DNA from: a virus
Direction: 5' to 3' (one strand)
IMG/VR virus record: IMGVR_UViG_3300025671_000114
Coordinates: 1-46,614 of that record
DNA length: 46,614 nucleotides
Shown: positions 1 through 46,614 of the stretch, piece by piece
Layout of the letters: each line of letters begins with the position of its first letter
How positions within the stretch are numbered: the stretch's first letter is position 1
Translations under genes and position numbers: made by a program
Notes under the pieces: model-generated
Seen by the model: the letters and a program-made list of their open reading frames with translations, nothing else
What the model was told of the DNA's origin: nothing
The model's database searches: none

Positions 1-79
1 TTTCATCATAAAACTCTTCGACTTGACCGAAGATCTCTTCACCTGAGATTAATTTGATGACTGCGTAAATATCATTCAT
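1..79 (-). CDS. Partial small protein downstream of uvsW (N-terminal 26 residues)
   Basis: The window edge cuts this gene. The visible reading frame begins MNDIYAVIKLISGEEIFGQV and continues to the first base with no stop. Its ATG overlaps the uvsW stop codon as ATGA, so it is probably translated by coupling to uvsW. The pattern of a hydrophobic strand, then K-L-x-S-G-E-E-I-x-G-x-V, resembles the first strands of small Sm-like beta-barrel proteins found in phages. That resemblance is an inference from about 26 residues. No function can be assigned. Confidence 0.7.
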   Translation of the reverse strand, partial: MNDIYAVIKLISGEEIFGQVEEFYDE

Positions 80-1533
80 GTTTGCCTCATTTTGATTGGA
101 ATGATTTCATAATTAAAATTCTCTTCATTGTAGATTTTTACTCTTTCAATGAGATGATTTAAGGTGTAATTCTTTCTTGAACCATATGTTGTATCATCCG
201 CAATATCGTAAAGAGTGGCTTTTGTTTTATTGTTTCCTTTTCTCAATACTCTTCCAATCGATTGCAGATTCCTAACCCTAGACTTACTAGGAGATGCAAA
301 GACTACGTTGTGGAGGTTCTTGATATTAATGCCTGTAGAGAAAGTGCCGTATGATGCGACAATAATGGCATTATCTTCTTTCTCAGTAATAGCTCTTATT
401 TCTTCTCTGTGTTCGGCATCAACACCACCATGGACAAAAAATACTTTTCGTCCCGTTACGGAGTTATTTATTAAATTGAAAATTACCTCTCCATGACTTT
501 CAACACGACTGTAAAGAACCAGTGTGTTTCCTTTGAGATCTAGTGCAAGATTTTTGATGAAGTTGTTTCTCTTTTCATGACCAATAATGAATTGAACTTC
601 CTCCTCAAAAGCTTCAAACTTATGTGGATCATGTTTGATGAGTAAAATTTTGATATCAAGTTTTGCAAGATGACCTTTCTCAATCAACTCATCAGTGCGA
701 ATGATTTTATATGCGGGCCCAAACAAACCTTCCAGAACCCACTTGTGAGTTTGTGTTCCGTCTAGTGTTCCTGTAAAACCAAATCGATATTTTGCATCAC
801 AGAGTTTGGTCATGATACTGACAAGAGACTTAGACTTGAATAAGTGAGCCTCATCTCCAATCACACAACCATATCTAGAGAAGAACTTTTTATCCAACTT
901 GTAGATTGATTGCCAAGTTGTGATGGTTACTGGGCGATTGTCATACTTTTCTTTACCAGAATAGATCTTGTGACAATATTTCTCTGCATCCCATCCGTAG
1001 TCTTCAAAGTCCTTGAACATCTGTTCAACCAGTGATGTTGTAGGAACCACTAGAAGAACATCATGCCCTTTGTCAACCATATATCGAACAATCGAATAAA
1101 TCATCATCGACTTTCCAGAAGCCGTGGGAGAGATGAGTAACTTTCGATTAAATCTCAATGCATCATGAACACCTTCAATCTGGTATGGTCTTGGTTCATA
1201 CCTTGTGATGGTTTTCATATAATCACCAACACCTTCAAGAGAAACCATCTCGTTCTCTTCGAAAGGTGTTCCGTAAAACTTATTATCTGTAAACTGGTAT
1301 TCGTAGTTGTATCTTCGACAGAAGGCTACAAGTTTGTCAAGAAGACCAACGTAGATTTCACCAGTTTGTGTGTTGAATAATCTTATCTTGCCATCCCAAT
1401 ACTTGTTTCGATACTGGGGCATGAACTTAGCCCCAGGGACATCGAAAGTGAACTCATCACTGAGTTCGTAATAAACATGAGGTTCTGCTTCGACTCTCAG
1501 GTATACTTCATTTTTCTTAGAGATACTAATCAT
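76..1533 (-). CDS. uvsW: UvsW-like RNA-DNA/DNA helicase
   Basis: This 485-residue superfamily 2 helicase matches T4 UvsW, which unwinds R-loops and branched DNA and moves T4 replication from origin-dependent to recombination-dependent initiation. Visible motifs are Walker A PTASGKS (136-142), DEAH (227-230), motif III TGT (254-256) and motif VI QSIGRVLRKG (424-433). The N-terminal part (1-70) with NKYWDGKIRLF matches the UvsW N-terminal substrate-binding domain. I chose the ATG at 1533 rather than an upstream start at 1623. The protein from 1533 aligns from its first residues with T4 UvsW, and the longer version would lie almost wholly inside uvsY. The 5' end overlaps uvsY by 8 bases, which suggests coupled translation. 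Confidence 0.93.
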   Translation of the reverse strand: MISISKKNEVYLRVEAEPHVYYELSDEFTFDVPGAKFMPQYRNKYWDGKIRLFNTQTGEIYVGLLDKLVAFCRRYNYEYQFTDNKFYGTPFEENEMVSLEGVGDYMKTITRYEPRPYQIEGVHDALRFNRKLLISPTASGKSMMIYSIVRYMVDKGHDVLLVVPTTSLVEQMFKDFEDYGWDAEKYCHKIYSGKEKYDNRPVTITTWQSIYKLDKKFFSRYGCVIGDEAHLFKSKSLVSIMTKLCDAKYRFGFTGTLDGTQTHKWVLEGLFGPAYKIIRTDELIEKGHLAKLDIKILLIKHDPHKFEAFEEEVQFIIGHEKRNNFIKNLALDLKGNTLVLYSRVESHGEVIFNLINNSVTGRKVFFVHGGVDAEHREEIRAITEKEDNAIIVASYGTFSTGINIKNLHNVVFASPSKSRVRNLQSIGRVLRKGNNKTKATLYDIADDTTYGSRKNYTLNHLIERVKIYNEENFNYEIIPIKMRQT

Positions 1534-1957
1534 ATCCACGAATAAACTTCTGCCACTCAATAGCATTCTTGATCTGGAACGTCCTGTTCTGGATCGTCTT
1601 GATAATATTCTCCAAGAAGTCAATCATCGTGTCGTAATACTCAATTTTGAGTTCGGCTTCAGTCAGTTTTTCGTCTGCATCCAGATACCTCTGTAATGCA
1701 TCCTTCTCTCTTACCTTGTATGGGAAAGGATCGTCGATGTAAACTTCTGGTTCAGCCTTTCCTGAATAATAAAGATGACGTTCGTGGAGAATACTTTGAT
1801 ACCTCTTCTTAGCTCTTGCCCGAAGAAGTCTTAGATCATTGAATAACTGATAGTATTTAGAATGTAACGAAGGGACCACCAAAGAGGCGGTGTGCAATTC
1901 ATCAGGATCGATCTGGGAATCTTTCTCCCACATCTCCTGAATTGTCTCAAGATTCAT
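1526..1957 (-). CDS. uvsY: UvsY-like recombination mediator protein
   Basis: This 143-residue protein is close in length to T4 UvsY (137). It shares the N-terminal pattern MNLETIQEMWEKDSQID and the segment ERHLYYSGKAEPEVY, which corresponds to the LDYYSG region of T4 UvsY. UvsY loads the RecA-like recombinase UvsX onto single-stranded DNA coated with gp32. The sequence is strongly helical and charged, as expected for an oligomeric mediator. It overlaps the upstream gp3-like gene by four bases (ATGA) and uvsW by eight, so gp3-like, uvsY and uvsW form one coupled late unit. UvsX itself is not in this window. Confidence 0.9.
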   Translation of the reverse strand: MNLETIQEMWEKDSQIDPDELHTASLVVPSLHSKYYQLFNDLRLLRARAKKRYQSILHERHLYYSGKAEPEVYIDDPFPYKVREKDALQRYLDADEKLTEAELKIEYYDTMIDFLENIIKTIQNRTFQIKNAIEWQKFIRGYD

Positions 1958-2520
1958 AATTCAGTGAAGTTTTTATCAAGGAGTTTGAAGATCTTGTACT
2001 TAAATGTTACTGATGCAGTAAAGTAACTAATATCAGTTTGAGTTGCATCAAAGTCAAGAGAGCTCAACGCGACAGGAAAGAGCCCTTCTAGTTTAACATA
2101 TGCCTGACCTCTCAGGTTACTGTTAAGAATTTCTAACGTACCATCAGAGAATTCTGCATGAGGATTTTCTCTATCACCAATCTGGGGATAGTAATCATCA
2201 TCTTGTCTCAGGTCAATGAATTGTTTTTGGCTATCTGGATAACCAAGTCCAATCATCCAGTTATAGATCTCGCTATAATTTTGCAGATCTTCATCAACAA
2301 TAAAGTTGACACGAAAATCGTCATAGACTAACTTGTCTCCAGGAAGATCAATGTCCTTGAGGTAAGTTGGTTGCAATGCAGTCCCTAAAGTGATGCCTGG
2401 CAAATTTGCACCTACCGACAGGAAATCGACCTTAGGACACTTATTGATTTTTAATTTAAATCCAACAGGTGACAGAAAGTTTCTGTTTGATACCTGTTCT
2501 AAACAGGGATTACCAGCCAT
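1954..2520 (-). CDS. Tail completion/sheath stabiliser (gp3-like) with tube-type fold
   Basis: This 188-residue protein lies between gp23 and uvsY, where T4-like cyanophages usually carry the gene annotated as gp3, the tail-tube terminator. Its N-terminus (about 11-45, NRNFLSPVGFKLKINKCPKV) and its C-terminus look like a contractile-tail tube protein. The C-terminal run FPVALSSLDFDATQTDISY parallels FPTNVSSIELSYDQNNVIEE in gp19 of this window. I infer a tube-fold protein at the end of the tail tube. It could instead be a second tube paralogue. A CTAAATAC late-type octamer lies 12 bases upstream. The stop overlaps uvsY as ATGA. Confidence 0.65.
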   Translation of the reverse strand: MAGNPCLEQVSNRNFLSPVGFKLKINKCPKVDFLSVGANLPGITLGTALQPTYLKDIDLPGDKLVYDDFRVNFIVDEDLQNYSEIYNWMIGLGYPDSQKQFIDLRQDDDYYPQIGDRENPHAEFSDGTLEILNSNLRGQAYVKLEGLFPVALSSLDFDATQTDISYFTASVTFKYKIFKLLDKNFTEL

Positions 2521-2532
2521 GGGCTTTTATTT

Positions 2533-2540
2533 GTATTTAG
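2533..2540 (-). promoter_or_regulatory. Late-promoter-like octamer CTAAATAC before the gp3-like gene
   Basis: On the minus strand CTAAATAC lies 12 bases upstream of the gp3-like ATG and directly downstream of the gp23 terminator. It matches the CTAAATA form of the cyanophage late promoter and would restart transcription for gp3-like, uvsY and uvsW. The short distance to the ATG leaves almost no leader, so the call is moderate. Confidence 0.4.
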
Positions 2541-2542
2541 AC

Positions 2543-2568
2543 AAAAAAAGGGGGGTCCGAAGACCCCC
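2543..2568 (-). terminator. Rho-independent terminator after gp23
   Basis: Read on the minus strand, GGGGGTC-TTCG-GACCCCC forms a perfect 7-bp stem closed by a UUCG tetraloop. One further C and seven T residues follow. It starts 33 bases after the gp23 stop codon and is the clearest intrinsic terminator I found in the window. It separates the capsid unit from gp3-like, uvsY and uvsW. Confidence 0.93.
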
Positions 2569-2593
2569 TGCACTATCCTTCACACGGTAAGGA

Positions 2594-2601
2594 TATTTAT
2601 A
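2594..2601 (-). promoter_or_regulatory. Late-promoter-like TATAAATA abutting the gp23 stop
   Basis: TATAAATA, the T4-type late promoter octamer, follows the gp23 TGA stop directly. Initiation here would run into the terminator hairpin at 2568-2543 within a few tens of bases. It may be fortuitous, or it may make a very short RNA or read through. Confidence 0.4.
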
Positions 2602-4011
2602 TCACATCAGGTTCGAAACCTTGACGCGACGATAGTAACGGTTGGCGTTCTGCTGCAGACGGCCCAGACCTTGGGTTGTACCCTCGGCGAATGGGTTGGC
2701 GACCATGCCGTAACGGGTCTTGAAGCCGATCTTTGGCTGGAAGCTGTTCTCACCAACGGCGCGAACCATTTGGAGAGGAACGTATGGGCAGTAGAAGATA
2801 CCAGCGTCATAAGGTGAAGAACCCTTATAACCAACAACGTAGTAGTGGTTGGCTTCAGCACCACCAGAGGCGGCATAAGGATCGATGTAGACGCGATACT
2901 TACCATTGATAGTACCAGCAAAGGTGTTGCCGGTGTCATCAACGTTCAGGTTAGCGTTCAGGGCAGGGGTGTAATCAAGTACACCAGCCATGGTCAGGGC
3001 AGAGGCGACATCAGCAGAAGTGATGATGACGTTACCCTTTCCTCTACGAGTTCTTTGTGCGATTGCGTTAGCGTCGCGCTCGATTTGGAACAGGAGACCT
3101 TTGAACTTCTCAACGGACCAACGACCATTGGAGTCAACGTCCAGGTCAAAAGTACCTTGGGTAGCAACGTTAGCCTGAGCACCAGACTCAGCAACCTTGT
3201 AGATGGTACGGATGACTTCGCGGTTGATTTCAGCCAGGATCTCAGTTGACAGGATGTTTGCCAACTCAGCCTCGGCGTTAAGACCGTGGATAGCCTTAAG
3301 GTCTTGGGCGAGTTCCAGTGAGTACTCAGCCTTCAGGGCACGTGACTTTGCAGTAACGGTGACCTTCTCGATGGAGAAGCCCATCTCGCGGAAGGCGTTA
3401 GAGCCAGTTCCGTCAAGAGCTTCTGCATCACCAGTGACCATACCCTGACCAACGTTGTAGAGGGCCTGGGCGGCGTTGGATGAACCGAGAACAGATGGGT
3501 TAGTACCCGACTGAGCAGCGGTTGTACCGAAACCAGCGTTACGGGAGGTGAAACCAGCAGTCAGGTCAAGACCTGCGTCTTGAGCGGAGAAGCCGGAATC
3601 GGGCTCGTTGAAGAATGCCTCGGTTCCAGTTGAAGGATCGCGGTCGGTTCCGTACATGGAACGCATTGCGAAGATCAGTCCAGTAGGACCGTTCATTGGT
3701 TGAACGCCTGCGATATCATAGGCGATCAGGTTAGGCATTGAACGTCTGATCAGTGAGATCAGAACGGGGTCGAAACCTGCGGTTGGGCCACCAACGGCCG
3801 AACCACCACCGAATCCACCACCAGCGCCAGCGGCGTTAGCGGAGTTGGTTGGGGTTTCGTACAGGAATTCTCTTTCTTCGCGCATAAAGCGCTCTTGGTT
3901 TTCCAGCAGGCAAGCGGTTACCGCTTTACGATGGGCATCCTTGATATCACCAAGGCCTTCATGATTCAGAAGAGGTGCCCACTTTTCCTGCAGATGCTCG
4001 GATTGGAACAT
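2602..4011 (-). CDS. gp23: Major capsid protein gp23
   Basis: This 469-residue protein is the T4-type major head protein that forms the hexamers of the prohead shell. The N-terminus MFQSEHLQEKWAPLLNHEGL and the segments FDPVLISLIRRSMPNLIAYD and PMNGPTGLIFAMRSMYG are the recognisable gp23 core, and T4 gp23 has 521 residues. A LYE tripeptide at 50-52 fits the (L/I)xE site where the gp21 protease removes the gp23 N-terminus, and a Gly/Ala-rich stretch follows it. The exact cleavage site is an inference. The gene is visibly richer in G+C at third codon positions than the fibre genes, as expected for a very highly expressed protein. gp22 and gp21 lie upstream and a strong terminator downstream. 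Confidence 0.96.
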   Translation of the reverse strand: MFQSEHLQEKWAPLLNHEGLGDIKDAHRKAVTACLLENQERFMREEREFLYETPTNSANAAGAGGGFGGGSAVGGPTAGFDPVLISLIRRSMPNLIAYDIAGVQPMNGPTGLIFAMRSMYGTDRDPSTGTEAFFNEPDSGFSAQDAGLDLTAGFTSRNAGFGTTAAQSGTNPSVLGSSNAAQALYNVGQGMVTGDAEALDGTGSNAFREMGFSIEKVTVTAKSRALKAEYSLELAQDLKAIHGLNAEAELANILSTEILAEINREVIRTIYKVAESGAQANVATQGTFDLDVDSNGRWSVEKFKGLLFQIERDANAIAQRTRRGKGNVIITSADVASALTMAGVLDYTPALNANLNVDDTGNTFAGTINGKYRVYIDPYAASGGAEANHYYVVGYKGSSPYDAGIFYCPYVPLQMVRAVGENSFQPKIGFKTRYGMVANPFAEGTTQGLGRLQQNANRYYRRVKVSNLM

Positions 4012-4058
4012 TTGCTTTTACCTAATTTAAAGTGTTTACGGGTTTGATAATCTTAAAT

Positions 4059-5102
4059 TCACTTTTTAGCGACTTGGTTCAGGATGCTCATGTATTGAGC
4101 CATAGTACCTGAGTAATCAGGGGCGGCTTCTTCGTTCAGCACCTTCTCCGAAGTCTCTTTCTGGACTTTCTGACCGAAGTATGACTCCTTCAGAGTGACC
4201 AGTTTCTCACGATATGATTCTTCACTCTCAAACTCAACACTCTCGGCGAGTTGGGCGAGCTTCTCTTTTTGGCTCAGGGCAAGACCCTCAGCAACCTCAG
4301 ATACGATCCCATCGGCAACCGACTCAGCGAGTCTGCTGTTCAGGGAGACATTTCTTTCGATCTGCTCGTTGAGTTTAGTCTCCATTTCATCAAGTTTGTT
4401 TACCATGCTCTCGACAACATCGTATTTATCTTCAGGGATTGATACATAATGTGCTTCAAAAAGTTCCTTCATGCCTGAGAGGAAGCTCTCAGTCATTTCG
4501 GACTTAAGACCGTGTTCGACGGCCAGTTCATTCTCTTGGAGCCATTCGTCAGCGACGTACTCCAGGTAAGAATCGACACGCTCGACGAGGGCAGACTTAA
4601 CAGTCTCGATTTCCTCAACGATACGCTCTTCGTTCTTTGCTTCCATCTCTGCTGCAACTTGTGCAACCTTTGCACTGATTGCAGCTTCAAAGATGGTCTT
4701 TGCTTTCTCTTGGAACTCTTCGGTGAGTTCTTCACCAGAGAAGAGGGCATTCATGTCCTCTTCGATGTCGTACTCAGGAGTTTCGTCAACGATTTCTTCG
4801 ATGACTTCTTGAGTTTCTTCTACTTCTTCAGGAACCGAAACAGGTGTTGCACTTGTTTCAGGTGCCATCGCAGCTTTTGCGCCACGATTAACAACGTCTT
4901 TTACAGTTGCGACTTTTGGCTCGCGCAGTTTTGCGGAGTCATTGTCAGGCTTGTAGTTGTCGGGAGTAGGTCCGCCGAGATCTTCAACAGAACCAGCCAC
5001 CGATGTATCCATCGGCATGCCAGCCTTTGCGTTAGCGTTAACGGCAGTCTTGGATTGCGCAGTGCCTACTTCCATTTCTTGTAAATTTTGACCACGGGAC
5101 AT
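4059..5102 (-). CDS. gp22: Prohead core scaffolding protein gp22
   Basis: This 347-residue protein lies between protease gp21 and capsid gp23, the conserved place of the T4 main scaffold. It is very acidic and almost entirely helical, with long Glu/Ala/Leu runs (about 100-300). Its N-terminus is low in complexity and rich in Ala, Asn and Asp (MSRGQNLQEMEVGTAQSKTA). The C-terminus MSILNQVAKK fits the cyanophage gp22 ending. gp22 fills the prohead interior and is degraded by gp21 during maturation. It is longer than T4 gp22 (269), mostly through the acidic N-terminal half. A TATAAATA octamer lies 46 bases upstream and probably drives gp22 and gp23 together. Confidence 0.88.
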   Translation of the reverse strand: MSRGQNLQEMEVGTAQSKTAVNANAKAGMPMDTSVAGSVEDLGGPTPDNYKPDNDSAKLREPKVATVKDVVNRGAKAAMAPETSATPVSVPEEVEETQEVIEEIVDETPEYDIEEDMNALFSGEELTEEFQEKAKTIFEAAISAKVAQVAAEMEAKNEERIVEEIETVKSALVERVDSYLEYVADEWLQENELAVEHGLKSEMTESFLSGMKELFEAHYVSIPEDKYDVVESMVNKLDEMETKLNEQIERNVSLNSRLAESVADGIVSEVAEGLALSQKEKLAQLAESVEFESEESYREKLVTLKESYFGQKVQKETSEKVLNEEAAPDYSGTMAQYMSILNQVAKK

Positions 5103-5147
5103 TTGAACTCTCCGATTAAGACTTTATAAGTGTAGTTAATCTATTGT

Positions 5148-5155
5148 TATTTATA
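5148..5155 (-). promoter_or_regulatory. Late promoter-like TATAAATA before gp22
   Basis: A perfect T4-type late octamer on the minus strand sits in the 55-base gap between gp21 and gp22, two bases after the gp21 stop and 46 bases before the gp22 ATG. It is the nearest good candidate for high late expression of gp22 and gp23, because I see none in the gp22-gp23 gap. Confidence 0.7.
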
Positions 5156-5157
5156 AA

Positions 5158-5808
5158 TTAGAGATTTCCCAAGAAGTCTTGGAAAAGTCTCAGCTTGTTC
5201 TCTTGCAGCTGTCTTGAGTTGACAAGAGTATTGATCTGTTTGTATGTCTTCTCTGCATATTTTTCGCGGAGAATTCCACCATCCCAAACCCATTCTTTAC
5301 CTTCCATAATGCCATCTACGAAAGCATCAGGAGCAGAAGGATCTGCAACGATATCTGCGGCTGTGGCGAGCATGAAGTCTTCACCAACGATGTTCACGCC
5401 CTCATTGTTCATGCGGACTGAACCAACACCACGGGAAGAAACACCCAACTTGACACCTTCATCGAGAAGGGACTTTGCAATGTTTCCCATCGGTGTATTT
5501 AGTACTTTTGCACGACCGATGAAATTGTTACCTTCACGAACCAGAGAAGTGATCTTGTGGGATACACGATCCAGGTTTACAGTAGGACCATCGGGGTGAC
5601 CCAGCTCACCAAGAGCACGACCCTTTTGAATGAAAGTTTCGTTGTAACGGGCTACTTCCTTTTCAAGGGTTTCGCAGGGATACATTCTTCCATTGCGATT
5701 TTTCATATCGCCTTGGAGGAAAATACCTTCGATGTACAGGTTCTTCTTACCGTTGCGTTCTTCAACGATAACTTCTACCTGTTCTATTTCTTCTCTGATC
5801 AGTTTCAT
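5158..5808 (-). CDS. gp21: Prohead maturation protease gp21
   Basis: This 216-residue protein matches the T4 gp21 serine protease, which cuts scaffold and capsid proteins at (L/I)xE sites during head maturation. The N-terminal part reads LYIEGIFLQGDMKNRNGRMY. The likely catalytic His is in GELGHP (His71) and the catalytic Ser in GVSSRG (Ser124 or Ser125). This matches the His/Ser pair of the family, which has a herpesvirus-like protease fold. The C-terminal stretch (about 185-216) is helical and charged. It lies between the 88-residue protein and scaffold gp22. Its length agrees with the T4 protein (212). Confidence 0.94.
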   Translation of the reverse strand: MKLIREEIEQVEVIVEERNGKKNLYIEGIFLQGDMKNRNGRMYPCETLEKEVARYNETFIQKGRALGELGHPDGPTVNLDRVSHKITSLVREGNNFIGRAKVLNTPMGNIAKSLLDEGVKLGVSSRGVGSVRMNNEGVNIVGEDFMLATAADIVADPSAPDAFVDGIMEGKEWVWDGGILREKYAEKTYKQINTLVNSRQLQENKLRLFQDFLGNL

Positions 5809-5813
5809 TGTTC

Positions 5814-6080
5814 TTATTGAGTGAATGCGATTTTTACAACTCTCACAGTTCCACCAGTTACATGGACGAGATCATCAGGTCTCTTAACGACGATATCGCT
5901 TGTATCTTGCAGCATTGTGAAAGTTGAGAACCCAACAAACCCAGAGGTTTGAAGACCAACTACAACGGTTGCACCAGAAGTATTAGTAATTCTTACAACA
6001 CTAGCATTACCAACACTGGTGCTGTTACCAATACCTGCGGCTAAATCCGCCTCATTTGATAATGGTTTAAACTTAGCCAT
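5814..6080 (-). CDS. Small beta-rich protein in the head operon, function unknown
   Basis: This 88-residue protein (MAKFKPLSNEADLAAGIGNS...) starts inside the end of the gp67-like gene with an eight-base overlap. It ends five bases before gp21. In T4 this slot holds gene 68, a helical prohead core protein. The present sequence is instead rich in Val, Thr, Ser and Gly in alternating strand-like patterns (30-88), with no acidic helix. It looks like a small beta-sandwich, perhaps a head decoration or accessory protein. I do not recognise a named family, so only its place in the head operon is firm. Confidence 0.75.
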   Translation of the reverse strand: MAKFKPLSNEADLAAGIGNSTSVGNASVVRITNTSGATVVVGLQTSGFVGFSTFTMLQDTSDIVVKRPDDLVHVTGGTVRVVKIAFTQ

Positions 6081-6285
6081 CCTCTTCCTCAGTGGTAGGG
6101 TCTTCTTGGGTTACGTCATCTTCTTCATATTCAATTTCATCACCAAAAAGATCTGCAGCAACTACAGGTCTTCCAGCTTCAACTCTGTCTGCGGCTTTCG
6201 CATTCAGGACATTCTTAATTGCATCACTAATCTCATGTGCGGGTGCGTCTTGCAACACCAAATCAACAAATTGTTCAGAATCCAC
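6073..6285 (-). CDS. gp67: gp67-like prohead core protein
   Basis: This 70-residue acidic protein lies directly downstream of portal gp20, as T4 gene 67 does. The helical segment IKNVLNAKAADRVEAGRPVV is followed by DLFGDE and a tail of about 20 mostly Asp/Glu residues (50-70). T4 gp67 has the same layout of helix and acidic C-terminal tail; it is a prohead core component cut by gp21 to internal peptides. The start is a GTG at 6285, since no ATG is available in frame before the conserved helix. A TATAAATA octamer sits 24 bases upstream, over the gp20 stop codon. Confidence 0.75.
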   Translation of the reverse strand: MDSEQFVDLVLQDAPAHEISDAIKNVLNAKAADRVEAGRPVVAADLFGDEIEYEEDDVTQEDPTTEEEDG

Positions 6286-6308
6286 GATAATGTAAATACA
6301 CTACAAAT

Positions 6309-6316
6309 TATTTATA
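6309..6316 (-). promoter_or_regulatory. Late promoter-like TATAAATA over the gp20 stop
   Basis: A perfect octamer on the minus strand in which the TAA of TATAAATA is also the gp20 stop codon (6314-6312). It lies 24 bases upstream of the gp67-like GTG and probably drives gp67-like, the 88-residue gene and gp21. Confidence 0.65.
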
Positions 6317-7961
6317 TTTCGCCACCTTCAGGGGCTTCAACTGCTTTATCATCAACTTGAGGATCTTCTGTTGATGGAGCTTTGTTTTGTAGATCCATTG
6401 CAGCACCTGCAAGTTCCATTGACTGCATCATGAGAGGATCTGGATACAAACCAGCCTCAATTTCTGCAGCAATCAGTTTATCCTGATCAACAATTTCTTC
6501 ATCAGTCTGACGAAGGATCTTACGTCTTACATAATCTTGCGAGAAATACTTACCAACGTATTGTTCAGCCTGTGCAGCATTATTGATGCGTTCTTGGAAC
6601 AACTCACTTTCTTTGAGTTCTGCAAAGTGATTATCATAGATATAGTCAAACTGAATGTGTTCGGACATCAATGTCCAATCTTCGGGCGTTATGACGTTCT
6701 TAAGAAGAAGTTGTGTCTTCAACATGTCAAGGAACATGTTGGAGAATCTCTTACGAAGACGACCAACAAACTTGTTGAATCTCAGTTCGTCTCTGAGAAT
6801 TTCGGAAGAACGACCAAGGTTAAAACCACCTTCTCCACCAAGACGGGTTTCTGGAACACCCAGAGCTTTGTAGAGTTTTTTCTGGAAGTACTGAATATCA
6901 GTAATCTCACCAAGGTTCTGTCCTCCTGGTAGAGTTGTGATTTCTGTACCACGACCACCTTCTCTTCTTGGCAGCCAGAAGTCCTCAAGCATACTCATGA
7001 ACTTCTTATCATCACGAACTTCACCAGTGTTTGCGTCATAGACCAACTTAGATCTATAACGGTTCATGACCTCACGAAGATATTGTTCTGCCTTCACTTT
7101 AGGCAGATTACCAACGTCGATATAGAAAATTCTTCTTTCTGGAGCACGAGACAATCTGTAGATAACCAGAGAGTCTTCGATCATTCTCAGTTGGTTCAGG
7201 GCTTTGATTGCTTTATGTAACCAAGAGAGTGTATTGTGTTTGTTGCGATCTACCAGACCAGAAGTGCAATAAGTGATCGCATCTTTTGCAATCTTGATCC
7301 CACCAGCTGCACCGCCTGCGGTTGGAAGATAAGATGCACCAGATTTACCTGAGTTTGGATTATACTCAAAATACTCATCCATTTCTGGACTGAGTGAGTT
7401 TACTGGTTCATTACTATTCAGTCTAGCCAGATTTGGATCTTTTTTTCTAACCTGACGAACGTACTTGATCTTTAGAGCATCAATGTATCTCAGTTCTTGG
7501 ATACCTGCTTGTGGATTTTTAAGATCAATTACCTTGTGATAATAAAGTCTTCCATCAACATACCAGTTACGGAAAATCTCATGGGCTTTGGAGTCAAAAT
7601 CCAGGAGATCCTTAATATACTTAAATTCGTCGCGGATAATCTTTTTGATATTATCCCCGACGTTTAAGTTTTGGAGGTCGATCTCAACTGGGCTGTCGCT
7701 GAGATCGGAAACAATTGCCTCGTTTACAATATCCTCAATCGCTTCGTCACACTCTGGATGCAGAGACATTTCTCTGTATCTTTTAACGAGATCATACTCA
7801 TTCCTGAATACACCTTCAATATCAACATATTGTCCATAGAAGCCGCTACTAACATAGTAGTCGGATTTATCTGCCTCGTTCTGCGGAACAGGAGAAACCG
7901 CAGACTTAGGCAGATTATCTCCGTCAGCCCCCTCTATGGAGAAACCGAATAATTTAGCCAT
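6312..7961 (-). CDS. gp20: Portal vertex protein gp20
   Basis: This 549-residue protein is the T4-type portal, the dodecameric ring at one vertex. The portal starts head assembly, passes DNA during packaging and binds the neck proteins gp13 and gp14. Recognisable segments are YREMSLHPECDEAIEDIVNE (62-81) and NWYVDGRLYYHKVID (132-146). The helical wing/stem region YIDVGNLPKVKAEQYL follows later. T4 gp20 has 524 residues. The last 50 residues are variable, helical and acidic. This gene is the standard marker for cyanomyovirus diversity. It follows gp19 with a GATAAATA octamer 24 bases before the ATG. Confidence 0.96.
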   Translation of the reverse strand: MAKLFGFSIEGADGDNLPKSAVSPVPQNEADKSDYYVSSGFYGQYVDIEGVFRNEYDLVKRYREMSLHPECDEAIEDIVNEAIVSDLSDSPVEIDLQNLNVGDNIKKIIRDEFKYIKDLLDFDSKAHEIFRNWYVDGRLYYHKVIDLKNPQAGIQELRYIDALKIKYVRQVRKKDPNLARLNSNEPVNSLSPEMDEYFEYNPNSGKSGASYLPTAGGAAGGIKIAKDAITYCTSGLVDRNKHNTLSWLHKAIKALNQLRMIEDSLVIYRLSRAPERRIFYIDVGNLPKVKAEQYLREVMNRYRSKLVYDANTGEVRDDKKFMSMLEDFWLPRREGGRGTEITTLPGGQNLGEITDIQYFQKKLYKALGVPETRLGGEGGFNLGRSSEILRDELRFNKFVGRLRKRFSNMFLDMLKTQLLLKNVITPEDWTLMSEHIQFDYIYDNHFAELKESELFQERINNAAQAEQYVGKYFSQDYVRRKILRQTDEEIVDQDKLIAAEIEAGLYPDPLMMQSMELAGAAMDLQNKAPSTEDPQVDDKAVEAPEGGEI

Positions 7962-7984
7962 TTTGTCAGTGTTGTCTTATGGTC

Positions 7985-7992
7985 TATTTATC
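7985..7992 (-). promoter_or_regulatory. Late promoter-like GATAAATA over the gp19 stop
   Basis: GATAAATA fits the NATAAATA late consensus. Its first two bases are part of the gp19 TGA stop codon. It lies 24 bases upstream of the gp20 ATG. Confidence 0.6.
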
Positions 7993-8617
7993 AACCAACG
8001 ACAACCTGGCCATTTTCATTCAGGGCTTCCCACCACTGAACTTGGAATTCTACAGAGAATTCTTCGATAACGTTGTTTTGATCGTAAGAAAGTTCGATCG
8101 AAGAAACGTTAGTTGGGAACACGCCATGGAAGTGGTATGATCTCAGGATGGGAACAGTAGCTCCTGAAGTTGCAGGAACTCCAGCCTGATTAGTGATTGG
8201 TGCTCTACCAAGTTGATGAACGTAAGCTTCCTGTTGATAGACGGTTGGATCAACCTCACCAGCGTTATCAGAAACTTTGTTGATGATGTTTGCCCACTTT
8301 TCAAAGGCGTCTCTCAGGACAAAGTTGCTATCGTTGATAACAGTGATAGTCCAACTATCAAAGCTTCTCTCGCCAGCAATCTTCAGTTCTCTTCCACGGA
8401 AAGGAACTGAAATTGGTGCAATGATCGAAGCGGGCAGATTAGCTCCTTTTACCAGGAAACGGGTTCTGTCACTTACATCGTTGTCGTCGATGCCCAGAGT
8501 TGGGAACTTGAGTTCTACCTCAAAGAAGTTAGGGCGAACGCCGCCGCCCAACAACTTCGATTTAAAGGTATCCAGGGTTCTCGCATTACTCCCTGTATTT
8601 GGGATTTGCTGAGGCAT
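7991..8617 (-). CDS. gp19: Tail tube protein gp19
   Basis: This 208-residue protein is the T4-type tail tube subunit, which stacks as hexameric rings inside the sheath and forms the DNA channel. The N-terminal half RPNFFEVELKFPTLGIDD and the strand pair around SIELSYDQNNVIEEFSVEFQ are typical of gp19. The family belongs to the Hcp/tube beta-barrel fold. It is about 45 residues longer than T4 gp19 (163), mainly around 130-170. It directly follows the sheath gene gp18, the T4 order. The C-terminal strands resemble those of the gp3-like protein at 1954-2520. Confidence 0.94.
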   Translation of the reverse strand: MPQQIPNTGSNARTLDTFKSKLLGGGVRPNFFEVELKFPTLGIDDNDVSDRTRFLVKGANLPASIIAPISVPFRGRELKIAGERSFDSWTITVINDSNFVLRDAFEKWANIINKVSDNAGEVDPTVYQQEAYVHQLGRAPITNQAGVPATSGATVPILRSYHFHGVFPTNVSSIELSYDQNNVIEEFSVEFQVQWWEALNENGQVVVG

Positions 8618-8657
8618 TTTTACTTACTCCTGTTAAACGGTTGATGATGTGCTGTAC

Positions 8658-8665
8658 TATTTAAT
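8658..8665 (-). promoter_or_regulatory. Weak late-promoter-like ATTAAATA before gp19
   Basis: ATTAAATA on the minus strand in the gp18-gp19 gap differs by one base from NATAAATA and lies about 40 bases before the gp19 ATG. That spacing matches the stronger sites, but one mismatch in an AT-rich gap is weak support. Confidence 0.35.
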
Positions 8666-8667
8666 AA

Positions 8668-11322
8668 TCAGACTGTGCCGATTACTTCTTCGAAACTAAC
8701 TCCAGTGCGGGTTGCAACGAATGTCAGGCCGATGAAGTTGATAGAGCGTGCGGGCTTCACGAAGATGTCGGCACGGAATTCATTCGCGTCGATCACATCA
8801 GCAGTGTTGTTGCTCTCATCACAGACAACCAGGAAGTCTGTGATACCTCTCTTCGCTTGAACATCGCGGAGGAAAGGCTCAACGATGTTGACGAAGTTTG
8901 CTCTGGTGATTGCATCGTTGAACTCAAACAGTTGAGCACGTGCAGCTCTTTCGATTGCAGTCTCAATTGTGAGGAACAGACGACGGACGTTAATTCTGTC
9001 GAATGCGGAAGTGTAGGACAGTGCAGTCTTATCACCGAAGAGGATAATACCACCACCAGGAGAAGCGATAACTGGGTTAATTCTCTTGGTGTAAAGCAGA
9101 TCTCTTTGAGCCTGTGATGGGTTATAAGCAAGTTTAACTGCGTTGTTAACAGTTCCACGGGTTGTTCCAGCAGGCGAGAACCATGGGAATGAATTCTGTG
9201 AGGTTCTTGCCATCATTCCAGCAACGTCGGGGTTACATGGGATGTAACGGAACTTGTTGTTGAAACGATCGAAGGTGTACTTATAACCACTGTCCATGAC
9301 AGCGTATGAGGAGGAATTAACTCCCTGCAGAGTAGCGAGAACGTTGTTAGTTTGAGTATCGCTATTTGTCAGTGGAGCTTGATCGTTCAGAACGTCAGCT
9401 CTTCTTGGAGAAATGGTTGCAACGCAATCCTTTCTGTTCTCTGCAATTTGTACCAGTTTGTTAGCCTTACCAACGGTCTCGTCTCTAGTAGAAAGACCAG
9501 GACCCATGATCAGGTAGTTGATTGGATACTCTCTCTGGTTAGCGAACTGATCGTAACCAGTCATCAAATCGCCAAGAGATGTGGTGTAAGTAGGAGCGGT
9601 ATAAGTACCGCCGTAATCATGACCACCTTGCAGTGAATAAGTCGATCTACCAATACCTGAGAACACAACTCCTTGTGCATTCTGTCCCCATGCAGAAGCA
9701 GAAGCGGTGAAGGCAGTATTTCCAGAGGAGAATGCTGTTGCTCTTCCAAGTGGTGCATAACCAGGGAACAGATACTCGGAGTTATCTGCGATGTAGTTCT
9801 TATAGTAAGAAGGTGAATTAAACTGTACAGCGTCCTTAGCCTTAGACAGACTGAGATGCTTCTCAAGAATTTGTCCAGATGTTCCAGACTGTTTTCCGTC
9901 GTCGTCAACAACTACAACGTGAATTTCGTCAAATCTTGAGTTCCTTGATGAAGCATACTGAGAAGTTCCAGGCTTAGGAGCAATGTTCTTCCAGTATACG
10001 GTAGAGTTATCAAGATTCAGTGTTTGTGAATCGTACCAATCGGTTGCGGTAGATGGTGTGAGAGCTGAGTTGGTAGTAATACCAGTTACTCTCATGATCT
10101 CAGCAGTTGTTCCAACACCAACGGTTTGAACTCTTACATAGTCGTTAACATCAATACTTCCCAGAGCATTAACATCAATCGTCGTTGATGTACTTGAAGC
10201 TTGAAGTGTTCTTACTGTGGTTGCAGCACCAGCGTTTGAAAGAACATATACTGTGGAACCATCGTTGTGTGCAGTCTCAGTTGTACCGTCGATACCTCTT
10301 GTAGAGAAACCAACGAAACCAGTTGCAGAAACAATGGTTACACCAACACCGATCAGTTCTCCACCAATCAGAAGGACGTTTGCAGTACTATCACCAATAG
10401 TGGTAATACCAGAAGTGCTGGAGAGGTTAACACCTGTTGCACCAATTGCAAGTGCCTGTCCACCAGCTTGGTCGATTGTGATGGAAGAACTTACAGTATT
10501 AAAGAGAAGAAGTGTTTCATTAACCTGCAGAGGGCCAGCGTTGGTTCCGCCAACATCTCTTGTTACTGTAATCGAAGTCGTTGCAGCACCAGTTGCGCCA
10601 ACGATATTCAGAACTCTGGATGTCTTGAATTCGAAAGCACCACCCTTTTCATATTCCGCATTTGTAGTAGATCCAGCGGTTGAAACCTGACTTACAACTT
10701 TTACGTCGATGCTTGAAGCACCAACACCAGTAACGATACCCTTCAGGTGACCGTTCAGTGTTAGTGAAGTTCCAATACCACCAATCTGAGCACCACCAAA
10801 GGCCTGGGTAACTGCAGCACCAACAACGATACCTGATGTTGTAATGCCAGTCAGGGTTTGGTCAGTCTGTGCGTCAATGACACAAACTTTAAGATCGTTA
10901 GCCCAAGTACCAGGGTTTCTAGAAGCCCAATACCATGAAGTTGGGGTGTCGTTTCCGTTATAATATTCTTCTAAGTTCTTAAGTTTTAAATTAGTTACTG
11001 AAGATCCAGAACCAGTTGCAACGGCAGCGTTAGCGTTGTTGAGGTTCGTACCATCAGTTCTTACAACTCTCAGGACACCGCCATATGAGAGGTAAGAAGA
11101 AGCACTCATCCAGTATTCATATTGATCACTGGTTTCTTGTGGCTCACCAAAAGTGTCAACCAAGTCTTTCTCGTTTTCAATGAGAATGGGCTCATTGACA
11201 GGACCTTTAACAAATGGTCCAGCAATGGCGCCAGTCTGGTCACTTACGCCTGTAATTCCGCCACGGGTAAGGTCAACTTCCCTTACCTTAATTCCAGGAG
11301 ATACTAAGCCTAAACCAGCCAT
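8668..11322 (-). CDS. gp18: Tail sheath protein gp18 with large insertion
   Basis: This 884-residue protein is the contractile sheath subunit. The N-terminus VSPGIKVREVDLTRGG and the C-terminal half with YPINYLIMGPG, FRYIPCNPDVAGMMART and SFPWFSPAGTTRGTVNNAV are family hallmarks. So is the end, VDRINVRRLFLTIE-like followed by FIGLTFVATRTGVSFEEVIG. T4 gp18 has 659 residues, so about 225 extra residues lie near 155-430. They are rich in Thr, Ser, Val and Gly and probably form beta-type domains on the outer sheath surface. Within this insertion, 300-360 carries a module ending RGIDGTTETAHNDGSTV that also occurs in gp15 and both giant proteins. An AATAAATA octamer lies 39 bases upstream. Confidence 0.95.
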   Translation of the reverse strand: MAGLGLVSPGIKVREVDLTRGGITGVSDQTGAIAGPFVKGPVNEPILIENEKDLVDTFGEPQETSDQYEYWMSASSYLSYGGVLRVVRTDGTNLNNANAAVATGSGSSVTNLKLKNLEEYYNGNDTPTSWYWASRNPGTWANDLKVCVIDAQTDQTLTGITTSGIVVGAAVTQAFGGAQIGGIGTSLTLNGHLKGIVTGVGASSIDVKVVSQVSTAGSTTNAEYEKGGAFEFKTSRVLNIVGATGAATTSITVTRDVGGTNAGPLQVNETLLLFNTVSSSITIDQAGGQALAIGATGVNLSSTSGITTIGDSTANVLLIGGELIGVGVTIVSATGFVGFSTRGIDGTTETAHNDGSTVYVLSNAGAATTVRTLQASSTSTTIDVNALGSIDVNDYVRVQTVGVGTTAEIMRVTGITTNSALTPSTATDWYDSQTLNLDNSTVYWKNIAPKPGTSQYASSRNSRFDEIHVVVVDDDGKQSGTSGQILEKHLSLSKAKDAVQFNSPSYYKNYIADNSEYLFPGYAPLGRATAFSSGNTAFTASASAWGQNAQGVVFSGIGRSTYSLQGGHDYGGTYTAPTYTTSLGDLMTGYDQFANQREYPINYLIMGPGLSTRDETVGKANKLVQIAENRKDCVATISPRRADVLNDQAPLTNSDTQTNNVLATLQGVNSSSYAVMDSGYKYTFDRFNNKFRYIPCNPDVAGMMARTSQNSFPWFSPAGTTRGTVNNAVKLAYNPSQAQRDLLYTKRINPVIASPGGGIILFGDKTALSYTSAFDRINVRRLFLTIETAIERAARAQLFEFNDAITRANFVNIVEPFLRDVQAKRGITDFLVVCDESNNTADVIDANEFRADIFVKPARSINFIGLTFVATRTGVSFEEVIGTV

Positions 11323-11360
11323 CTGATTTCCTCTAGAAGTTTCAGTTTGTTATCTGAATT

Positions 11361-11368
11361 TATTTATT
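11361..11368 (-). promoter_or_regulatory. Late promoter-like AATAAATA before gp18
   Basis: AATAAATA on the minus strand lies 39 bases upstream of the gp18 ATG in an 85-base gap after the zinc-protein gene. It fits NATAAATA and is the likely late promoter for gp18 and gp19. I see no hairpin terminator in this gap. Confidence 0.6.
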
Positions 11369-11407
11369 GTTTGGCACCTTTTCAAACGGGGAAACAATGC
11401 GTGAACA

Positions 11408-11638
11408 CTACCAATCAGGATATTCCCACCTGTCAAACACTCTATTTGTCATTCTACTTACAATAATTCTTTTCTTTGTGCAGTCTTTGCACTCATAAGA
11501 ATATGATGAAGGATATGATCCTCTACCCTTTCTAGTCAAATAAAAATCCTCAATAAGATTTTTTGTCTCTCCACAAACCCTACAAGTTCTATCAACAAAC
11601 AGTAAATGTTCTAGATCAAACTTATCGCCAATGTCCAT
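11408..11638 (-). CDS. Small two-CxxC zinc protein, endonuclease VII-like zinc-binding segment
   Basis: This 76-residue protein begins MDIGDKFDLEHLLFVDRTCR at the ATG whose A is shared with the gp17 stop (TGATG). A start 15 bases further upstream is less likely because of this junction. Two CxxC knuckles (CRVC and CKDC, about 30 residues apart) flank FYLTRKGRGSYPSSYSYE. This is the zinc-binding arrangement often seen in the N-terminal part of phage recombination endonuclease VII/HNH proteins. The catalytic portion is absent and the protein ends soon after the second pair. It may be a stand-alone adaptor tied to the terminase. The function is not established. Confidence 0.75.
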   Translation of the reverse strand: MDIGDKFDLEHLLFVDRTCRVCGETKNLIEDFYLTRKGRGSYPSSYSYECKDCTKKRIIVSRMTNRVFDRWEYPDW

Positions 11639-13302
11639 CAATAATACTCCCACATAAAATTCATGTCTCCATATGTGGAGTTGATATCATCAAGATCGGT
11701 CTTTCTCCAAAGAGTTCCATCATCACCTTGAATTACATCATCTTCTAGACCATCACTAATAAATCCAAATGGAGCCATATCCTGTTCAATTTGATCTCTC
11801 TGGTCTTCATACAGTCTCTTACGAACATCTTGGTCGGTGAGTTCCTTAAAGTAGTCTTGGGCGACCAACCACGCATAGATGACGAGACACATTGCAAGGT
11901 CATCATTACATCCATCCTCAGCTTCAAATGAGTTTCTCTTGTGGATAAATGTAGTGAGTTCTGATATAATATCATAGTCTTTGAAGAGAACCTTGTCCGC
12001 CTCAATCATCGTCTTTAGGTTGGAACACCCTACCGCCTTTACAGCTTTGGACATCTTGAGACCCAACTGAGTTTTCTTTCCAGAGAAACCTTGACCGACG
12101 ATCTGTCCCGCACGTCCTCTCATCGAACACTGAAGAAGATTAGGATACTCAAGATCGTAGTTTAAAATAGCTGCAACCTGATCACCAATATCATTAACCT
12201 CACATAAGACCCATGCATTATTATATGACTTTACCGTTTCATAAATGATCGATGGGAACAACATTGGTTTAATTTCGTTGTTCTTGTACTTTGCAACTAC
12301 TCTATGTGGATACTCAGTTATATCCACAATAACGAAAGCTGAGTAGTCATTACCACCACCTCTGGCCACGTCAACTGTACAAACGTAGTCGTGGTTGTCA
12401 ATTGGTTTTTCATATACATCCAGACCATTACCAGATTGAATGGCCCTGTCATAGACCATGGCTCTCAACTTGGCTGGATTGATGAGAGTATCAACTGATC
12501 CAAGAAACTCACATTCAAACTCAACCTTGAACTGGTTTTCTGAAGTGTTCTTAATAGTTTGTTCTCGCCACTTCTCATCGCGGCCTGGAACTTCACTCCA
12601 GTGAACTGAAGTTGGAACGTATTCGTTTTGACCCCTCTCAGCATCATGCCACATTCTGTAAAAATGGTTCATGCCGTGAGGCGTCGAAACCATAATTACT
12701 TTTGTGCTTTTACCAGAAGTAATAGTAGGATAAACAGATGCAAAGAAGGAGTCAGCGATGTGATTAGGGACGAACGCGAACTCATCGAGGAAGAGGATAT
12801 TGAACGACATGCCTCGGACAGCACTCGCAGATGTAGAAGCTGCCAATACCTTACTGCCATTCTCCAACTCCATTGATCCTTTGTTCCATGCAATGATACC
12901 CTGTTGCATCCACTTTGGCAGGTTCTCATATGCAAGTTGTAACCTACTGAGGAGTTCCCTTGCAGTAGATGCTTTGTTGGCAAGAATACCAACGTTTACA
13001 CTGTCATTGAATACAATGAAGTGAAGTAAGTATGATACCGACGTTGTTGACTTACCCGTCTGTCGGGGCATCATACAGATATTAAATCTATTTTTATGAA
13101 AACGACTGATTAACTTCTCTTGAAACTTATACGGTTCAAAAGGAACAAGACCTTCATCCAGAGAAACGATACGAATATAATTTCGCGCAAAGTAAACAGG
13201 ATCTTCTTTACACTTAATAAATTCTTCGATCTGGTCTTTGGTGAACTCAATGGCGGTGTTGGCCTTCTTGAGGTTCGGGTTACCAAGATATACTTCACTC
13301 AT
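11638..13302 (-). CDS. gp17: Terminase large subunit gp17
   Basis: This 554-residue protein is the packaging motor and headful nuclease. The ATPase half shows Walker A PRQTGKST (79-86), Walker B ILFLDEFAF (169-177) and the coupling motif MVSTPHG (204-210). The C-terminal RNase H-like nuclease begins at TVDVARGGGNDYSAFVIVD with Asp311 as the first catalytic acid. Further acidic residues appear in LCEVNDIGDQV and in the C-terminal EDGCNDDLAM. T4 gp17 has 610 residues. The 5' end overlaps the last micro-gene of the upstream chain by eight bases, and the 3' end shares one base with the zinc-protein gene. Its partner gp16 lies about 9.3 kb upstream. Confidence 0.96.
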   Translation of the reverse strand: MSEVYLGNPNLKKANTAIEFTKDQIEEFIKCKEDPVYFARNYIRIVSLDEGLVPFEPYKFQEKLISRFHKNRFNICMMPRQTGKSTTSVSYLLHFIVFNDSVNVGILANKASTARELLSRLQLAYENLPKWMQQGIIAWNKGSMELENGSKVLAASTSASAVRGMSFNILFLDEFAFVPNHIADSFFASVYPTITSGKSTKVIMVSTPHGMNHFYRMWHDAERGQNEYVPTSVHWSEVPGRDEKWREQTIKNTSENQFKVEFECEFLGSVDTLINPAKLRAMVYDRAIQSGNGLDVYEKPIDNHDYVCTVDVARGGGNDYSAFVIVDITEYPHRVVAKYKNNEIKPMLFPSIIYETVKSYNNAWVLCEVNDIGDQVAAILNYDLEYPNLLQCSMRGRAGQIVGQGFSGKKTQLGLKMSKAVKAVGCSNLKTMIEADKVLFKDYDIISELTTFIHKRNSFEAEDGCNDDLAMCLVIYAWLVAQDYFKELTDQDVRKRLYEDQRDQIEQDMAPFGFISDGLEDDVIQGDDGTLWRKTDLDDINSTYGDMNFMWEYY

Positions 13303-13435
13303 CTAACTCATGATACGCTAGCTTAAGTATGTAGTAAATACACCACGCAGTAAAAGCCAATCCGCAACACAGAAGTATGATTACACTCCAAGTGGGATCA
13401 TTCAGGTTCTGGTGGGGTCTTAGTATGAGTTCCAT
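13295..13435 (-). CDS. 46-residue single-pass membrane protein upstream of gp17
   Basis: The frame beginning at the ATG at 13435 encodes MELILRPHQNLNDPTWSVII followed by a strongly hydrophobic segment (LLCCGLAFTAWCIYYILKL, about 21-39) and a short charged tail. It overlaps the preceding micro-gene by 38 bases in another frame and gp17 by eight. A longer version from a TTG at 13486 is possible, but it would lie almost wholly within the preceding gene. Length, one membrane segment and dense overlap suggest a real but unrecognised phage miniprotein. I see no strong ribosome binding site, so it is probably translated by coupling. Confidence 0.6.
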   Translation of the reverse strand: MELILRPHQNLNDPTWSVIILLCCGLAFTAWCIYYILKLAYHELDE

Positions 13436-13544
13436 CGAAGGGTGCCCAGTGTTCCCACTTATACTTATGCACCGCCCAAATTCCAAGTATAGGAACTACA
13501 ATCAAAAAGTAACTGAGTATACCTAAGGTGAATGGATTTTCCAT
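13398..13544 (-). CDS. 48-residue single-pass membrane protein
   Basis: This short frame encodes MENPFTLGILSYFLIVVPIL, then GIWAVHKYKWEHWAPFDGTH and a proline-rich end. The N-terminal 8-28 is a transmembrane segment; the remainder is polar with several His and Trp residues. Its ATG shares one base with the stop of the 73-residue gene upstream (TGATG), a classical termination-reinitiation junction. It overlaps the next gene by 38 bases. I do not recognise a family. Confidence 0.65.
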   Translation of the reverse strand: MENPFTLGILSYFLIVVPILGIWAVHKYKWEHWAPFDGTHTKTPPEPE

Positions 13545-13765
13545 CACCCACCGTGCAACATGGCCCATTTTTCTCTAAAATACCTATCTGTGTGATTTAA
13601 ACAATCGAGTGGTGCAACTTCATCAGTTTTAGCCCAATCATAACAAAAGTCAACCATGTCTGTTGTGACATGACTGACTCCATATATTCTTGAAAAAGAA
13701 GACCAAGCAAAATGAAACTTTTGCCTAGTGTGCGGTTCCATTGCCCTTATAGTGTTCGGATTCAT
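13544..13765 (-). CDS. 73-residue hypothetical protein
   Basis: This is a soluble small protein, MNPNTIRAMEPHTRQKFHFA..., rich in aromatic residues, His and Cys (FCYDWAKTDEVAPLDCLNHT). It is mostly helical in pattern and I do not recognise it. Two starts are possible: ATG at 13765 (overlap of 41 bases with the preceding frame) or ATG at 13741, which is preceded by AAGGGC and leaves a 17-base overlap. The stop leads into the next ATG as TGATG, which supports translation of both. Confidence 0.65.
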   Translation of the reverse strand: MNPNTIRAMEPHTRQKFHFAWSSFSRIYGVSHVTTDMVDFCYDWAKTDEVAPLDCLNHTDRYFREKWAMLHGG

Positions 13766-13856
13766 AGTAGTGCCCCTTCTTTGAACCGAAGTAAATTGTA
13801 GTTAATACAAAGGGTATGGCAACGATTGCAAGTGCCTTTCCTAACAAATGTTCCAT
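13725..13856 (-). CDS. 43-residue single-pass membrane protein
   Basis: The frame reads MEHLLGKALAIVAIPFVLTT, then IYFGSKKGHYYESEH and a polar end. Residues 4-24 form one hydrophobic helix and the C-terminal half is polar and basic/aromatic. It overlaps the upstream 41-residue frame by 16 bases and the downstream gene by up to 41. No family is recognised. Support comes from an ATG start, a single plausible helix and its place in a chain in which every neighbour overlaps. Confidence 0.55.
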   Translation of the reverse strand: MEHLLGKALAIVAIPFVLTTIYFGSKKGHYYESEHYKGNGTAH

Positions 13857-13966
13857 GATTTGATATTGGGTACGTGTGATAAAACGGACATTAATACGAA
13901 CCATTTAGATGCCCTAGAGTTAACAACATATTCTTTATCGTTAACAGTTACTATGTATTTTTTCAT
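13841..13966 (-). CDS. 41-residue hypothetical protein
   Basis: The frame reads MKKYIVTVNDKEYVVNSRAS, then KWFVLMSVLSHVPNIKSWNI and a final Cys. The first half looks like a beta hairpin and the second like an amphipathic or short hydrophobic helix. Its ATG overlaps the stop of the preceding gene as ATGA, the same junction used by real gene pairs elsewhere in this window. That is the main reason to accept it. No function can be given. Confidence 0.55.
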   Translation of the reverse strand: MKKYIVTVNDKEYVVNSRASKWFVLMSVLSHVPNIKSWNIC

Positions 13967-14109
13967 TGATTTGATGGATCAATATTTAAGTCGTTCAGGT
14001 AATCGATCCACCATTGGGGGTCTTTGTTCCTTCTCCACTGTGGAACCTCCATTCCCTTTTCAAAGTAATACTTCCACAGAGCCTCATCGATAATCTGTTT
14101 TACTTCCAT
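13963..14109 (-). CDS. 48-residue acidic/aromatic hypothetical protein
   Basis: From the ATG at 14109 the protein is MEVKQIIDEALWKYYFEKGM, then EVPQWRRNKDPQWWIDYLND and a short tail. It is helical, soluble and rich in Trp. A start at 14217 is open, but it would sit fully inside the upstream membrane protein. The 14109 start has GAGGA about eight bases upstream and leaves a 26-base overlap. The stop forms ATGA with the next ATG. No family is recognised. Confidence 0.65.
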   Translation of the reverse strand: MEVKQIIDEALWKYYFEKGMEVPQWRRNKDPQWWIDYLNDLNIDPSNQ

Positions 14110-14293
14110 ACTCCTCGTCCTCTTCATCAACGTCTCCATATGGGTTTTCCACATAGGGTCCATGTGGTCGTTTGGCATCATCTCTGACATAGGTTCTTTC
14201 AGCTTCGATAGTTGCAATCCATACTGAGAGTTTCATTACTATGTAGATGATACCCAGTGGTAAAAAGCACGCAATGAGGATGAGTGGTTTCAT
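14084..14293 (-). CDS. 69-residue membrane protein with acidic tail
   Basis: MKPLILIACFLPLGIIYIVM and the following residues form one hydrophobic segment (3-27). A polar domain follows, with a cluster of acidic residues near the end (DVDEEDEEYGSKTDYR). The N-terminal membrane anchor with a charged cytoplasmic or periplasmic tail resembles many unassigned phage membrane miniproteins. Its ATG overlaps the stop of the upstream 59-residue gene as ATGA. The DNA for the acidic tail supplies the GAGGA before the next gene. Confidence 0.7.
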   Translation of the reverse strand: MKPLILIACFLPLGIIYIVMKLSVWIATIEAERTYVRDDAKRPHGPYVENPYGDVDEEDEEYGSKTDYR

Positions 14294-14469
14294 TTGTCCT
14301 TTAGCAACTCTTCTATTCTTTTACGCATGTCTTCAGACTTCTTCTGTTCTCGTTCACAGTGTCTGTAACCATGATGGCCTCTGATAATCATCGTGCCCTG
14401 ATAGAACATCGTGATCCCAAAAACAAATAATAAAATACAACCAATCAGTTCAATGTGATTTTGAGCCAT
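14290..14469 (-). CDS. 59-residue single-pass membrane protein
   Basis: This frame reads MAQNHIELIGCILLFVFGIT, MFYQGTMIIRGHHGYRHCER and then a highly charged helix ending KRIEELLKDK. Residues 8-24 are a membrane segment and 38-59 could form a coiled or amphipathic helix. It overlaps the upstream gene by 25 bases and joins the next one through ATGA. The codon pattern and two coupled junctions support it as a gene. The function is unknown. Confidence 0.65.
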   Translation of the reverse strand: MAQNHIELIGCILLFVFGITMFYQGTMIIRGHHGYRHCEREQKKSEDMRKRIEELLKDK

Positions 14470-14636
14470 GGCAGTAGGGGTGGAATAGCCCCGACGAGTC
14501 TTAGAAGTCCCTCAGCAAATAAAGCAAGAACCACCCAACCGACGCACATACTAATGATAGAAGCATTACGGTTGTGGCGTCGTATTGCTGCATCGATCAT
14601 CTCCTGAACTTCTTCTTTAGTTACTGGGGTGGTCAT
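14445..14636 (-). CDS. 63-residue membrane protein
   Basis: An N-terminal helical region (MTTPVTKEEVQEMIDAAIRR) is followed by a long hydrophobic stretch, 25-58, broken by PP. This could be one long or two short membrane helices. The gene overlaps the upstream zinc protein by 20 bases and the downstream gene by 25. It is holin-like in size and layout, but that is not enough to assign a role. Confidence 0.7.
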   Translation of the reverse strand: MTTPVTKEEVQEMIDAAIRRHNRNASIISMCVGWVVLALFAEGLLRLVGAIPPLLPWLKITLN

Positions 14637-14868
14637 TTTCCAATTCAGTAAGTCGTTTCGCCCATGTTACTCCACCTTCTTGTCCCATGCATGGGTTTAT
14701 GCAGGTTTCGTCACCATGATTATTACAAACCAGACCTGCGAGATCCAGCTCGTTTCCTTTTTTGCCCGTGCCCGTCCAGTAGTGCTGACCATTAATCCAT
14801 AAAGCACCACACTTCGGGCATTCCCTTCTCTCCATAGAGAGATCGGACATTTCTTTATTGTTATCCAT
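14617..14868 (-). CDS. 83-residue zinc-binding-type protein
   Basis: The protein contains CPKCGALWINGQHYW near residues 17-31, then a Cys in LAGLVCNNHGD and two further Cys in CINPCMG. The paired Cys/His set is consistent with one structural zinc ion. The pattern CPKCGAxWINGQHYW recurs in small conserved cyanophage proteins, but its function is unknown to me. The ATG at 14868 overlaps the upstream stop by eight bases. Inner Met residues at 7 and 12 are alternative starts. It is the only clearly non-membrane, metal-type member of the chain. Confidence 0.75.
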   Translation of the reverse strand: MDNNKEMSDLSMERRECPKCGALWINGQHYWTGTGKKGNELDLAGLVCNNHGDETCINPCMGQEGGVTWAKRLTELENDHPSN

Positions 14869-15070
14869 TAAGGTCTGAGAGTTTAGATGGTATTCTCAAT
14901 TGTTTTTGCAACCTGCGTTTCATAAAATACATTTGGATCTTAATCCACAAATACTTGATTTGTAGTTCAAGATAAACAAATACACGCATAGTTCCTTCAA
15001 TACCCGCATACCAAATCATCCCGATGAGGATGAACATACACAAGTACAAACTAATTAAGGATGTTCCCAT
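14861..15070 (-). CDS. 69-residue membrane protein, first gene of the micro-gene chain
   Basis: Residues 3-26 (SLISLYLCMFILIGMIWYAG) form a membrane segment. A second amphipathic, aromatic stretch follows, and then a very basic C-terminus (MKRRLQKQLRIPSKLSDLNG). The basic tail suggests that it faces the cytoplasm. It opens the chain of overlapping genes leading to gp17. The 85-base gap upstream holds an inverted repeat. No family is recognised. Confidence 0.7.
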   Translation of the reverse strand: MGTSLISLYLCMFILIGMIWYAGIEGTMRVFVYLELQIKYLWIKIQMYFMKRRLQKQLRIPSKLSDLNG

Positions 15071-15091
15071 AGTAGAGCATGGCTCAAAGCT

Positions 15092-15106
15092 GTATCTATA
15101 AGATAC
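15092..15106. repeat. Short perfect inverted repeat upstream of the micro-gene chain
   Basis: GTATCT-ATA-AGATAC is a perfect 6-bp inverted repeat with a 3-base loop in the 85-base gap before the chain. It has no T-run on either side, so it is not a typical terminator. It could be an operator or a leader hairpin. I see no NATAAATA octamer in this gap, so how the chain is transcribed is unclear. Confidence 0.45.
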
Positions 15107-15155
15107 ACTATCTCTTAACTATTCCTTTGTATAACTTAATACTGGTTTCAACACA

Positions 15156-16511
15156 TTAACGTGTTTCTCTCCACTGAATAGTATTAAAGACATCTGTTGT
15201 TGTATTAGTGTCTAGGTTCTGAACAATAACAACAAAAATATTACTATCATTCGAATCAATATTTTGTGCAATATAAGATCTTCTAGCTGTGGTTGGATTA
15301 AATGAAACTTGAGCAGATGCTTGTTTACCTGATGGATTATTAGCAGCAATCAAAGTTGCCTGTCTCAAATCTCCACCAGTTGTTGTGAAGTTAGTCCCTA
15401 CAGTGACATTATACTCAACTGCTGAATCATCATCAGCACTTACCCAACTTCCACCAGTGATATTAGTATTGCTTGGAACTCTCCAAACTTCAATTCTACA
15501 ATTCGTAGAATCACTTAAACACTCAACCCCAGTTACTCTTACAGTTGTTCTGTTTGGGATTCCTTTGAATGTATCCTTACATCGAATAGCCATGACACAT
15601 TGTCTGCCAGTTGCACCACCAGAAGCAGAGAATGATATTGGACCATTAAAGGCACCAAACTCCACACCAGTCTCAACATATCCACCTTCACTCAATACAG
15701 TGGCACAAATTTGTTCCATTGATGTGATACCAACAGCAGTGTCGGTATTTGCAACTTCGCAACGAATTGGAAGTGAAGGTAAACTCCAATAGACATGTTC
15801 TAGATTATTTGCATGTTGAAACTCATGGAAATAGAAGTTACTTCCGTCTAGAACTAATCCACATCTAAGTCTTCCAACTCCCAACCACTGAAAGTCTGTG
15901 ATGAACAGCTGAGTTTTTGTCCAGTCAACGTCTACTCCAGACTGACCAGTTCCATCTAAAGGATCCAAACTCCAGTTGGATTGATTGACAACGGTGTCAA
16001 CTGCGGTTCCTGTGGTATAAGATCTTCTTACAATAGAAACAGTACCATCTCCAGCCTGTTGGAGAAATACACCATTTCTATCATCAAAATATCCAACCTT
16101 TTTAGTTGTGTTTGTTCTATAATCGATGAAGTTGAAACTTGCCATGGCAAATTGAGATTTACCTGGCATATAATGGTGATACATTCTTGATTGGTGTATC
16201 ACTTGTGAGGTTGAACCAACACCAACTATAAGACCAATCGATGCTGTGTTTGCGTTTGTAACGGTTGTTGATCCAGTACCAATTTTCTTTGTTAATAATT
16301 CAACTTCTTCGCCATAGATGTGAGTATAGTCTGCAAGTGTGTATGGCTCAGATACACGCATTCTACCAAACGCATCATATCCTCCACCACCTACTCCAGT
16401 AGCAACTCCACAGTTTCCAATGTTGCCGTATCTGTCGGCACACATGAAAACTTCATGTAGAGTTCTCTCTTGGTTGAGATAGTCCTGTGTATTCTTATTC
16501 CACTGAGCCAT
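15156..16511 (-). CDS. Virion structural protein, probably tail/fibre-associated
   Basis: This 451-residue protein carries a conserved phage segment, YDAFGRMRVSEPYTLADYTH (45-64), found in many phage structural proteins that begin an adhesin-like or beta-rich domain. No membrane segment or signal peptide is seen. The rest is rich in Thr, Asn, Val and Gly with repeated strand patterns and VGVGSTS-type turns like those in the tail genes. The C-terminal part (about 330-451) resembles a beta-sandwich. It lies four bases after the small 101-residue gene. I assign it to the virion by composition and context and cannot name its place. Confidence 0.75.
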   Translation of the reverse strand: MAQWNKNTQDYLNQERTLHEVFMCADRYGNIGNCGVATGVGGGGYDAFGRMRVSEPYTLADYTHIYGEEVELLTKKIGTGSTTVTNANTASIGLIVGVGSTSQVIHQSRMYHHYMPGKSQFAMASFNFIDYRTNTTKKVGYFDDRNGVFLQQAGDGTVSIVRRSYTTGTAVDTVVNQSNWSLDPLDGTGQSGVDVDWTKTQLFITDFQWLGVGRLRCGLVLDGSNFYFHEFQHANNLEHVYWSLPSLPIRCEVANTDTAVGITSMEQICATVLSEGGYVETGVEFGAFNGPISFSASGGATGRQCVMAIRCKDTFKGIPNRTTVRVTGVECLSDSTNCRIEVWRVPSNTNITGGSWVSADDDSAVEYNVTVGTNFTTTGGDLRQATLIAANNPSGKQASAQVSFNPTTARRSYIAQNIDSNDSNIFVVIVQNLDTNTTTDVFNTIQWRETR

Positions 16512-16514
16512 GAA

Positions 16515-16820
16515 TTATACCCAATCTAGTTTTGCGGGATGATATCTCTTCGCGCTTTTAATATCTAGGTTACTTTCAGTGACGGGGTAAATCTGTTGGA
16601 CCAGGGCTCCAGGATATGAAGACTGAAGATTTTCAGCCAACTGATCCTTTGAAGGCATTCTACCTTTCAGTTCAAGACGATAGAGATTACCTTCCCAGAG
16701 GATATCTGCAACATAACTCTCTTCAACCTGTTGTTCTGGTTGAGAGTTGATATAGAGATTTCCGTTGAAGTCGCCAGAGATGTTTACGTTCTCTGTGAGA
16801 AATTGATTGAAGGATTTCAT
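16515..16820 (-). CDS. 101-residue conserved cyanophage-type protein
   Basis: The N-terminus MKSFNQFLTENVNISGDFNG is a common opening for phage virion-associated proteins. Residues 38-80 form a small alpha/beta unit (GNLYRLELKG, then PSKDQLAENLQSSYPGALVQ). This unit is similar to one in the middle of the next upstream gene product (its residues 379-425), so the two genes probably share a duplicated module. It lies one base from the 652-residue gene and four from the 451-residue one. The function is unknown. Confidence 0.75.
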   Translation of the reverse strand: MKSFNQFLTENVNISGDFNGNLYINSQPEQQVEESYVADILWEGNLYRLELKGRMPSKDQLAENLQSSYPGALVQQIYPVTESNLDIKSAKRYHPAKLDWV

Positions 16821-16821
16821 A

Positions 16822-18780
16822 TCAGCAGTTCCAGGCTCTAAGGGACTTATTGATTCTGCTATCGGGATCGTTAGCAGTTTTGGCGGAAGTCAGTTTCTTC
16901 TTCATGCCTTTCATTCTTGCACAGAATGATGCACGTCTCTTGTTACCGACTTTCTTTGATGGGGCTTTGAGATCACTACCAGGGTTCTCTCTTTCATAAG
17001 ACTTACGACCCTTCTCATTCAATCCACCTGAAGGGTTCTTACCAGACTTTTTTGTCCAGGCAGCTCCCTCAACCATCTCACCTTCAGGTTCGTGTGAGTT
17101 TGCAAGTTTGATGGTTTTTCTAATTCTATTTGCAGAACCCTCGTTTGCTCTCTTAATCTCGTCTGGTGTCATCGCACCAGCTCTTCCTGTAAATCTGTCT
17201 CCCTTATTGTATGCAGTAACAGGAACTGATTGTTCTTTGATACCAGGTCTTACATCACCACCTTGAGTTTTTCTCTTGGGCTTCTGTGGGTTTCTCTTGT
17301 CTGCGGCAGGACCGTCAGGAAGAACTTCCTCAACGAATGGCTTCTCTGGTCCTTTCAGTCCAGTCTTGTCAACACCAAACTTATATTTTGCAGCACCAGT
17401 TGGTTTTGGTTTTGGTTTGGTTGCGGAGTCAGGAATTGTATCACCAACTTTGTATTGAGCACCCTCAGCAACTCTAATGGTTGGTTTGGTTGGATCAACA
17501 GTTGCAGGAACTGCCATCATGACAACTGCATCTGGATAGATCTTTTGGACCTGAGCCTCAACTTCCTTACGGTTGGGGAACTTGATGGTTGGGAAGAACA
17601 GTTGGAGATAGAAGATTTTTCCTCTAAATCTCAGGGTAACTGCAACAGTTTGACCCAGTTCGTTATATCTTTGAACCTTCTCTTGGATTTCTACTTCTTC
17701 GTTAGCCTTCTTAAGACCACTCTTAACAACCTGACCACCAAGTTTCTTTTTATCTACGATATCCTGTAAGAGTTGGTCTGGAGTTTTTCCATACTTAGAT
17801 GCATCAATCTGTTCTTTGACACAGTTAGGGACCATCTTGTCTCCCTTCTTCTTCATACCCTTCTGGGTATAACCAACCCAACACTTCTCTACAAGGCTCT
17901 TGTGGTAGTCCTGATTGAACTCAAACTCATATCCTTCTTTTTTGTTTCCCCAGTTGGCAGCACCTTTCTTACGACACTTAACCAGAGCACCTGAGGCATA
18001 AGCAGAAGGCCATACAGAATAACGAGACTTAACCTTATGGTAACAAGCGTCTTTTTCACCACTTCCTTTACCTTTCTTGTCCTTTGCTTCAGTCATCGCC
18101 TCAATGTCATACTCAGGAGAACAGACACAAGGGTTTTGTCCGCATCTGGGGCAGTTGGTTGCTTGCATGGGTTCTGGTTTGATAATGTCTTGAATAGTCG
18201 CAAAAGTGTTGCCGTAGGCATCAAGGAGTTCGATCTCTTCTTTCTTCGTCTTTCTGTCAGTCTTCACCATGGTTGGTGCGGCTGCACCAGACTTCTTCTG
18301 TTGACCAGGATCTTCACGTCTCTTTGCGGCAGCCGCAGCAAGTCTTTCTTTTTTAGACATACTGGCTCTCTTTGCAGAAGAGACACACTTTGGAATACCT
18401 TCACCTGGTTTGTCACTGGCACAAGAATCACCAGTCACCACGTTGACCCAACCTTTCTTACCGTCCTTTGATTTGGACTTACCAAACCAATCGCGGAGAC
18501 CTTCTTCGGCATGATATTCACCGACCGCAGACATATTGTGATGGGTCTTACTGATTTTATCTTGCATCCAAGCAGGAATATCCTTTTCCTTGGATCCAAG
18601 TTTCTTCTTCAGTTTTCTCACGTTGTCCTCAATATTTTTCAATTGGGACTGAGCCATGGCGACTTCGTGGTCTTTCGCCTCTTTCATTTTTTTCTTGCGG
18701 CCTTGACAATGAGCTCTTTGAGAAAACCCTTTTGGGCTATCACAGTTGATTGACTTTTTGTATTTTGCCGACCAACCCAT
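16822..18780 (-). CDS. Mosaic Lys/Cys-rich protein built from several small phage modules
   Basis: This 652-residue, strongly basic protein strings together short modules that I know as separate small proteins in phages and giant viruses. They are NCDSPKGFSQRAHCQGRKKK (12-31), TGDSCASDKPGEGIPKCVSS with a basic helix (about 111-157), CPRCGQNPCVC (210-220) and KVKSRYSVWPSAYASGALVK with GAANWG (245-278). CWVGYTQKGMKKKGDKMVPN (300-319), the alpha/beta unit shared with the 101-residue neighbour (379-425) and a DUF6321-type C-terminus ending RAWNC (575-652) follow. I use the ATG at 18780, not a TTG nine bases upstream. DNA binding or internal virion packing is plausible but unproven. A CTAAATA-type site lies 21 bases upstream. 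Confidence 0.8.
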   Translation of the reverse strand: MGWSAKYKKSINCDSPKGFSQRAHCQGRKKKMKEAKDHEVAMAQSQLKNIEDNVRKLKKKLGSKEKDIPAWMQDKISKTHHNMSAVGEYHAEEGLRDWFGKSKSKDGKKGWVNVVTGDSCASDKPGEGIPKCVSSAKRASMSKKERLAAAAAKRREDPGQQKKSGAAAPTMVKTDRKTKKEEIELLDAYGNTFATIQDIIKPEPMQATNCPRCGQNPCVCSPEYDIEAMTEAKDKKGKGSGEKDACYHKVKSRYSVWPSAYASGALVKCRKKGAANWGNKKEGYEFEFNQDYHKSLVEKCWVGYTQKGMKKKGDKMVPNCVKEQIDASKYGKTPDQLLQDIVDKKKLGGQVVKSGLKKANEEVEIQEKVQRYNELGQTVAVTLRFRGKIFYLQLFFPTIKFPNRKEVEAQVQKIYPDAVVMMAVPATVDPTKPTIRVAEGAQYKVGDTIPDSATKPKPKPTGAAKYKFGVDKTGLKGPEKPFVEEVLPDGPAADKRNPQKPKRKTQGGDVRPGIKEQSVPVTAYNKGDRFTGRAGAMTPDEIKRANEGSANRIRKTIKLANSHEPEGEMVEGAAWTKKSGKNPSGGLNEKGRKSYERENPGSDLKAPSKKVGNKRRASFCARMKGMKKKLTSAKTANDPDSRINKSLRAWNC

Positions 18781-18801
18781 TACAGACAAGAACTCTTTTT
18801 A

Positions 18802-18809
18802 TTATTTAG
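18802..18809 (-). promoter_or_regulatory. Late-promoter-like CTAAATAA, leftward
   Basis: Read on the minus strand, CTAAATAA sits 21 bases upstream of the 652-residue gene's ATG. It is paired back to back with a plus-strand CTAAATA 12 bases away. Confidence 0.5.
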
Positions 18810-18821
18810 AAGTTGAGAAAA

Positions 18822-18828
18822 CTAAATA
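18822..18828 (+). promoter_or_regulatory. Late-promoter-like CTAAATA, rightward
   Basis: CTAAATACT on the plus strand lies 26 bases before the ATG at 18855. It is the only candidate for driving the three plus-strand secreted-protein genes. Confidence 0.5.
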
Positions 18829-18854
18829 CTTGCAGTCTAATGTGGTCTTCTTAG

Positions 18855-19343
18855 ATGAAAAGAGCATTGTTTGCCCTTGGAATGATTTTGGTGGCGGCAC
18901 CCGCACATGCCGATATTTCTCACAAGTTGTCAACCAGTGTTCAACTGACCGTTGATGCTGCAGCCTCTCAAGCAACCCGTATTGGCAGCACATATTCGGT
19001 TTCTGGAAACAACATTACCCCATCAACTGTAGGAGGGCTTGGATCCCTCACATCAGGAACTGCGGTTGGATACACACCAACTGCATATGGTCTCACAACA
19101 GACGGTAGTGCCTATACATTCAGTGAATCATTCATTGAAGGAGACGCAGTGCCTTCGGGTACAACCGTGTCAAGTGGTGTCATTGGGTCCCTTCCTTCAT
19201 TTGGAACTGTCACCACGACTGCCGGCGGCGTGGCTGGGTCTCTCGCTGGTACTGTCAATTCTGCTGGCACGATGTCGTTGACTGCTGGTGGTGCTGGTAC
19301 TTCAGCCACAGGACAATTTGTTAGTGAGATTACGGTTAAATAG
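18855..19343 (+). CDS. Exported Ser/Thr/Gly-rich protein A
   Basis: This 162-residue protein starts with a classical Sec signal peptide: MKR, a hydrophobic core (ALFALGMILVAA) and an AHA cleavage site near residue 19. The mature part is low in charge and rich in Gly, Ser, Thr and Val, suggesting a beta structure. The segment AYTFSESFIEGD resembles FQFTESYQGPG in the next gene product, so the two may be distant paralogues. It is the first of three plus-strand genes and is followed by gene B after two bases. Phage virion proteins rarely carry signal peptides, so a role at the host envelope is possible. The function is unknown. Confidence 0.8.
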   Translation: MKRALFALGMILVAAPAHADISHKLSTSVQLTVDAAASQATRIGSTYSVSGNNITPSTVGGLGSLTSGTAVGYTPTAYGLTTDGSAYTFSESFIEGDAVPSGTTVSSGVIGSLPSFGTVTTTAGGVAGSLAGTVNSAGTMSLTAGGAGTSATGQFVSEITVK

Positions 19344-19345
19344 AG

Positions 19346-19819
19346 ATGTCTAGATTGCATGAGGCGATTTGTCTTGGTGTAATCCTTGGAGTTGTACATG
19401 GGACTGTTCAATCCGCATCAGCAGTCCCATTAGTACCCAACTTCACGCAGGGTTCTATGACGAGTCACACGGAGACGACCTCTACAGTGACTGAAACGAT
19501 TAACTCAATAGATTATTCAACAGGATGGCAATACACAGTAACGGGCACCAACGTAAACTACAGTGGATCGACACTGAGTCCATCAGCCAACACAAATACA
19601 GTAACCACGAATCCGCTAGGAGGAGTAAGTGGATCGGTTATTTCGTCAACAAGTTCTCTAAATCTAGGAACAAAGGGGAATTACACAATTTCAACGCCAG
19701 GAGCATCCTTTCAGTTCACAGAGTCTTATCAAGGACCTGGCATGACGAATCAAACGATAATCCAACGAACGACAGAAATTCGTTCGGTCACAGATACAAC
19801 AAGTGTCTTCACAGAATAA
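19346..19819 (+). CDS. Exported Ser/Thr-rich protein B
   Basis: This 157-residue protein has an N-terminal hydrophobic segment (about 8-25, ICLGVILGVVHGTVQSASA) with a plausible signal-peptidase site after ASA. The mature part is almost free of charge and very rich in Thr, Ser, Asn and Gly. It includes FTESYQGPG and a Thr-rich end (TEIRSVTDTTSVFTE). It begins two bases after gene A and its stop lies where gene C must begin. It may share an ancestor with gene A. No family is recognised. Confidence 0.78.
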   Translation: MSRLHEAICLGVILGVVHGTVQSASAVPLVPNFTQGSMTSHTETTSTVTETINSIDYSTGWQYTVTGTNVNYSGSTLSPSANTNTVTTNPLGGVSGSVISSTSSLNLGTKGNYTISTPGASFQFTESYQGPGMTNQTIIQRTTEIRSVTDTTSVFTE

Positions 19820-19821
19820 CT

Positions 19822-20589
19822 TTGAGCCTTGCTCTCGGTGTCTTCGTGACCCCTGCATCTGCTCTTGCAGAGACGGTAGGGGGAGTATCAGCGACAGCAT
19901 CACCGATTGCGAACAGTACAGGCTCAGTCACAAACCAAGCAATTCAAGTTCTTCAAGGTCCGTACATAACAAACCAGTACGGGGACGGAATCAGTTGTCA
20001 GGGCCCGACTCTTAACGTAACCCCCTTTGTAACAGGTAGTGGATCATATCAAAAACCATATGAACCGTATTACATGGATCCTGTATATGATATGCGTGAC
20101 CTCAATGATGATGGGTCTTTGGATAATCCTGGCAACATTCTTTACCATGTACCCACCAGAACGGGTCAAAAGGATAACTACAACCTCTCAGTCGGTGTCA
20201 GTGCCACATGGAGTAAACCACTAGACAAGAAACAACAAGACTTATGTAAGAAGGCAGCTGAAAATCACAACGCACTAAGGGAACAAATTCTGGCCAATCG
20301 CAGACTTGAGTTTGAACTTACCAGACTTTCAAAATGTGGCGAAATGAAAAAATCTGGTATAAGTTTCCATCCCAAAAGTCCGTATTATGCTGTTTGTGCT
20401 GATGTTGTAGTGCAAAATGTGGATACCGTTCCTTCACACAGACATACTATTTCCCCTTCAACAGTTTCCTCATCATCGCCTTCGCATGGTTCGTCTCACT
20501 CTGCTCGCGCCTCCGCTCTTGGAGGGACAGTACGACTTCCGGCTTCCCCCGCATCTTCGACACCTTCTTCACAACCTTCTTCACGGTAG
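19822..20589 (+). CDS. Exported protein C with Ca-loop-like motif; start uncertain
   Basis: The open frame runs on from gene B in another phase. A signal peptide (SLALGVFVTPASALA) begins at the TTG at 19822, two bases after the gene B stop. ATA at 19816 or a frameshift from gene B are alternatives, and no good ATG exists. The mature part has GPYITNQYGDGISCQGPTLN and a DLNDDGSLD loop that fits an EF-hand/dockerin-type calcium site. A strand-rich region YNLSVGVSATWSKPLDKKQQ and a helical Cys-containing segment follow. The last 48 codons overlap the opposite-strand gene ending at 20447 and are low-complexity Ser/Pro. The function is unknown. Confidence 0.7.
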   Translation: MSLALGVFVTPASALAETVGGVSATASPIANSTGSVTNQAIQVLQGPYITNQYGDGISCQGPTLNVTPFVTGSGSYQKPYEPYYMDPVYDMRDLNDDGSLDNPGNILYHVPTRTGQKDNYNLSVGVSATWSKPLDKKQQDLCKKAAENHNALREQILANRRLEFELTRLSKCGEMKKSGISFHPKSPYYAVCADVVVQNVDTVPSHRHTISPSTVSSSSPSHGSSHSARASALGGTVRLPASPASSTPSSQPSSR

Positions 20590-21109
20590 GTTTAACTAAC
20601 TTCAATAATAAATCAGCTAAGGGTTTTGCAAGAAGTGCAGATGTTGTCGCAATCAGTGCAATTGATGCAGTTGTTGTCACCGCAGCAGGTTCTGGGAGAT
20701 ACTTTTGTGTCCAGGGTATCTCAGGTTCTACGGTCGGGGGAGCCTCCTCTTTGGTCACAGATGCTGTGGATGGTGGGAGCGCCTGCGGTAGTTGTTGGAT
20801 TACCTCTTTTTGTTTTTCTTCTTTGTTTTTTGGCAGACCTGCTGGACGGGTAGGTGTGAATTGTTGTGGTTCAAAATTCAAAGGTTCATAACTTGGAATT
20901 CGACCATCACACTGGATTATCTTCTGGTCATCTTCAACCGCATCAACATTTTCCACACATCCAGGATAAGAGACAATGGGTTTCTGGAGATATGTGGTAA
21001 TTGGTGGAGTAGGAACCAGAACTCTAGGTGTATCTAGATTAAAAATGGGATTCGGTTTGATTTCACGGATGTTGATATCACGAACCCCAATATCAGGAAC
21101 TTCGGGCAT
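20447..21109 (-). CDS. Proline-rich membrane-associated protein
   Basis: This 220-residue protein starts at the ATG at 21109, which shares a base with the upstream stop (TAATG); a TTG 15 bases earlier is less likely. The N-terminal half is Pro-rich with two Cys residues (MPEVPDIGVRDINIREIKPN...). Residues about 142-170 are hydrophobic (ASIALIATTSALLAKPLADL) and the C-terminus is strongly basic (KKVVKKVSK, ERRREQ, MMRKLLKGK). The layout suggests a membrane anchor with a basic cytoplasmic tail. Its last 143 bases overlap gene C on the other strand. It is likely part of the membrane cluster at 20447-22612. The function is unknown. Confidence 0.75.
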   Translation of the reverse strand: MPEVPDIGVRDINIREIKPNPIFNLDTPRVLVPTPPITTYLQKPIVSYPGCVENVDAVEDDQKIIQCDGRIPSYEPLNFEPQQFTPTRPAGLPKNKEEKQKEVIQQLPQALPPSTASVTKEEAPPTVEPEIPWTQKYLPEPAAVTTTASIALIATTSALLAKPLADLLLKLVKPTVKKVVKKVSKMRGKPEVVLSLQERRREQSETNHAKAMMRKLLKGK

Positions 21110-21720
21110 TAAGTGTCCTCGCAATCTTTAACCATTGTGGCGATATCGCCACCGACATCGGCCCCCTTATCTTGTGCGAACATTGCTACCCACCCAGCAG
21201 CAAGCCAACCAACATAAGGAATACCAGTGAACCAAGGAGCGGCTGCGGCACCTACACTAGCGCCCACCATTCTCCCTGCATTTTCGCCACCACCTTCCGC
21301 CTTGATACACTCTATCTTTTTGGCAGTCAACTTTCCCAGCTCACCTCCTTGGAGATGTTTTGCTCCATCCATAGTGTATTCTTGTTGTTGAATGATATTG
21401 GTCTTTCCACCAATACCAAAGAACCCGTTCTTTTTATCGATAACTTTAGAAGTTCCCATTACTAAGGGATCATTAGAACGATATTGAATACGATATCCAT
21501 CTTTTCTAGCATCCACTTGATATGATGTATAATTACCAACTGGTAAATTGAAGATGGGAAGTTGTTGTCTATTCAGTAGATGTCCAAGAATGCCGAGATG
21601 TGCAACACCAAATACGGTGGCAACACTAAGGGCTGCCCACTTGAACATTGGTTTGCGTTGTTCACTATTATTCACTTGTTTGGCGGATTGTTCATTTTGA
21701 ACTTTTAAATTCCATGCCAT
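21109..21720 (-). CDS. Membrane protein with glycine-rich C-terminus
   Basis: This 203-residue protein has a cytoplasmic polar N-terminus and a membrane segment at about 27-49 (WAALSVATVFGVAHLGILGH). A soluble beta-like domain follows, with a Cys near 140. A hydrophobic Gly/Ala region comes after it (about 148-185, GRMVGASVGAAAAPWFTGIP) and looks like a glycine-zipper membrane segment. The end has a second Cys in VKDCEDT. It lies between two membrane genes, with a six-base gap upstream and a one-base overlap downstream. Envelope or lysis-related action is possible, but I recognise no family. Confidence 0.75.
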   Translation of the reverse strand: MAWNLKVQNEQSAKQVNNSEQRKPMFKWAALSVATVFGVAHLGILGHLLNRQQLPIFNLPVGNYTSYQVDARKDGYRIQYRSNDPLVMGTSKVIDKKNGFFGIGGKTNIIQQQEYTMDGAKHLQGGELGKLTAKKIECIKAEGGGENAGRMVGASVGAAAAPWFTGIPYVGWLAAGWVAMFAQDKGADVGGDIATMVKDCEDT

Positions 21721-21725
21721 TTTCC

Positions 21726-21971
21726 TTAGGGGATAGGAAGTCCTGTTTTAGTTGGAATTGCAGGACCAGTTACTTTAGGCATTTCTGGCATTGCAGATTT
21801 AATCAATCCAGGTAGTGCTTTAGTTACATTTTCAGTAACTACTTCTACGGCTTTTTCTCTTGCTTCTTCAATTAATACATCTTTTTGGAAATACAAATAT
21901 GCAGCACCACCAATAATGGATGCAGATGTCAATCCTGACAATAAAGCGATAAGATTAATTAGTTTTTGCAT
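21726..21971 (-). CDS. 81-residue single-pass membrane protein
   Basis: From the ATG at 21971, MQKLINLIALLSGLTSASII continues into GGAAYLYF, one membrane helix (about 5-28). A charged helix follows (about 30-55, EEAREKAVEVVTENVTKALP), then a Pro-rich tail. A TTG start 12 bases upstream is open but unnecessary. The layout of N-terminal anchor, helix and proline-rich tail resembles i-spanin-like or virion-neck small proteins, without a diagnostic motif. Confidence 0.75.
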   Translation of the reverse strand: MQKLINLIALLSGLTSASIIGGAAYLYFQKDVLIEEAREKAVEVVTENVTKALPGLIKSAMPEMPKVTGPAIPTKTGLPIP

Positions 21972-21972
21972 G

Positions 21973-22137
21973 TTATTGACCAAGTAGTTTGATCTTATTA
22001 TCTAGGTCATGCAGCTCAGAATAATATTCACAAGGATACTCCATTGCGATTGGTTCATTATGAAGCATAATATCTGTGCGGCAGTATCCATTGCCGATTT
22101 CCACATGACCAATAATAAACATCGTTAAAAACATCAT
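21973..22137 (-). CDS. 54-residue small protein with hydrophobic N-terminus
   Basis: This frame encodes MMFLTMFIIGHVEIGNGYCR, then TDIMLHNEPIAMEYPCEYYS and a polar helix. It fills the 170-base gap between the membrane genes, starting four bases after the upstream stop and ending one base before the next ATG. The very short hydrophobic N-terminus and the two Cys residues suggest an exported or membrane-tethered peptide. No family is recognised. Tight packing with its neighbours is the main support. Confidence 0.65.
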   Translation of the reverse strand: MMFLTMFIIGHVEIGNGYCRTDIMLHNEPIAMEYPCEYYSELHDLDNKIKLLGQ

Positions 22138-22141
22138 GGTA

Positions 22142-22612
22142 TTAGACCGTAGGCATTACAGGTGGTTCGCCGTCCTTCTTAGGGGCAGCAGTTGCAATCT
22201 GAAGAGGTGCTTGCTCAATACGAATGGTTTGAGCAGGTGCTGTCTGTGCTGCAGCAGCAATCAGTTTCTCTAAGTCTGCTTTGGAAACTCCACCAGCACC
22301 ACCCATCTTCATTGTACCATCACCAGACTTCTTCGCAGTCTGAACACCAAATGTTGCTAGAACCCCAGTGAAAACAGATGCAATGAAAGTAGGATCAAGT
22401 TTCTGCTCAGGAATACCAAGTGCAGCAGGAAGTTTAATGTAAGCAAGAGTCAAAATACCACCAGACCAGACAAGGATACCAAGTCTGACCATAGTGCTGA
22501 TTGCTTCCAACTGACCTTCATGGTCGTCGGCAGCTGATTTTATTTTACCAAATAAACCTTTCTTCTTGTTTTCTGGTTTTTCTTCCAGAACTTCTTTCCT
22601 TTCTTCAGTCAT
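22142..22612 (-). CDS. Two-helix membrane protein, holin-like
   Basis: This 156-residue protein has a charged cytoplasmic N-terminus (MTEERKEVLEEKPENKKKGL). Two membrane helices (about 43-60 and 75-93) are joined by a short loop with LPAALGIPEQ. An Ala/Gln/Pro-rich tail follows, with a helix at 109-125. The two-helix hairpin near the N-terminus is class II holin-like, but the long tail is unusual. It overlaps the gp16 stop by eight bases. Holin action is an inference from topology only. No endolysin gene is in the window to support a lysis cassette. Confidence 0.75.
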   Translation of the reverse strand: MTEERKEVLEEKPENKKKGLFGKIKSAADDHEGQLEAISTMVRLGILVWSGGILTLAYIKLPAALGIPEQKLDPTFIASVFTGVLATFGVQTAKKSGDGTMKMGGAGGVSKADLEKLIAAAAQTAPAQTIRIEQAPLQIATAAPKKDGEPPVMPTV

Positions 22613-23024
22613 CTAACTTTCCTTTTTTGAGTAACTTTTGAAGTTCGGCAGTTGATCCTACAAAAAGTGCGTTGGTGACATTACTAGGTCCTTTTTCTTT
22701 AGGATCCTCGATGTCTCTCATTTTTTTCTGTAGGTCTAATAATTTATCTGTGGCATCAGCCACACTCTTAATTAGTTGCCCAGTAACTTCATAAGCTCTC
22801 GCGGAACCCTGTTCTTGCGAGATCTCCATGATTCCATCAATGGCTTCCTGACCTTTTTCGATCAACGAATACAACTGACCTCTTGTATATTCGTAGTCTC
22901 TTTTTAGGTCTGGTTTTTCTTCTCGCTGTCTTGGGACTTGTACATCGCCGCTAACAGGGGCAATCTCACTGCCTCCGTCATCTTTAAGAATTTCAAGTGC
23001 TTTCCCGATATCATCAAACGCCAT
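22605..23024 (-). CDS. gp16: Terminase small subunit gp16
   Basis: This 139-residue protein matches the T4 gp16 pattern. A variable acidic N-terminus (1-38) is followed by a conserved helical core, DYEYTRGQLYSLIEKGQEAI, and SARAYEVTGQLIKSVADATD with LLDLQKKMRD. gp16 forms rings that recognise or regulate packaging and stimulate the gp17 ATPase. In T4 it lies next to gene 17, but here it lies behind the neck gene gp15 and 9.3 kb from gp17. It overlaps the holin-like gene by eight bases. Confidence 0.87.
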   Translation of the reverse strand: MAFDDIGKALEILKDDGGSEIAPVSGDVQVPRQREEKPDLKRDYEYTRGQLYSLIEKGQEAIDGIMEISQEQGSARAYEVTGQLIKSVADATDKLLDLQKKMRDIEDPKEKGPSNVTNALFVGSTAELQKLLKKGKLDD

Positions 23025-23039
23025 TGTTGTTCCTCAGAA

Positions 23040-24119
23040 TTAAACATCAGTTCCTTGTGAAGGCGAATAGGTCTTATAGTCTTCATAGAATGAAGTCATT
23101 TCACTAAAACCAAAGTCATCACCTGCAACAATAAGAGCATCGTCACCAGAAAGAGGGAGAGATGCATCTCTCGAGCCACTGATGAGATTTACAACAGATC
23201 CAGAAGTGTGTTCAGATACGGTTGTCTCATCAACTCCTCTGTAAACGGTGACATCGTTTCCGCTGATGGAACGGATTTGCATATTCTCATTATCAATAAC
23301 AATGTAATCATCAACGCTAAGTCCTGATGCATCATTGACTGTCATCTTTGTTTGATTTACCGTAAAGACTTTATTGATAACCGTTGTTGCGTCATCATTG
23401 TAGTCTTTAAGTGCTCTAGGAGTTGCAGCGTATCTTTGAACTCTCTTTGCGGTAACTTTGTTTGTATCATCAAACATGTCAACTTGAACTCTTTTGATAA
23501 GACCATCAGAGTTATCTGCAATCTTACCAAACAGATATGTTTTAGCGGTGAATGACAGAGTTGAAATCATTGCACGACGATTATCGAAACTTCCTTCGTA
23601 ATCATCAGTCATGTTGATGTTCTCAAGAACAATTGGAATATCTCTCTTTTCACCAATAGATGAAATGAGATTAATAGTAATATTCAATCCAGGTTGAAAA
23701 TATGGAAGAATTTGTTCCAAGATTTGCAACATGTCATCATTCAATTTTGTTGCAATGCTCAATTGAAAATTGATGTTATATGGAACAGGCATGTAAACCT
23801 TTTTAATGTTCCCTAACTCACCAGTATTGCAAGTTTTGAATGTCTGTGTAATTGAGGCTTTTCTTGTTGAATCATATGAGATACCAGTCATCTCAAACGA
23901 CATGCGAGGCAATGTAATCGCAGGTCTACCTTGAAGGTTTGGTTGTTGTTCAATCTTGGCCAAAAACTTTTGCATTGGACCATAAGCCAATGGCACTTTC
24001 ATCTTACTCTGAACATTGTCATTGTTGTCAGAGTGACGAATTTCAATTTGGTTAAAGAGAGTGCCGAAACCAATGACGGTTTTTCTCAGGATCTCGTGAT
24101 AAAAGTATTGCCCAATCAT
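23040..24119 (-). CDS. gp15: Tail sheath terminator/stabiliser gp15
   Basis: This 359-residue protein matches T4 gp15 (272 residues), the hexameric cap that locks the tail sheath and tube and joins the tail to the neck. The N-terminus MIGQYFYHEILRKTVIGFGT and the segments KKVYMPVPYNINFQLSIATK and DDMLQILEQILPYFQPGLNI are diagnostic. About 90 residues are added at the C-terminal side. Residues 255-313 form a small module, VDDYIVIDNENMQI then YRGVDETTVSEHTSG, which recurs in gp18 and both giant proteins. A CTAAATAG octamer lies 13 bases upstream of the ATG. Confidence 0.93.
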   Translation of the reverse strand: MIGQYFYHEILRKTVIGFGTLFNQIEIRHSDNNDNVQSKMKVPLAYGPMQKFLAKIEQQPNLQGRPAITLPRMSFEMTGISYDSTRKASITQTFKTCNTGELGNIKKVYMPVPYNINFQLSIATKLNDDMLQILEQILPYFQPGLNITINLISSIGEKRDIPIVLENINMTDDYEGSFDNRRAMISTLSFTAKTYLFGKIADNSDGLIKRVQVDMFDDTNKVTAKRVQRYAATPRALKDYNDDATTVINKVFTVNQTKMTVNDASGLSVDDYIVIDNENMQIRSISGNDVTVYRGVDETTVSEHTSGSVVNLISGSRDASLPLSGDDALIVAGDDFGFSEMTSFYEDYKTYSPSQGTDV

Positions 24120-24132
24120 GGTATTTTTTTAA

Positions 24133-24140
24133 CTATTTAG
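24133..24140 (-). promoter_or_regulatory. Late-promoter-like CTAAATAG over the gp14 stop
   Basis: CTAAATAG on the minus strand contains the TAA stop codon of gp14 (24139-24137). It lies 13 bases upstream of the gp15 ATG, followed by an A-rich leader. Late expression of gp15 and gp16 is the likely role. Confidence 0.5.
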
Positions 24141-25573
24141 AAAGTACCAAATGGATTGGTCTCTGTGAAGTCGAGAAGTCCATCATCGGCCTCATTTTCA
24201 ATAATAATATTCTCTGCATAATCATCATATTCATCATCGTATTGAACCGACTTAACTGCGTATCTTCCTGTAGTTCCAATACCAGGATTGCTAATCGTTG
24301 TTGCACTTCCAACAATAATTTCGCCAGTTGTGAAGTTTCCTGAAAGATTAGAAATCTTGAGAATTCTAGTATCCTTATCCCAAGACTTAACACGGGCAGT
24401 GGACAGAGAACTTTCTCCAGTAATAACTTCGTTGATAACAAAGTTTCCAGTTCCAACTCCAGAACCACCAGAAGTTGGGTCTGCAATCGTAACAGTTGGT
24501 GCCTCGGTATAACCAAATCCAGCGTTGGTAAATCTAATTGCAGATACAGTACCAGAGGCACTTAAAAGGGCAACAGCCGTTGCATTTGCAGTAGAAAGAC
24601 CTGATGGAGATGTGGAGATGGATACAACTGGTACGGTTGAATATTGAGATCCACCTTCCGTAATGGCATCAATGAAGACCACACCCGTGGTTCCAATACC
24701 TGTTCTAGCAGACGCCCCTGACCCTCCAGCACCACTGAAAGTAACTGTTGGTGGTTGTGTATAGCCAAAACCAGGATTTGTAATTAAGACCTGTTTTATG
24801 GAGAATGTTGTAGATCCTGATCCCGTGTTACTTGTAGTAATAGCTACAGCAGTTGCATGAGATGAACCATTACCATTCGGTGAAGTTGAGATCGAAACTA
24901 CTGGAGCACTAGTATATCCATATCCATCATTAATCAATGTAATTTGATTAACTGCGCCTGTGAAAATGCCTGCACGGGCCGTGGCAGTAACACCAACACC
25001 CGCGAGAGTAAGAGTTGCAATATATCCAATATCCTCTACATTATTATCAATCTCTTCAATACTTGTGTCAATGACTTCATCCTCATATTCAAATAACTCA
25101 CATGTAAGTTGATACATGTAAAGTTTGCCAAGTTGATAGAATGGGTTTTCGTGTTCTACAAACTTGATTTCAAAAAGACTATCTGACAGTGGGAAGTAGA
25201 TTAGATCTCCCTCTTTTGGTCTTTTTACTAACAATTCTTGTGTTGGGTTTGCGTCGTAAAAAGGAGTTAGAAAATCCTCATATCTCTCTTTAGAAATGAC
25301 TAAAGTAAGTTCATCGGTGGTTCTAATACCGAACTTAGTCATCAGGTCTCCAGATCCTTGGAAACCCTCATAGTTTTGAATATAAGCTTCGATTACATAG
25401 TTATCATCAAATCTTGCCAAGACATTTTCTTTCATTATTGTCTTGGTGCCCAAGAATTTTCTGGGCATATAATAAACATCAACCCCATACATCCTCAACT
25501 GTTCGTTGATGAGGTCTTGAACTAATCTTTGTTCTCCAGGAGAACCTTGTAGGAAAAATGGATTTAAAGCCAT
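24137..25573 (-). CDS. gp14: Neck protein gp14 with repeat insertion
   Basis: This 478-residue protein matches T4 gp14 (256), which with gp13 closes the packaged head and forms the neck that receives the tail. Gp14 sequence is visible at 1-170 (MALNPFFLQGSPGEQRLVQD, then ERYEDFLTPF and FYQLGKLYMYQLTCELFEYE) and at the end (ENIIIENEADDGLLDFTETN). Between them lie about 250 extra residues with four copies of a GxGYTxxPxVxI unit, near 217, 268, 308 and 352. The inserted part is low in charge and probably forms surface beta repeats. The ATG shares a base with the gp13 stop (TAATG). Confidence 0.93.
   Translation of the reverse strand: MALNPFFLQGSPGEQRLVQDLINEQLRMYGVDVYYMPRKFLGTKTIMKENVLARFDDNYVIEAYIQNYEGFQGSGDLMTKFGIRTTDELTLVISKERYEDFLTPFYDANPTQELLVKRPKEGDLIYFPLSDSLFEIKFVEHENPFYQLGKLYMYQLTCELFEYEDEVIDTSIEEIDNNVEDIGYIATLTLAGVGVTATARAGIFTGAVNQITLINDGYGYTSAPVVSISTSPNGNGSSHATAVAITTSNTGSGSTTFSIKQVLITNPGFGYTQPPTVTFSGAGGSGASARTGIGTTGVVFIDAITEGGSQYSTVPVVSISTSPSGLSTANATAVALLSASGTVSAIRFTNAGFGYTEAPTVTIADPTSGGSGVGTGNFVINEVITGESSLSTARVKSWDKDTRILKISNLSGNFTTGEIIVGSATTISNPGIGTTGRYAVKSVQYDDEYDDYAENIIIENEADDGLLDFTETNPFGTF
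24488..24922 (-). repeat. Four tandem GxGYxxxPxV protein repeats within gp14
   Basis: The gp14 insertion (residues 218-362) contains four units with cores GYGYTSAPVVSI, GFGYTQPPTVTF, GSQYSTVPVVSI and GFGYTEAPTVTI, spaced about 40-51 residues apart. The protein unit is repeated rather than the exact DNA. Related units appear in gp8 and the two giant proteins. Confidence 0.85.
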
Positions 25574-26700
25574 TAGCCGATCATATCCAGTGGGGGAACT
25601 TCATAATCAAAAGTCATCCTCTGTCGAATTTCTGCCAACTCTCTAAGGGCATCTTCGTAGATTTGACGACCGTTTAGTTCAATACCCCCAGGAAGTTTAA
25701 CACCTGTGTACTTACTCATATTTTGACCCCACTGTTTTTTAATCAAGGCAGTGAGATACCTCTTTAAGAAACTGTCGTTATAGACCATTTCATTTTCAGA
25801 TGGATCCAATACACGGAAACAATCAATTACAACATACTCATTAGATGAAACACCCTTCCAATCTAGATCGAGATACAATCTATTTCCTCTCTTATTGTAT
25901 CTAATCTTTTTGTCTGGGCTTATCAGGAATTGAATTGTTTCCAGATATTCTTTAGTCATTGAATATGTCAACATCTCAATGGAACTAAAGTTATAAACAT
26001 CATTCAGGAAGATCTGGTAAGAAATACTGAACATGTTTTGGGTAATGGTATTGTCATCAAAACGGAAAATACCATTAATACCGATAATATGATCGGGAAT
26101 TTCAATATAGTTTCTTGCTTCAGTAAACTCCGTCTTTGTTGTAATGTAGTGAGTAGATCCAACACCAACAGCCGTAAATGTTACAGCTATACCACTTGAT
26201 GCATTTGATTTTGATGTTGCCAGTCTAATTTGATTTGTATTATCTGCAATCGCATAGTATTGAACACTGCTGGTTGATATACCAAGGAACGATGTAGTTC
26301 CAACACCAGCAACAGATGTGGTTACAATACCAATTGATGTGTGTCCAGTTCCTGCAAAACTATAATACACTGGAGATCCAGTGATCAAACCATGATTTGC
26401 AATGGTGATATTATCTGCACTAATACTTACGACCGAAGATCTTTCCCCATTAAAAACCTGAGAGGAAAATCCTACTGTTGATACTGTATTACTTCTTGCT
26501 TCATCAATGTCATCTTGACTGATCTGGTGTTTGAGATACATTCTCTCAACACCGTCAAAATGTCTTTCATGAAAATACTGAATGGCATCATCGACAAGAT
26601 CTTCAATTTGATCTTCATCGACATTAATTTCCAAAACAGGCTCGCCCAGCTGTCTTAGGCAATAATCAATGAGTTCTTGTCTACTGCTAGGCTTTGCCAT
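25573..26700 (-). CDS. gp13: Neck protein gp13 with inserted beta module
   Basis: This 375-residue protein matches T4 gp13 (309), which binds the portal after packaging. The N-terminus RQELIDYCLRQLGEPVLEIN and the later segments RNYIEIPDHIIGINGIFRFD, YLETIQFLISPDKKIRYNKR and KQWGQNMSKYTGVKLPGGIE are diagnostic. Residues about 70-188 are an insertion: ITIANHGLITGSPVYY, then YYAIADNTNQIRLATS. They match a module repeated in the giant protein at 38672-46614. gp13, gp14, gp15 and gp16 follow in T4-like order. A CTAAATAG octamer lies 21 bases upstream. Confidence 0.93.
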   Translation of the reverse strand: MAKPSSRQELIDYCLRQLGEPVLEINVDEDQIEDLVDDAIQYFHERHFDGVERMYLKHQISQDDIDEARSNTVSTVGFSSQVFNGERSSVVSISADNITIANHGLITGSPVYYSFAGTGHTSIGIVTTSVAGVGTTSFLGISTSSVQYYAIADNTNQIRLATSKSNASSGIAVTFTAVGVGSTHYITTKTEFTEARNYIEIPDHIIGINGIFRFDDNTITQNMFSISYQIFLNDVYNFSSIEMLTYSMTKEYLETIQFLISPDKKIRYNKRGNRLYLDLDWKGVSSNEYVVIDCFRVLDPSENEMVYNDSFLKRYLTALIKKQWGQNMSKYTGVKLPGGIELNGRQIYEDALRELAEIRQRMTFDYEVPPLDMIG

Positions 26701-26721
26701 GAATATACAACTAGCTTCCTA

Positions 26722-26729
26722 CTATTTAG
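26722..26729 (-). promoter_or_regulatory. Late-promoter-like CTAAATAG before gp13
   Basis: CTAAATAG on the minus strand ends in the TAG stop codon of the 71-residue gene and lies 21 bases before the gp13 ATG. It is the same octamer as that before gp15. Confidence 0.5.
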
Positions 26730-26937
26730 TGGTCGATTTTCTAGTGGTAGTTGAAGAACCCCACTCATTAGATTCTTCTTTTAATTTTTCATGTTCATTT
26801 TGTAGTTTGACATAATCTTGACGAAGACTTATGTATTTGGCCTCCGTCAAGATTACTTGTTTTTGTAATTCAATTACTTTATTCAGTGCGAGTTCGATAA
26901 CGATATTCGCATCAATATTAGAATGTTCCACAGTCAA
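26722..26937 (-). CDS. 71-residue coiled-coil protein next to gp13
   Basis: After a short N-terminus this protein is one continuous helix with heptad-like Leu/Ile/Val spacing (about 12-58, IELALNKVIELQKQVILTEA...). It ends in a polar Ser/Thr/Lys tail. The start is uncertain: TTG at 26937 or GTG at 26931, both within the end of the upstream fibre gene. No ATG exists before the helix. Small coiled-coil proteins beside fibre genes may act as fibre assembly chaperones. That role is an inference from position. Confidence 0.7.
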   Translation of the reverse strand: MTVEHSNIDANIVIELALNKVIELQKQVILTEAKYISLRQDYVKLQNEHEKLKEESNEWGSSTTTRKSTTK

Positions 26938-28687
26938 TAGTATCCGTCCATGAAGGAACGCCAGAAGCGTTCGTTGTCAAAATAAAGTTGGAAGTTTGAA
27001 TTCCGGCCGAAGGTGTTGCGGTTGATTGCAACTGGCCACTTGCATCAAAGTATGCAGCGCCGTTCGTGTTTGTCCCTGCAGAGAGGAACAGAGTTGCAAC
27101 AGTAGAGACACCAGTTACTCTCAGGTTTGTGAAGGTAACATCACCAGCATCAATGCGACCGTTATTAATTGTGGTGCCACCACCAGTTAATTCATTGAAG
27201 TTAAGTGTGGTAAATGTGGCAGCCGCAGAAGATGCAGCACCAATTACAGTTCCATCAATATTACCACCGTTAATATCGGCGGTTGCGATTGTACCTGTAC
27301 CTGTTACATTCAGTGTATTTATTGTTGCCGCTGCAGATACATTGACATCATCAAGTTCTGCAAGACCATCAACAAACAGATTTTGCCATTCTCTAGATGC
27401 ATTACCCAGATCAAAAGTTCCATCGGCATTTGGTAACCAGTCTTGGTTTACTTCGAAACCACTTTGACCAAGACTCCAGAAGATAGTTTTGTCGCCATCA
27501 CTTCCTGCATGAACAAAGAAACCACCACCATTAGCAGTCGTGTTTGAAGCGGTTGATGTTGACGCAACACCGATAGTCTTGTCTTGGACATCAAGTCTTT
27601 CGACGTTGATGATTGTTTCTGTTCCTTCAACGGTTAAATTACCAAGAACAAGAAGATTATTGGTAACCGTGAGACCTCCACCAACGATAACATCGTCTGG
27701 AAGGCTTATTGTGACGGTATTATCCGTAACCGCAGTTACAATCTCATCAGTCGTACCTGAGAATGTTAATGTGTCGGTAAGAAGCTCTACAGTATCTGTA
27801 CCAGTATCACCAGCAATATCAAGAGATGATGAAGATGATTGGAAACTAATTACTCCATTACCATCAGTTGTTAAAACTTGACTGGCACTTCCATCAGTCG
27901 AAGGGAAGGTGTACGCGGACGCACCAGAGCCCATGGTTAGAGCACTTGTAAAGGTGGCTGCAGTGCCTACAAGATTTGTAATAGAAGCTCTGGTTGCACT
28001 TAAAAGACCACTGAATGTTGATGCGGCAGATACCGTTATATCATCAAAAATTGCCTGACCATCAACATCGATGGTTCCACCAAAGACAACATTGTTGTTG
28101 AATGTGGAGACGCCAGTAACGTTTACACCGTTTGAACTGACAACAAGACCGGCACCACCAGAAACATCAGCGCCACCATTCGCATCAATAGCGCCAGTAA
28201 AAGTTGAGATTCCAGTGACTAAAAGTTTTCTGTTGAGAGTTACGTCTGTATTAAATCCAGTTCTTGAATTTATCGTTAACGTATCAGTATGGTCATCGCC
28301 AATGGTAACATTACCATTAAGAAAGAGACCTTGAGAGAAGGTTGCAACACCAGTAACATTAAGGTTTGAAGTTACTGTGTCAGTAAATGATGTTCTAGTT
28401 GCAGTCAAAATACCTGCAACACTCCATCCGTTAATCGCACCACTGTTGTCAACAATTGCAACAGACGAATTAATAAGTTCCCCATGGACATGATCCATGA
28501 GTTTGTAAGTATATTCTCCACCAATCTCTACTGGATTACCAGAGGCATTACCAACAAAAAGGCGGCCCGCTTTATTTGCCGAAGTTCCTGCTGTGCCTTG
28601 TTCAACCGTTACTGCAAGTTCCCCATATTCAAGAGAACTAGGAGCAGTTGCACCAGTAGATCTAAAGATCTTAATAGTACTGGCCAT
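26918..28687 (-). CDS. Fibre-like virion structural protein
   Basis: This 589-residue protein has a conserved N-terminal segment (MASTIKIFRSTGATAPSSLE, then YGELAVTVEQG and GRLFVGNASG). This is typical of phage fibre proteins that attach by this end. The remainder is a repetitive beta region with many copies of a VTGVSTF or NVTGVATFS unit and Thr/Asn/Gly-rich strands. Near 385-425 lies a conserved WSLGQSGFEVNQDWLPNADG stretch, followed by DLGNASREWQNLFVDG, which resembles the fibre tip of other cyanophages. It begins at an ATG joined to the previous stop as TAATG. Host receptor binding is the probable role. Confidence 0.82.
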   Translation of the reverse strand: MASTIKIFRSTGATAPSSLEYGELAVTVEQGTAGTSANKAGRLFVGNASGNPVEIGGEYTYKLMDHVHGELINSSVAIVDNSGAINGWSVAGILTATRTSFTDTVTSNLNVTGVATFSQGLFLNGNVTIGDDHTDTLTINSRTGFNTDVTLNRKLLVTGISTFTGAIDANGGADVSGGAGLVVSSNGVNVTGVSTFNNNVVFGGTIDVDGQAIFDDITVSAASTFSGLLSATRASITNLVGTAATFTSALTMGSGASAYTFPSTDGSASQVLTTDGNGVISFQSSSSSLDIAGDTGTDTVELLTDTLTFSGTTDEIVTAVTDNTVTISLPDDVIVGGGLTVTNNLLVLGNLTVEGTETIINVERLDVQDKTIGVASTSTASNTTANGGGFFVHAGSDGDKTIFWSLGQSGFEVNQDWLPNADGTFDLGNASREWQNLFVDGLAELDDVNVSAAATINTLNVTGTGTIATADINGGNIDGTVIGAASSAAATFTTLNFNELTGGGTTINNGRIDAGDVTFTNLRVTGVSTVATLFLSAGTNTNGAAYFDASGQLQSTATPSAGIQTSNFILTTNASGVPSWTDTIDCGTF

Positions 28688-28914
28688 TAGAATGAGCCTC
28701 CGTTAATGTCTAAGTTTTTTGAGTTTCCAGTGGTTAGCGTATTACTAGCTACCCATTGTGATGTGTTTGCGTCATAGACTAAAACAGAACCATTCGTAAC
28801 TGCACTAACGTCAGTATCACTCAAGCCACTTAGTGTTCCACCAGCTGCTCCAGCTGATGTAGATGCAACTTTAATTGCAGATTGTTGACCAATGCGAACT
28901 TTAATTTCAGACAC
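28687..28914 (-). CDS. 75-residue fibre-associated protein
   Basis: This small protein has the phage fibre motif LSGLSDTDVSAVTNGSVLVY followed by DANTSQWVASN, which usually begins beta-repeat domains in fibre proteins. The start is a GTG at 28914, since no in-frame ATG precedes the conserved part. The gene ends in TAATG with the 589-residue fibre gene. It may be an adaptor or a split part of a fibre. Confidence 0.75.
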   Translation of the reverse strand: MSEIKVRIGQQSAIKVASTSAGAAGGTLSGLSDTDVSAVTNGSVLVYDANTSQWVASNTLTTGNSKNLDINGGSF

Positions 28915-28918
28915 TTGG

Positions 28919-29260
28919 TTACTCCCTTGTCACACCTTCTCGTACTAAAACAGATCCTTCAACAACCCTTTCCTTATTCCCATCGGAATCGGTTAAAATT
29001 ACATCGTAAAGATAACGACCTGGTTTTATTCTTTTGGTTGTGGTGTCGCTCAAAGTTAATTTGAGAGCACCATTCGTTCTATCTGGGAAAGATACAGTAA
29101 AACTATAAGATTTACTGCTAGAAGAATGTTTACGAAGTTGTGCCGAACCCGTATACCCTGTCAAATTAGAAACACTATTTGTAGTGCTATTTTCTAAATT
29201 GAATGTTTGAGAAAAATCGACACCTTGATCGACCACCAAATTTACAACATATACAGCCAT
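28919..29260 (-). CDS. 113-residue beta-sandwich virion-type protein
   Basis: The pattern VDQGVDFSQTFNLE, LTGYTGSAQLRKH, LKLTLSDTTTKRIKPGRYLY and DVILTDSDGNKERVVEGSVL is a small phage domain. It is seen in baseplate upper/fibre-attachment proteins and often precedes a receptor-binding region. The protein contains only this domain. A TATAAATA octamer lies 26 bases upstream, so the fibre cluster probably starts late transcription here. Attachment of a fibre to the baseplate is plausible but inferred. Confidence 0.75.
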   Translation of the reverse strand: MAVYVVNLVVDQGVDFSQTFNLENSTTNSVSNLTGYTGSAQLRKHSSSSKSYSFTVSFPDRTNGALKLTLSDTTTKRIKPGRYLYDVILTDSDGNKERVVEGSVLVREGVTRE

Positions 29261-29285
29261 TCTTTAGAGTTAGTTCTTCTAGATG

Positions 29286-29293
29286 TATTTATA
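29286..29293 (-). promoter_or_regulatory. Late promoter-like TATAAATA before the fibre cluster
   Basis: A perfect octamer on the minus strand, one base after the TAA stop of the 67-residue gene and 26 bases before the 113-residue gene's ATG. Confidence 0.68.
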
Positions 29294-29294
29294 A

Positions 29295-29498
29295 TTAGAG
29301 TTTATCAAGTAACTTATGTAGTAGAGATTTGATCTCACCAATTTCATTTTCCATATTGTCAAGTCTCTGTTTTTCGTTCAGTTTCTCCTCTCTCATTTTG
29401 AGATAATCTTGATATGCGGTTTTGTTGGTATTAATCACCGCGTTGGTCTCCAGATCTCTAATGAGATCTGAATGACCTTCAACTTTTTTATACTCCAT
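29295..29498 (-). CDS. 67-residue coiled-coil protein
   Basis: The N-terminus MEYKKVEGHSDLIRDLETNA with VINTNKTAYQDYLKMR is a small conserved phage segment. The C-terminal half (about 33-67) is a charged helix with heptad-like hydrophobics (MENEIGEIKSLLHKLLDKL). The ATG shares a base with the stop of the giant DUF4815 gene (TAATG). It is found beside baseplate genes in this type of phage, but I cannot give a role. Confidence 0.78.
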   Translation of the reverse strand: MEYKKVEGHSDLIRDLETNAVINTNKTAYQDYLKMREEKLNEKQRLDNMENEIGEIKSLLHKLLDKL

Positions 29499-32400
29499 TA
29501 TGCAAACGCGATTGCTCTAAAGTCTCTAAGTTTTGGTGCATATGCTTGGTTTGTACCAGTCATAATTACCTTGATTTCAAATCCAACAAATTCTGGCAGA
29601 TTACTTGCAGTAAACTGATACTCACGGAAATCATCTGGATTGTTCGAAGCAGGTACAAGTCTGTCTGGTCTACCATTATTGAGTTTTGGATCAATAACCT
29701 GGTCACCAAATCCATCACCCGTCGTGTCGGTCATATTGTCATATCCAGGGAACAACTCAAACTGAGCTTCCTGTGCGAGTGTATCTACTCTAAACAATCG
29801 ATAGAGAACTCTAAAATCACTTGAAGGATGACGATAACCCGCAAATTTGACTTGCAAGAGTGTGGCTGGATTTTCAAGATTTACTCTCTTAGTGATGTAA
29901 ACCGCCGCATTTGGATCACCAAATCTTTGATTTACTCTGTCATCGTCTGGGTAATTTGTAATCCTTTGGTCCAGTCTGTTTGTTGTTGTAATAACAGAAA
30001 GTCTGTCAATATCAATTACAGGAGAAACATTTTGATCTTCGGTATTGAAGACCAGTTCCATAGTAAAGGACTTACTACCAGGAAGTGATGTCAGTTGATT
30101 CTGTTCGTTAATCTTAGAAGCAACAATTCTAGGTGAAGTGAAGTAGTTTACCCCATTGAGACTTACATTCTCAAATCCTTGATCTTGGAATGAAGTTTCA
30201 CTTCCATCAACACTTGTTCCAGAAACTGTTCTAACTCTTCCACTCAGAGAAGTGTCTCTTGGTGTTAAGAACTCCACGAGAGGAGTTACAGCTTCAAATT
30301 GAATGTTTTGAGTTGCCTTAGCTCTAGAGCCACCTGTGATTTCGGTTTCGGCAATTTTTAACTTGCGGAAACTATTTGTTCCATCTCTAACTGTTCCGAC
30401 ACCACTAGAAGATGTATCAACCTTAATGAAGTAACTATCGAGAGTGATTTCATTAGAATTATTAACATCAGCAAACGAATGCGTCTTGTTAATTCTTCTT
30501 AGAGAAACACCAGAAGTTTCATACTTTTGAACGATGTCACCAACTCTGTGGGTCTCCGCAACAGTATTATCAATTCCTCTAGAAACACCTGTGAGTAACT
30601 GAGGTGTAGTAGCTCCATTTACTCCAGTGTATGAGAGAATTTCATTATTGATCTTCACATAACCTGGGTTTGTAGATGAAACTCCGATATTCTCAAAACT
30701 AGAGAATACTGATACGGATCCAACACTCAAATCTGCGGTTGATGTATTGGAGTATTGTGCAGAAACAGTAGTCGTGGTTGTTACTCCAGTTACACCAGAG
30801 ATTGTAACTCTGTTATTTCTGGCGTGCATACCATGGTTTCTATGATTAACCTTAACATGCAGACCATCCTTATAAGTTTCTGTGTTATTGATGGCCGAAG
30901 GTTGCGAACCAGGCAATGTTGATGCGATGCCAACTGCATTCACTGTCATCAGTTCTGAGGATGTAGTGAATTCACCCTGAACCTTATCAAGAATGACGCT
31001 ATTTGTTGCCGAAATAATACCTACATTGAATCTAGTTCCAGTTCCAGTCTCACCAAGAGTGCATCCCAGAACATCACCAACAGCGTATCCAGATCCACCA
31101 CTAGTTACAGTTACAACACCAATAGAACCACTAGCAACTTGAATATTTGCAATTGCACCAGATCCATTACCAGTGATACTCGTCAAAGCAATACCAGTAT
31201 ATGTGAAGTTGGATGCGGAAGGTGTTAGACCAGTTCCAACTCTGTTGGTTGTAATTCCACCAGCTTCCGTTGCACTTGTATTGATCTTGATTGCACCAAG
31301 AGACTTAACAAGATTTCCTTCGGCCGTTCTATTGCCAACCTGAGTAAACTTAGATCCAACACTAAAGTCTCTGGTAACAACGGTGCTACCAAACCCAACG
31401 TTGATTTCATGAGAATAGAACTCAAGAGGTTGTGGTCTTAATCTGGCAGTTTCAAACTTACCAACGCCAAGTTCTGGGTTATAGAGTTTGAGAGTTCCAG
31501 GGCCAGGGACGAAAGAACACTTGTTAAGAGTGAACTTAAGATCTTCAAGTTGACTTGGATCCCAAGTTGAACCATTTTGTGATTTAAACAATGAACCCAT
31601 ATAAGGTTGTTGAGAAACAATAGTTCTCTCACTTTCAGGAAGACTGACTGTAGACAGGTCCTCTTCACCCATTCTGGAGATATAAACCCTATAGTTATTA
31701 GATGCGGAAAGAAGAACAAGTGCGTATTCTTTCTTACCAGCAAGATAAACAGGAGATGGGAAAGTAAATCTTGTGGCTACCGTCCCATCCTCAGAAACAC
31801 TGATCTGGGATGGTTCATAAACAACTTCACCAAAAGGAACAATCGTATTTGTAGGCAGACCAGTTTGCATTGTTCTGATCTGCAGAGTTACAGGAATATT
31901 TGCATCTTTTGATTGGAAGAAGATATCACAAGAAGAAACAAATACACCGTTATCATCGACAACTTCAAATGATTCTGCAAGAGGATCGTACCACTGGTTC
32001 TGTGCAACGGTTCTCTCTTCAAATGATTGAGTTTGAACCGTTCTAGTAACAGTTTGATTGGTTACTGTGCTATCGGAGACCGTTTCTCTCTGAATGTCAA
32101 CATTTCTAATACCAACCACATCTTCCTGAGTAGTATCAAGAGCACCTTCTGCGCGGAAAGAAGTTTCTGCAGTTGAAGGATTATCACTTGGGCTGAGTGA
32201 GTTAACTGGACTACTTGTAATTCTGAAGGTCTTAGTGCCCGTTGTAAATTGTGGAGTCGTTGGTAATGTTGAATTAGGAATGAACAGAGTTCCAATCAAG
32301 GCACCTTTTTCGTCACTAATCAACCTTAGATCCGTTACAGTTGCTTCAGCACCACTTGTTTGTCCAACAAGTCTCATATTTGTTGCAACATAACCAGTAA

Positions 32401-35400
32401 ATGTTCCAAGAACTTCTTGTTGTAGAGAAGCGGTGTCAACATTAAGGACTGTACTGGTTGCTGAGTAAGTTGAACTGAGCCCAACAGTATCAGAATATGG
32501 ATTTACATCATAGATGATTGATGGTGAATTGTATGCACCATACTTGTGATTTGTTTGTGCAACCCTGAATGTAATCTCTGCATTTGTTCCGTCAACTGTA
32601 CCAAGTGGCATAGTTCCTTTAACAGTTTCGCCGACTTGGAATACTCCCTGAGTCATTGAGATTTCAAGAAGTTTTGGTGTTACATACTGAGTTACATCTT
32701 GATCTTCAAAGAAGACATAGAAACGTGTTCTTGGTTTGATTCTGTTTGATACAAACTCGATGTTTCTAGATCTTAAGTATGGAATAAGTTCTCTACTGAT
32801 GAGTCTTGTCCCAATTGATCGAGTATCAATTCTCTCACTGGCTTGCAGTTGAATACCAGATCTAGTAAGTCCGCGATCAACACTGATATTGAGTTCACTA
32901 TTAACCAGGAAACTATCCTGCATAGTGACTTCTCTTGTTCTAGAAACAAGACCTTGACTTTCTGTTGCTAACTGTTCTCCACCTTCAGTAAATCCACCTC
33001 TCCAACCAGTTGCACTTAAAACTTCTGATGACTGAATTTCTCTTGAGAGTTCTGTGGTGCTTGTATCAACAGAGCTCCACTCTTCTTGCCATGAACCCCA
33101 ATCAATTGGAGCCAATCCAGTATTGGGATCTACAGAGAAGGTGTCCATGAATGATTGATATCCACCCTCAAGAATGATGTTATTAACATCAAGGCGTTTT
33201 TCCTCTACCCAGACATCACTCGCTGGATTCAATTGAGCAACACCAACCCAGTTAATAACTGCAAATGGGTTTACATTCTCAGTTCTGGTGGCAAATCTTT
33301 GTTTAATAAACTCAGATTCTGAATAGTTAAGAGTTACTACATCTCCAGTTCTTCTAAGCGCATTTGATTGAAGATCGGTTACTTGTGTGAGATCAACGTT
33401 TGGATTTGCAGTTGTTCCAATACCAATTACTTGTTCGGAACCAAGAAGAAGATCAATTCCATGAGTATAGTGCATGGGTCTAAGTTGACCTTGAGCCTTG
33501 TCAATGGATGATCTAAAGTTTGGATGTCGAATATTGTGAGATGAGTGACCTCTAAAATTATCAACAAAGAAACCAGACTTAAATCTATCAAGGCCTGTTA
33601 CAGAGTCTCTAATGTTTAAATTGGCAGTGTCTGTTTCAAGGAGTGAAAGTTGTGTATAGAATTCAATATTCTTAATCCTTGTTTCAAGTCTAGAGATATC
33701 AAACATTGTATATCTCTTGTGTTTTGCAAGAACAACCGTAGTTTCTTTAGACGCATTATGCAGATATGGTCTGTTGTAAATTGTAGCTACGGTGAATGAT
33801 CCTGCAGGACTTTCTGGAGCGACAGGAGCTTCAGATGGTGATCCTTTTTTGATCTCAAAGAATCCATCTTTGGAGAGGAAAATCTTATCAATTCTAGGGA
33901 GATAGAATGAATAACCAACGGTTAGTGTTTCTTCTCCAACAAGAATATTTGGCACATATGATCCAGAAGAGCTAAAATCTCTAAAGTCATATTCAAAAGG
34001 ACTATCCGTATCGGAGGAAGTGTTGTAGTTCTTAACTCTTGGTCTAATATCAATATAATCCGTAACGGGTTGACCTCTAAAGGATGTCAAATCATCTTGA
34101 TATGTATCTGGAGAATAACTATTAACAACACCAAGATCTCCAGTGTTACCAGAATCTACAGTGTAATGATCGAAAACGATGGCCAATCTCTTCTTTGGTT
34201 CTGGAGAATCAGAATTTCTGATGATTCTAGCATAATCATAAAACTCTGGTCTTTGTCCATTGTCGAATGTGAAGTTGGTGACAATGTTTTTGTCACCGAT
34301 GATTACAGAAGATACTTCTCCAGTAATTCCAGAAGATTGGAAAATTACACTCTCACCCACAACGAATCTTAGTTCATTTTTGTAAACGATATCAACGTTA
34401 CCTGCGGCTGATGTAACAACTCTAGCAACTGCACCACTAGTGGATCCAACTACCAATTCACCTTGAAGTGTATTAGTAAGGTCCGAAGATCTATTTACTA
34501 ATGCGATGTTTGGAAGAATTGGGTTGGATGTAGTGCTTGATTCAAATACCGCATGTACACGAAGACCGTCAGGAACATTTAGACAAATTTCATTATCCTG
34601 AACTCTGGTTCCGTAAATTGCATTGTATGTTAACCCATCATTGAAACTGGTATTAGTTGATCCAGAATAGTCATACTTTGATCTAGAAACAACCAGTTTG
34701 CCACATCTAGAAATACTCTTTTTCTGTGGTTTTGTGTCTATTTTCTTGAGAGTGCTAACAAGAATTGCATTTGTATCTGAAACCTTACTCAAACCAACAA
34801 GAGTTACTGTCTTGAAAGTAGAATTAAATGTGACTTTCTGTGAATTTAGAGATTCAACAGTTCCATCAGAATATACGAGGTTATATCTTTCTTCATCAAA
34901 TGGTTGGAAGAACTGATTTGTTTCTGATACAGTTACAGACCCTCTGTTACTGGAAACATTAAGAGAGAACTGTCTTCTAATTTGCAGTTCAGAATTACTC
35001 AGGTCTACATTTGAAATGTAAGATTCTGGCAGCCTCGTTGTGAGACTGGAATTTTTCGAATTGATCAGATTTGGTCTGAGAAGTGTGAAGTCGCTTGTCT
35101 GGATTTCTGTTGTGGTGAGACCTCCATCACAAACTCCACTTACACTAGCTCCAAGTGAAACAAGAGTAATGGTTGATCCATCAGATGAAAGAGATCCAAC
35201 TCTATTGAATGTTGGATCAGAGAAACCACTTCTGTTGTAAGTTACAATATCGCCAGTTTTAATTCCAACAGAGAATCTATTTCCTGGAGCGGTTACAATA
35301 CCAGCTACTCCAATAGTAAAGTTGGTTCCAACTGGAGCAAAAGAAAATCTATTAGAAAGAACGGTATCAGCATTAAAAGTATTGATGCCAACAGTTTGAT

Positions 35401-37036
35401 AGATAGACTTTACATCATCAAAAGAATACTCTCTAACGGAAGTAATGACTCTACTATCTTGAATACCATTAATGATGATTGGTTCATCATTAATGAATTG
35501 TCCGTTTGTGGATGTGAGTGTAAGTGATTGAGAAGAACTTACATTATTCTTCAAAAATCCTTTGGCACCACTTCTTGCACCTTCAATCAGTGCAGGTGTG
35601 GTTTGAGTAAGATTAGAACTTACCGTTACTTCTGTGAATGTTTGAACATCATACAAATATACATCATACTTAGATGCATCATTAGAATATGTAGATGACT
35701 CCAGTTTATAATCATAAACTTTGGCATTTCCAATTTCTGCACCAGAAGCCGTTCCACCTACAGTCCCAACTCTTTGATCTCTAAGACTTACAACAGCAGT
35801 AGTGCCGAAACCAACGACAGGTGATCCAAATGCGTTGTTAATCTTGAGATAACTTACACCATTAAAGACAAATGATGCAGTATCAATGGTCTTTGCATCT
35901 CTTGGTTTTTCTACATCAATATATGATGTATTGAGTTTTTCGATATCATATCCCCTAACATATGCCTTACCAGGAGAAACCTGATACAACATCAAATCAT
36001 TACTTGGTGTGCCACCTTGAGCCGTTTTTTGAGTTGGTAAATAAACACCACCATTACCCTGTCTGTTATTCAAAGACTCTTTAACAGACACTTGGAATGG
36101 TTTCACATAGTAATCACCACTTTCATCAAAAGTTCTTCTAGCTAACTCATCGCGGATGAGATTATAATCAGTTTTCTTAACAAACTTCTGTGTTCTTCCA
36201 TTTTCTAATCTAATCAGTTCAATAAAATTCTCATCATTAAACTCATCAAGACCTTTCTTGATCAGTGTTGTTGTAATTTGGAATCTGTCTGCACCAGGAG
36301 CTGTTGCATTAGAGAAACCAGCTGCGTTATCAAATAGACTTGGGTCATCATAAGCAGTTACAATATTTTCATCGATGAAGAGACCAACTCTATAGTTTGG
36401 AGTTGCATCATATTGATCGAGAATAACCGTTTGGGATAATACTTTTACGAAAAATCCACGAATAAAGTATACACCTTCTTGAATTGCAGCTGCGCAACCA
36501 GTGGAAGTTGCATTTGATGCAATACAAGTAGCAAATGGATTATTAGATGTGATGCGGGAAAGACCGTACTCAATATTCGTATCAGTGATTAGGTTTTCTC
36601 CATCAGAAAAAGTTTCAGTGGAGAAATCACTACCCGACTTAGAATATTTTACATAAAGTGTATTATTGCCTCTTTCAGAATCCTTATCTAAAAGGTAATT
36701 TACTACAGTGGCTTCTACCCCAGACTGAGAACCTCTAATTTTCTTACCGACAAGTTGTTCAAGATACTCTGATAGTGGAATACCAAGGAAAGTATCATTT
36801 AACTCCACTGCGTAATACAGTGGGTCATATGCAATTTGACCAGGAATAACTACGGAACCTTCTTTGAAGAAGTGTTGACCAAATCTCTCAATTTGATTTT
36901 GGAGAATTGTCTGTAGCTGAGTTAATTCTCTTGCCTGTACTGGACTAGCGGGTTTAAAAAGTACCCGATTAAAGTTCTTGTCTTCATTAAAGTCATCATA
37001 ATACGGAGAAACATTGAGGTTAGTCTCTTGGGGCAT
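29498..37036 (-). CDS. Giant DUF4815 virion protein (baseplate/fibre)
   Basis: This 2,512-residue protein begins with a DUF4815-type region, MPQETNLNVSPYYDDFNEDK then NRVLFKPASPVQARELTQLQ and GQHFFKEGSVVIPGQ. Further conserved parts are RYTMFDISRLETRIKNIEFY, NWVGVAQLNPASDVW and a jelly-roll-like stretch with QWYDPLAESFEVVDDNGVFV and YALVLLSASNNYRVYISRMG. The C-terminal region holds VSRGIDNTVAETHRVGD, one GGSGY unit, and a GDGFGDQVIDP stretch that could bind calcium. It lies directly after gp8, so baseplate or long-fibre attachment is likely. It is conserved in cyanophages, but its exact place in the virion is not known to me. No signal peptide or membrane segment is seen. Confidence 0.85.
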   Translation of the reverse strand: MPQETNLNVSPYYDDFNEDKNFNRVLFKPASPVQARELTQLQTILQNQIERFGQHFFKEGSVVIPGQIAYDPLYYAVELNDTFLGIPLSEYLEQLVGKKIRGSQSGVEATVVNYLLDKDSERGNNTLYVKYSKSGSDFSTETFSDGENLITDTNIEYGLSRITSNNPFATCIASNATSTGCAAAIQEGVYFIRGFFVKVLSQTVILDQYDATPNYRVGLFIDENIVTAYDDPSLFDNAAGFSNATAPGADRFQITTTLIKKGLDEFNDENFIELIRLENGRTQKFVKKTDYNLIRDELARRTFDESGDYYVKPFQVSVKESLNNRQGNGGVYLPTQKTAQGGTPSNDLMLYQVSPGKAYVRGYDIEKLNTSYIDVEKPRDAKTIDTASFVFNGVSYLKINNAFGSPVVGFGTTAVVSLRDQRVGTVGGTASGAEIGNAKVYDYKLESSTYSNDASKYDVYLYDVQTFTEVTVSSNLTQTTPALIEGARSGAKGFLKNNVSSSQSLTLTSTNGQFINDEPIIINGIQDSRVITSVREYSFDDVKSIYQTVGINTFNADTVLSNRFSFAPVGTNFTIGVAGIVTAPGNRFSVGIKTGDIVTYNRSGFSDPTFNRVGSLSSDGSTITLVSLGASVSGVCDGGLTTTEIQTSDFTLLRPNLINSKNSSLTTRLPESYISNVDLSNSELQIRRQFSLNVSSNRGSVTVSETNQFFQPFDEERYNLVYSDGTVESLNSQKVTFNSTFKTVTLVGLSKVSDTNAILVSTLKKIDTKPQKKSISRCGKLVVSRSKYDYSGSTNTSFNDGLTYNAIYGTRVQDNEICLNVPDGLRVHAVFESSTTSNPILPNIALVNRSSDLTNTLQGELVVGSTSGAVARVVTSAAGNVDIVYKNELRFVVGESVIFQSSGITGEVSSVIIGDKNIVTNFTFDNGQRPEFYDYARIIRNSDSPEPKKRLAIVFDHYTVDSGNTGDLGVVNSYSPDTYQDDLTSFRGQPVTDYIDIRPRVKNYNTSSDTDSPFEYDFRDFSSSGSYVPNILVGEETLTVGYSFYLPRIDKIFLSKDGFFEIKKGSPSEAPVAPESPAGSFTVATIYNRPYLHNASKETTVVLAKHKRYTMFDISRLETRIKNIEFYTQLSLLETDTANLNIRDSVTGLDRFKSGFFVDNFRGHSSHNIRHPNFRSSIDKAQGQLRPMHYTHGIDLLLGSEQVIGIGTTANPNVDLTQVTDLQSNALRRTGDVVTLNYSESEFIKQRFATRTENVNPFAVINWVGVAQLNPASDVWVEEKRLDVNNIILEGGYQSFMDTFSVDPNTGLAPIDWGSWQEEWSSVDTSTTELSREIQSSEVLSATGWRGGFTEGGEQLATESQGLVSRTREVTMQDSFLVNSELNISVDRGLTRSGIQLQASERIDTRSIGTRLISRELIPYLRSRNIEFVSNRIKPRTRFYVFFEDQDVTQYVTPKLLEISMTQGVFQVGETVKGTMPLGTVDGTNAEITFRVAQTNHKYGAYNSPSIIYDVNPYSDTVGLSSTYSATSTVLNVDTASLQQEVLGTFTGYVATNMRLVGQTSGAEATVTDLRLISDEKGALIGTLFIPNSTLPTTPQFTTGTKTFRITSSPVNSLSPSDNPSTAETSFRAEGALDTTQEDVVGIRNVDIQRETVSDSTVTNQTVTRTVQTQSFEERTVAQNQWYDPLAESFEVVDDNGVFVSSCDIFFQSKDANIPVTLQIRTMQTGLPTNTIVPFGEVVYEPSQISVSEDGTVATRFTFPSPVYLAGKKEYALVLLSASNNYRVYISRMGEEDLSTVSLPESERTIVSQQPYMGSLFKSQNGSTWDPSQLEDLKFTLNKCSFVPGPGTLKLYNPELGVGKFETARLRPQPLEFYSHEINVGFGSTVVTRDFSVGSKFTQVGNRTAEGNLVKSLGAIKINTSATEAGGITTNRVGTGLTPSASNFTYTGIALTSITGNGSGAIANIQVASGSIGVVTVTSGGSGYAVGDVLGCTLGETGTGTRFNVGIISATNSVILDKVQGEFTTSSELMTVNAVGIASTLPGSQPSAINNTETYKDGLHVKVNHRNHGMHARNNRVTISGVTGVTTTTTVSAQYSNTSTADLSVGSVSVFSSFENIGVSSTNPGYVKINNEILSYTGVNGATTPQLLTGVSRGIDNTVAETHRVGDIVQKYETSGVSLRRINKTHSFADVNNSNEITLDSYFIKVDTSSSGVGTVRDGTNSFRKLKIAETEITGGSRAKATQNIQFEAVTPLVEFLTPRDTSLSGRVRTVSGTSVDGSETSFQDQGFENVSLNGVNYFTSPRIVASKINEQNQLTSLPGSKSFTMELVFNTEDQNVSPVIDIDRLSVITTTNRLDQRITNYPDDDRVNQRFGDPNAAVYITKRVNLENPATLLQVKFAGYRHPSSDFRVLYRLFRVDTLAQEAQFELFPGYDNMTDTTGDGFGDQVIDPKLNNGRPDRLVPASNNPDDFREYQFTASNLPEFVGFEIKVIMTGTNQAYAPKLRDFRAIAFA

Positions 37037-37040
37037 TTTC

Positions 37041-38645
37041 TTAGAACTCTAATACGATTTTGATGTCTTCTTTCTGAGTGGCACTGCGTTGAATCGCTGC
37101 CCTGTTATCTATGTATAAGATCTCACCAGAATATTTTTGAACTTCTGGTAAAGCAACACCTTGAACAAAACTTTGTCCAAGTTGAACTGATGCAGATCCA
37201 ACAGTCGTTGCAGTTCCAGGATTTGCGGAAGTACCAAAACTAGTTTCGATACCAAGAGCATCTCCACCCGTTTGCCCACTGACCACATATGTTCCACCAG
37301 CACCAATTTGCGAAGTGAAATCTATACTTCTAAACCCATACGCAGTTGACCCAAGGCCAACTGGTGTATACAATTTCAAAACACCAGTTGATGAATCCCA
37401 GTTAGCCACATAACCAACTGCCGTAGATCCAACACCAATCGTTTGATAAACTGGAGTATCTACGGTATATGTAGTGTTTGCAATATCACCACCAGTTAAG
37501 TTTCTCAGTTTTAATGCTGTTAAAGCACTTGCTCTTGATTGAGTGAGTAAACTACCAGCTGGAGTAAGTGGATTATTGATGACACCTACTCTTGCAAAGT
37601 CATTTCCAGTGATAAAATCTGGGTTTGAAGCGTCATTTTCATAACGGGAATAGAGAAGAACTCTAAAAGCACCCAATTCTTTGTAAATATCATATCCATG
37701 TCCACCTGGGGGAGGAGTAATAACTTCAAATTGGGCTACAGATGTTGTACCAACACCAACTGCGGAGAGACCTGCAATTGCACCACCAGTCTCAGCACCA
37801 GGAGCACCAGGATAAAATTGAATTGTTCCTCTGGTGTATCCAGTGCCACCGTTAGTAATCGCAACGTTGGACACTTTACCCTGAGAATTTACAGTAACAC
37901 TAGCCTTACCACCAGTTCCATCTCCTAGAATTGGAATATTGGAGAAAGTAGTAGAGATTGGTTGATAACCTCCACCAGCATTAACAATCAATGCTGTCTC
38001 AATTTTTCCATCAACTGCATTATTTTTTACGTCGGCCGTATCTCCAGTTCCCCAATCTCCTGGGACTGGAATGAAATCAATTGAGTCAAATTTGATAATA
38101 TCTGATGGATTAATCGTGTACAGATATTTCCAAACATATCCATCACCACTAGTTCCTGCCGATCTTGGTTCAAGACTAGTAAATGTTGGTTCATCAAGAG
38201 ATCGAGCTCCAAGTGGATTCTCTGGAGTTTGACCGTTGTTAATACAAAGATATACTCTGTACTGACTATTCACCACATAATACTTTGCATCATAGAGGTT
38301 AGTCGATGATGTTTGAGGACTCAAATTTGTCCTGGTATAGTTGTTTTTGTACATTTCATAGACAGTTCCAGATGTCCATGTGTACTTTTTAACTAATCTC
38401 TTTACATCACTCGTAGTGAGTTTTTTGAGAGCGATCATGGTATCATAATCGTCATTATACTCTCTAAACCCATCTTTAGGAGCTGGTGTATTGGTATTCC
38501 AATCAGTAGTACCATACCCAGCACCTACGTCCTGAGAGTTTGGCAATCCAATAAAAGTGTAATAGGACTGCGAAGTGTCCGCTACACCAGCGACGAAATT
38601 CGCAGCATTTAATATTCTAAATTGATCTGAAATAATCGCGGGCAT
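37041..38645 (-). CDS. gp8: Baseplate wedge protein gp8
   Basis: This 534-residue protein matches T4 gp8 (334). It has GDGYVWKYLYTI (167-178), corresponding to GDGYVWKYLFEI in T4. The C-terminus reads SGEILYIDNRAAI, then EDIKIVLEF, where T4 has SGEMIYMENRPPI and EEINILFTF. T4 gp8 is a dimer in each baseplate wedge. About 200 extra residues lie in the middle and include two GGxGY units (near 224 and 267), the repeat also seen in gp14. It follows the giant YHYH protein after a CATAAATA octamer and precedes the DUF4815 giant by four bases. Confidence 0.9.
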   Translation of the reverse strand: MPAIISDQFRILNAANFVAGVADTSQSYYTFIGLPNSQDVGAGYGTTDWNTNTPAPKDGFREYNDDYDTMIALKKLTTSDVKRLVKKYTWTSGTVYEMYKNNYTRTNLSPQTSSTNLYDAKYYVVNSQYRVYLCINNGQTPENPLGARSLDEPTFTSLEPRSAGTSGDGYVWKYLYTINPSDIIKFDSIDFIPVPGDWGTGDTADVKNNAVDGKIETALIVNAGGGYQPISTTFSNIPILGDGTGGKASVTVNSQGKVSNVAITNGGTGYTRGTIQFYPGAPGAETGGAIAGLSAVGVGTTSVAQFEVITPPPGGHGYDIYKELGAFRVLLYSRYENDASNPDFITGNDFARVGVINNPLTPAGSLLTQSRASALTALKLRNLTGGDIANTTYTVDTPVYQTIGVGSTAVGYVANWDSSTGVLKLYTPVGLGSTAYGFRSIDFTSQIGAGGTYVVSGQTGGDALGIETSFGTSANPGTATTVGSASVQLGQSFVQGVALPEVQKYSGEILYIDNRAAIQRSATQKEDIKIVLEF

Positions 38646-38668
38646 TTTATTAGACAGACTTTTTGTTT

Positions 38669-38676
38669 TATTTATG
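38669..38676 (-). promoter_or_regulatory. Late promoter-like CATAAATA before gp8
   Basis: CATAAATA on the minus strand fits NATAAATA. Its TAA is the stop codon of the giant YHYH gene (38674-38672). It lies 23 bases upstream of the gp8 ATG. Confidence 0.6.
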
Positions 38677-41600
38677 ATGTCTGATCAAAGTCACTATAGT
38701 TTTCACTGAGTTTTTCAATTCTAACTACCACAGGAGCAGTTGTTAGTCCAGTATATCCATTTTGATTGTCAATAGTGAACGACTGTGGATTTAAGACATC
38801 TCTGGTGAAACTGTGGAATCTTCCCCAACTGTAGTTGGCGATTTTTGGAGAAATACTAGTTGTACCAAGTCCAGCCAAAGACCGAACATTGGAGTAAACC
38901 GTAACAATACCAGAATTTGAAGTTACCACTTGATCTGCACGATAAACATTGTCAATGAATGTTGTTCCAACACCAATGGCACTATTATCAACGTTAATAG
39001 ACGTTAATCCATTACCAACTACAGAGTTTGTGACAACATAGTAGTAACCAGTTTGAATTCCACTCTTTGTGATACCACCAAATCCAGCTTGTTCAAGGAA
39101 AGAACTTGAATCAAGTTCAAATTGAACCATTGGACTGATAGTTCCAACTCCAGTTGCACTAGTTCCAACTCCAACGACAAGTCCATAATCACCGTCACAT
39201 TCAACACTAGTAATGGTTTCAATCGTAACTGGTTCTACAGAGATTAGAACCTCTACGGACTTAGTTGAATCATACCCAAATCCTCCATCATTTACGGTGA
39301 TGTTGGATATTGTTCCAGCGGCCGATACTGTTGCAGTTGCAGCTGCAGAAACAGTTTCAGGAACACTGTATGCAATATTCGATGACAAGCCAACTGTTAC
39401 CAGTTTTCCACCACCAAAAGTTAATCCATTGTAATCGGTTCCAACACCAACAAACTTCTTATACCAAGTGTTTGTATCTACGGAATTAAGAACCATTCCA
39501 CTCTGCCCAATTGCAACCCAAACGTTGTCATTGTAGTAGACTGAATTTAAGTTGAATGTTGACCCAGAAGAAACAACACTCCATGTCAATCCGTTGTCAG
39601 TTGATCTTACAACGGATCCAGCTGCACCAACGGCGATCCACTTATCATCTGCATAGTGAACATCATTAAGTCTTGTTGTGATTGAAGTGGTTGTTACACC
39701 AGTCCAGATTTCACCATTTGTAGATCTAAGAATGGATCCATTATCACCAACAGCAACAAATAGATCACCACGACTGTCAACTCCACGGAGATTTTGTGAA
39801 GAATACTTGCTTGTAATTACAAAGGCGGTTCCAAAGCCGGAAGATCCTTGTTCTGTAAAGACGATAGTTCCAGCAGCTCCAACAGCAACACCTTTTGTAG
39901 ATCCACCAGAGAAAGCGTTAAGATCTTGAGTGAGTGCAGTATCAGAATAACTGTATAAGAACCCGTTTAGAGTTCTACTGTATATCGTTGATTTATTGAA
40001 GGTAGAGAAATCAGTACTGATTGCAACCGTTCCACCGAGACCAACAGCAATAATCGTGCTTGATACTCTATCAACTCCAAAGAATGTTCCAAATCCAGTA
40101 GTTCCAGTATCATTCCAAGATACGGCATCGGAAGAGGTATTAATTCCAGATGTTGTTCCTGCAGCAACAAATACACCAGAGTAGTAAGTTACATCATTGT
40201 ATTCGACATCAGTGTTTGAAGTTGATTGTGTCCAGGTCTTACCAATTTCCTTAATTTGTTGATAAGTGGTTGCGAAAGAAACTGTTGGAACAGTTTCATA
40301 TCCAAGACCAGGATCTGTCACAGAAATTGAAGAGATGGTTCCACCAGCCGAAACTGTAACCGAAGCATCTGCCTGATCCACATTGTTATCTCTAATTATC
40401 TTGATACCAAGACCAGGAACTCTGTTTCTGTTTGTTCTATTATCATATGCACTAAAGATTGGGAATGCATTTTCAACAAAAAGAACATTGGAAGAAACAC
40501 CAACATTTTGAATAATTCTAGTAGTTGGTTGTAGTTTTGCAATTAGAGGAGTTCTTGACTTAGGTAATTCCTGACCATCAATGATCAAATCACTGGTTTG
40601 TTTTTCCCAAGAAACCATTCTTGTGAAAGTTGGATCGGTGTTAATGCCAGCACCACCATACAAGTTGGTTTGAACCTTACTCACTCCAGTAATGTCAGTT
40701 ACAGTTCTTCTTAATTGTTGTACAAAGTTTTTCTCTCTCTGAAGTTGAAGTTTGTCTCCAGTTTTAATAGTTTGAATTGGAGTACCACCATCATCCACGT
40801 CAGTATTAGATCCTCTGAAAAATATGACTTGAAGTTTACTGCCAGCTTTTGGTGCTTCAGTAAATTCAATTTGAGTACCACCATTGAAAATGTAATTCTC
40901 TCCAGGTCTTTGAAGAACATCATTCAAAACAACAAGCAAATTATTAGCCGGTGCAATAGAAGTATCATTTGAACCAATGTTTATGATTTCTTGCAAGAGA
41001 CGGGTTCTAAGTGTGAATACTTTTCTAGACCCATTAAATTCATTGGAGAAATCATACAGTGGTAAAAGTTGACCAAAACTAAATCCAGAGAATTTGTCAT
41101 TATATGTCTCATCTACAGTAAATGTAAATGCACTGAATCCTGCACCAACATTTGAATCTGTTGGAATACCGGCAACTGTAAGAACATCGCCATTGGCATA
41201 TCCAATTCCACGATTAGTGATATCAAAGTCAATTACACTACCACCAGTACCAACTACAATTGTCGCTTTAAGACCGCTGCCTTGACCGCCAGTAAACGAA
41301 ACATTTGAATATGCTGTTGGAATACCAACAATAATAATTGGCGGAGTTGTAGATGCATATCCAGTGCCACCACTTATAGTAGTAATTCCAGTAACAGTTC
41401 CAGCTGAACCAACGGTTGCAGAAAGAACAGCGGTGGATCCAATTCCAAGAGGATTCAAGACTTGAATACTAACAGAATCGGAAGATCTATAACCAGATCC
41501 ACCACCAGTTACGGTAACAGATTCAATAGAACCAGCGCCATTAATAATTGCAGTTGCTGCAGCCGCAACAAGGTTCTGATATCCAGATCCAAATCCTACA

Positions 41601-44600
41601 GTAACACGATTTACAATTCCGCCTCTAGGGAGACTTTCTCTATCATCTCCACTAAAGAAGATAGATGCACCAATACCAGGATCTTGTTTTTGATCCATTG
41701 TATAATCAACAATCGGTCTCTGGAAGATGTTGTTGATTAGAACAACACCGTTATTAATAACTTCTCCAGATCCTCCATCACCAGATTTGGTGGTTACAAT
41801 TCCTGTAACATCTTGATCATTTTGTTGTAGTGTAAACGTCTTTCCAATACCAGTAAATCCATCCGAGATATCATCAAATACGAAGTTTGTTGTTGGATCT
41901 TGTCGGTTAAAGATACGTCCAGCAAAACTGGATTGTGTAGAAATACCAGGTTGTAGAGTGTTGACACCTACAGGTCCATATGGAGGATCAATGAAGTGAA
42001 TTACATCTTTAACGATGTGGAAATCACCGGCTTTCATGGTAACAGCCGCACCGACTGTGTGTGCAGCAGCTGAACTACCAAGAACACCGCGATTTACAAC
42101 AAGAACATTTGTTGATCCAAATCCAACAGTAGTAATCTGCAAGATTTCACTGTCAATTTCAAGAAGATCGTTAACAGTAATAGATGTAACTCCAACAACT
42201 TTAATCGTAGTTGATCCAACACCTACGGCTTCAGTAAGAGCGACACCAACGTTCCTCTTATAAAGAGGCGACTGAATAATTCCATCAAGATCAATGATAA
42301 CTCTATTATCTGGGTTAATTACATCGAATGAATGTAAAGATCCAGTTCCAACTGAACGGAATGTAAGTGGTTCGTTGTTAGTGACAGCAGTGTTTAATCC
42401 CGCCAAAGAGAAGTTATTGTTGTCAATCTTGATGACAAAGAGTTGACTTGGTAAGAAACTTGTGGAAACTCCACCGATAACTTTGTTTGTGGTTTCAATA
42501 CCAACTCTATTGTTTCCATATACTTCATTACCAGGATCATATTTAATTTTCTCACCAGTTTGGAAATTATGATTATTAATTCTAATAATAGAAGATCCTA
42601 CAGAAATTACAGAGGAGTCGGATCCATCAAACGCCTTGGTGAATGGAATTTCACTTCCGTTATTTGTAGTGAGTCTAAATGATGTTAGACCAACCAGTAA
42701 AGCACTTGTAGTTGTTCCAATTCCTGTGAAACTTCCAGAGATATCATCAATATTATCAACTTTGTTAGAAACAATATTGATAAATGTGGTGATCTTTTTG
42801 TTTTGGAATGTAATAAACTTAGAAAGACCGTTGGAAATTGTTTCCTCTGAGGCAATGTCAAAATCATCTCTAGTATAGAATGATTTCAAGGTATCAATGT
42901 TAATGAACAGGGAAGTATTAGCTGCACCAGCAGTAACTCTTAAGTCTCTACTTCTAGCAAAACCAGCAGTAGAATTAGAAGAAATTACAAGATCGGAGAA
43001 CTTCTTATATCCTGTTGGGTGAATAATACTTTCAACGGGATCCTTCCAAGTTTTTTCCTGAACCTCACTCTTAATAGAATATGAGAAACCTTGGTAGTAA
43101 TCATTATCTTCCAGTTTTTGGAAGTCATTATTTAATTTACCAGTGTCTTTTTGCCAACCCTTTGGTCTTTCGGCTTTATATCCAGTGTTGAAGAACTTCT
43201 CATATGATCTTACATCAACGACTGTTCCTTCTGCACCAGAAACAGATCCCTTGATAACATGACCATTTCCAATTTTAGAATTCGTATTTTCAATTCGTAA
43301 AGTATTTGTGATAGAACTATATCCATCATTCTCAAATACAACACCAGACCCATTTGATCCATAGGTGACGTTTTCACCACTCAAGAACTCATCAGCTTCT
43401 ACCTTTACCTCAAAAGTTGGCAGATCTCTTCGTCTAATGACTCTACCAGCACTATTATTTGGATCAAAGGTTCCACCAGTTGTTCCAAGTCCAGTAATTG
43501 AATAAGTAATTTGTGCCGTGGTTGGATTTCTAGTAGCAACAGTAAAGAACACATAGTCATAATCATCAGAATTATATCCACCAGTTGTTAGAGGAGATGT
43601 TGTAACTCCAACACCTTCTACAAAGATCTTGTCCCCAACCGCAAATGGGAAGTTAGATCCATCTGCAGCCCAACCACCTGTAGGTTGAGAGATTGTTAAG
43701 AAATTAGTTGATCCATTTGAAGACGCGGTTACAATACCGATACCATTACTGTTTCTAACCGCAAATATTCTTGCAGGATTAGAAACATCATTAAATCCAC
43801 GAGCACTACTAAGAATATCAACAGAATCAACCGATGTTCCTTCAAGATTTGCACGAAGTTGAATATCTGGTCTACCAACTACAACGATATCTGGGGGTGT
43901 CAGATAATTTCTTCCAGTCGTTACAACTCCAACCTCAGTAATCTTATAGTTCTTCGTTAAAGTAACAAAATCTGGAATATCAATCGTTGGTTTTACCGAT
44001 TTGTCTGATGGATAATCAAAACCAATCTTTACAACTTCATCAAATCTTGATTTACCAATGTTTTCATCATAAACACGAAGAACAGCATTGAAACCTGAGG
44101 TTGTTCTTACGGTGCTGATTCCAGGAGACTTCTCATAACCAACACCAGAGAAAGTAACGTTAACTTCATTGATTGGACCAACAGCTGTAGGTGAGTTAGT
44201 TACATATTTGAAAGTAGTAATTCCAGATGATGTATATGAAGAAGATTCTGGTTTTTCCTCAACTTGATACTTGTATTGAGTAATAGAAGTTGTTGTAATT
44301 CCAAAAGTTCCAGAATATACACTATTGGTAACTACGATTTTGGAACCATTGACGACATCTTTATCAGGAACACTATCTCTCTTTGATACATCAATGGTAT
44401 CAAGATTGGTTGGGATTAATCTATAGTATAGAACAGAAGGAACATTTTCGGAAAGTTTGAGATTTACTAAAGATCCGGCCGAACCAGATGTTCCACTTCT
44501 AGTTACTTCGGTACTAATACCAAAACCATCATATCTGTTGATGAAGTTTTGATCCTCAAAGAACTCAAGTCTAAGATCTGACAAACTACCATCAGAAACA

Positions 44601-46614
44601 GCAAATCCAATAGTTCTGCCTCTAGTGGCAGTTATCAAAGGATTAATCTTTGCAATCTTGTGAGTACCAGATCCAAAAGTTGTAATACCAATATAATTGT
44701 CGTTAAATCTTACAGCATCAGTGTAATTTGTTGACAGTCTGAATCTATTATCATCGACCTTTTTAATATAATATTCGCCTTTGTTGATAAGAGGTGATGC
44801 TGGATTTGATGAAATATAAAGTACTTTGTCACCACTCTCAAACTCATGGTTATTGATTGTAATAATAGAAGATGAAGTACCGACTCCTACAGCAGAAGTT
44901 GTAAAATACTTTGGATCTACAATTGTTCTTCTAGCAACAGTATCATATTCAATAGATTTGGATAATGTAGAACTTGGTAGAACATTTACCGTTACTTTAT
45001 CATTTGTTCTCAAATTGTGGCTAGTACTAGTACCAACGGTGACATCATATCTCTTTACAGAACCAACATATTCTTTATTCTGTGTTGTAAATGAATGTTC
45101 TACGCCAGTATCATTTTGAACTGGTAAGAAGTATAGAGATGTTGAAGTTGTTCCAATTCCAGCTTGAGTTGTTGTGATACCAAGGAGATTTTGACCTTTA
45201 TTAACTGCATATACAGTTTGACCATCAACAAGATCAAATGGATTTGCTAGGTTTAAAGTATTCGATACAGTTAAAGCTACTCCAACAAGTCCTCTACCAT
45301 AGACCAGTTTTTCTCCAGTTCTAAAACCATGATTTGTAATCGTAATACTATTGTCCGCAGTAGAGCCAGAGGGAGGTAATTCATGATTTGCAAGGATTGT
45401 TCCATCGTTTGATTTTACCCGTATTACAGTAGTTGTTCCAACCCCAGCAACAGACTGAACAACTACTGTTGTCCCGATACCGATAGAATTTTGTGGATTA
45501 AATACAATCTTCTTATTTGGATCAATAGACAGATCGGTTTTAACGCCAACGATAAAGGTAAACTTCCGTTCATCTACCGTCAACAGTTCACCAGCCGCAT
45601 GGGAAGTTACAAGTCCTGCTTGACGACGAACTCTATAGTTATTATTTCCACGATCAATAGACAGAACGCGAAGTCTTTCTGGGGTCGATCCTACGATTAA
45701 TACATCGTCTACAGAAATTGCATCAGATGATCCAGAAAGTTCCAGGTTGAGGGTTGTGGTAATTCCTGTTACACCACTTGTACCAATACCAACATCAAGT
45801 CTAGCTGTTACAGAAGAAACTGCAATTGTTCGTACACCTTCAATAAAACTGAGTTCACCAGTTCCAATACCACTTACAATTACAATATCATTGTTTGACA
45901 AATTATGAGAAGTTGTTGCAATACCAGTTACAACTTGATTATTATAGTTAAATGCGATGTTAGAAACCGTAGTTTCTGCATAGGAAATTTGATTAATTCC
46001 TTTTCCAACAACCGTTTTAATTTTTGCTGAAGCGGAGTTGCCACCAGATCCTTGATTGTTAAAGACCAGTCTTTCTCCAACTTTATATCCTTCACCACCA
46101 TCAATTACGGTAACTGTACTAATACCGATAGGTTTGATAGATCTTACTGAAAGTTCTGTGGATTGTAAATTGTCAGTGACAAGATAATCATATTCAGATC
46201 CTACAAATCCAAATTTATATGGATATGTATTTCTTACAAGATTACCACTATTCAAAATAGGAAGAGATTGAATAGAAGATGGTTGATCATTAAATGAATT
46301 TTTCTTAAACTTAAATCCATTTAATACATATGGGAATAGAGGTTCCCTGTTACTTACAAACGGAATTTCAGAACTATTTGATGCATTAATTGTGCAGAAA
46401 TATGCATATATCCCATTGGGATATTCAGGAGTCTTACAGAATCTACCATTATATTCATCTAAGTCGCCATCAGCTGTATAATTCCAATCATCTACAAAGA
46501 ATCCAAGAGGATATATTGATGTTGGTGGTCTGTTTGACTTAGTATCTAAAGTATAACTTGGGATCAATCTTCGAACAGTTCCACCAGTTGCTGACGAATA
46601 TCCATATGGACCAT
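38672..46614 (-). CDS. Giant YHYH-domain virion protein, 5' end cut by window
   Basis: About 2,646 codons are visible and the frame stays open to the window edge, so the N-terminus is missing. The frame continues upstream of a TTG at 46567 with GPYGYSSATGGTVRR, so that TTG is not the start. GDLDEYNGRFCKTPEYPNGI and YAYFCTI mark a YHYH-type domain. Downstream come many beta modules: GGxGY units, NHxFxxGDKVxY units, RGxxGSSAAAHTVG units and VGVGTT turns. A seven-blade propeller-like region lies at 39364-40250. The C-terminus ends SENYSDFDQTS. Its place before gp8 suggests the large baseplate wedge protein, in the position of T4 gp7. That identity is an inference. Confidence 0.85.
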   Translation of the reverse strand, partial: GPYGYSSATGGTVRRLIPSYTLDTKSNRPPTSIYPLGFFVDDWNYTADGDLDEYNGRFCKTPEYPNGIYAYFCTINASNSSEIPFVSNREPLFPYVLNGFKFKKNSFNDQPSSIQSLPILNSGNLVRNTYPYKFGFVGSEYDYLVTDNLQSTELSVRSIKPIGISTVTVIDGGEGYKVGERLVFNNQGSGGNSASAKIKTVVGKGINQISYAETTVSNIAFNYNNQVVTGIATTSHNLSNNDIVIVSGIGTGELSFIEGVRTIAVSSVTARLDVGIGTSGVTGITTTLNLELSGSSDAISVDDVLIVGSTPERLRVLSIDRGNNNYRVRRQAGLVTSHAAGELLTVDERKFTFIVGVKTDLSIDPNKKIVFNPQNSIGIGTTVVVQSVAGVGTTTVIRVKSNDGTILANHELPPSGSTADNSITITNHGFRTGEKLVYGRGLVGVALTVSNTLNLANPFDLVDGQTVYAVNKGQNLLGITTTQAGIGTTSTSLYFLPVQNDTGVEHSFTTQNKEYVGSVKRYDVTVGTSTSHNLRTNDKVTVNVLPSSTLSKSIEYDTVARRTIVDPKYFTTSAVGVGTSSSIITINNHEFESGDKVLYISSNPASPLINKGEYYIKKVDDNRFRLSTNYTDAVRFNDNYIGITTFGSGTHKIAKINPLITATRGRTIGFAVSDGSLSDLRLEFFEDQNFINRYDGFGISTEVTRSGTSGSAGSLVNLKLSENVPSVLYYRLIPTNLDTIDVSKRDSVPDKDVVNGSKIVVTNSVYSGTFGITTTSITQYKYQVEEKPESSSYTSSGITTFKYVTNSPTAVGPINEVNVTFSGVGYEKSPGISTVRTTSGFNAVLRVYDENIGKSRFDEVVKIGFDYPSDKSVKPTIDIPDFVTLTKNYKITEVGVVTTGRNYLTPPDIVVVGRPDIQLRANLEGTSVDSVDILSSARGFNDVSNPARIFAVRNSNGIGIVTASSNGSTNFLTISQPTGGWAADGSNFPFAVGDKIFVEGVGVTTSPLTTGGYNSDDYDYVFFTVATRNPTTAQITYSITGLGTTGGTFDPNNSAGRVIRRRDLPTFEVKVEADEFLSGENVTYGSNGSGVVFENDGYSSITNTLRIENTNSKIGNGHVIKGSVSGAEGTVVDVRSYEKFFNTGYKAERPKGWQKDTGKLNNDFQKLEDNDYYQGFSYSIKSEVQEKTWKDPVESIIHPTGYKKFSDLVISSNSTAGFARSRDLRVTAGAANTSLFINIDTLKSFYTRDDFDIASEETISNGLSKFITFQNKKITTFINIVSNKVDNIDDISGSFTGIGTTTSALLVGLTSFRLTTNNGSEIPFTKAFDGSDSSVISVGSSIIRINNHNFQTGEKIKYDPGNEVYGNNRVGIETTNKVIGGVSTSFLPSQLFVIKIDNNNFSLAGLNTAVTNNEPLTFRSVGTGSLHSFDVINPDNRVIIDLDGIIQSPLYKRNVGVALTEAVGVGSTTIKVVGVTSITVNDLLEIDSEILQITTVGFGSTNVLVVNRGVLGSSAAAHTVGAAVTMKAGDFHIVKDVIHFIDPPYGPVGVNTLQPGISTQSSFAGRIFNRQDPTTNFVFDDISDGFTGIGKTFTLQQNDQDVTGIVTTKSGDGGSGEVINNGVVLINNIFQRPIVDYTMDQKQDPGIGASIFFSGDDRESLPRGGIVNRVTVGFGSGYQNLVAAAATAIINGAGSIESVTVTGGGSGYRSSDSVSIQVLNPLGIGSTAVLSATVGSAGTVTGITTISGGTGYASTTPPIIIVGIPTAYSNVSFTGGQGSGLKATIVVGTGGSVIDFDITNRGIGYANGDVLTVAGIPTDSNVGAGFSAFTFTVDETYNDKFSGFSFGQLLPLYDFSNEFNGSRKVFTLRTRLLQEIINIGSNDTSIAPANNLLVVLNDVLQRPGENYIFNGGTQIEFTEAPKAGSKLQVIFFRGSNTDVDDGGTPIQTIKTGDKLQLQREKNFVQQLRRTVTDITGVSKVQTNLYGGAGINTDPTFTRMVSWEKQTSDLIIDGQELPKSRTPLIAKLQPTTRIIQNVGVSSNVLFVENAFPIFSAYDNRTNRNRVPGLGIKIIRDNNVDQADASVTVSAGGTISSISVTDPGLGYETVPTVSFATTYQQIKEIGKTWTQSTSNTDVEYNDVTYYSGVFVAAGTTSGINTSSDAVSWNDTGTTGFGTFFGVDRVSSTIIAVGLGGTVAISTDFSTFNKSTIYSRTLNGFLYSYSDTALTQDLNAFSGGSTKGVAVGAAGTIVFTEQGSSGFGTAFVITSKYSSQNLRGVDSRGDLFVAVGDNGSILRSTNGEIWTGVTTTSITTRLNDVHYADDKWIAVGAAGSVVRSTDNGLTWSVVSSGSTFNLNSVYYNDNVWVAIGQSGMVLNSVDTNTWYKKFVGVGTDYNGLTFGGGKLVTVGLSSNIAYSVPETVSAAATATVSAAGTISNITVNDGGFGYDSTKSVEVLISVEPVTIETITSVECDGDYGLVVGVGTSATGVGTISPMVQFELDSSSFLEQAGFGGITKSGIQTGYYYVVTNSVVGNGLTSINVDNSAIGVGTTFIDNVYRADQVVTSNSGIVTVYSNVRSLAGLGTTSISPKIANYSWGRFHSFTRDVLNPQSFTIDNQNGYTGLTTAPVVVRIEKLSENYSDFDQTS
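39364..40250 (-). repeat. Seven BNR/Ycf48-like propeller blades inside the giant protein
   Basis: Seven consecutive units of about 40-45 residues have cores FVAAGTTSGINTSSDAVSW, IIAVGLGGTVAISTD, GVAVGAAGTIVFTEQG, FVAVGDNGSILRSTNGEIW, WIAVGAAGSVVRSTDNGLTW, WVAIGQSGMVLNSVDTNTW and LVTVGLSSNIAYS. The WxAVGxxGxVxRSTDxGxTW pattern is typical of sialidase/Ycf48-type beta propellers. Seven units fit one closed propeller. Confidence 0.8.

Follow-up and report, generated by a model that had tools for sequence, protein, structure and literature searches.

Eleven overlapping micro-genes upstream of gp17 form a likely auxiliary-metabolic island with a predicted viral NdhP in a T4-like cyanophage

We found that a chain of eleven overlapping micro-genes leading into the large terminase gene, gp17, of a cyanophage is real, that its genes are conserved, and that one of them, g8, is predicted by homology to encode a viral NdhP, a subunit of the photosynthetic NDH-1 complex. 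The DNA analysed, referred to here as the window, is a stretch of 46,614 nucleotides from the IMG/VR record IMGVR_UViG_3300025671_000114. In marine T4-like cyanophages the stretch upstream of gp17 is known to be hypervariable; the chain lies there and is likely to be a translationally coupled auxiliary-metabolic island that supports NDH-1 electron flow. The genes and their borders are as follows.

g1, 14861..15070, minus strand: 69 aa, single transmembrane (TM) segment, phrog_1181; dN/dS 0.21
g2, 14617..14868, minus strand: 83 aa, soluble, Cys-rich (CPKCG...C...C), phrog_484; dN/dS 0.18
g3, 14445..14636, minus strand: 63 aa, single TM, phrog_1096
g4, 14290..14469, minus strand: 59 aa, single TM, phrog_1953
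g5, 14084..14293, minus strand: 69 aa, single TM and acidic C terminus, phrog_2832
g6, 13963..14109, minus strand: 48 aa, soluble, phrog_2075
g7, 13841..13966, minus strand: 41 aa, phrog_12768; optional chain member
g8, 13725..13856, minus strand: 43 aa, predicted viral NdhP, single TM, phrog_2173; dN/dS 0.12
g9, 13544..13765, minus strand: 73 aa, soluble three-helix protein, phrog_593
g10, 13398..13568, minus strand: 56 aa after revision of the start from 13544 to 13568, single TM, phrog_1184
g11, 13295..13435, minus strand: 46 aa, single TM, phrog_814; 8-nt overlap with gp17
gp17, large terminase, 11638..13302, minus strand: neighbour, outside the proposed functional set
Virion structural protein (phrog_1645), 15156..16511, minus strand: upstream border of the micro-gene island

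The initial annotation had described an unbroken, densely coupled run of eleven micro-genes into gp17, seven of them encoding products with one membrane segment, and this description held up. All of the ORFs, including gp17 and a zinc-type ORF beyond it, are present on the minus strand of the window, and the successive overlaps from g1 through g11, gp17 and the zinc-type ORF, read directly, are 8, 20, 25, 4, 26, 4, 16, 41, 1, 38, 8 and 1 nt. When a chain was defined as a series of ATG-initiated ORFs no shorter than 40 aa, with 1–45 nt shared between successive members, the longest chain in the window had 11 ORFs, compared with a maximum of 3 across 2,000 dinucleotide shuffles. Other tiles of the window mostly contained 0–3 chained ORFs, and the higher values came from tiles that include the chain. 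A hydrophobic 19-mer with a mean Kyte–Doolittle value of at least 1.9 was found in seven products (g1, g3, g4, g5, g8, g10 and g11). Every one of the eleven micro-proteins matched a PHROG family, always one labelled ‘of unknown function’, and the ten families with enough sequences showed purifying selection (median dN/dS 0.12–0.36). Stop codons or frameshifts in most of these frames among related phages had been named as the observation that would speak against the chain; this objection fails because the frames of the relatives are intact and under purifying selection.

Across 117 deduplicated loci, the micro-genes are reshuffled while the overlap lengths stay fixed (26 nt for g5/g6, 41 nt for g8/g9 and 25/22 nt for g3/g4). 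g2 followed g1 in 49 of 49 close neighbours, g8 followed g7 in 10 of 10, and g6 followed g5 in 88 of 88, with an overlap of 26 nt in 59 and mostly longer automatic start choices in the others. The g3/g4 overlap was 25 or 22 nt in 37/40, and the proline codon of the PW motif in g3 was CCA, which creates the ATG of g4, in 32/32 copies with g4 next versus 4/15 otherwise. The codons for the C-terminal DEEDEEYG of g5 double as the Shine–Dalgarno sequence and ATG of g6, and the start codon of g9 lies within g8. All of the overlaps initially listed could be read, but the values at either end of g9 needed attention: g9 starts at MNPNT, which gives the 41-nt overlap with g8 in 42/49 pairs among relatives rather than the alternative of 17, and the overlap of g9 with g10 is probably 25 nt rather than 1. 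Because many relatives with g9 upstream keep the MGH start of g10 (MGHVARWVMEN...) and lack the internal methionine, the g10 start is most likely at 13568, and the one-base TGATG junction probably lies inside g10. The least supported frame is g7 (PHROG E = 2e-7; 10 members in the collected set), which is absent from many close relatives. A Shine–Dalgarno scan returned strong sites at g5, g6 and g9 and none at g2, g4, g7 and g8, a pattern that is compatible with translational coupling without proving it. We found no promoter excess, and no TATAAATA near the chain.

NdhP is specific to and essential for NDH-1L, in which it belongs to the distal NdhD1/F1 unit and has its C terminus on the cytoplasmic side (PMC4131877, PMC7021789). 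A profile of the g8 family matched NdhP with E = 1.3e-10 (Thermosynechococcus NdhP, 6khi_P) and 4e-9, matched plant NDF6/PnsB4 with E = 0.005 and 0.03, and detected one gene per genome in 10/10 Synechococcus/Cyanobium hosts (E = 1e-14 to 1e-17). In the alignment, homology between g8 and NdhP spans the TM and C-terminal region, with near-identity at GYYDTDDYDGNGTAH. The conserved g8 C terminus, YY[ED][ST][ED]xYxGxGTAH, preserves the YDTDxYxGNGTAH of NdhP and NDF6, and a cytoplasmic tail is expected. With 43 aa and one TM helix (19-residue Kyte–Doolittle maximum of 1.93, residues 4–22), g8 has the size and topology of NdhP (about 40–45 aa, one TM helix) and resembles in both respects NdhP of the cyanobacterial NDH-1L (6khi_P; PMC4131877) and plant NDF6/PnsB4. 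By contrast with the host copies, viral copies form their own group in a tree, overlap the next gene and often either are extended at the C terminus or have 1–3 extra residues ahead of the YY motif. Earlier metagenome work had suggested a viral ndhP. The family, which has matches in 319 phage records, is unnamed in PHROG, Pfam and most GenBank records, and NCBIfam and Pfam searches with g8 members gave nothing meaningful (PsaX only, E = 0.014).

A host homologue was found for g8 only. Profiles of g1–g5, g10 and g11 returned nothing from the same 10 host genomes except one weak g4-like ORF; empty results of this kind carry little weight unless a positive control backs them, although these genomes did respond to the g8 profile. 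PDB profile searches with g1, g2, g3, g4, g5, g9, g10 and g11 gave chance-level matches, and none of the micro-proteins tested passed the curated Pfam cut-offs; proteins of 41–83 residues carry little signal for deep homology. The AF2 model of g9 (pLDDT 91) retrieved cyanophage relatives and no PDB match in a fold search, and the model of g2 was poor (pLDDT 56). Because g1–g5, g10 and g11 have no credible PDB relative and essentially no host match, their putative link to a pathway is drawn from gene neighbourhood.

That neighbourhood points to electron transport and the pentose phosphate pathway. In the window, the chain lies after gp15, gp16 and structural genes and before gp17 and gp18, in a region of late structural genes; in relatives, the gene content of the g15–g18 region varies. 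Among the relatives, the micro-genes are interleaved with petE, PTOX, gnd and zwf (as in S-CAM9, S-8S56 and others) or are distant from gp17 (S-TIM5, P-SSM2, ACG-2014f, S-SKS1 and S-SCSM2R). Homologues of g8 are carried by S-CAM9 and S-RIM8, among others. g8 lies between, or overlaps, gnd and zwf in many isolates, and of the 30 g8 copies whose loci extend 2.5 kb or more in both directions, 20 had petE, PTOX, gnd or zwf nearby, whereas 3 had gp17 without these genes. One contig, L118, carries g1–g10 in the same order within hli-fd-g1...g10-psbA-psbD (fd, ferredoxin). Most micro-gene families occur without gp17 nearby, and at many loci gp17 is present without most micro-genes.

Two described systems share these features. 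The hyperplastic g15–g18 region of cyanomyoviruses (Millard 2009, as reviewed in PMC2984593) occupies the same genomic place, with 4–14 inserted genes that comprise small hypothetical proteins and, in relatives, PTOX, gnd and zwf; the version in the window differs in having 11 micro-genes in a single unbroken overlap chain and no enzyme. The mobile, endonuclease-flanked petE/PTOX/zwf/gnd cassette (Sullivan 2010, PMC3037559) is interleaved with the same micro-gene families at variable genome locations, and an endonuclease adjoins g11 in many relatives, but its description names the enzymes, one hypothetical and the endonuclease, not the micro-genes, the fixed overlaps or NdhP. None of petE, PTOX, gnd or zwf lies around the chain, from gp16 to gp18, in the 46.6-kb window, which by this mark does not carry the cassette.

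We therefore favour, as the probable explanation, an enzyme-less variant of the hypervariable auxiliary-metabolic island, made of co-translated small genes whose products target photosynthetic electron transport in the host, with g8 as a viral NdhP. The viral NdhP would enter the thylakoid membrane with its C terminus in the cytoplasm, dock at the NdhD1/NdhF1 end of host NDH-1L, and maintain or bias ferredoxin-to-plastoquinone electron flow, and with it ATP supply, during infection. Plastocyanin, ferredoxin, PTOX, gnd and zwf beside the same genes in other phages would serve the same circuit, the overlaps would keep neighbours translationally coupled so that modules are reshuffled as joined pairs, and adjacency to gp17 would merely reflect where the island happens to sit. 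The sequences show homology, conservation, fixed overlaps, shuffling and linkage to auxiliary metabolic genes; incorporation into NDH-1L, a benefit to the phage and any pathway common to the other ten genes are what we infer. Weighing against this explanation are the restriction of host homologues to g8, the lack of petE, PTOX, gnd and zwf around the chain in the window, and the position of the region among late structural genes.

A possible but less probable explanation is that a recombination hotspot between core genes has gathered unrelated small genes, NdhP being the one real auxiliary metabolic gene and the rest having unrelated, individually minor roles. The heavily permuted gene order, the coming and going of g7, and the endonucleases that flank the cassette and are thought to drive shuffling (PMC3037559) would fit such a hotspot; however, pairs stay joined with fixed overlaps despite the shuffling (g1–g2, g5–g6 and g8–g9), the set as a whole is found again next to photosynthesis genes, and every family tested is under purifying selection. 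It is rather unlikely that the micro-genes supply small membrane subunits and assembly factors that work as one set to remodel host NDH-1L (or its contact with photosystem I), in which viral NdhP would replace the host subunit, the overlapping partner g9 would bind its cytoplasmic tail, phage-only TM proteins would join the complex and fixed overlaps would set stoichiometry. Lower still we rank lysis or superinfection-exclusion miniproteins (holin-, spanin- or Imm-like) acting on the host inner membrane: seven small single-TM proteins do lie within the late structural region, but no lysis or immunity family was matched in PHROG or Pfam, one product is a predicted photosynthetic subunit, and the linkage is instead to electron-transport and pentose-phosphate genes. 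The initial annotation, whose interpretation is thus partly supported, had offered a superinfection or host takeover set, of which takeover survives only as auxiliary metabolism and nothing indicates superinfection exclusion. Its other proposal, small membrane proteins that tether or regulate packaging by the gp17 terminase, is very improbable and largely refuted because the micro-genes relocate, to psbA/psbD in L118 among other places, are mostly missing beside many gp17 copies and include the predicted NdhP, even though gp17 directly adjoins the chain in relatives of the window and is overlapped by g11 by 8 nt in 9/15 pairs.

At the fixed-overlap junctions, the start signal of a gene is written into the tail of the gene before it, an arrangement that withstands reshuffling and offers a testable case of operon rearrangement by phages without loss of translation. 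Assigning g8 to NdhP would give a family of ‘unknown function’ a name and a testable place in a host complex that is already well characterised. A viral NdhP would add cyclic electron flow through NDH-1 to the host processes that cyanophages influence, alongside photosystem II, plastocyanin, PTOX and the pentose phosphate pathway.

The overlap chain is a real, conserved and unusually compact arrangement. Its eleven minus-strand micro-genes (g1–g11, from 15070 to 13295), gp17 (the large terminase gene at which the chain ends) and a zinc-type frame lie in the window sequence at the coordinates of the initial annotation, and seven products (g1, g3, g4, g5, g8, g10 and g11) each have a clear hydrophobic segment. 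Eleven ATG frames (40 aa or longer) in an unbroken series of overlaps occurred in none of 2,000 dinucleotide shuffles, where the longest series was 3; the same count elsewhere in the window was almost only 0–3. All eleven genes matched PHROG families of unknown function (E from 2e-7 for g7 to 3e-39), and tblastn matched g5, g3 and g8 in 151, 267 and 319 phage records, whose names are those of marine Synechococcus or Prochlorococcus phages, of cyanophages or, in a few cases, of marine viruses. Median dN/dS from codon alignments was 0.12–0.36 across the ten families with enough sequences. The frames are therefore intact in relatives; broken ones were what the initial annotation had said would refute its observation. 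The weakest member is g7, often missing and with 10 copies in the collected loci.

Features in the window
13725–13856, minus strand: g8, 43 aa, phrog_2173
13544–13765, minus strand: g9, its start set at a 41-nt overlap by comparison with relatives
13646–13681, minus strand: 15-pair stem-loop inside g9, then a T-rich stretch; terminator-like by pattern only
11408–11638, minus strand: zinc-type gene, phrog_4723, labelled endonuclease VII; one base in common with gp17, as in many relatives

The overlaps were all readable as initially described, but that of g9 and g10 probably differs. Relatives with g9 upstream retain an MGH... start for g10, often with Leu at the Met first chosen, which argues for a start at 13568 rather than 13544 and hence for a junction of 25 nt, not 1.

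From gp17, g5 and g10 scans of IMG/VR and from annotated isolates we gathered 243 loci (194 after deduplication); the gene-order map covers the 117 of these that carry two or more micro-genes. Particular joints hold their overlap length despite gene reshuffling.

Overlap at fixed joints in the collected loci
g5/g6: 26 nt
g8/g9: 41 nt in 42/49
g3/g4: 25 or 22 nt in 37/40
g10/g5: 4 nt in 21/22
g1/g2: mostly 11 or 8
g11/gp17: 8 nt in 9/15

At these joints the start signal of the downstream gene lies within the coding end of the upstream one. The Pro codon of the g3 PW motif is CCA, forming the g4 ATG, in 32/32 copies with g4 next versus 4/15 otherwise (counts inflated by shared ancestry); the g8 Tyr codon that gives the g9 ATG is TAT in 37/43 copies with g9 next, whereas it is TAT in 1/6 with zwf next; and acidic codons of g5 also serve as the g6 Shine-Dalgarno. 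Where the end of a gene is read in two frames, synonymous change was reduced for g4, g5, g6 and g8; g2, g3 and g10 showed no such reduction.

One product can be named. A profile of 24 g8 members matched NdhP, a single-TM subunit of cyanobacterial NDH-1L, from Thermosynechococcus (6khi_P, E=1.3e-10; 6hum_P, 4e-9) and its plant counterparts NDF6/PnsB4 (E=0.005 and 0.03). Exactly one match per genome was found in ten Synechococcus/Cyanobium genomes (E 1e-14 to 1e-17); nine of the ten host genes were extracted, and these share the g8 C-terminal motif YYD[TS]D-Y-GNGTAH. Host and viral copies separate in a tree of 43 columns (support 99/84). Judged by sequence, g8 is NdhP. The family is unnamed in PHROG, Pfam and NCBIfam, and one GenBank record, S-SCSM2R, names it NdhP. 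An unannotated ndhP-like gene also lies at the gnd/zwf joint of Synechococcus phage Sf-CH5 (L335:5001-5126; order psbA, psbD, petE, PTOX, gnd, [ndhP], zwf, talC). Cyanophage ndhP was suggested by earlier metagenomic work (PMC3877843; PMC10452541), so the novelty lies, as far as the literature shows, not in viral NdhP itself but in its tie to this widespread family and in its operon position.

The initial annotation had proposed a membrane or packaging accessory module, or a superinfection or host-takeover set. Close relatives of the window have the chain complete, flanked by a structural gene and gp17. In P-SSM2, ACG-2014f, S-SKS1 and S-SCSM2R, gp17 is tens of kilobases from those micro-genes that were found. 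The same families are interrupted by PTOX and gnd in S-CAM9 and by PTOX, gnd and zwf in S-8S56, with petE inserted among them in S-RIM8 and petE and ferredoxin in S-H35. S-TIM5 reads petE, talC, cp12, PTOX, g3, g4, gnd, g5, g6, g8, zwf and adjoins DNA polymerase; contig L118 reads hli, ferredoxin, g1–g10 as in the window, psbA (92% identity to reference) and psbD (88%). Among g8 copies with 2.5 kb of sequence available on both sides, petE, PTOX, gnd or zwf lies near 20/30, and gp17 with none of these near 3/30, counts that gp17-based sampling skews toward gp17. These micro-genes belong to the hyperplastic g15–g18 region of cyanophages (PMC2984593), which has a mobile carbon/electron-transport cassette (PMC3037559). 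We reject the packaging reading in favour of an auxiliary-metabolic island: the chain is an enzyme-free variant of this known island, containing an unlabelled viral NdhP. Many relatives (L089, L119, L178, L205, L216, L219) carry a TATAAT-like box directly 3' of the g10 stop, which suggests a promoter for the next gene; the window lacks the box, and g11 overlaps g10 there.

For the other products, searches gave no credible PDB relatives (eight families) and no host homologues (seven families) bar one weak match, a 72-aa ORF resembling g4 (E=1e-4) in Cyanobium genome G006 (L334, C6:28844-28972; ...AYQGRMVCLEQRGY...MRERLQELL), the only sign here that any phage-only family might have a host counterpart. 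Several records label g3 homologues, membrane proteins of 60–110 aa, as 'gp7' or 'baseplate wedge initiator' (P-SSM2, L087:7076-7405; Syn19, P-HM1, P-HM2 and S-SM2), which looks like propagated misannotation.

The genes that neighbour g8 in the various phages (ferredoxin, plastocyanin, PTOX, gnd and zwf) act in the same circuit as NdhP. Ferredoxin is the electron donor to NDH-1L, PTOX is a plastoquinol sink, and gnd and zwf supply NADPH. For the ten proteins other than g8, it is neighbourhood only that points to a tie to this circuit. NDH-1L is the sole complex in which NdhP occurs; the subunit belongs to its distal NdhD1/NdhF1 unit and has a cytoplasmic C-terminus (PMC4131877; structure PMC7021789), and NDH-1L fails to form without NdhP (PMC4131877). 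The window NdhP would enter host NDH-1L, where it could maintain assembly of the complex while host synthesis falls, or bias NDH-1L.
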